Source: a bacterium (lineage in GTDB: Bacteria; Patescibacteriota; Minisyncoccia; CAIUEV01). From it: a stretch of DNA of 34,118 nucleotides. The position numbers and the translations under genes are program-made. Shown here piece by piece: positions 1 through 34,118 of this stretch (position 1 is the stretch's first letter; each line of letters opens with the position of its first letter). The notes below the pieces were generated by a model. It was given only the letters and a program-made list of their open reading frames with translations. It was not told the origin of the DNA and made no database searches. The stretch is from positions 1 to 34,118 of the forward strand of contig JAJYBC010000006.1 in assembly GCA_021779255.1 (NCBI GenBank), read 5' to 3'.

Positions 1-116
1 CCTCATTTTATACATAATAAAAACAAAATCGTAAATAAATTGAAGATATCGAAAATTTGGTGTTTACTATTTGTAATTGTTTGTTTGTGTTTTTTTATTA
101 TATTATTTTTTTATTC

Positions 117-203
117 TCTTTTTCTGGCTTTTTATTTTTTTTCGAGTGGAGAAGTCACCCTGCCGGGGGCACACTCTCAAAAAAATAAAAAGCCAGAAAA
201 AGA
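117..203 (-). repeat. Conserved-loop/variable-stem hairpin element, copy 1 (inverted orientation)
   Basis: Arms 117-148 and 172-203 are complementary with 2 mismatches; the reverse complement of 149-171 is TGCCCCCGGCAGGGTGACTTCTC, identical to the loop of copy 2. Confidence 0.9.
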
Positions 204-268
204 TTTTACAAAAGTCTAATTAGTTAATAAAAAACTGAGAAGAGCCTTAAACAAATTACTAAACTATT

Positions 269-808
269 ATGGTTTTAGGAGTAGATAAATTGTTAAAATT
301 AGTTAAAGAAAAAAAACTAGTAGAGGATCTCTGCCAAAGAGAACTGGAAAATCCGGAAGGAGCCGGTTTTGACCTACGCTTAGGTGAAATTCACACTCTA
401 AAAGGTGAGGGATTTTTAGGCATTGAAAATCGTAATACTCCTGATTTGGAAAAAGTAGCAGAATATAAAGAAGGATCGGAAGAATTTTTTGAATTAGTCC
501 CAAACAAATATTACTTGGTTACTACGATGGAGAAAGTTAATCTACCGGAAAATTTAATCGCTTTTGTCGTCTCTCGAACCACTCTTTTTCGCTCCGGTAT
601 CGCTCTTTTCAACGGAGCCGTTTCTCCCGGTTATCAAGGTAAATTGACTTTTGCCTTGTGCAATTTGGGAGGAGAAAAGATTAAAATTGCCCTTGGAGCT
701 AGAATTATTCACATTACTTTTCAAGAAGTCAAAGGAGAAACTCATCTTTACCGTGGTCAATGGCAGGGAGGCAGAGTAACAACCGAAGGAGAGGAGAAAC
801 AAGTATAA
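269..808 (+). CDS. dcd: dCTP deaminase / dUTPase-family protein
   Basis: Motifs GAGFDLRLG, SRTTLFRSGI, GAVSPGYQGKLTFAL typical of the dCTP deaminase fold. Confidence 0.8.
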   Translation: MVLGVDKLLKLVKEKKLVEDLCQRELENPEGAGFDLRLGEIHTLKGEGFLGIENRNTPDLEKVAEYKEGSEEFFELVPNKYYLVTTMEKVNLPENLIAFVVSRTTLFRSGIALFNGAVSPGYQGKLTFALCNLGGEKIKIALGARIIHITFQEVKGETHLYRGQWQGGRVTTEGEEKQV

Positions 809-839
809 TTTAAAACTTAAACTTAGCTAAATAATTTTT

Positions 840-930
840 TCAGTACTTTTTGACTGTACTTTTACTTTTAGTGTGCCCCCGGCAGGGTGACTTCTCCACT
901 AAAAGTAAAAGTACAGTCAAAAAGTACTGA
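840..930 (+). repeat. Conserved-loop/variable-stem hairpin element, copy 2
   Basis: Perfect 34-bp inverted arms 840-873 and 897-930 around loop TGCCCCCGGCAGGGTGACTTCTC (874-896). Confidence 0.95.
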
Positions 931-952
931 GGTTATTTATAAACTTAAACTT

Positions 953-2221
953 ATGGAAAATTTAAACAACCATTTTGTTATTCAAAAATCCAATCGTGTC
1001 GGAGGCGAAATCGCTGTCAAAGGCGCTAAAAACCACGCTCTCAAAATGCTAGCGGCAGCCGTCTTAACCGAAGAAGAGGTTGAGATTTTTAACGTACCTC
1101 GGATTGAAGACATTAAGCGTAAAGAGGAATTGTTGGAAATGATCGGTGTAAAAATCACCCGACGAAAAAAAAGTGTCGTTGTTAACGCCAAAGATATTAA
1201 AACTACTAAATTAGATTCCGAAAAATCAAGCACTATTCGCACTTCTATTGTTCTAGCTGGGGCTCTCTTGGGTCGTTTCGGTCGAGTTAGTTTTTATCAT
1301 CCGGGAGGTTGTGTTTTGGGAAAAAGACCGGTGGATATTTTTCTTCTTGGTTTTCAAAAATTGGGAGCTAAACTTACTTACAAGAACGATTTTATCAACA
1401 TAACGACTAAAAATGATCGTTTAACGGGAGGTGAATTTTTCTTTCGTCGTATTAGCGTCACGGGCACCGAAACTTTAATTCTCGCCTCCGTTTTAGCCCA
1501 GGGAGTAACTATCTTGAAAAACGTCGCTCAAGAACCGGAAATTGTGGCTCTGGTTAATTTTCTTAACTCTTGTGGCGCGCAAATTCAAGGTGCGGGAACA
1601 CCTGTAATTACTGTTAGAGGTGTTAAAAAACTTCATGGAGGTAAATGTCAAATTATTCCCGACCGCATTGAAATGGGTACTTTTGCTATTTTAGGAGCTC
1701 TTCACAAAGCTAAATTAAAAATTACCAACTGCGATCCTTCTTTAATTGAAGCCCTGATCGAAAGGTTGGAAAAGGCGGGTGCCAAATTCAAAATCGGTAA
1801 AAATTATCTTGAATGTTTGCCTTTTAAAAAACTTTTGGCCACCGATGTTATTACTCATGAATATCCCGGTTTTGCTACTGACTATCAACCTCCTTATAGC
1901 GTTTTAATGACGCAGGCAGAAGGTCAAAGTCTCGTTCATGATCCTATTTTTGAAGGTCGTCTTTTTTTCGCTGATAATTTGGTTCAAATGGGTGCTCAAA
2001 TTATTATGTGCGATCCTCATCGTATCGTTATCCAAGGTCCGACTCAACTAAACGGCAAAAAGTTAGCCAGCCCCGATATTCGAGCCGGCATTGCTTTAGT
2101 TTTAGCCGGATCCATTGCCGAAGGAGAAACCGTGATTGACAATATTTATCAAATCGATCGCGGCTACGAAAAAATCGATGAAAGACTCCAAAAAATCGGT
2201 GTTAAAATTAAGAGAATTTAA
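953..2221 (+). CDS. murA: UDP-N-acetylglucosamine 1-carboxyvinyltransferase
   Basis: EPSP-synthase-like MurA sequence (GGEIAVKGAKNHALKMLAAAVL, RTSIVLAGALLGRFG, PDRIEMGTFAI, ASPDIRAGIALVLAG). ORF track starts at 887, but those codons lie in the hairpin; ATG at 953 is the likely start. Confidence 0.93.
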   Translation: MENLNNHFVIQKSNRVGGEIAVKGAKNHALKMLAAAVLTEEEVEIFNVPRIEDIKRKEELLEMIGVKITRRKKSVVVNAKDIKTTKLDSEKSSTIRTSIVLAGALLGRFGRVSFYHPGGCVLGKRPVDIFLLGFQKLGAKLTYKNDFINITTKNDRLTGGEFFFRRISVTGTETLILASVLAQGVTILKNVAQEPEIVALVNFLNSCGAQIQGAGTPVITVRGVKKLHGGKCQIIPDRIEMGTFAILGALHKAKLKITNCDPSLIEALIERLEKAGAKFKIGKNYLECLPFKKLLATDVITHEYPGFATDYQPPYSVLMTQAEGQSLVHDPIFEGRLFFADNLVQMGAQIIMCDPHRIVIQGPTQLNGKKLASPDIRAGIALVLAGSIAEGETVIDNIYQIDRGYEKIDERLQKIGVKIKRI

Positions 2222-2267
2222 AAACTTATTCTCGCAAAAGCAAGAATTTAAAAATTAAAAGATTTTT

Positions 2268-2852
2268 ATGTTTTCAAGAAACGCCTTAAAAAAAATTTGC
2301 TCACTTCTGCTGCTACCCGCTTTAGTCCTTTTAATCTTGCCATTTCCTACTTTCGCAATCGACAATTTGCTCCCTTTTAACAGCATTAAAGAATGGATTA
2401 TGAGCATCATTAATAATTTGCTCTACATCGTGGCGGGAGTAACCGTTGTAGTTATTATTATTGCGGGAATTATGTATATTTTTTCCGGCGCTAACTCAGG
2501 CATGGCTGAAAAAGCTAAGAAAGCCCTTATGGGAGCAGTTTTAGGTTTTGCTATCGTTGTCGGCGCTCAAATTTTAATTAGTCAAGTCGGTTGCGCTTTG
2601 GGTTGGAAGGGGGCGGAAAATTGTGAGGGCGCTCACGGGATTATTGCTCGCACTATTACTTTTATTTTTAGTCTTTTAGCCGCTATCGGTATAGGTGGTA
2701 TTTTAGTTGGCGCCATTTTTTATTTTTCCTCCAGTGGTGAACAAAGTCAAATGGAAAAAGGCAAAAAAATCGTGGTTTCTTCACTTATTGGTACCATTAT
2801 TGCTCTTAGCGCCGCTCTTATCGTCAGACAAGTAGAAAAATTCTTTATGTAA
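2268..2852 (+). CDS. Membrane protein with two tandem VirB2/TrbC-like pilin units
   Basis: Signal-like N-terminus; two related two-TM repeats (GIMYIFSGANSGMAEKAKKALMGAVLGFAIVVGAQILISQV and GAIFYFSSSGEQSQMEKGKKIVVSSLIGTIIALSAALIVRQV). Confidence 0.7.
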   Translation: MFSRNALKKICSLLLLPALVLLILPFPTFAIDNLLPFNSIKEWIMSIINNLLYIVAGVTVVVIIIAGIMYIFSGANSGMAEKAKKALMGAVLGFAIVVGAQILISQVGCALGWKGAENCEGAHGIIARTITFIFSLLAAIGIGGILVGAIFYFSSSGEQSQMEKGKKIVVSSLIGTIIALSAALIVRQVEKFFM

Positions 2853-2861
2853 AGAAAAGGA

Positions 2862-2951
2862 ATTTTCAATGTTTAATTTATTAAATTAATATGACGGGGG
2901 CAGGTCGCAACCTGCCCGTACATAAAAAATTATTAATTATTATTTGAAAAT
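2862..2951. repeat. GC-rich palindromic core in longer imperfect AT-rich arms
   Basis: Core ACGGGGGCAGGTCGCAACCTGCCCGT (2894-2919) folds as (ACGGG..CAGGT)CGCA(ACCTGCCCGT); outer ATTTTCA (2862-2868) and TGAAAAT (2945-2951) are complementary. Confidence 0.65.
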
Positions 2952-2981
2952 TGAAAATTAGAAATTAAAAATTTTATCGTT

Positions 2982-4199
2982 ATGCTGCATATTCTCTCTG
3001 TGCTTTTCATTTTTTTTGCTCTTTTGGCTATTCTCGTTCTTACTCACGAATGGGGACATTTTGCTATGGCCCGTTGGTTAGGCATTGCCGTGGAAGAATT
3101 TGGTTTTGGTCTGCCTCCAAGAGTTATTGGCCTTGTTAAAGTCCGAAACGAAAAAAAACGACGTTACTGGAAAATTATCCGTAAAACAATCAGTCTCCAA
3201 AGATTGGCCGAGTTGAAAGAAAAAATTATTTCTCCCATCTATTCTCTTAACGCCATTCCTTTTGGTGGCTTCGTTAAAATCATCGGCGAAGATGGAGAAG
3301 AGAAAAATAATCCTCATTCTTTTGCCAATCAAACAGTCGGTCGCCGATTTTTAGTTCTCATCGCTGGTATTACCATGAATTTTTTGCTCGGTTCTCTCTT
3401 TTTTACCTTAGGTTTTATGCTAGGATTTCCGGAAATTGCTGATGACGCCACCAAAATTAAGGATCCCAAAGTTCAAATTACTTTTGTAGCTCCCACTTCA
3501 CCGGCAGAACAAGCTGGAATTGAAACGGGTGATATAATCCGATCAATCATTTTACCAAATGGAAAAACAATCAGCATCGACAAAGTTATCACTTTACAAT
3601 CCCTCGCTGAGACTTGGGCGGGTCAAAAAATAGTTGTGGAAGCTCTCCGAGGTAACGACCTTTACCGATTTAATTTAGAACCTCGCGCCAATCCTCCGAC
3701 CGATCAAGGAGCTATTGGCGTTGGTTTGGCTCGTATCGGTATTACTCAATATTCTTTTTGGGAAGCTCTTAAAATGGGGCCGACTCGTTCCGTTCAGCTG
3801 GTTTGGATTATGTTCGATTATTTTCGCGATTTGGTTACTAATTTTTTGCAAGCAAAGAAAGTCCAAGTTGAGCTTTCTGGACCAGTTGGTATCGTTGTTT
3901 TGACTAATCAAATGAAAGAAATGGGTTGGCCCTATTTAATTCAATTTGCCGGAGCCATTTCCGTTAATTTAGCTTTTATTAATTTTCTACCTTTCCCGGC
4001 TTTAGATGGCGGTCGTATTCTGTTTTTAATTCTCGAAAAGCTGAAAGGTCGTCCGATCAGCCCTAAAATCGAGAAAACGGCTCACGCTATCGGTCTTTAT
4101 TTTTTGCTTTTTTTAATGATCGTTATAACTTTTAAAGACGTTTCTCGTTTTCACGATAAATTTGCCATTCTGTTAGACAAACTCCAGTTCTGGCGTTAA
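2982..4199 (+). CDS. rseP: Site-2 protease family (RseP/M50) with PDZ domain
   Basis: HEWGH zinc motif, PDZ-like region, NLLPFPALDGG-type C-terminal motif (NFLPFPALDGGR). Confidence 0.9.
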   Translation: MLHILSVLFIFFALLAILVLTHEWGHFAMARWLGIAVEEFGFGLPPRVIGLVKVRNEKKRRYWKIIRKTISLQRLAELKEKIISPIYSLNAIPFGGFVKIIGEDGEEKNNPHSFANQTVGRRFLVLIAGITMNFLLGSLFFTLGFMLGFPEIADDATKIKDPKVQITFVAPTSPAEQAGIETGDIIRSIILPNGKTISIDKVITLQSLAETWAGQKIVVEALRGNDLYRFNLEPRANPPTDQGAIGVGLARIGITQYSFWEALKMGPTRSVQLVWIMFDYFRDLVTNFLQAKKVQVELSGPVGIVVLTNQMKEMGWPYLIQFAGAISVNLAFINFLPFPALDGGRILFLILEKLKGRPISPKIEKTAHAIGLYFLLFLMIVITFKDVSRFHDKFAILLDKLQFWR

Positions 4200-4225
4200 A
4201 AATATTTCCCGAAGTAAAGTATCGA

Positions 4226-4675
4226 TTATTTTCTCTCCATAAAAACTACGCCGTTCAAATGGTCTATTTCGTGTTGTAAAACTCGGGCCAGAACACCCTC
4301 CGCCTCCAACATTTTTTTTTGACCCTTTAAGCTAAAAAATTCCACTTTAATTTTTTGGGAACGAACTATAGGGAAAAAAAGATCGGGAAAAGAAAGACAA
4401 CCTTCTTCTAAAATTTCTTTCTCGGGAGAGAAAAAAGTTATTTCTGGATTGCAAAATAAACGAACTCTTTTACCCACCTTAATAACACAAATAGCCTGAT
4501 CAATATTAACCTGAGAGGCGGCTAACCCTAGACCGAGCCCCTCAAGACTTACTAGGGTTTCCCGCATATTTTTAGCTATTTTCTGCAAATCTTTGCCGAA
4601 ACTCTTAATTTTTTTTAATGGCCGAAAAAGAATCGCCGACTGCGGATCGCGATAAGTAATGATTTTCAAAGGCAT
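4226..4675 (-). CDS. def: Peptide deformylase
   Basis: GLGLAASQ, EGCLSFP and QHEIDHLNG motifs. Confidence 0.9.
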   Translation of the reverse strand: MPLKIITYRDPQSAILFRPLKKIKSFGKDLQKIAKNMRETLVSLEGLGLGLAASQVNIDQAICVIKVGKRVRLFCNPEITFFSPEKEILEEGCLSFPDLFFPIVRSQKIKVEFFSLKGQKKMLEAEGVLARVLQHEIDHLNGVVFMERK

Positions 4676-4697
4676 AAAATCGATAAAATTAAATTTA

Positions 4698-5999
4698 TTA
4701 TGGTAAGAAAGTCTTAAACCATTCTTTGATTTTGTCTACTGTTTGAGAAGAATCGGAAAATCCTTTGCCTTTGGCAGGAAGAGAGAAAGGAAGGCCGACA
4801 GAAATAGCGCCCTTGACTTTTTCCCAAATATTACCGCCTGAACGTATTTTTTCTTGATTAACCGAAAGCAAAAGACCAACTACCACCGCAAAAGCGGGAT
4901 CGTCCAGTGATTCGCTCATCCCTTCCATTTTTACAGGAAAACCAATCTGAGCGGGCAACAATAAAATCTTTTTGGCCAAATCAACAATTCCCGGTAATTT
5001 AGCTCCACCACCAGTGAAAACTACACCGGCGGGAAGCATTCCGTCTCTCTTAATTTTTTTCAGTTCTTTATTAATTAAACGGAAAATTTCTTCCATTCGA
5101 GCCTCGATAATTTCGGCAATTTCTTTAGCTTTGATATTACCTTCCTCACTTTTACTAATTTTAGACAAATTAATCTCTTTTTTGGCGGAAATATCTTTGG
5201 AAACCGCAAAGCCGTATTCTAATTTAACTTTTTCCGCTACTTCAATAGAGGTTTTAAGAACAATGGCAATATCGTTAGTAATATGCCCAGCGCCGATAGG
5301 TAAAGAAGAAGTAAAAATCAATTGATCTTCCTCATAAACGGCCAAGTCGGTCGTACCCATTCCAATATTAATTAAAGCTACTCCTAATTCTTTCTGTCTG
5401 CGATTAAGTACCGCCTGAGCAGCTGCCAAGGGCGAAGCGACGACATCTTCAATTTCAATTCCGGCTTGATTTACACACTTCCCTAAATTACGAATAAAAG
5501 GAGTTGATCCAGTGATAATTAAAGCATCTAATTCGAGACTCGATCCGTTCATTCCAATCGGATCGGGGATATCTGATTGATTGTCTAAGGAAAAACTTTT
5601 CGGAACCACGTGAATAATCTCCCGATTAGCAAAATTTTCTCGTGAAATAATCGATTCAGCTGTGCTAATAGCTCGATTAACATCTTCCGGACCAACTTCA
5701 CCATCCGGTCGGCTAACGGAAATTTTACTGCGAGCCGGATGAGCTAAAACATGACTGCCACCAATATTAATGATAGCTCTTTCAACGGGCACTCCCGCTA
5801 CTCTTTCGGCTGTTTCCACGGCTTTATTAATAGCCACAGCCGTATCTTCAATATTCACCACTACTCCCTTGCGAAGACCAGTACAAGCATTTTTACTGAC
5901 ACTCAAAACCCTCCAACGATTTTCTTCTTTGGTGGCTACTACTAGACGAATCTGGCTTGATCCGATATCTAATCCCACAACTACATCGCTACTTTTCAT
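4698..5999 (-). CDS. ftsA: Cell division protein FtsA
   Basis: VVGLDIGSSQIRLV, ALINIGMGTTDLAVY, GVVFTGGGAKLPGI actin-like ATPase motifs. Confidence 0.92.
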   Translation of the reverse strand: MKSSDVVVGLDIGSSQIRLVVATKEENRWRVLSVSKNACTGLRKGVVVNIEDTAVAINKAVETAERVAGVPVERAIINIGGSHVLAHPARSKISVSRPDGEVGPEDVNRAISTAESIISRENFANREIIHVVPKSFSLDNQSDIPDPIGMNGSSLELDALIITGSTPFIRNLGKCVNQAGIEIEDVVASPLAAAQAVLNRRQKELGVALINIGMGTTDLAVYEEDQLIFTSSLPIGAGHITNDIAIVLKTSIEVAEKVKLEYGFAVSKDISAKKEINLSKISKSEEGNIKAKEIAEIIEARMEEIFRLINKELKKIKRDGMLPAGVVFTGGGAKLPGIVDLAKKILLLPAQIGFPVKMEGMSESLDDPAFAVVVGLLLSVNQEKIRSGGNIWEKVKGAISVGLPFSLPAKGKGFSDSSQTVDKIKEWFKTFLP

Positions 6000-6148
6000 T
6001 TTTTATTTTTCTAATTCAAAAAAATTGTCTATACGCAGAATAACAAATTTTTTACAATCTGGCAAAAAAGCTCAAACAATGACTTTTTTGGTCATTTACT
6101 ATTCTTTTCTTTTATAATAAAGTATAAAAAAATAATTAGCCAAAAATT

Positions 6149-7891
6149 ATGATCAAGAAAATTCACAAGGTTATTCCGACCGCTATTGGCCAAATTGCTC
6201 AAAAAATTGAAAAATCCAACTATCAAATTTATTTGGTCGGAGGCAGTCTTCGGGATTTATTCTTAGGTAAAAAACTGAAAGATTTTGATTTAACCACTGA
6301 CGCTAAACCAGAAGAAATTTTAGCTATTTTTCCCAACAGTTTTTATAATAATACCTTCGGCACAGTAGGCGTCAAATTTAGTCGAGAGAAGAAGCAAGAA
6401 GAAGTAGCAGAAATAACCACTTTTAGACGAGAAGGTTTCTATTCCGACCAACGTCATCCCGATTCAGTTTCTTTTACGAAAAATATTCAAGAAGACTTAG
6501 AGAGAAGAGATTTTACCATCAACGCTCTCGTTTTGGATTTAAAACAAATTAACTTGTCAAAGGACAAAAAAGAAGGGATTAATAGGCTGGAAAAAATATT
6601 AACCAAAGTTAAATTAAGCAAACAAAAAATTTCCTTCAAGCAGACTCTTTTAGCTCAAATGGAAAATTACGGTCCAGGCATTGAAGGAGAAAAGAAGAAT
6701 TTGTTAGAAGTCGCCGAAGTTCCTCAACTTGGTTCCGGATCTTATCCTCAATATGAAATTGTTACTCCCGATTTTTCCGCTATTTCCGAAAAAGAAAGAG
6801 CTGGTTTTTTAATTGATTTATATGGCGGTTTAACTGATTTAGAAAAAAGATTAATTCGAGCTGTCGGCGATCCAGATACTCGTTTTAAAGAAGACGCTCT
6901 GCGCCTCCTCCGCGCTGTTAGATTGGCAACAGAATTGGGATTTAAAATCGAAAAACGGACAGCCGAGTCTATCCGTAAAAATGCCCCTTTACTTCAAAAA
7001 ATTGCTCGCGAAAGAATTCAGGACGAACTGACTAAAATTATGTTGTCTCCTTGGCCGGCCGAAGGTATTATTCTTCTTCATCAGTTAGGCCTGCTAAAAG
7101 AATTTTTACCCGTCTTAGAAGAAGGTTATGGAGTTGAACAAAATTGGCACCACATTTACTCGGTTTTTGATCATTTAACTTTGGCCTTAAAATTTTGTTT
7201 TTCAGACGAATTACCGATTAGATTGGCCGCTCTTTTTCACGATGTCGCTAAGCCACGCGTTAAAAGAATTTTCAAAAACGGCCAAGCTACTTTTCATTTT
7301 CACGAAGTGGAAGGCGAAAAAATCGTCAGAAAAAACTTAAATTATTTACATTTTCCAGTCGAAATTATTAACGAAACCGCTCTTTTGGTTCGTTATCATA
7401 TGTTTAATTATGACCCAGCTTTACATAACGAAAGGACCGTTAGGAGAATGCTCCACCGGGTGGGCGGCCTTGAAAGAATGAACCGACTTTTAATTTTACG
7501 TATCGCCGATCGATTAGGTAGCGGCTGTAAAAAAGGAGAGGTTTATAAAATTCGTAAATTAAAATATTTAATCGAAAAAGTTTCTTCCGACCCCATCAGT
7601 CTTAAACAACTCAAAATTAACGGCCAAGATTTGATGGATCAACTTAGAATTAAGCCGGGTGTGATTATTGGCGACTTGCTTAATCTCTTGCTAGCCAAAG
7701 TTATTGATAATCCTCTTAGTAATAAAAGAGAAAAACTGCTTAAATTAGCGGAAGAAATTTGGATCGGAGAGAAAGCCAATCCCGGATCTTTAATTAAAAG
7801 AAAGGTTAAAGCTGAAAAATATTTAGAAGAAGAGAAAGAGAAACGAGATACTAATTTACAAGATAAATATTGGGTGAGAGGGGGAAGATAA
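6149..7891 (+). CDS. cca: CCA tRNA nucleotidyltransferase / poly(A) polymerase family with HD domain
   Basis: YLVGGSLRDLFLG, DFDLTTDA, RRDFTINAL, DALRLLRAVRLATELGF, LAALFHDVAKP. Confidence 0.9.
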   Translation: MIKKIHKVIPTAIGQIAQKIEKSNYQIYLVGGSLRDLFLGKKLKDFDLTTDAKPEEILAIFPNSFYNNTFGTVGVKFSREKKQEEVAEITTFRREGFYSDQRHPDSVSFTKNIQEDLERRDFTINALVLDLKQINLSKDKKEGINRLEKILTKVKLSKQKISFKQTLLAQMENYGPGIEGEKKNLLEVAEVPQLGSGSYPQYEIVTPDFSAISEKERAGFLIDLYGGLTDLEKRLIRAVGDPDTRFKEDALRLLRAVRLATELGFKIEKRTAESIRKNAPLLQKIARERIQDELTKIMLSPWPAEGIILLHQLGLLKEFLPVLEEGYGVEQNWHHIYSVFDHLTLALKFCFSDELPIRLAALFHDVAKPRVKRIFKNGQATFHFHEVEGEKIVRKNLNYLHFPVEIINETALLVRYHMFNYDPALHNERTVRRMLHRVGGLERMNRLLILRIADRLGSGCKKGEVYKIRKLKYLIEKVSSDPISLKQLKINGQDLMDQLRIKPGVIIGDLLNLLLAKVIDNPLSNKREKLLKLAEEIWIGEKANPGSLIKRKVKAEKYLEEEKEKRDTNLQDKYWVRGGR

Positions 7892-7928
7892 ATTTCTAAC
7901 CTGCCTACCGGTAGGCAGGTTAGAAATT
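7891..7928. repeat. Perfect 38-bp palindrome with no loop
   Basis: AATTTCTAACCTGCCTACC|GGTAGGCAGGTTAGAAATT; first base coincides with the last base of the cca stop codon. Confidence 0.95.
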
Positions 7929-8010
7929 ATTGATACTTTATTTATATAAATCTAAAAAAATTTAAAAGTAAAAATAATATTACAAAATTTTATATTTAAT
8001 ATCTCTATCT

Positions 8011-8955
8011 ATGCGCATTCTCATCACTGGCGGAGCCGGATTCATTGGTTCTAATTTTATCCACTACTGGTTAAAAAAATATCCTCTGGATTATCTTTTT
8101 AACCTCGATCTTCTGACTTACGCCGGTAATTTGGAAAATTTAAAAGGAGTAGAAAAAAATAAAAATTACCAATTTATACGTGGCGATATTGCCGATTCAG
8201 ATTTAATCGAAACTATCTTGAGCGAGAAAGTTGATTTAATCGTTCATTTCGCCGCCGAGAGTCATGTTGATCGCTCCATTACCGATGCCGGCGCTTTTGT
8301 TCGCACCAATGTTCTTGGTACTCAAGTTTTGCTGGAAGGTGCTAGAAAAAATAATATTCGTTTTCACCATATTTCCACCGACGAAGTTTTTGGTAGTTTA
8401 GAACTTGACAGTCAAGAAAAATTTAACGAAAAAACTCCCTATGATCCGAGTAGTCCTTATTCAGCCAGCAAAGCCGCTTCTGATCATCTCGCACGCGCCT
8501 ACCATCGTACTTATGGTTTACCGGTGACCGTGACCAATTGTTCCAACAATTACGGACCGAGACAACATTTGGAAAAATTAGTTCCTCTTTTTATTACTAA
8601 TTTACTTCAAAATAAAAAAGTCCCTCTTTATGGCGATGGTCTCAACGTTCGTGATTGGCTTTATGTCGAAGATCACTGTCGAGCTATTGACGCCGTCATC
8701 AAAAAGGGCAAAATTGGTGAAACTTACTGTGTTGGTGGTGATGCTGAAAAATCTAATTTAGAGATCACCAACTTATTAGTTGAAAAATTAGGTCGCGATA
8801 AAAATTCAATTCAACCAGTAGAAGACCGTAAAGGACACGATCGACGCTATGCTATCGATGCTTCTAAAATTAAAAAAGAGTTAGGCTGGAAACCAACCGT
8901 TACCTTTGAAGAAGGTATTGAAAAAACCATAGAGTGGTATAAAAAACAATCGTAA
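8011..8955 (+). CDS. rfbB: dTDP-glucose 4,6-dehydratase
   Basis: GGAGFIGSNFIHYW, FAAESHVDRSI, HISTDEVFGSL, YSASKAASDHL, SNNYGPRQ. Confidence 0.93.
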   Translation: MRILITGGAGFIGSNFIHYWLKKYPLDYLFNLDLLTYAGNLENLKGVEKNKNYQFIRGDIADSDLIETILSEKVDLIVHFAAESHVDRSITDAGAFVRTNVLGTQVLLEGARKNNIRFHHISTDEVFGSLELDSQEKFNEKTPYDPSSPYSASKAASDHLARAYHRTYGLPVTVTNCSNNYGPRQHLEKLVPLFITNLLQNKKVPLYGDGLNVRDWLYVEDHCRAIDAVIKKGKIGETYCVGGDAEKSNLEITNLLVEKLGRDKNSIQPVEDRKGHDRRYAIDASKIKKELGWKPTVTFEEGIEKTIEWYKKQS

Positions 8956-8973
8956 CAGTGTATTTAAAATATT

Positions 8974-9681
8974 TTACGGAAATAATCCTTCGTTAAAAAT
9001 CAAACTGATTAACGTAGCGCGAGCTGGCGCCACACCCCAAACTTCATAGTGTCCATTAAGCTGGTTCAGATTTACATCTCCACCAATAATATTATCAAAA
9101 ACCGCATTTTCGATAACGGGTGGCGTTCCCCAACGGCACTTGCCTTCTAACATCCCTCTCACTGTTCCTTGGCAATCGGAGCCGTCTTGTTTACCCAATC
9201 CCTGAAATAGAAACTGAATACCAAATTGTAAATTTTGACGACTGGTCGCCCCAGCATTATCCAAAGCTCCGACAGCCATTGTTCCCGCCGGTACGCTGGC
9301 TCTTTCGGCCATTGTTCGACCTGAAGAATGATTTAAAAATTCGTTCATATATTGCGAATATAATTGGCCCCAAGCATTACGGCCGACATCGTCAACATCT
9401 TTCAAAAGTGTCTGGACATCACTGATATAATGATCACCCATCGATTGCATCGCATTATGACCCTCAAAGACAAAACGCAGTTTTTCCGGCACTTGAGTCG
9501 GAGCTTGTCTGGAAGAAGGTGGTTGCTGTTGATCGTGATTACTTGGTGGAACATTTCCTCCTTGCAGCGACGACTGTTCTTGAAATAAACCGCTACCGGG
9601 CTGTAAAGTCACAGCCCAGGCAGTATTAGCTAGCAAAGTAGTAGATAACATTACTAAAACTACAAAGATTTTTTTTAGCAT
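8974..9681 (-). CDS. Secreted protein of unknown function
   Basis: Signal peptide MLKKIFVVLVMLSTTLLANTAWA; track start 9693 is TTG, ATG at 9681. Confidence 0.7.
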   Translation of the reverse strand: MLKKIFVVLVMLSTTLLANTAWAVTLQPGSGLFQEQSSLQGGNVPPSNHDQQQPPSSRQAPTQVPEKLRFVFEGHNAMQSMGDHYISDVQTLLKDVDDVGRNAWGQLYSQYMNEFLNHSSGRTMAERASVPAGTMAVGALDNAGATSRQNLQFGIQFLFQGLGKQDGSDCQGTVRGMLEGKCRWGTPPVIENAVFDNIIGGDVNLNQLNGHYEVWGVAPARATLISLIFNEGLFP

Positions 9682-9703
9682 AGAGAAGAACAATTAGGAT
9701 AAT

Positions 9704-10813
9704 TTACTTCAGCTTTCCCACTTCCGCTGAAAACTTCTGAATCTCTTCACTAATTTTCCCTGCTCGACCGGCAGCCAAATAAGAACGAAAATAGTCATTT
9801 TGATTAACATTATCCAAGACAATTCCTAATGATTTTAAAATTCGAAGCAATTGGATATGTGTATTTTCTAAACTGGGATTAACAGTGATAGCTATTATCT
9901 GTTGATAAGACTTATCCGTTGCCTTTTTTAGATTGGCCAACCGATTCCAGTCAAGGTCGCCTTTACTCATCTTTGTTATCTCTAGCGTAAGATCGCTTAC
10001 ACCGTCTTCAATAATTTGATTTTCTTGAATAAGCCCATTCTCTTGCAAAATAATTTTTACTTCAGTTAAATATTCCGGCCAATTTTTACCACCATCTGCA
10101 TTTACTTTCAAACTTTCTGTCGGAATTACAAAAGCAAAATCCAATCCGCTTTTTTTGATCATTTCACCGACAAAAGCATTGATTTCTTGATCAAGACTCG
10201 TTCGATCAGCTTCCGTCAAATTATCGTAAGTATTAGCATAAAGCTTATAATTGGCAATAAAACTATCCATTTTATTTTGCACTTCGATCGTTAGATTCGA
10301 GCTATTAGTGTCAGCTTGACTGGCAGAATCACCAGCTATGGAGATTCTACTATTTTCAGAGATATTACTATTATTATTTTCAACTGAGATACCGTTTACT
10401 TCGCTCGGACTATTAATATTTTTGTTTGCCTGATTATTTATCAAGACGGAATTCTGCATATTTTGATTATAGTTGGCATTAGTATTAGTATTGGCATTAC
10501 CATTGTCAATCGTTCGGTCATTAGGAGCCGCTCTAAGTGGATCAAAACCGTTTTTAACTTCCGCTCCATCTAGAAAACCATCTCCGTCAGTATCGGGATT
10601 TTTGGGGTCAGTACCATATTTTTTTTCTTCTTCGTTGGTTAGTCCATCTTTATCATCATCTAAATTGCCACTATTCGAATTTCCGCTACCAAGAGCAGTC
10701 CAAAGAGCCTTGGGCGTCGATTTTTCCTTAGAAACAGAAATTCCACCACTAACACTCCAAATAACAAAGACTGCAACAAAAACCAAAAGTAAATATTTTA
10801 ATCTTTTGGACAT
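9704..10813 (-). CDS. Membrane-anchored protein with thrombospondin type-3-like calcium-binding repeats and Asn-rich linker
   Basis: DDDKDGLTNEEEKKYGTDPKNPDTDGDGFLDGAEVKNGFDPL; start reassigned to MSKRLKYLLLVF because the longer ORF runs through tRNA-Tyr. Confidence 0.8.
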   Translation of the reverse strand: MSKRLKYLLLVFVAVFVIWSVSGGISVSKEKSTPKALWTALGSGNSNSGNLDDDKDGLTNEEEKKYGTDPKNPDTDGDGFLDGAEVKNGFDPLRAAPNDRTIDNGNANTNTNANYNQNMQNSVLINNQANKNINSPSEVNGISVENNNSNISENSRISIAGDSASQADTNSSNLTIEVQNKMDSFIANYKLYANTYDNLTEADRTSLDQEINAFVGEMIKKSGLDFAFVIPTESLKVNADGGKNWPEYLTEVKIILQENGLIQENQIIEDGVSDLTLEITKMSKGDLDWNRLANLKKATDKSYQQIIAITVNPSLENTHIQLLRILKSLGIVLDNVNQNDYFRSYLAAGRAGKISEEIQKFSAEVGKLK

Positions 10814-10843
10814 GAAATTTTTTGTTTTTAATTTCTTCTCTAG

Positions 10844-10927
10844 TCCGAGGAGAGGGATTCGAACCCCCGTAGGGACAAGCCCGACAGATTTACAGTCTGT
10901 TGCAATTGACCACTCTGCCACCCTCGG
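10844..10927 (-). tRNA. tRNA-Tyr(GTA), CCA not encoded
   Basis: Acceptor CCGAGGG/TCCTCGG, anticodon loop CTGTAAA, long variable arm, T-loop TTCGAAT. Confidence 0.93.
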
Positions 10928-10999
10928 TAAACGATTTCCCCTCATCTTAAAACGAAAAAATAAAAAGTCAAAGATTTTGTAGATTATATCTTAATAGTT

Positions 11000-11028
11000 T
11001 TGACATTTGCAATTATTTACGTTTAAAT
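11000..11028 (+). promoter_or_regulatory. Candidate sigma70-like promoter upstream of tRNA-Ala/valS
   Basis: TTGACA (11000-11005), 17-nt spacer, TTAAAT (11023-11028). Confidence 0.45.
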
Positions 11029-11045
11029 AGTATCAATTATATCTA

Positions 11046-11126
11046 TTGGGCTCGTAGCTTAATTTCCGCCAGAGGCGGACAGGGTCCGAGCGGTCGCCAA
11101 GCGACAAGGTTAGAGGTTTAAAAGTT
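11046..11126 (+). pseudogene. tRNA-Ala 5' fragment followed by small palindromes
   Basis: TTGGGCTCGTAGCTTA (11046-11061) exactly repeats 11125-11140; then hairpins TCCGCC-AGA-GGCGGA (11065-11079) and GTCGC-CAA-GCGAC (11093-11105). Confidence 0.6.
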
Positions 11127-11202
11127 GGGCTCGTAGCTTAGTTGGTAGAGCGCCTCCATGGCATGGAGGAGGTCAGGGGTTCGAGTCCCCTCGAGTCCAC
11201 CA
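11127..11202 (+). tRNA. tRNA-Ala(GGC), CCA encoded
   Basis: Acceptor GGGCTCG/CGAGTCC, anticodon loop ATGGCAT, T-loop TTCGAGT, ACCA end. Confidence 0.96.
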
Positions 11203-11212
11203 AAAAAATTTT

Positions 11213-13657
11213 ATGGAATCATCTAAAGTCAAAGAAACATACAACGCAACGGAGAAAGAAGTCTACTGGCAGAAATTCTGGGAAGAAGCTAATATTAATA
11301 AATTTAACCCTAGCTCATCTAAGGAACTTTTCACTATCGATACTCCTCCTCCAACTATTTCTGGTGCTCTTCACCTGGGGCATATTTATTCTTATTCGCA
11401 AGCCGAAGTTATCGCTCGCTTTCGTCGTTTGGCCGGTTTTAACGTTCGCTATCCGATGGGATTCGATAATAACGGCTTACCAACGGAAAGATTAGTGGAA
11501 AAAGAGAGGAACATTCAAGGTCATAATATGCCTCTGGCCGATTTTGTCAAAATTTGTTTAGAAGTTACCGATCAATATAAAGAAAAATACAGTCGACTCT
11601 GGAAATCGTTGGGACTTAGTGTTGATTGGGATTTGGAATATTCAACTATTTCTTCTGAATCGCAAAAGCTGGCTCAAACAGTTTTTAAAGAACTTTTTGA
11701 GAAACGAGCCATCTATCAAAAAGAGGCTGTAGCTCTCTATTGCCATCGTTGTCGTACTTCCGTCGCTCAAGCCGAAGTCGAAGACCAAGAAAGGGATTCT
11801 GTTTTTTATGATATCGCTTTCTCAGAAGAAAACAATGACAATCTAATTATTGCTACGACTCGACCAGAACTTCTACCGGCCTGCGTCGCCGTTTTTGTTC
11901 ATCCAGACGACCAAAGATACACCGGAGTAGTCGGAAAAACAGTTAAGACCCCTTTTGGCAAAAAAATATCCGTTTTAGCTGACGATAAAGTTTCCATTGA
12001 AAAAGGTACCGGCGCTGTGATGTGTTGCACTTATGGGGATGAAACAGATGTTTATTGGGTTCGCCAATATAATCTGCCAGAAAGAATTATTTTGGGCAAA
12101 AACGGTAAATTTTTAGAAATAGCTGAATTACCGGAAATCTCCTCAAAATCTATAGTTGAAGGTAGAAAAATAATTGTTGCTAAATTAAGAAAGCTAAACG
12201 CCATCACCGACGAACGACCGATTAAGCACAATGTCGGGGTTCACGAACGTTGCGGTACCCCCATCGAGCTTCTGTCTACCAAGCAATGGTTCATTAAAAT
12301 GCTCGATAAGAAAGAAGATTTACTAAAAGCTGGCCAAAAAATTAAATGGCATCCCTCGTTTATGCTAAAACGTTATGAAGAGTGGGTTTCCGGCCTGAAA
12401 TGGGACTGGTGCATTTCTCGAGAAAGATTTTTCGGCGTGCCAATTCCGGCCTACACTTGCGATTCTTGCGACCATATTTATCTACCGAACGAAAATAATT
12501 TTCCTATCGATCCTAAAATTCAAACCGAAGTTTTGTCTTGTCCTAAATGTCAAAAAGGGAATTTAATACCCGAGAAAGGCGTTCTGGATACTTGGTTTAC
12601 TTCCTCTCTAACACCTGACATTAATAATATTTTTCCAACTAATAACCAACTGGCAGAAAAGCTGTACCCGATGTCTTTGCGACCGCAAGGTCACGATATT
12701 ATTCGCACCTGGGCCGTTTATTCAATTTTGATGGGACTTTATCGCCATCAAGAAATTCCTTGGCGAGAATTGATGATTTCCGGTCATATTCTACTTCGTA
12801 AGGGTGAAAAAATCAGTAAAAAAACGGGCGGTGGCCAGTTTAAACCCGAAGATGTCATCAAGAATCATTCGGCCGATGCCATTCGCTATGCCATGTACGG
12901 CGCTTCTTTAGGTAGGGATGCTTTTTATGATGAACAAGAAGTCAAGAAGGGTAAAAAGCTAGTCGTTAAGATTTACAATGCCGGCAAGTTTATTCTCAGC
13001 CATTTAACAGATTTTTCCAAAGATAATATTGCGAATCAGCCTGAATTGGAAACTCTTGATCGCTGGATTATTTATAGATCTTATGTTGTAGCTCAAAAAA
13101 TGGCCAAAGAATTCGAAAAATACGAATACAACAAGGCTCGCATCCTTTTCGAGAATTTCTTTTGGTCAGATTTTTGTGATAATTACTTAGAGATTGTTAA
13201 AGGAAGACTCTGGAACGAGGAAAAATCAAGTGAAAAATATCAATCGGCGCAATATGCTCTTTACCTCACTTATCTCAACATTCTCAAAATAATTTCTCCC
13301 TTTATGCCGCATATTACCGAGGAGATGTATCATGCTAAGCTATTAGCAAATAATAGAATAATCAGTCAAACAGACTCCGGTTTTTTTGCCAGTTTAGAAG
13401 AACAAACAAGTATTCATCTAACAGCTTGGCCAATCGATCAACAAAATATAAGTCTAACCGAAGAAGAGCTTTTAGGTGTAGAACTGATGCTCACAACCAT
13501 AGCCGAAGCTCGAAAATATCGCGCTTCCCAACAACTGGCTATGAACGTAATTATCCCCTCTTTTACCGTCAATGGTAAAAAAAAGGCCGAACTTTTATTA
13601 AAACCTTTTTTGGCCGATTTACTTTTTGTTATCAAAGCGGAAAAAGTAGTTTTTTAA
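11213..13657 (+). CDS. valS: Valyl-tRNA synthetase
   Basis: PPTISGALHLGHIYSYSQ, YPMGFDNNGLPTERLVE, RPQGHDIIRTWAVYS, KISKKTGGG (KMSKS-like). Confidence 0.92.
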   Translation: MESSKVKETYNATEKEVYWQKFWEEANINKFNPSSSKELFTIDTPPPTISGALHLGHIYSYSQAEVIARFRRLAGFNVRYPMGFDNNGLPTERLVEKERNIQGHNMPLADFVKICLEVTDQYKEKYSRLWKSLGLSVDWDLEYSTISSESQKLAQTVFKELFEKRAIYQKEAVALYCHRCRTSVAQAEVEDQERDSVFYDIAFSEENNDNLIIATTRPELLPACVAVFVHPDDQRYTGVVGKTVKTPFGKKISVLADDKVSIEKGTGAVMCCTYGDETDVYWVRQYNLPERIILGKNGKFLEIAELPEISSKSIVEGRKIIVAKLRKLNAITDERPIKHNVGVHERCGTPIELLSTKQWFIKMLDKKEDLLKAGQKIKWHPSFMLKRYEEWVSGLKWDWCISRERFFGVPIPAYTCDSCDHIYLPNENNFPIDPKIQTEVLSCPKCQKGNLIPEKGVLDTWFTSSLTPDINNIFPTNNQLAEKLYPMSLRPQGHDIIRTWAVYSILMGLYRHQEIPWRELMISGHILLRKGEKISKKTGGGQFKPEDVIKNHSADAIRYAMYGASLGRDAFYDEQEVKKGKKLVVKIYNAGKFILSHLTDFSKDNIANQPELETLDRWIIYRSYVVAQKMAKEFEKYEYNKARILFENFFWSDFCDNYLEIVKGRLWNEEKSSEKYQSAQYALYLTYLNILKIISPFMPHITEEMYHAKLLANNRIISQTDSGFFASLEEQTSIHLTAWPIDQQNISLTEEELLGVELMLTTIAEARKYRASQQLAMNVIIPSFTVNGKKKAELLLKPFLADLLFVIKAEKVVF

Positions 13658-13660
13658 ATA

Positions 13661-13688
13661 AAAAAGCGCTAATTGTTTAGCGCTTTAA
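13661..13688. terminator. Bidirectional intrinsic-type terminator between convergent genes
   Basis: AAAAAGCGCTAATTGTTTAGCGCTTT stem-loop with A tract and T tract on either side. Confidence 0.75.
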
Positions 13689-13716
13689 AATATTTTCAAT
13701 TTAAATTTGATGGTTT

Positions 13717-14133
13717 CTATTCTTTCGGCACGAAGCAGAACCACCAAGTAATACTGTCCACAGTGGGACTGGAGAAAAAGCCTTTGACTCTAACTAGTTT
13801 AAATTTACTCGGATCTAGTTCTTTTCTTCGCAAAGTACGCTCAAAAATTTCTTCGATGGAAAGCATACCGCCTGAAGTATAACGTCCGTGTCGCATAAAA
13901 TACGAAGCGGTTTTTTGACGAATAAGCTTCTCAAAAGGCAATTTTTCGAAATTAGGGTCTTTATAATCAAATAACAAATTATGGACTCTTTCCGTTTCTT
14001 CCGTTATTGGATCTTTTAAAAAGTTAGTCTGCACCGGTGCCGATGATGAAGAAAGATCTTCTTCGCCTATGCAGGGAGACCATTGCAAAAGCAAAAATAA
14101 AACCACCCCTAAAATAACTCTGGTAATTTTCAT
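13717..14133 (-). CDS. Small secreted protein of unknown function
   Basis: Signal peptide-like N-terminus; strong SD AAGGAGGG upstream of ATG. Confidence 0.7.
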   Translation of the reverse strand: MKITRVILGVVLFLLLQWSPCIGEEDLSSSSAPVQTNFLKDPITEETERVHNLLFDYKDPNFEKLPFEKLIRQKTASYFMRHGRYTSGGMLSIEEIFERTLRRKELDPSKFKLVRVKGFFSSPTVDSITWWFCFVPKE

Positions 14134-14176
14134 CGAAAACCCTCCTTGATGAATTTTATAACTAAAATAATTTCGC

Positions 14177-14205
14177 TAGTTAAAGACCAGTTGTCTATTT
14201 AACTA
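14177..14205. promoter_or_regulatory. Dyad in leader of the 13717-14133 gene
   Basis: TAGTTAAAGACCAGTTGTCTATTTAACTA: outer TAGTTAA/TTAACTA, inner AGAC/GTCT. Confidence 0.45.
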
Positions 14206-14263
14206 CACCCAAACAAACAAAAAGTCAATAGAGAACTAACTTTTATTTGTTTATCTCTAAAAT

Positions 14264-14812
14264 TTATTTTTGAAAATATTTTTGAACTCTCACGACGACA
14301 AGACCGCCAATGATGGCTGTGACCAATTGTGGCCAACTCATCATAAAAGCTACCACACCGGTTAATTTTAAAATATAGAGAACGGGTAGAAAGATTACAG
14401 CCGTTTTTACCAAAGCACCAGCAATAACGCCAAAGTAGAGAAAAACGCTTTTTTTGAATTGATTAACTACTAGGCTAAAAGTCATAATCATCGCAATATT
14501 ACCGGCGATAATATACGGGATGGCTAACACAGCTTGTGGAGGTAACATACCGCGAAGCAAGGCTATCATCGACGGCACTACGGCAATAAAAATCGCGTTG
14601 GCTATGCCCACGCGCAAAGCTACCCAAAATAAAACCGCGTTAACAATTGGACCAACAATAAACTGATTCTGCGGTGTGTGCGCCAAAAGAGCGGGAACAA
14701 TCACTGCTACTGTCGTAGCGATAGCCGTCTCTGTCAAAGCCTGAGTCTTTACATTCATCCACGTTTTCGACCAAACCGCCACCGCCTCTTGAGATTTTTC
14801 TTCTGGAAGCAT
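14264..14812 (-). CDS. Multi-pass membrane protein (possibly ECF-transporter S-component-like)
   Basis: Several hydrophobic segments, ILRGMLPPQAVLAIPYIIAGN; family assignment is a guess. Confidence 0.6.
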   Translation of the reverse strand: MLPEEKSQEAVAVWSKTWMNVKTQALTETAIATTVAVIVPALLAHTPQNQFIVGPIVNAVLFWVALRVGIANAIFIAVVPSMIALLRGMLPPQAVLAIPYIIAGNIAMIMTFSLVVNQFKKSVFLYFGVIAGALVKTAVIFLPVLYILKLTGVVAFMMSWPQLVTAIIGGLVVVRVQKYFQK

Positions 14813-14840
14813 AGTTTTTGTTTAAAAATAATAAAATTAT

Positions 14841-15368
14841 TTATTCAATATTTTTGTTCTCAACTGCTGTCCAATACTGAGGAGAAACATTATCACAAGC
14901 TACAAAGGGCTCTGATAAATTAATATCTATATCCCGATAAATACTTACTCCGCTACCGGCACTAACATAGACTCTAATTGTTGTATTATTAATCCAACGA
15001 TATTCACTAGTATGATAATCACCTATAAAAATAGTTTTTATCTGAAATAGTCGAGGATCAATGATTTTTAAAGCCCATTCTTTATTAAAAGTTTCCACCA
15101 TTATACCATCATAAAAAGCTAAGTGTTTATTATTCGGCGACCACTCCAACTGAGGGGCTTTATAGCTCTCTGTCTCGCTAATTTCTCTGTGAATTCCCAA
15201 ATAATTAATTTTAACCCAAATAGATTTTTCATCACTACCACGATAAAAATAGAAAAGATCTTTTGGGAAAAAAATAAAACCTATTAGATAAAGAAAAATT
15301 ATTAAAAAAAATACAAATAGAAGTAAAAAAAATAAATAACGAGTAGGTATTTTTAGTACTTTTTTCAT
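14841..15368 (-). CDS. Membrane-anchored protein of unknown function
   Basis: Single N-terminal TM segment, otherwise no recognised motif. Confidence 0.6.
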   Translation of the reverse strand: MKKVLKIPTRYLFFLLLFVFFLIIFLYLIGFIFFPKDLFYFYRGSDEKSIWVKINYLGIHREISETESYKAPQLEWSPNNKHLAFYDGIMVETFNKEWALKIIDPRLFQIKTIFIGDYHTSEYRWINNTTIRVYVSAGSGVSIYRDIDINLSEPFVACDNVSPQYWTAVENKNIE

Positions 15369-15377
15369 ATTATAAGA

Positions 15378-16637
15378 TTAATTGGGACTCCAATAAAAAT
15401 AAGTATCACCAATTTTTTTAATAAATTTTCCTTGAGGAATTACGTTTTTTTCAAACCATTCTTGAGTAATTCCAACTCCGTGAAAATGAGTTGCCCTTGT
15501 CGGATTAATTGTTTCTCTTGCAACAATATTCTTAGCAATCTGGTAGCATTTATACCAAGCTTTTTTTGTTTGGTCATTTGAACCTTTAAAGCCGAATGGG
15601 TCGATAATTTTAAGAAAATTTGAATCTTTAATTTTAAATGGATCATACTGACCTTCTTGCAGAATAACTTCGTGAGCTGTATTCGGCCACCACGATTTCG
15701 CTTCAATTCTGTTTATAACTGACCAGCCAACCCATTTTTTAGCTTCATCTGGTTGATTACGAGCTTCTCCAAAAATTAATCTAGCTAAAATAATTTCTTC
15801 TGGATCGTCGTTGAAATTGCCTGTCCATAGAGGATTGTCTGCTGTTGGTATTCTTTTATTTGTATCTGATTGTATTTCACCACCATCGTTATTATTCTCT
15901 ATTTTATTAATTTTCAAATTTATCGTCTCAACTCTTGGCATCTTGTCAGCCCAGAGCTCGATATAGTGCAGTTTTTTATCTAAGTTTAAGTCTTGATTAA
16001 ATTCTTTGATGGCTCCTTCCAGTATTCCTCCACACCAAAACCAGTTTCGGTGAAGCAAAGTAGCGGGATTTTTAACAATATTACCATCAATAATTAATTT
16101 CAGATCATCACTATCTTTTGGCCAAGGAGATTTTTGAGCACTGGCTTGAATTTTGAGATTTTTTAAGCCTAGACTAACTAAAATTATCGTTATCCAGGGG
16201 CGTCGATTACCATCTTCAGCTGGATTGTCTTCCGGTATATAATTTATCTCTTGATTTTTAATCTTATAAACTGTAATATTTTTAAGCAAAGGATTCTTCT
16301 GGGCGAAAAAGTGTAAATTATGTTGACCTCGTCCTAGATGAGTTACGATTAGATTAGTTTTATTTAAACCATTTAAATCATTCCCATTCCAACTGGCTTC
16401 CCCATCAAAAAGACCTTTTTTACCGTTTAATTTGGAAAACTCTATATTATCTAATTTAACAATCAAGTTATCATCAGAATAAAAAGAGATAAATCTAAGA
16501 TTGATCAAATTGTTCCACCAACCTTTTGCGCTGGCCGTTATTTCCAGAGCGTAAAGACCATCCTTATCAATCCCAAAAGGAAAATTGAAATTTTCGGCAA
16601 CGACCAAATTCAGAGTTTCCTTGCGAATTTGGCGCAT
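15378..16637 (-). CDS. SleB/CwlJ-like cell wall hydrolase with N-terminal beta-rich region
   Basis: C-terminal LARLIFGEARNQPDEAKKWVGWSVINRIEA ... ATHFHG typical of the Hydrolase_2 family. Confidence 0.75.
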   Translation of the reverse strand: MRQIRKETLNLVVAENFNFPFGIDKDGLYALEITASAKGWWNNLINLRFISFYSDDNLIVKLDNIEFSKLNGKKGLFDGEASWNGNDLNGLNKTNLIVTHLGRGQHNLHFFAQKNPLLKNITVYKIKNQEINYIPEDNPAEDGNRRPWITIILVSLGLKNLKIQASAQKSPWPKDSDDLKLIIDGNIVKNPATLLHRNWFWCGGILEGAIKEFNQDLNLDKKLHYIELWADKMPRVETINLKINKIENNNDGGEIQSDTNKRIPTADNPLWTGNFNDDPEEIILARLIFGEARNQPDEAKKWVGWSVINRIEAKSWWPNTAHEVILQEGQYDPFKIKDSNFLKIIDPFGFKGSNDQTKKAWYKCYQIAKNIVARETINPTRATHFHGVGITQEWFEKNVIPQGKFIKKIGDTYFYWSPN

Positions 16638-16728
16638 AGTTTTTGTTTAAAAATATTTTAATAACCTCCTATTGATTGACCTGTCTTATTTATTGAAAAA
16701 ACCATTTTTTTTATGATACACTAAAAAA

Positions 16729-17898
16729 ATGAAAAAAACTAATCAAATTCAAGTGGCTTTGGCCCCGATGGCCGGTGTCAGCGATAGCGCTTTTCGTCTG
16801 ATGAATCAAATGGGTGGTTGCGATCTAACTTACAGTGAGATGGCGCACGTCAATGGCGTCAGCTACCTAGGTCGCAAAACTTTTAACCTTCTACAAACTC
16901 ACTTGAGCGAAAAAAAATATATTGTTCAGCTTTTCGGCAATAATCCGCAATATTTTGCTCGCGCCACTAAAATTATCAGCCAGAAAGGATTACCTGTCGC
17001 TAGTTATAAGCCTTTTGATAAACAACAATTAAATTTTGTTAGCCAAATAGTTACTAGCCTAACTGCTCGCTATTCAATTAAGAATAATCCCGAGCTAGCT
17101 TCTTTTCAACTTTTTTGGCGTAATTTTTTGAAATTTCAAGCCGATTTAATTCTTCTTCAAACTTTACCGAAGAAACAAAGAGAGCTTTACCTGATTCCGG
17201 CCGGTTTAGATATCAACCTAGGTTGTCCCGCCAAGAAAGTTTTTGGTCACGGTTCGGGCGCCGGTCTTTTTACTGACATTCCCAAAATCAGACAGGTGGT
17301 CGAAACTGTTCTAGAAAATACTGATTTGCCCATTTCTCTTAAGCTACGGACTTCTGTTAGAGACGTTTCAGTTTTTGATGCGCTAAACGCTTTGGCCGAT
17401 TTACCTTTAAAACACATTATGATTCACGGTCGCTCGTACGAGCAAGGTTTTTCGGGAAATATCGACGTAGAGACTATCAAAAAAACGATTGCAAAATATC
17501 CTCAATTTGAATTTTGGGTCAACGGCGGAATTATAGATTATAGCTCCGCTCAAAAAATTATATTGGCTACGGGATGTCAAAGATTAGGCATCGCCAGAGG
17601 ATCTTGGGGTAATCCATTGTTAGCCAATACGATAAAAAAAATCCCGGATTTTGCAGAGACGCCCAAATTGGGCGTCTCTGCAAAATCCATCCCCGTCCAT
17701 TGCGCTCTAGCCTATATTCATACTATTCTTAATTCTCAATCCAAAGGGTCAAAAGGCTTTTTTGAAATCAGGAAACATCTTGCCTGGTATTTCAAGGATT
17801 TCACCGGCGCCAAAGATTGGCGTAAAAAGCTGGTTACAGTTAAAAGCATTCCCGAAGTGGAAAAAATATTAAAACAGATATTAAAAGCAAAAAAATAA
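16729..17898 (+). CDS. dus: tRNA-dihydrouridine synthase family
   Basis: LAPMAGVSDSAFR, DINLGCPAKKV, HGRSYEQGFSG, VNGGI, GIARGSWGNP. Confidence 0.88.
   Translation: MKKTNQIQVALAPMAGVSDSAFRLMNQMGGCDLTYSEMAHVNGVSYLGRKTFNLLQTHLSEKKYIVQLFGNNPQYFARATKIISQKGLPVASYKPFDKQQLNFVSQIVTSLTARYSIKNNPELASFQLFWRNFLKFQADLILLQTLPKKQRELYLIPAGLDINLGCPAKKVFGHGSGAGLFTDIPKIRQVVETVLENTDLPISLKLRTSVRDVSVFDALNALADLPLKHIMIHGRSYEQGFSGNIDVETIKKTIAKYPQFEFWVNGGIIDYSSAQKIILATGCQRLGIARGSWGNPLLANTIKKIPDFAETPKLGVSAKSIPVHCALAYIHTILNSQSKGSKGFFEIRKHLAWYFKDFTGAKDWRKKLVTVKSIPEVEKILKQILKAKK
17646..17688. repeat. 43-bp perfect palindrome (1-nt centre) inside dus
   Basis: GGATTTTGCAGAGACGCCCAA-A-TTGGGCGTCTCTGCAAAATCC. Confidence 0.95.
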
Positions 17899-17900
17899 TC

Positions 17901-17978
17901 TGGTCGGAACGGCGGGATTTGAACCCGCGGTCTCAGGACCCCCAGCCCTGCGCATTTGGCCAGCTATGCTACGTTCCG
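17901..17978 (-). tRNA. tRNA-Pro(GGG), CCA encoded
   Basis: Acceptor CGGAACG/CGTTCCG, D-stem GCAT/ATGC, anticodon loop CTGGGGG, T-stem GCGGG/CCCGC, ACCA end; 78 nt. Confidence 0.93.
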
Positions 17979-18839
17979 TTCCATCTTCCTTCTCTCCTTA
18001 TCTAAAATATATTGCTGACCGATCATTAGAATAGTTGAGGTTGTCCAATAAAGTGCTAAACCGGCTGGAAAAGTAACTCCGATAAAAACCGTTAAAAGGG
18101 GAAAAATATAAAGCATCTGCTTATTCATCGCTTCAGTCATGTCAGAAGCCATATCGCTTTCCGGTTTTTTCACCTCCGTAAGACTATTTTTTGACTCTTC
18201 TTTTTTTATTTCCGTTCCTAACGCTTTTTCTTCTTTCTTGCGAGTTTCCATCATTTTCATCATTTGCTTCGTCTGAAAAAATTGAGCTGAGCCGGCAATC
18301 AAAGCAAGAACAACACCTCCAGTGTTAATAATGTCAATGCCATTTTTACCGAAATTCAGACGAAAAAGCTCTCCCAAATTAAGAGTAGCTCCTTTTTGAC
18401 CTAAATCCATAATTCCCAAGAAACTAGTTTTAATTGTACTGGGATGAGAAACCCAGCTATAGAGCTGATTTTGATCAAGATTACCCAAACCCGCAATTAA
18501 AACCCGATAAAGAGCGATGAAAATTATAACCTGCACAACCATCGGCAAACAGCCGGAAGCCGGATTAAAGTCGTGTTCTTTATAAAGACTCATCATCTCG
18601 GCGGAAAGTTTTTCTTTATCGTTTTTGTGTTTTTCTTGAATTTCTTTCAGTTTTGGCTGAATTTGCTTTAATTTTTTCTGGTGTTCCAAAGATTTTTTAG
18701 CAATGGGGAAAAGAATCACTCTCACTACAAAAGTCACAGCAATAATCGCCAACCCCAAATCACCAAAAATATTATAGAACAAAACCAAAAGATTAGTTAA
18801 CGGACGAAAAAGGATCTCGTGAAAAAGATTTGAGAGCAT
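17964..18839 (-). CDS. yidC: Membrane protein insertase YidC/Oxa1
   Basis: NIFGDLGLAIIAVTFVVRVILFPI, KLKEIQEKHKNDKEKLSAEMM, ASGCLPMVVQ, FPAGLALYWTTS. Confidence 0.93.
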   Translation of the reverse strand: MLSNLFHEILFRPLTNLLVLFYNIFGDLGLAIIAVTFVVRVILFPIAKKSLEHQKKLKQIQPKLKEIQEKHKNDKEKLSAEMMSLYKEHDFNPASGCLPMVVQVIIFIALYRVLIAGLGNLDQNQLYSWVSHPSTIKTSFLGIMDLGQKGATLNLGELFRLNFGKNGIDIINTGGVVLALIAGSAQFFQTKQMMKMMETRKKEEKALGTEIKKEESKNSLTEVKKPESDMASDMTEAMNKQMLYIFPLLTVFIGVTFPAGLALYWTTSTILMIGQQYILDKERRKMERNVA

Positions 18840-18903
18840 AGACGGTAATTAAATGGATAATGGAAAATAGAGAATGGAAAAGAAAAAGCTTCGAACTAAT
18901 TAC

Positions 18904-18980
<77 letters not shown>

Positions 18981-19187
18981 AATGTCAGACATTTTTGTTT
19001 TGTTCAAAATATTTGGGCAAATCTTATTTTCCTGCTACTTTGAAAAAGTGTTTAATCCGCCTTACTTAAATCCACGTGGTGTAAATCCGTGGCCGAAGCG
19101 AGAAGTTTGATAATATACTATAGGCATAAGTTTGTAGTGCTTAATAATTGATTATTTGGAATATTACGAGTAATATATTAGTGATAG

Positions 19188-21257
<2,070 letters not shown>

Positions 21258-21265
21258 AATATTCT

Positions 21266-23503
21266 ATGAACAGTCGTTTTCTCTCCAATCTCAATTCACC
21301 GCAGAAACAAGCGGTGGAACATGAATCTGGACCGGCCTTGGTTATTGCCGGAGCCGGCAGTGGCAAAACTCGCGTTCTTACTCATCGCGTGGCTTATTTG
21401 GTTAGTCAAGGAATTAAACCGGAAAATATTTTAGCTATCACTTTTACCAATAAAGCCGCCAAAGAAATGGCTAAACGAATCGGTGAAATAATGGGATTTT
21501 CTTCGACTAACCGCTTTTTTGGCGGTGGTTTCGACCGTTCTCCGTTGCCTCATGTCGGCACATTTCATTCCATCGGAGCTCGTATCTTAAGGCAAGAAGC
21601 GGAAAAAATTGGTTACCAAAAAACTTTCGCCATTTTCGACGAAGAAGATCGGGAGAAATTAATTCGTCAAATTATGAAAGAAAAGGAAATTAATATCGAT
21701 CAATTTCCTATCCGACGAATTCAAGATTTTATCAGTCAAGCCAAAAATCGTCTACTAGGTCCTGATTATTTTATTGACCAAGCCGAAAATTTTTTCGAAG
21801 AAATGGCTGGAAAAATCTATTTCGATTACCAAAAGAATTTAAAAGAACAAAGCGCTTTCGATTTTGATGATTTGATTTTAGTTCCCGTCAAGCTTTTCCA
21901 AGAAAACGAAAATTTACGTCAAAATTATCAAAATCAATTTCGCCATATTCTAGTCGATGAATATCAGGATACTAACCGAGCTCAATACCAATTTGTTCAA
22001 CTTCTAGGTCAAAAACATCACAATATTTTTGTAGTCGGCGATGATTTCCAAGGAATCTATGGCTGGCGCGGAGCCGATATTCAAAATATTCTCAGCTTCG
22101 AAAAAGATTACCCCGAAGCTAAAGTTATTTTACTGGAACAAAATTATCGCAGCACTCAAAATATTTTAAAAGCCGCCAACGAAATAATTGCCAAAAATGA
22201 AGGACAGAAAAAGAAAAAACTTTGGACAGAAAATATAGCGGGAGAAAAAATTCAACTTTTCTACGCCACTGACGAAAAAAATGAAGCTGAATTTATTGTG
22301 CAAGAAGTCAAAAAAATGAGAGAACAAAATCCTGCTTTTTCCGCCAAAGAAGTCGCCATTCTTTATCGTACTAACGCTCAGTCGAGAGCTATCGAAGAGG
22401 CTTTACTTCGCTCTAACATTTCTTACCATTTAGTAGGCGCCCTTCGCTTTTATGCTCGTAAAGAAATTAAAGATGTTCTAGCTTATTTTCGCCTTATAGC
22501 CAACCAATTTGACGAAATCAGTTTGCGTCGCGTTTACAATACGCCAAAGAGAGGTTTGGGTAAAAAGGCTTGGCAATTAATTAAAAAAATTGCTCAAAAA
22601 GAGCAAAAAAACGTCGGTGAGCTTCTTTTAAATCAAAATTTGTGGGAAAAAGTTTTATCCCAGAATCCAACTTTGGTTAAATGGGAAAAATTAAAAAACG
22701 AATTACAACAATTTCAAGTTATTTTAGAGGAAAATATTTTAAGTGAATCGCTGGAAAAATTGCTTAAGATAACTAAATATTCCGATTATTTAATCAGCGA
22801 AGATGAGTCCGGCGAGGAACGTTTAGAAAATATCAAAGAGCTGGAAACAGTCATGAAAAAGTACGATTTGAAAGGTCCAGCCAAACAAGTTCTACCTCAA
22901 TTTTTGGAAGAAATCAGTTTAATGTCTGCCGAAGACAAAAATCCCAGCGATATCAATCACCGAATTAATTTAATGACTCTTCACTCTGCTAAAGGCTTGG
23001 AATTTAATCATGTTTTTATTGCCGGTATGGAAGAAGGGATTTTTCCGCATAATCGTTCAACTCTAAATCCTGCTGAGATGGAAGAAGAGCGCAGACTTTG
23101 CTATGTCGGTATTACTCGAGCCAAACAAAAACTTTTTTTCACTTGCGCTAAGACTCGTCGTCTTTTCGGTAATCTTCAAATGAATCCTGCCTCTCGTTTT
23201 ATTAGTGAAATTTCCCCAGAATTATTGGAGAAACAAGAAGGCGGACTGCAAATTGAAACGGAAATAAAATTGGATATTCGAGTAGGGAAAAAATCGGAGG
23301 TTGGAGAAAAAATTATTTCCTCGGAAAGGTGGCAAGATGGTGATAAAGTTTTTCATCATATTTTTGGTAAAGGCGTTATTGTTAGTCAAGATCGCAATAT
23401 TTTGATAGTTGCCTTCGCCGGCACCGGCATCAAAAAATTGGATGGCACTATTGCTCCTCTAAAAAAAATAGACGAGAAGAGACCAAAGAAACCGGTAGTG
23501 TAA
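21266..23503 (+). CDS. UvrD/PcrA-type superfamily 1 DNA helicase
   Basis: LNSPQKQAV, AGAGSGKTRVLTHRVAYL, VDEYQDTNRAQY, GDDFQGIYGWRGAD, LEQNYRSTQNIL, GITRAKQKL. Confidence 0.93.
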   Translation: MNSRFLSNLNSPQKQAVEHESGPALVIAGAGSGKTRVLTHRVAYLVSQGIKPENILAITFTNKAAKEMAKRIGEIMGFSSTNRFFGGGFDRSPLPHVGTFHSIGARILRQEAEKIGYQKTFAIFDEEDREKLIRQIMKEKEINIDQFPIRRIQDFISQAKNRLLGPDYFIDQAENFFEEMAGKIYFDYQKNLKEQSAFDFDDLILVPVKLFQENENLRQNYQNQFRHILVDEYQDTNRAQYQFVQLLGQKHHNIFVVGDDFQGIYGWRGADIQNILSFEKDYPEAKVILLEQNYRSTQNILKAANEIIAKNEGQKKKKLWTENIAGEKIQLFYATDEKNEAEFIVQEVKKMREQNPAFSAKEVAILYRTNAQSRAIEEALLRSNISYHLVGALRFYARKEIKDVLAYFRLIANQFDEISLRRVYNTPKRGLGKKAWQLIKKIAQKEQKNVGELLLNQNLWEKVLSQNPTLVKWEKLKNELQQFQVILEENILSESLEKLLKITKYSDYLISEDESGEERLENIKELETVMKKYDLKGPAKQVLPQFLEEISLMSAEDKNPSDINHRINLMTLHSAKGLEFNHVFIAGMEEGIFPHNRSTLNPAEMEEERRLCYVGITRAKQKLFFTCAKTRRLFGNLQMNPASRFISEISPELLEKQEGGLQIETEIKLDIRVGKKSEVGEKIISSERWQDGDKVFHHIFGKGVIVSQDRNILIVAFAGTGIKKLDGTIAPLKKIDEKRPKKPVV

Positions 23504-23585
23504 ATTTGAACAATTCTATTCACGAAAAATAATTTAGATTTTATTTAAAAACTAATTTTCGTAAATAATTATTAAAATCTAATTT

Positions 23586-24017
23586 ATGGATCCTATCATT
23601 CTCCACACTGACGGTGGTTCGCTTGGCAATCCCGGCCCTTCAGCCGTTGGCGTTGTCATTGAATACGAAAATCAAAAAAAAACTTATGCTGAAGATATCG
23701 GTTATGGTACTAATAACGAAGCCGAATACAAAGCTTTAATTTTAGCTTTACGTAAAACCAAATCTTTAATTGGTAGTCAAAAAGCCAAAAAAGCCCAGCT
23801 GGTCTGTTATTTAGACAGTTTACTAGTAGTCAATCAACTTAACCATCAATACCAAATTAAAAACGAAAAGATTGTTCCTCTTTTTATCACCATTTGGAAT
23901 TTAATGCTGGAATTTGGTCAAGTTAACTTCCGGCACGTTCCTCGCGAACAAAATCAAGAAGCCGACGATTTAGTAAAAAGTGTTTTTAAAAAAGATGATC
24001 AAAAAGTACTATTCTAG
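23586..24017 (+). CDS. Ribonuclease HI family protein
   Basis: HTDGGSLGNPGPSAVGVV, TNNEAEYKAL, YLDSLLVVNQLN, EADDL. Confidence 0.88.
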   Translation: MDPIILHTDGGSLGNPGPSAVGVVIEYENQKKTYAEDIGYGTNNEAEYKALILALRKTKSLIGSQKAKKAQLVCYLDSLLVVNQLNHQYQIKNEKIVPLFITIWNLMLEFGQVNFRHVPREQNQEADDLVKSVFKKDDQKVLF

Positions 24018-24039
24018 AAATTTTTAATTCTGTTGTTCT

Positions 24040-25173
24040 ATGTCCGACCTCAAAGAAGCTTTGCTTTACGAAAAATTTTCCTCTGGTGTCGCTATGTGCG
24101 AACTTTGTCCTCGTAATTGTATTATTATGCCATACAGGGGCGATGTTTGTTGGGAAAGTTTATCTAATTTAAAAAAAGAAAATCTAGGCTTTTGTGGCAC
24201 CAGAGTCAATTTAAAAGGAAAATTGTATGCCATCAATTACGGACGAGTTACTAGTCTCGATGTTGATCCCATCGAGAAAAAACCCTTGTTTCATTTTCAC
24301 CCCGGAAATAAAGTTCTTTCTTTTGGCAGTTTCGGTTGTAATTTACGTTGCCCTAATTGTCACAATTGGGAGATCTCTCAAACGTCTTCTTTAATTAACA
24401 GTTGCCCCGCTTCCGCCCTTTCTATTGTAAAAAATTTCTCCGCCATTGAAGCCAACGAAATCGTCAATCAGGCTTTGGAAAACAATTGCTTTGGTATTTC
24501 TTACACTTTTAACGAACCAACAGTTTCTTTAGAATTCGTTCTGGAAGTTATGCGTCTGGCTCATAAGGCCAAACTGAAAAATATTTGGGTAACTAACGGT
24601 TTCTTTTCTCAAAAAACTCGAAAAATAATTTTACCTTGGATTGATGCTGCCAACGTTGATCTCAAATCTTTTAACCAAAAATTTTATCGCTCGCACTGCA
24701 AAGGTAGTTTAATCACCATTTTGAGAAATATTGAAGCGATGGGCAATCAAGGCATTCACTTGGAAATTAGCACCTTACTTCTTTCCAAATTAAATAATGA
24801 TTTCCAAAATCTTTTTCAACTGGCCACTTTTATCGTTAAACGAATTTCTCCTTATACTCCTTGGCATTTATTGAATTTCTCCGCTTCAGTTTCTTGGCAA
24901 ATGCAAGATTGGCCGTCAATCGACGATCAGGAAATTAAAAAAGCCTTCAAAATAGGCAAAGAGGCGGGGCTTAAATTTATTTACGCCCGTAGACTTCAAG
25001 CTTTAAATCAAGAAGCGAAACAAGAGCAAGATTCTTCACAAAATATTTCCCTCGACACTTTCTGTTCCAACTGCCAAGCCCTCGCTGTTAAGCGTTCCGA
25101 GTACGCAGTGGAACGCTTTGACGAAAACGGCTCCTGCCAAAAATGTGGCCAAAAGCTGTTTCTCGACTATTAA
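24040..25173 (+). CDS. AmmeMemoRadiSam-type radical SAM enzyme
   Basis: CELCPRNCIIMPYRGD, GFCGTRVN, CNLRCPNCHNWEIS (CxxxCxxC), C-terminal zinc ribbon CSNC...CQKCG. Confidence 0.85.
   Translation: MSDLKEALLYEKFSSGVAMCELCPRNCIIMPYRGDVCWESLSNLKKENLGFCGTRVNLKGKLYAINYGRVTSLDVDPIEKKPLFHFHPGNKVLSFGSFGCNLRCPNCHNWEISQTSSLINSCPASALSIVKNFSAIEANEIVNQALENNCFGISYTFNEPTVSLEFVLEVMRLAHKAKLKNIWVTNGFFSQKTRKIILPWIDAANVDLKSFNQKFYRSHCKGSLITILRNIEAMGNQGIHLEISTLLLSKLNNDFQNLFQLATFIVKRISPYTPWHLLNFSASVSWQMQDWPSIDDQEIKKAFKIGKEAGLKFIYARRLQALNQEAKQEQDSSQNISLDTFCSNCQALAVKRSEYAVERFDENGSCQKCGQKLFLDY
25090..25118. repeat. Inverted repeat inside the radical SAM gene
   Basis: AAGCGTTCC-GAGTACGCAGT-GGAACGCTT. Confidence 0.85.
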
Positions 25174-25190
25174 AAATAGTATAAATTTTA

Positions 25191-25451
25191 TTAAGAACTA
25201 AGAGCCATAAAGCTTATTCTTGGAGGATTACCCCCACTCCAACAAGGTGAAAAATAAAATGAGTCATCTTTTTTAATTGGTATACTAGTTATCGCCCCGT
25301 TAGCACTCGAAGCCGCTGTTTCAGCATAACCATAAACTTCTCCGTTAATAGTAAGAATATCTTTTGACTTGCAAATAAAATCCTGTAGGGGCACCCCTTG
25401 TGGGTGCCCGAGGTTTTGTAAATTTATGCCAATACAATCGGGTGGGCACAA
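25191..25451 (-). pseudogene. Possible truncated gene remnant fused to repeat sequence
   Basis: 86-aa ORF whose first part is translated from the GTAGGGGC repeats; the remainder (ILTINGEVYGYAETAASSANGAITSIPIKKDDSFYFSPCWSG...) looks protein-like. Confidence 0.3.
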
Positions 25452-25464
25452 GGCCCGCCCCTAC
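25385..25464. repeat. Inverted pair of GTAGGGGC-type palindromic repeats
   Basis: 25385-25409 GTAGGGGCACCCCTTGTGGGTGCCC; reverse complement of 25440-25464 is GTAGGGGCGGGCCTTGTGCCCACCC. Confidence 0.9.
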
Positions 25465-25496
25465 GGATGAGCGTGATAACCGCGACCCTACAATTT

Positions 25497-26936
25497 TTAT
25501 TCCAGACTCTTTTCATACGTATCGGCATAACCAAGCACGCGGTCGCCATACCAACCGAAACTAGCCCAATTACCCCCTGCCAAATAAATACTGGCCGCTT
25601 TGTGCTCCGCCGTACGATCGTGAGAAGTTACACCCTCTACTTTAGCCAATTTTAACCCCATCGCTGTTAATGCATCTCGCAAGTTCCACGGATCTGGTGG
25701 ATTATGACCAGTAACACTGGCTACCGCCGCTTTATAACCAAGCCAAGTGGTCGGCATAAACTGCGCCGGCCCCATAGCCCCGCCCCAACCGCTACATTCT
25801 CCGCTGGCATTCCGATAACACGGTTTGCGAGAAATAGGTTTGTCTTGGGGATTATAACCTAACTCGGTACAAATACCCTTAAATTTGTCCCATTGAGCCG
25901 GATTCATGTCAGTAGTATACCGACCACCGCCAACGTTATTACCCATATTTGATTCCACTTTTAAAACCCCTAACAAAAAAGCCGCTCTCACTCCTGTTAA
26001 ACCGGCCACGGTTTTCGCCTCCTCCAACGCCTGACCGAAATCGATTTTAGCGCCCAAACTTTGTAGAGCCGTAATTTCTGAAGCCAGCCGGCTGGCTGTT
26101 TCCGAGCCTTTATCAATTAAATCCTGCAATCTACCTTGCTCTTGTTGAGTTTCTTTCAATAATTCCTCTCGATCTTGGCGATCTTGTTCCAAAGAAACTC
26201 TTTGCGCTTCCTGCATACTATAAAGCGCCACTTGCTCATTTTTTTTCTCGTCCAGATCATCCTTTTCTTGGGTTAACGTTAATTTGTCAGTTTTCAACTG
26301 ACCTAACAGTTCTTGCAATCTTTCTTCAAAAGTTGCAATATTTTCAATTTCTTTAAAATAATCAGAAAAACTAGGCTTTTCCAACATAATTTCCACTATC
26401 GTTTTTTTATCCAATAAATTAAGCTCTTGCACGTATTGCTCCAAGAAAACTTTACGTTTATTAATTTCTTTTTCTTTCGAAAAGATTTCTTCTTCTTTGG
26501 CAGTAACTAATTTTTCAACTTCGTTTAAGCTGTCTCCCGTTTGTTTTAAAGAAACTTCCGCTTCTTGCATCTTTTTTTCCAGCAAAGCGATTATTTGCAC
26601 TATTGTTTCCGATTTTTGCTCCATTACATTGGAGCTTTTTTCATAAGTATTAACTTTATTGCGAACAGAGTCTAATTGTTCTTGTTTTTGTCTTAGCTGT
26701 TCTTGCTTTACCGGATCGGGTGTATTTTGATTATTGTTATTGCTGTTGGCATTATTAACGTTCGTATTTAAATTAACGTTAGCGTTATTATTCGCGTTAG
26801 TATTAACATTAATGTTTTTATTGTTACTATTGCTATTGTCCTTGGCCCAAGAGACGGGAAGAATGCCAATGGCAATTATTGTTATGGCTAAAGACAAGAA
26901 ATTTATACCTAAATTTTTATATTTGATATTATACAT
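25497..26936 (-). CDS. Secreted coiled-coil protein with C-terminal lytic transglycosylase domain
   Basis: Signal peptide, Asn-rich linker, long coiled coil, then FLLGVLKVESNMG ... GGAMGPAQFMPTTW ... DALTAMGLKLA. Confidence 0.8.
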   Translation of the reverse strand: MYNIKYKNLGINFLSLAITIIAIGILPVSWAKDNSNSNNKNINVNTNANNNANVNLNTNVNNANSNNNNQNTPDPVKQEQLRQKQEQLDSVRNKVNTYEKSSNVMEQKSETIVQIIALLEKKMQEAEVSLKQTGDSLNEVEKLVTAKEEEIFSKEKEINKRKVFLEQYVQELNLLDKKTIVEIMLEKPSFSDYFKEIENIATFEERLQELLGQLKTDKLTLTQEKDDLDEKKNEQVALYSMQEAQRVSLEQDRQDREELLKETQQEQGRLQDLIDKGSETASRLASEITALQSLGAKIDFGQALEEAKTVAGLTGVRAAFLLGVLKVESNMGNNVGGGRYTTDMNPAQWDKFKGICTELGYNPQDKPISRKPCYRNASGECSGWGGAMGPAQFMPTTWLGYKAAVASVTGHNPPDPWNLRDALTAMGLKLAKVEGVTSHDRTAEHKAASIYLAGGNWASFGWYGDRVLGYADTYEKSLE

Positions 26937-26959
26937 AAATTAATTTTCAATTTCTAATT

Positions 26960-28045
26960 TTATTTTCCCATTCCAAAAATTCCCACAATCAAACCGACAA
27001 TACCCGTCACCCCCGACAAAATCCAAAACCGCATTACTACTTTATTTTCCGGCCAACCAAGAGCCTGCAAGTGATGATGAAAGGGCGAAGAAAGAAAAAT
27101 TTTTCGACCCCATAATTTTTTAGATGTTAATTGAACTATCACCGACATCGATTCAAGCACGTAAATAAAACAAACGATCGGCAGGATAAAAGCCGATTTA
27201 GTCACCATAGCCACCACACCGAGAGCCGTCCCCATAGAAATCGCTCCTGTGTCACCCATAAAAAATCGAGCCGGATTAATATTAAACCAAAGAAAAGCCA
27301 AAAGACTGCCCACAATCACAGCGCAAAAAACCGAAAGATCAATTCTATGTTGAACAAAAGCAATCACCCCAAAAACTGAAAAAGCAGTTAGGAGCACTCC
27401 TCCGTTAAGACCATCAAGCCCATCCGTTTCATTGGAAGAAATAGCCGTTGCTAAGATAACAAATACGAAAAAAGGAATATACCACCAACCGATTTCCAAA
27501 TCACCGAAACCCGGCAAGTGGATACTGTTGAAATCTAATTTATAAAAAAACCAGAGTCCCCCCGCCAAAGCAATCATAAAAAGCCACCAGAAACGATACA
27601 AGAAACGAACGCCACCGCCCTTGTTGGAACCCATGCCTCTGGTTGTCTTAACATCGTCAACTACTCCTAAAATTCCCGTGGCCACCAAAGCAAACATCGG
27701 GAGCCAAGTTTGTGATCGACTAAGAAAATCCCAATCCACCCAAATCCCTCCAAAAAGAATTTTGAGAAGCCTGAGAACCAAAGCCATAATCAAAACAGTT
27801 ACCCAAATCAGCAAACCACCCATCAAAGGAGTTCCCGCTTTATCTTTATGCAGACTATAAAAAATCGGCGCTTCTTTGCCGTCAACCGAACGAGTCTTAA
27901 TTTTAGCTCTAACACCGTAACGATAGAGAAAACCAGTTAAAATCGGTGTCCACAACATAGCAAAAACAAAAGCTATCAGGGCAAGGGAGAAGACCTTAAT
28001 AATATTCATATAAAGCGGAACCGAATGAATGTCAGCGAAACTCAT
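26960..28045 (-). CDS. mraY: Phospho-N-acetylmuramoyl-pentapeptide-transferase
   Basis: GTPLMGGLLIW, VDDVKTTRG, ETDGLDGLNGG, FMGDTGAISMGTALG, PFHHHLQALGWPENKVV. Confidence 0.95.
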   Translation of the reverse strand: MSFADIHSVPLYMNIIKVFSLALIAFVFAMLWTPILTGFLYRYGVRAKIKTRSVDGKEAPIFYSLHKDKAGTPLMGGLLIWVTVLIMALVLRLLKILFGGIWVDWDFLSRSQTWLPMFALVATGILGVVDDVKTTRGMGSNKGGGVRFLYRFWWLFMIALAGGLWFFYKLDFNSIHLPGFGDLEIGWWYIPFFVFVILATAISSNETDGLDGLNGGVLLTAFSVFGVIAFVQHRIDLSVFCAVIVGSLLAFLWFNINPARFFMGDTGAISMGTALGVVAMVTKSAFILPIVCFIYVLESMSVIVQLTSKKLWGRKIFLSSPFHHHLQALGWPENKVVMRFWILSGVTGIVGLIVGIFGMGK

Positions 28046-28049
28046 AAGA

Positions 28050-28373
28050 TTAGATTTTTTTAACTTTTATTAAATTACTTTGATTTTTTTCCGGAAAATT
28101 AGCTCTTATCGCCGATTGATTTTCAAATTGATTAATTCGATCTTCTCTCATAACGTTGCTTTTACGAGTTTGGGGAAACTCTTGTTCCGCTAAATCAATT
28201 TTCTTCCCCCATTCTTTTTCACCTTCTTTTTGAGTTTTTTCAATTAAGGCAACAAAATCCAAAATTTTTTCCAAATCATCGATTAAAGTTTTCTTTTCGG
28301 TTTTATCCAGCTTTAAATGAGCTAAACGAATCGATTTTTCCAATTGAGTTTTAAGATTGTTTGGCATATTCAA
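28050..28373 (-). CDS. gatC: Asp/Glu-tRNA amidotransferase subunit C
   Basis: RLAHLKLDKTEKKTLIDDLEKILDFVALIEK; short GatC-like ORF. Confidence 0.8.
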   Translation of the reverse strand: MNMPNNLKTQLEKSIRLAHLKLDKTEKKTLIDDLEKILDFVALIEKTQKEGEKEWGKKIDLAEQEFPQTRKSNVMREDRINQFENQSAIRANFPEKNQSNLIKVKKI

Positions 28374-28422
28374 AAATTATAGTCTTTTTATTAACAACCC
28401 GTCTTCCACTAGCTTCCACCTT

Positions 28423-28431
28423 TGGTATAAT
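28423..28431 (+). promoter_or_regulatory. Candidate extended -10 promoter
   Basis: TGGTATAAT upstream of the 28529 CDS. Confidence 0.5.
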
Positions 28432-28528
28432 GAGATAAAAAAATAAATTCTCAAAATAATTTATTTTTGGCTATTTATTTTTTTAGTTTATTTTATGAAG
28501 ATAGGCCTTTTAATTTTGATCTTCCCCT

Positions 28529-29815
28529 ATGAAAAACAACAAAGAAATCAAAACGGTGACAGTTATCGGTATTGGCTACGTCGGATTACCTTTAGCTTGT
28601 GTTATTTCTCAGAAAAATTATCGTGTTTTCGGTCTTGATTTAAACGAAAAAGCCGTATCCTTGGTTAACCAAAAAATAGCCCCTTTCAAGGACGAATTTG
28701 TAAAAAAGATCTTGCCCCAAGCCAAGGTTAAAGCTACTAGCGATCCTTCTGTTCTCAAAAAAACCGATATAGTGATTATCTGTGTTCCCACTCCCGTTGA
28801 TAGTCGTCATTTGCCGGTTTTTAAGCCGTTAGAAAGCGCTGTCACTTCCATTATTAATAATTTTCAGAAAGGCGTGTTAGTCGTTGTTGAATCAACAATC
28901 AATCCGGGAGTTTGTGAAGAAATTGTTCTTCCCCTTTTTGAGAGGGCTGGTTACAAGGTCGGTCAAGATTTTTTCTTAGCTCACTGCCCTGAAAGAATTA
29001 ATCCCGGCGACCCTAAATGGAATGTTAGCAATATTAATCGTTGCGTCGGTGGAGTAACCAAAAAATGTCTGGACAAAGCGGTCAAATTTTATCGTTCCGT
29101 CATCAAAGCCACTATTACTCCGATGGAGTCAATCAAAGAAGCGGAAGCCACTAAAACGATTGAAAATGCTTTTCGAGATATTAATATTGCTTTTGTCAAT
29201 GAGTTGGCTAAGTCTTTTGACAAAATGGGTATTGACTTAAAAGATGTTATTAAAGGTGCCGCTACTAAACCTTTCGCTTTTATGCCTCACTGGCCCAGTT
29301 GTGGCGTCGGTGGCCATTGTATCCCCGTTGATCCGTATTATTTGATTGAAAAAGCCAGAAAAATTGGCTTTGAACACGATTTTCTTAAACTGGCTCGCCG
29401 CATTAATTCTAGTATGCCCAGATATACAATTAAAACTTTAGCTCAAGAACTCAATGAAATTGAAAGACCAGTCAAGGGCACTAGAATAGGTATTCTAGGA
29501 GTTTCTTACAAGGCCAATATTGATGATACTCGCGACGCTCCTTTCTTTGAAATCAAGAAAGAACTTCTGGAAAGAAAAGCTAAAATTGAAATTTTTGATC
29601 CTTACGCCAAAAAAGAAAACACCGTTGAATCTTGGTCGGAGTTACTTAAAAAAGTAGAAGTCTTACTTTTAGTAACCGGTCACCGAGATTTTTCGGCTAT
29701 TACACCTTTACTTTGTCGAAAAAATAACATAAAATTAGTTATCGACGGCATGAATTTTTGGGATAAAAAAGCTTTTGAAAAAGCTGGAATCAGATATAAG
29801 GGAATTGGAAGATAG
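28529..29815 (+). CDS. UDP-glucose/GDP-mannose (UDP-ManNAc) dehydrogenase family
   Basis: VTVIGIGYVGLPLACV, ESTINPGVCEE, HCPERINPGDP, ATKTIENAFRDINIAFVNELA, GVGGHCIPVDPYYL. Confidence 0.9.
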   Translation: MKNNKEIKTVTVIGIGYVGLPLACVISQKNYRVFGLDLNEKAVSLVNQKIAPFKDEFVKKILPQAKVKATSDPSVLKKTDIVIICVPTPVDSRHLPVFKPLESAVTSIINNFQKGVLVVVESTINPGVCEEIVLPLFERAGYKVGQDFFLAHCPERINPGDPKWNVSNINRCVGGVTKKCLDKAVKFYRSVIKATITPMESIKEAEATKTIENAFRDINIAFVNELAKSFDKMGIDLKDVIKGAATKPFAFMPHWPSCGVGGHCIPVDPYYLIEKARKIGFEHDFLKLARRINSSMPRYTIKTLAQELNEIERPVKGTRIGILGVSYKANIDDTRDAPFFEIKKELLERKAKIEIFDPYAKKENTVESWSELLKKVEVLLLVTGHRDFSAITPLLCRKNNIKLVIDGMNFWDKKAFEKAGIRYKGIGR

Positions 29816-29848
29816 AAATTATAAGTTGTTTTTAACAGTAATTTACAT

Positions 29849-29931
29849 TGTTTCTTGACTCCTCTTTCATTTTTAGTGTGCCCCCGGCAGGGTGACTTTT
29901 CCACTAAAAATGAAAGAGGAGTCAAGAAACA
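29849..29931 (+). repeat. Conserved-loop/variable-stem hairpin element, copy 3
   Basis: Perfect 30-bp arms 29849-29878 and 29902-29931 around loop TGCCCCCGGCAGGGTGACTTTTC (1 nt different from copies 1 and 2). Confidence 0.95.
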
Positions 29932-29947
29932 TATTTATTCAAATTAT

Positions 29948-30871
29948 ATGCTTTCCATCATCGTTCCTCTCTTCAACGAACAGGATAATGTCAAAAAACT
30001 CCATCAAGAAATTATGGAGGCTTTGAAGGATTTCTCCGAGCCTTTTGAAATTATTTTTATTAATGATGGCAGTACTGATGATACGTTGCAAAATTGTTTG
30101 GAGTTGAAACCACTCAAAATTATTAATTTTCGCCGTAATTTTGGTCAAACAGCCAGTTTGGACGCCGGTATTAAAGAGGCTAAAGGCGAGATTCTTATCA
30201 CTCTGGATGGAGATTTGCAGAACGATCCCAAAGATATTCCTCGTCTCATCAAAAAACTCAAAAAAGAAAAATTAGATATTGTTTCCGGTTGGCGTCGCCA
30301 CCGCAAAGATTCCCTTGGCAAAGTTTTTATCTCCAAAGGAGCGGAGACAATTCGCAAATATTTGATCAATGACGGTATTCACGATTCCGGTTGTACTCTT
30401 AAAGCTTATCGTCGAGAATGTTTTGAAAATATTGATTTGATGGGTGAAATGCATCGTTTTATTCCCGCCACTTTAGCTATCCACGGTTTTAAGGTCGGTG
30501 AATTGGAAGTTAACCATCGACCGAGATTGCACGGGGAAACCAAATATAATTATAAACGGACCGTCAAAGGTTTCCTGGATATGCTGGGCGTTTGGTTTTG
30601 GATGAAATACGCCGGTCGACCGTTGCATCTTTTTGGCGGTCTTGGTTTTTTTAGTTTTTTATTCGGTAGTTTTTTCTTAATTGGACTTTTTGTAGCTCGC
30701 TTTTTCTACGACTTTTCTCTTTCCAACAAAATATGGCCGCTTTTAGCTATTTTTCTCATTCTTATTGGCATTCAACTTTTTGTCTCCGGCTTAATGGCTG
30801 ATATATTGATTAAAGGTTATTATAAGGGTCGGCATATGAATTATACGATCGAAAAAATAGTGGAGAGATAA
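29948..30871 (+). CDS. GT2 glycosyltransferase (DPM/GtrB-like) with C-terminal TM helices
   Basis: MLSIIVPLFNEQDNV, FINDGSTDDT, ITLDGDLQNDPKDIP, RLHGETKYNYKRTV; track start 29855 lies inside the hairpin, ATG at 29948 preferred. Confidence 0.9.
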   Translation: MLSIIVPLFNEQDNVKKLHQEIMEALKDFSEPFEIIFINDGSTDDTLQNCLELKPLKIINFRRNFGQTASLDAGIKEAKGEILITLDGDLQNDPKDIPRLIKKLKKEKLDIVSGWRRHRKDSLGKVFISKGAETIRKYLINDGIHDSGCTLKAYRRECFENIDLMGEMHRFIPATLAIHGFKVGELEVNHRPRLHGETKYNYKRTVKGFLDMLGVWFWMKYAGRPLHLFGGLGFFSFLFGSFFLIGLFVARFFYDFSLSNKIWPLLAIFLILIGIQLFVSGLMADILIKGYYKGRHMNYTIEKIVER

Positions 30872-30905
30872 AAAATTTCTAACGATTTTTCTTAAATATA
30901 TTATC

Positions 30906-31913
30906 TTGTCATACTCACGTAATAACTCTCCTCGTCTCGTCTTCGCCGGTGGCATCGACTGGTCAGCTGAGTTTCTAAAACTATTGTTACAGAAAAAATA
31001 TAATTTAATCGGCGTTATTATTCCTCTGGACAGTCAAAAAGATCGCGGACAAAAAATACGAATTTCAACCCTCAAAAAATTAGCTTTGACTAACAAATTG
31101 CCCGTTTGGCAACCAAAGGAACTAAGCGACTCTCAGTTTTTAGCTGACTTTCGCAAAACTAAGCCGGATTTAGTCGTTGTTGTCGCTTACGGGAAACTTT
31201 TCCCACCAGCTATCCTTAAAATACCAACTTACGGTTTTTTGAATTTTCATCCGTCTCTCCTACCTAAATTGCGTGGCCCTTCACCCATTCAAAGCGCTTT
31301 ATTACAAGGATTAAAGGAAACAGGCGTTAGTATTATGAAGCTGGAAGAAGGCATGGATGACGGACCAATTCTAGAACAACAAAAAATGAAAATAGCGCCT
31401 CGTGAAAATAATCAAACTTTAACACGAAAATTAATCGATTTGGGGAAGAAAATGCTACCGAAGAATATCGACATTTCCGTAGGGGCGTATTGCCATACGC
31501 CCGCATTCGTTGGTCATACGCCTATTCCTCAAAATCATTCTGAGGCCACCTTCTGTCACATAATCAAAAAAGAAGAAACTCGAATCGACTGGTCCCAAGA
31601 TACCGCTACGATTATTGACCGCAAAATTCGCGCCTTCACCGGCTGGCTGAAAGTCTTTACTTTTTTAAAGAAAAATAGAGTTAAACGCAGAGTTAGCTTA
31701 ATAGAATCTATCGGGATTCTTTCCGAAAAAAAGCCACGCGATCTTGACTTAAAAGCTGGATATTACCGACTTATCGTCGAAAAAGATAAAAAATATTTAG
31801 CCATCGGCACAAGAAAAAATATTCTTTTAATTTCTCAGTTACAAGTGGAAGGTAAGAAAATTATTAGCGCTTCTGACTTCTGGCAAGGCTATACCGGCAG
31901 TCATTTTATTTAG
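30906..31913 (+). CDS. fmt: Methionyl-tRNA formyltransferase (TTG start)
   Basis: VVVVAYGKLFPPAIL, NFHPSLLPKLRGPSPIQSALLQG, MDDGPIL, RIDW, IRAFTGW. Confidence 0.9.
   Translation: MSYSRNNSPRLVFAGGIDWSAEFLKLLLQKKYNLIGVIIPLDSQKDRGQKIRISTLKKLALTNKLPVWQPKELSDSQFLADFRKTKPDLVVVVAYGKLFPPAILKIPTYGFLNFHPSLLPKLRGPSPIQSALLQGLKETGVSIMKLEEGMDDGPILEQQKMKIAPRENNQTLTRKLIDLGKKMLPKNIDISVGAYCHTPAFVGHTPIPQNHSEATFCHIIKKEETRIDWSQDTATIIDRKIRAFTGWLKVFTFLKKNRVKRRVSLIESIGILSEKKPRDLDLKAGYYRLIVEKDKKYLAIGTRKNILLISQLQVEGKKIISASDFWQGYTGSHFI
31479..31502. repeat. GTAGGGGC-type palindromic repeat inside fmt
   Basis: GTAGGGGCGTATTGCCATACGCCC with stem GGGCGTAT/ATACGCCC. Confidence 0.9.
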
Positions 31914-31914
31914 T

Positions 31915-32034
31915 TAACTTTGCTTACTTCTGCAAGTATAAACCTGGGGATGGAACGAGCGGAAATCGTAATTTTAGCGGTCTACCTTGAACGTAAATCC
32001 ACAGTAGCTAGTTAAAATCACTGGTCAAATTTTT
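31915..32034 (+). ncRNA. Possible structured RNA / leader (unclassified)
   Basis: TTAACT..GC..TACT after the fmt stop can pair with AGTA..GC..AGTTAA near 32004-32015, followed by a T8 tract; no known RNA family recognised. Confidence 0.25.
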
Positions 32035-32114
32035 TTTCTTGGTATAGAGTAAGGCTTAGTTTCAACAAATCTTTAATTCGATCTTTAAAAATCTAGCGCT
32101 GGGAGGTAAAAATT

Positions 32115-32306
32115 ATGAGAAAGGATGCTTTTCTTAAAGAACTAGGGAAGCCGGCAGAAAAAAAAGTTTGTCGCAAATGCGGATTCCGCAGCAGTGAAAA
32201 GACTCTTTGGATTTGTCCAAATTGTCATTCCGATACTTTTGAGCGAGAGGCCAATCTCAGTCCGGAAGATTTGGCTAATCTAAAAGCTGGACGATCAGCC
32301 TTTTAA
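32115..32306 (+). CDS. Small zinc-ribbon protein, unknown function
   Basis: CRKCGF...CPNCHS; SD GGGAGGT. Confidence 0.75.
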   Translation: MRKDAFLKELGKPAEKKVCRKCGFRSSEKTLWICPNCHSDTFEREANLSPEDLANLKAGRSAF

Positions 32307-32330
32307 CTTTTAGAAAAGAGGCAACGAATA

Positions 32331-32681
32331 ATGAAAAGCTCAGCAAAACCAAGAATATCCGAAGAAATAATTTTGGACAAAACTAATGATCTGTTGCGAG
32401 ATGCTGAATTACCCGAAATTGAGAAAATTCGTACTAGAATTGTCCTTGTGGGGGGAAACTGGAAAAGATGCGTTGAACTTAATGTTTGGGTAAAAGGTAT
32501 TGCAAACCACTTTGTCTGTCTGTACGAAAAATCGGCCGGAGAAAAAAATGTTGATTTCATCTCCAACGTTCCTCGTTTTATGCTTAAACCACTCAGAAAA
32601 GCTTTGAAAATTCTATCGTATCAAATAGAAGAAGAAACTGGCAAAGATTTTGATGGTTGGGGAGAATTACCCAACAAATAG
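32331..32681 (+). CDS. Small protein of unknown function
   Basis: ORF in a co-directional cluster, weak GAGG upstream. Confidence 0.65.
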   Translation: MKSSAKPRISEEIILDKTNDLLRDAELPEIEKIRTRIVLVGGNWKRCVELNVWVKGIANHFVCLYEKSAGEKNVDFISNVPRFMLKPLRKALKILSYQIEEETGKDFDGWGELPNK

Positions 32682-32702
32682 TTTTAAAACAAGGAGGAAA
32701 AT

Positions 32703-33029
32703 ATGCCCACGAAGAAGTTGCTCTTGCCTATTAAGGAGTGTTTTTATCGGTATCATAATGGGGAACACTGGAGTCTACGGGATTTAGAATGGGACGAAAT
32801 CGAAATCGATAAGAACGAAAAAGGCTGTTTTTGTAAAGCCTGCGGGGAAAAACTTTCAGATGGTCCCATTCAAAAGAAAACTCAAAAAGTTTCTTCTGAA
32901 GAAATTCCAAGAAAAAAACCTAAACGGAAAAAAAGAGCTTCGTCGTTTGCGCAAATGGCGAAATCTAAAAATCCAACCGGCAATTCCAGCAGAAATAGTT
33001 TTCACGGCTGGAAAGTAATTTTCTATTGA
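32703..33029 (+). CDS. Small protein with CxxC motif and basic tail
   Basis: CFCKACGEKL, then KKPKRKKRASS; SD AAGGAGG. Confidence 0.7.
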   Translation: MPTKKLLLPIKECFYRYHNGEHWSLRDLEWDEIEIDKNEKGCFCKACGEKLSDGPIQKKTQKVSSEEIPRKKPKRKKRASSFAQMAKSKNPTGNSSRNSFHGWKVIFY

Positions 33030-33106
33030 AAATCACTGGCTATACCGGTTAAACGAAAGCGAGACATCTTATGTTTTTATTTTATATCAAATTATTTATT
33101 TAATTA

Positions 33107-33136
33107 GGCTCGATAAACTTATCGGGCTTTTTCTTT
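33107..33136 (+). terminator. Intrinsic terminator of the 32115-33029 cluster
   Basis: GCTCGATAA-ac-TTATCGGGC followed by TTTTTC. Confidence 0.75.
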
Positions 33137-33157
33137 TGTTTTAAATTTTCCCACAAA

Positions 33158-33186
33158 AAAAGCGGAACTGCCTATGCGGTTCCGCT
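33158..33186 (-). terminator. Intrinsic terminator of the minus-strand 33217-34020 gene
   Basis: Minus strand AGCGGAAC...GTTCCGCT followed by T7. Confidence 0.75.
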
Positions 33187-33216
33187 GTTGATTGAAAACG
33201 ATGAAAAATTACAGAC

Positions 33217-34020
33217 TTATACTAGATGAAAAGTGGTTAACCCACAAGATTGGACGAAAGAATCACCCATTTTACTATCTGAATGAGCTTTTTCCCAGAT
33301 CGGCCCTCGTTCAACCAGCTCGATATCGCCTTCTCGCACATCGAGTTGAATACCATGCACTGATTGAATATGATAAGCATGAAAATCAACCGCTTCACCC
33401 GAAGGATCAACTACTAATTTTTCGTCCAAACGAAAATATTCAATTCTTCTTACTCGAAAACAATCTTTGACTACGATTGCTTTTTTCTCTTCTCCCTCCC
33501 AAAAGGGAAGAAGGGGGTCTTTTAGCTTAACCAGATCCTCCTCCCAAAAAAAAGTTTCTGGGAGATCTCGAATAAAATCTCTTTGCTTTGAAAAAGCTTC
33601 GAAGTCTTGCTGATTATGAAACTTTCTACGAACAAGTAGGGTATCATTAATCCTTTTTTGCTCGATTTTCTTATCAAGCAGAATTAGGTCCCACGAATTT
33701 CTAGTCAGAGTTGTAGAATACTCGACTATTACTCCTTCGTTGGAGAAACGCACGGGAGCAATTTTAACCCTATCGCGATCAACGTAAATGCCGGGTTTTA
33801 AGTTTAATTCTTTAACTTCTCGAGAATTTCTCCCGTAAAAGATTTCTTGAAACCCCACCACAATGAACCTGCCCTCTTTTTCTTCGACCGGTGGCTTGGT
33901 TCTCCATTCTTCTCTTGAATACTGATTAGAATGACATAGTAACGATTTGTTTAATTCACCTTGAAGAAAAATTTGGTGAATCATCACTTTGTCCCCAATT
34001 TGAAAAAAGAATTTCGCCAT
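33217..34020 (-). CDS. Protein of unknown function (267 aa)
   Basis: Long ORF with strong SD AAGGAGG and its own terminator; no family recognised. Confidence 0.75.
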   Translation of the reverse strand: MAKFFFQIGDKVMIHQIFLQGELNKSLLCHSNQYSREEWRTKPPVEEKEGRFIVVGFQEIFYGRNSREVKELNLKPGIYVDRDRVKIAPVRFSNEGVIVEYSTTLTRNSWDLILLDKKIEQKRINDTLLVRRKFHNQQDFEAFSKQRDFIRDLPETFFWEEDLVKLKDPLLPFWEGEEKKAIVVKDCFRVRRIEYFRLDEKLVVDPSGEAVDFHAYHIQSVHGIQLDVREGDIELVERGPIWEKAHSDSKMGDSFVQSCGLTTFHLV

Positions 34021-34118
34021 CCTTTATTCCTCCTTTTTCGAATTTTTAAATAACAAAATTTCTAAATTTGATTTAGAAGTTAATTTAGTACGTATTTTAA
34101 AAAAAATCAAAAATAGTC

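Follow-up and report, generated by a model that had tools for sequence, protein, structure and literature searches.

On the contig analysed here, we find three copies of a hairpin with a nearly invariant tip and a long stem that varies from copy to copy. The genome as a whole has 25 such copies, all of them between genes and with the two arms of each stem diverging in concert. On balance we favour reading this repeat (family A below) as a dispersed, palindromic, non-coding element that is recognised by its tip and whose stem is conserved only as a structure; we call it MITE-like because of its size and distribution. Known bacterial palindromic repeats have fixed ends and a variable interior, whereas here the arrangement is the inverse, and it recurs with another tip in a sister genus. 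No description of a conserved tip on a variable stem in bacteria was found in the open-licence papers searched. Such a tip on a drifting but paired stem is a natural experiment on selection versus template switching, and the repeat points to a factor that would recognise the tip, in a bacterium with a reduced genome.

Copies in the window and in the genome

The window (the whole stretch of DNA analysed, 34,118 nucleotides) is contig C8 of a genome (G000) of 843,505 bases in 50 contigs, estimated to be 94% complete; its small size and low GC content are reminiscent of Patescibacteria. The copy at 117-203 has its left arm at 117-148, its right arm at 172-203 and, on the minus strand, a conserved 23-nt tip at 149-171 (TGCCCCCGGCAGGGTGACTTCTC). 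Paired positions add up to 320 and form 30 Watson-Crick pairs: a 25-bp helix (117-141 with 179-203) and the pairs GAGTG/CACTC (144-148 with 172-176) that close the loop. Positions 142-143 and 177-178, which lie between the helix and the closing pairs, form no standard pairs. The initial annotation had described the loop as the reverse complement of that at 874-896, closed by GAGTG/CACTC and with two unpaired positions beside the closing bases. The complementarity is indeed exact and the closing pairs are as described; the unpaired positions can be specified further as a tandem G-A/A-G mismatch on the TGCCCC strand, which is found in four copies in total. In DNA folds, a mini-hairpin (TGCC-CCC-GGCA) lies inside the tip at 161-171. 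This copy folds far better than dinucleotide shuffles on either strand, modelled as RNA or as DNA (z = -8.5 for the minus strand and -7.2 for the plus strand).

The second copy has a perfect 34-bp stem (840-873 with 897-930) around a plus-strand tip at 874-896, and the third a perfect 30-bp stem (29849-29878 with 29902-29931) around a plus-strand tip at 29879-29901, a CTTTTC variant that differs from the loop at 874-896 only by a T for a C. No chance match to the loop occurred in 100 shuffles, and none is expected. All neighbouring genes noted here are on the plus strand. A dCTP deaminase-like gene (PF22769) is found at 269-808, and a gene of the EPSP synthase family (PF00275; 953-2221), by inference MurA, starts 23 nt past the second copy. 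A UDP-glucose/GDP-mannose dehydrogenase gene (28529-29815) ends 34 nt ahead of the third copy, and a family 2 glycosyltransferase gene (29948-30871) starts 17 nt past it.

Across the whole genome, 25 copies are within two mismatches of the 20-nt core TGCCCCCGGCAGGGTGACTT; at the same threshold the core is absent from the 141 related genomes searched. A covariance model (R1, built from 23 copies) matches only this genome among 37, where it also picks up a degenerate copy (C6:23775) as well as a related hairpin (C48:33965). Counting the copy at C48:39466, whose loop is truncated and whose second arm is missing, the family comprises 25 well-formed copies and two defective ones, the degenerate and the truncated; every one of them lies in an intergenic gap. 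The unit is about 83-91 bp long, with a stem of about 27-34 bp and a near-invariant tip of about 32 nt that includes the first stem pairs. There are two loop subtypes, CTTCTC|CACT (23-nt loop) and CTTCGC|ACTC (22-nt loop).

The initial annotation suggested checking other loop copies for complementary flanks, and its description of a conserved loop on a variable stem holds genome-wide: flanks are complementary in 25 out of 25 copies (between 13 and 20 of 20 ungapped pairs, with a bulge accounting for the low values), and the check fails only in the truncated 26th (5 of 20). Random positions average 8.1 of 20. The same 18-mer is also found in eight contigs from unrelated genomes and three viral contigs, with flanks pairing at just 5-9 of 20; these 11 foreign matches, which have no stems, were rejected as homologues. 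Phage and plasmid records contain nothing that matches the family A loop. The shuffles and the foreign 18-mer controls rule out a chance origin, and an assembly artefact is ruled out as well: the stems differ between copies and the 25 copies are spread over many contigs.

According to simple gene calls made for this analysis, family A copies are in 14 co-directional, six divergent and three convergent gaps, similar to the genome (226/80/35), and the copies in co-directional gaps are sense in seven cases and antisense in seven, in line with the earlier suggestion that the element can sit in either orientation relative to genes. The two subtypes differ in this respect (seven sense and two antisense for the 23-nt loop, none and five for the 22-nt loop; probability about 0.02), a post hoc comparison of small numbers. 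An association with tRNA genes was considered as a main idea and dropped: only three copies have a tRNA gene nearby (counted within 150 nt), a number close to that expected from the proportion of tRNA gaps. By eye, a large serine recombinase-like gene is found at C7:26940-28745 (L058) in the same genome, beside a tRNA-Ser gene and one hairpin copy; this region may mark an integrated element.

Related hairpins, three-way junctions and operon gaps

A second family (family B) has five copies in the same genome (C16:4904-4978, C16:5586-5660, C14:19981-20055, C42:2714-2788 and C48:43226-43300; loci L061, L059, L110 and L084), with a 17-nt tip (GGGTTTGCTRCGCAAAA) on a variable stem of 29 bp. Family B and several family A copies are hosted by a larger three-way junction, which consists, in order, of an outer perfect stem, GAATTTC, the inner stem and a small hairpin TTGCCA-N-TGGCAA. 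The outer stem reaches up to about 18-25 bp and varies between copies; in four out of five family B copies it is clearly above shuffled controls. Two further junctions, at C33:926-1030 (L066) and around C27:1890-2000 (L099), have no conserved tip and carry palindromic inner stems that are nearly loopless. One of these two junctions is directly after the 16S rRNA gene and the other is beside tRNA-Ser.

Hairpins were scanned in partial sequence of G001, G002 and G004, 20 kb of G003 and 307 kb of G005. The sister genus G002 has 17 copies (L205-L221) with a different 23-nt tip (TGATTTTCYYRTAGRAAATCCCC) and stems mostly of 36-54 bp; they are intergenic and in both orientations, and 512 of 595 arm cells are paired, against 325±17 in the control. 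There are two exceptions: one copy (L210) has a stem of only 12 bp with a GC-rich palindrome in its right arm, and another is cut by a contig end. Eight copies in G001 (L140-L147) have a third tip (GCTTCGCCGCAGACGGCGAGC) on a stem of about 35 bp that is better conserved, and some of them carry uncompensated differences in the middle of the stem. Reading the sequences, we see that each of the four tips has a mini-hairpin abutting the stem on one side and an unpaired stretch on the other. Essentially no such hairpins are found in the 307 kb scanned of G005, a member of the same order.

Two gaps of the ribosomal-protein operon bear on how the copies arrived. The S17-L14 gap (296 nt) and the L14-L24 gap (324 nt) each hold one family A and one family B hairpin. 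The same gaps in seven relatives contain no A or B hairpins; they mostly measure 8-41 nt, with a maximum of about 150 nt in G001, where the gap has an unrelated inverted repeat. From sequence comparison these gaps look like empty sites and suggest insertion, at the level of genera rather than of strains.

Concerted divergence of the stems

Pairing is retained in stems that differ greatly in sequence. Over the first 31 arm positions of the 25 copies, 667 of 775 cells pair; when partner arms are exchanged between copies, 409±17 do (maximum 484 in 1000 exchanges). In a structural alignment 95.6% of cells are paired (70.0% when shuffled), and both sides have changed in 22 of 26 stem pairs. The count of doubly changed cells is 182, compared with 49 in the shuffled control, and sliding the partners destroys the signal. 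Loop identity is 92% (the one-base length difference between the subtypes being counted as a mismatch) and stem identity about 50%.

The initial annotation regarded the stem of about 32 bp as unrelated to those of the other copies. Its variability is evident, but "unrelated" is too strong: anchored stem identity over positions 6-28 is 49.6%, compared with 42.8±0.5% expected from composition, and the most similar copies share more than 80% of their stem pairs. A weak positional consensus remains: positions 19-22 form a patch rich in G/C, and the 5' arms are rich in T. Because of this consensus and of the copies whose stems are more than 80% alike, we consider the copies homologous and their stems diverged in concert; the persistence of the consensus also disfavours the idea that the stems were wholly copied from target DNA.

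Stems kept by stepwise compensatory mutation would also be expected of a structured RNA acting in transcripts, such as an RNase III or other processing site or a protein-binding hairpin, an explanation that we hold to be unlikely but that has several observations on its side. Stem covariation is strong, and related three-way junctions are found beside tRNAs and the 16S rRNA gene. Among uncompensated mismatches, G-U is more common on the TGCCCC strand (20 cells) than on the opposite strand (seven; two-sided probability about 0.02), although some of these cells are beyond the core stem, since the alignment could extend there. This bias and the tandem G-A mismatches of four copies on the same strand hint that it is the TGCCCC strand that folds, whether as DNA or as RNA. 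The orientation difference between loop subtypes, with the reservations given above, points the same way as an RNA role. A structured RNA, however, is expected to keep a consistent strand relative to transcription, and here the overall orientation is even and the gap types are as in the genome, though the tip is asymmetric and conserved. Many of the double changes are flips (A-T/T-A or G-C/C-G) that lack a wobble intermediate, the proximity to tRNA genes is confined to the three copies mentioned, and in the stretches searched none of the hairpins matches an Rfam family at its gathering score. The shortage of wobble pairs cannot separate DNA from RNA, because G-U is also scarce (4%) in the tRNA stems of this genome; we thus dropped it as proof of a DNA-level element.

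It is less probable still, and we would call it improbable, that the stems are mainly a mutational product, with template switching copying changes from arm to arm, no selection on pairing, and a tip that is conserved only through the youth of the copies. Template switching is known both to generate perfect hairpin stems and to repair them, and it can also turn spacers around (PMC8794818, PMC8604942). When the more similar copies are compared (copy pairs that are not independent), a changed pair is altered on both arms in 346 cases and on a single arm in 31, and in one of the closest pairs (C15/C6) five out of five changes are compensated. Youth, however, cannot explain tips that are 92% identical beside stems near the level of composition; a constraint on the tip is needed. 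The shortage of one-sided changes does not discriminate either, because tRNA stems, which are under selection, show a similar shortage (ratio of one-sided to two-sided changes 0.07 against 0.03).

Comparison with known repeats and a proposed tip-recognised element

The repeat behaves like a small non-autonomous mobile repeat, yet it lacks the defining features of MITEs and of REPs. Prokaryotic MITEs and palindromic intergenic repeats (ERIC, Correia/NEMIS, RUP and QMITE; PMC10969869) are likewise short, non-coding, intergenic and AT-rich, with tens of copies and stable stem-loops, and the many dispersed, wholly intergenic copies of family A match this description. The defining marks of MITEs, however, are target duplications and terminal inverted repeats that are conserved (PMC10969869), whereas here the ends (the stem) vary and only the centre (the tip) is conserved: the arms are complementary within a copy and about 50% identical between copies. 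Inspection of stem ends in several copies revealed no clear target-site duplication; the flanks are AT-rich.

The nearest in behaviour are the repetitive and double-hairpin elements of mitochondria, which are also putatively mobile, intergenic and clade-specific in compact genomes (PMC2800124). Those of sponge mitochondria have conserved stems and variable loops (PMC2800124), the reverse of the present case, where the tip is conserved and the stem variable.

REPs and REPINs mobilised by RAYT transposases are another class of dispersed extragenic palindromes (PMC3733652, PMC3116915), and the genome does encode two Y1 (RAYT-like) transposases, at C48:36618-36977 and C1:36487-36675 (L118 and L119); GTAG also precedes the small hairpin TTGCCA-N-TGGCAA in three out of five family B copies. 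We nonetheless consider it very unlikely that family A is such a repeat. A GTAG tag and a short stem of 5-13 bp characterise REPs (PMC3733652, PMC3116915), and stems of 27-34 bp with 22-23-nt tips are outside this range. A GTAG (or CGTC) tag is absent at the base of family A stems, and GTAG is found only in some family B junctions. The RAYT-like genes are accompanied by other, GTAG-tagged palindromes (AGACGGGTCTCAGACCCGTCT and GGGGCGTATTGCAATACGCCCC) and not by family A repeats, so they are not obvious mobilisers. A genome-wide search covering the Y1 transposase family (PF01797) identified no mobilising enzyme. That the copies are intrinsic transcription terminators with a common tip has next to no probability: they are strong hairpins in intergenic gaps, but their stems are not followed by a U-tract (3' flanks by inspection), some copies are found within the ribosomal-protein operon and others upstream of divergent genes, and a terminator has no need of a conserved, asymmetric tip.

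A conserved unpaired tip on a stem of free sequence is also a feature of CRESS virus origins and of attC sites. In contrast to these, the family A repeat was not found to be accompanied by a replication initiator, an integrase or cargo.

For the MITE-like, tip-recognised repeat that we favour, the following course of events may be envisaged. Every copy would have arrived by insertion of the repeat unit, and the tip would be a sequence-specific recognition signal for a trans-acting factor. If this factor reads the tip at the end of a hairpin, either in extruded DNA or in a single-strand intermediate, conservation would be confined to the sequence of the tip and the capacity to form a stem. Template switching between the arms during replication could help to hold their complementarity while the stem drifts. 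A broader proposal, possible but clearly more tentative, is that these hairpins represent a mobile-hairpin class in this bacterial family: the tip alone would give an element its identity, a host or element nuclease would read the single-stranded tip, the stem would be pure scaffold, and each genus would have swapped the tip (A and B here, others in G002 and G001).

Other repeats were seen in the same genome. The Y1 gene on C48 is also flanked by arrays, in opposite orientations, of a repeat of about 23 bp that resembles GGATGAATTTTGTATTGTTGTGC. In the window, a palindrome (GGGGGCAGGTCGCAACCTGCCCGTAC) at 2893-2921 resembles other GC-rich palindromes of the genome, e.g. that at C26:1-56.

Follow-up and report, generated by a model that had tools for sequence, protein, structure and literature searches.

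What kind of repeat keeps its centre constant while its arms differ from site to site, each stem still pairing with itself? This question is raised by a hairpin lying between dcd and murA in a stretch of 34,118 nucleotides of Patescibacteria DNA, the whole of which is called here the window. Three such hairpins are present in it, grouped below as family A. They are given with their loops and with a direct repeat found around the second one:

117-203, minus strand: family A copy 1, arms at 117-148 and 172-203
149-171, minus strand: conserved 23-nt loop of copy 1, TGCCCCCGGCAGGGTGACTTCTC, exact match
806-825, plus strand: left member (20 nt) of the direct repeat flanking copy 2, 17/20 identical to the right member
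840-930, plus strand: family A copy 2, between dcd and murA, arms at 840-873 and 897-930, 34 bp with 0 mismatches (100%)
874-896, plus strand: conserved 23-nt loop of copy 2, exact match
934-953, plus strand: right member (20 nt) of the direct repeat flanking copy 2, 17/20 identical to the left member
29849-29931, plus strand: family A copy 3, arms at 29849-29878 and 29902-29931, 30 bp with 0 mismatches (100%)
29879-29901, plus strand: conserved 23-nt loop of copy 3, TTTTC variant, exact match

The loop TGCCCCCGGCAGGGTGACTTYTC occurs exactly at these three places, with 0 occurrences expected from 100 dinucleotide shuffles, and the inner pairs AGTG/CACT are common to all three copies, as had been read in the first-pass annotation of this DNA. 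The perfect stems of 30-34 bp described there are found in copies 2 and 3. The stem of copy 1 is not perfect, since a tandem G.A mismatch of 2 nt separates a perfect outer part of 25 bp from the 5 bp adjoining the loop (GAGTG/CACTC). Copy 3 has a UDP-sugar dehydrogenase gene and a family-2 glycosyltransferase gene as neighbours. The direct repeat around copy 2 (p ~0.003 against mismatched flanks) is, from its sequence, a possible but unproven target duplication. Two short perfect hairpins are also seen in the window, at 7891-7928 and 17646-17688, the latter (GCAGAGACGCCCA) resembling a REP-like hairpin beside a RAYT-like gene on C48. Tandem repeats of TTCCATTTTC type occupy positions 18846-18979, with a partly complementary stretch upstream.

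The whole source genome (843,505 bases in 50 contigs, 36.8% GC, Moranbacteria-like) was scanned for further copies. Like its relatives it is a metagenome assembly, the relatives being partly sampled, and its genes were called mechanically; all results given here come from sequence. A pattern search of this genome yielded 14 family A copies; a covariance model built on these 14, whose E-values are rough, and a fuzzy loop search in which matches were scored by their stems brought the total to 27, of which 25 are well formed and two are degenerate (C48:33999 and C6:23833). One match of the fuzzy search, C14:15999, was dropped, being located within a long ORF and devoid of a real stem. The elements are non-coding, dispersed and ~83-91 bp long, with stems of nearly uniform length (~29-34 bp) and two loop subtypes, of 23 nt (...CTTCTC) and 22 nt (...CTTCG). 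All 27 lie within or border gene spacers, in a genome of which ORFs of at least 100 aa cover 87.5%; the three copies that overlap ORFs do so only at over-extended starts. Flanking direct repeats are present in only two of the 27 (20 and 13 nt), the rest being at chance.

The genome as a whole thus contains a dispersed family in which the centre is conserved and the arms vary, as initially proposed from the window, with an identity of 0.98 for the loop and of 0.49 for the arms. For the first 20 bases of the loop, identity between copies is 97.7%. Over positions 5-29 counted from the loop, arm identity amounts to 0.489, a value reached in 0 of 300 shuffles, compared with 0.410 after shuffling. 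The view that each stem is a different sequence holds in so far as the arms are mostly unlike, but they share a weak positional pattern, consisting of T-tracts at about positions 6-12 and 23-28 and of G/C at positions 19-22; nothing above composition is seen at positions 13-18. The arms contain 12-40% GC, the 5' arm being usually T-rich and the 3' arm A-rich.

Since the stems differ between copies yet pair with themselves, some process must keep their two halves matched. Over the 14 pattern-found copies, 98.1% of the cells are standard pairs and double-sided change is observed in 26 of 30 pairs. The covariation score, obtained with 120 double-sided cells, is 0.826, against 0.196 for shuffled arms and at most 0.203 for arms slid past each other. 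Between C15:11770 and C6:2802 the arms differ at five positions, and each of these differences is matched in the opposite arm. The first-pass annotation had offered two options, an inverted copy of the flank or actively maintained complementarity, and the second is the better of them.

The few mispairs provide further information about the strand concerned. In the interior of the 25 well-formed copies, 639 of 672 cells are Watson-Crick pairs (95%). The remaining cells, read on the loop strand (TGCCCCCGG...), comprise 18 G.U, 2 A.C and 13 others, nearly all of them G.A. The G.U to A.C ratio of 18:2 (p = 4e-4) becomes 12:1 when distinct sites are counted (p = 0.003); some G.U pairs recur at one stem site in related copies and may go back to one inherited event, and the independent events are therefore fewer than those counted. 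A palindrome or cruciform in double-stranded DNA should be mispair-symmetric, so the asymmetry points to one folded strand, either RNA or single-stranded DNA. The mini-hairpin inside the loop still pairs in the divergent copy C48:33999.

A survey of the long inverted repeats of the source genome revealed a second family, B, of five copies (C16:4904-4978, C16:5586-5660, C14:19981-20055, C42:2714-2788 and C48:43226-43300), with the loop GGGTTTGCTACGCAAAA and variable T-rich stems of 28-29 bp. At three places B stands beside A, about 100 nt apart and in a fixed relative order. A three-way junction encloses every one of the five B copies and a few of family A (C41:8031, C7:28804, C33:9614); besides the long stem it comprises an outer stem, a conserved mini-hairpin resembling TTGCCATATTTGGCAA and a junction of the GAAATTC kind. 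The outer stem (P1) of these copies is locus-specific and reaches 21 perfect bp; most family A copies carry no significant outer stem. The mini-hairpin TTGCCATATTTGGCAA is also observed at C27:1910, C25:3994, C49:3619 and C22:21034, places with only a reduced long looped stem or none.

The wider loop search suggested at the outset was carried out, and beyond the 27 copies of the source genome an exact scan of the GTDB r220 genomes gave no other carrier of the A loop. Its pattern was not found in three genomes of the same family and five of the same order, and the covariance model, applied under stricter filters to 142 genomes of the class (141 others), retrieved its own genome only. Viral contigs gave no match to the 20-nt A loop or to the B loop; three matches to an 18-nt A core all came from one viral sequence lacking the hairpin and were judged to be chance. 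A search with the whole A element gave one weak chance match in plasmids and none in phages.

Other hairpin families are present in relatives, so that several apparently undescribed repeat families now emerge in Patescibacteria. Two of them, alpha and beta, occur in G002, which belongs to a sister genus of the same bacterial family. Alpha is represented by five copies in the 261 kb sampled, with a loop such as TGATTTTCCCATAGAAAATCCCC and stems of 39-54 bp. Its positions 1-24 are alike between copies above composition, and positions 25-40 show identities of 0.34 and 0.31 where 0.35 and 0.32 are expected, yet they are 95-100% paired. Nine beta copies were seen, with the loop TGCGGAACTCGCTTCGCTCAGACAG(G)TCCTC and stems of ~41-47 bp; their arms are barely alike between copies, the inner arms sharing a degenerate pattern, and their columns contain 417 Watson-Crick pairs against 1 G.U, 1 A.C and 7 other mismatches. 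G003, of the same bacterial family, has eight copies of a more uniform palindrome with the loop GGGACGTCGCTTCGCCGCAGACGGCGAGCTAGAT. This family resembles A in its AT-rich stem and GC-rich structured loop and differs from it in that its stems, as far as position 32, still agree by ~83-100% from copy to copy; this likeness gives it the appearance of a younger, classical palindromic repeat. In the 154 kb sampled of G001 no such hairpin was found.

Comparison of orthologous dcd-murA spacers had been suggested as a way to see if one of the arms is native. Among named relatives the closest is a Candidatus Moraniibacteriota assembly (MurA 73% identical), the same as G003 judging from identical matches. 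Its spacer lacks the element but is too diverged to reveal a native arm. Nor was an empty site met with in any genome sufficiently close for insertion or correction to be followed directly.

The explanation that we favour, with about even confidence, is that these are dispersed, MITE-like hairpin elements in which the loop and one folded strand are under selection, whereas the arms drift, each being re-copied onto the other. The elements would have been spread in trans as non-autonomous mobile elements, through a putative factor reading the folded loop. After insertion the arms would drift, and each change in one arm would be copied to the other, most likely by hairpin-primed (intrastrand) template switching during replication, while the loop and one folded strand would be kept by selection. 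Template switching is a known source of instantaneous compensatory change, of stem extension and of long perfect hairpins (PMC8794818, PMC6649704). Re-copying of this kind, combined with selection on the loop, would account for the near-perfect stems, their outward lengthening, their locus-specificity and the kept loop. In families A, alpha and beta the arms do change together with few G.U or mismatched intermediates, a pattern read from comparison of copies and not from dated events in a lineage. Loop conservation lies outside what template switching explains. Template switching by itself would not lead one to expect the strand asymmetry of the family A mispairs, which speaks for selection acting on a single folded strand.

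The main rival, to which we would give a distinctly lower though still appreciable probability, is that of a structured RNA (a cis-acting mRNA element, an RNase III site or a small RNA), whose stem is held by compensatory selection and whose loop is a putative protein- or RNA-binding site. Family A does combine covariation with strand-specific tolerance of G.U, extending to tandem G.A, and the pairing of the loop mini-hairpin is kept in the divergent copy; the few mispairs of family B are U.G on the very strand predicted from the shared architecture. Against a structured RNA stands the lack of any preferred orientation of family A with respect to the genes on either side (18 tandem, 4 divergent and 3 convergent, close to the 66/21/13% of spacers in general; both neighbours lie on the element's strand in 10 cases and on the opposite strand in 8). 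Searching Rfam 15 returned no family at gathering score, only generic hairpin models below the cut-off falling at the elements. The 41-47-bp beta stems, moreover, seem more perfect than RNA selection needs, and selection on RNA is unlikely to be the sole cause, because a stem selected in this way should carry more G.U. The asymmetric mispairs of family A suggest in turn that the folded strand also matters, and template switching and RNA selection may both act. Dozens of natural hairpins that combine one loop with different, near-perfect stems provide a test bed for deciding whether it is selection, or template switching during replication, that maintains the pairing of long stems.

It is rather unlikely that the elements arose by fold-back insertion, in which a loop-bearing core inserts and one native flank serves as the template for the second arm, so that the stem consists of target sequence. 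The outer stem of alpha, at chance similarity between copies and nevertheless paired, and the locus-specific P1 stems of the three-way-junction copies are what such a process would leave. The inner arms of A, alpha and beta share a degenerate pattern, with which a whole stem that is a simple copy of flanking DNA does not fit. For the inner 24-30 bp, the inverted duplication of the flank put forward in the first-pass annotation is thus unsupported, given this pattern, the near-uniform length of the family A stems and their usually T-rich 5' arm; for the outer stem of alpha it may hold.

Among known systems, template-switch-maintained hairpins, such as rRNA stems and the perfect inverted repeats of nematomorph mitochondria, also have long or perfect stems and concerted arm change (PMC8794818, PMC6649704), but they are single loci or coding sequence, in contrast to the dispersed family A with its conserved loop. 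ERIC/IRU, bcr1 and YPAL repeats are, like A, dispersed, intergenic and able to fold into a long stem-loop, and in Yersinia RNA hairpins are reported to mediate the action of ERIC (PMC2267715); their arms are recognisable repeats, whereas in A the arms are mostly unlike and the loop is conserved. The conserved terminal inverted repeats of MITEs are not seen in family A, given its arm identity. Fungal mitochondria harbour double-hairpin elements, which are mobile hairpins with compensated stem changes; they belong to another genome type and are likened to A here by description only. Single-strand transposition of IS200/IS605 type, considered as well, should bias orientation relative to the replication strand, and no such bias was found for family A (11 of 23 copies on the GC-skew-positive strand, skew serving as a proxy in a fragmented assembly).

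Intrinsic terminators with an unusual loop would at least agree with the intergenic position of the hairpins, and they are very improbable: a G+C-rich stem followed by a T run is required, whereas the stems are AT-rich with, on both strands, a T-rich 5' arm and an A-rich 3' arm, hence no U-tract after a G+C-rich stem, and several copies are found in spacers between divergent genes, which have no need of a terminator. The earlier opinion that these are not ordinary terminators is well founded in this respect.

An equally slim chance is left to the elements being REP sequences of the genome's own RAYT transposases. REP sequences possess a conserved foot (GTAG or CGTC), stems of 5-13 bp and, in the GTAG type, a cognate RAYT, and complementary stem changes and G-T pairing have been reported in their palindromes (PMC3733652). 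REP/RAYT systems and family A have in common short palindromic spacer repeats with complementary stem changes. The search for a mobiliser in the source genome, which covered the Y1_Tnp and RVT_1 families only, revealed two Y1_Tnp/RAYT-like genes and no RVT_1 reverse transcriptase. Both RAYT-like genes adjoin other short hairpins, GTAGAGACGGGTCTC... and GGGCGTATTGCAATACGCCC, and neither is flanked by A or B, so the suggested TnpA_REP link is not upheld and a PF01797/RAYT protein was rejected as the partner enzyme of A and B. These families also lack the GTAG/CGTC foot and have stems several times longer than 5-13 bp (~29-34 bp in A); the flanks of the pattern-found A copies showed no common tetranucleotide on inspection. 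One RAYT-like gene is flanked, at C48:36270-36420 and 37059-37220, by tandem ~22-nt units (TTGTGCGGATGAATTTTGTATTG-like) and a GTAGAGACG hairpin. The words TTGAGGATTTTTTAAT and TTTTTATCAGAATTTAATA recur ~6-10 times in spacers of the source genome, including upstream of both RAYT-like genes, and may represent a shared upstream element.

An assembly or library artefact is hardly credible, even though an overlooked hairpin adaptor would produce just this combination of an unchanging loop and inverted arms specific to each locus, since the stems are short, bordered by unique sequence on both sides and confined to spacers, the loops differ between organisms, the arms share a pattern and comparable hairpins exist in complete plasmid records of cultured bacteria.

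The core of the beta loop, AACTCGCTNCGCTCAGACA, extends the observation to at least five phyla overall. It caps hairpins in Fusobacteriota, Bacteroidota, Pseudomonadota and Bacillota; it is present in 2 of 148 Bacteroidota genomes and, as a longer pattern with up to two mismatches, in 4 of 380 sampled genomes of the host phylum. Stems of unrelated sequence are topped by it in L280, L282 and L283, and it lies within hairpins of differing sequence on plasmids of Butyrivibrio, Marinobacter, Aureibacter, Parabacteroides and Variovorax. In Brevibacterium and Agrobacterium the matches are short and weak, and chance may account for them. As a letter string, AACTCGCTNCGCTCAGACA was absent from the literature searched. 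A mobile hairpin class might tentatively, and with a fairly low probability, be envisaged across phyla: its heritable sequence would be the structured loop only (for example AACTCGCTNCGCTCAGACA), DNA synthesis of the fold-back or template-switch kind would write or rewrite its arms site by site, and it would be defined by loop and self-complementarity instead of conserved ends. On the Ilyobacter plasmid pILYOP01, 16 matches to AACTCGCTNCGCTCAGACA are found, and those whose left side starts with CCAAAA look like a classical palindromic repeat because they share similar arms. Among the AACTCGCTNCGCTCAGACA hairpins (L280-L284, L291-L325), the outer ends look alike too in pILYOP01 and in Bacteroidota G560, with AAAATCAAGGC.TGT on one side and TTNTTAACGC on the other.
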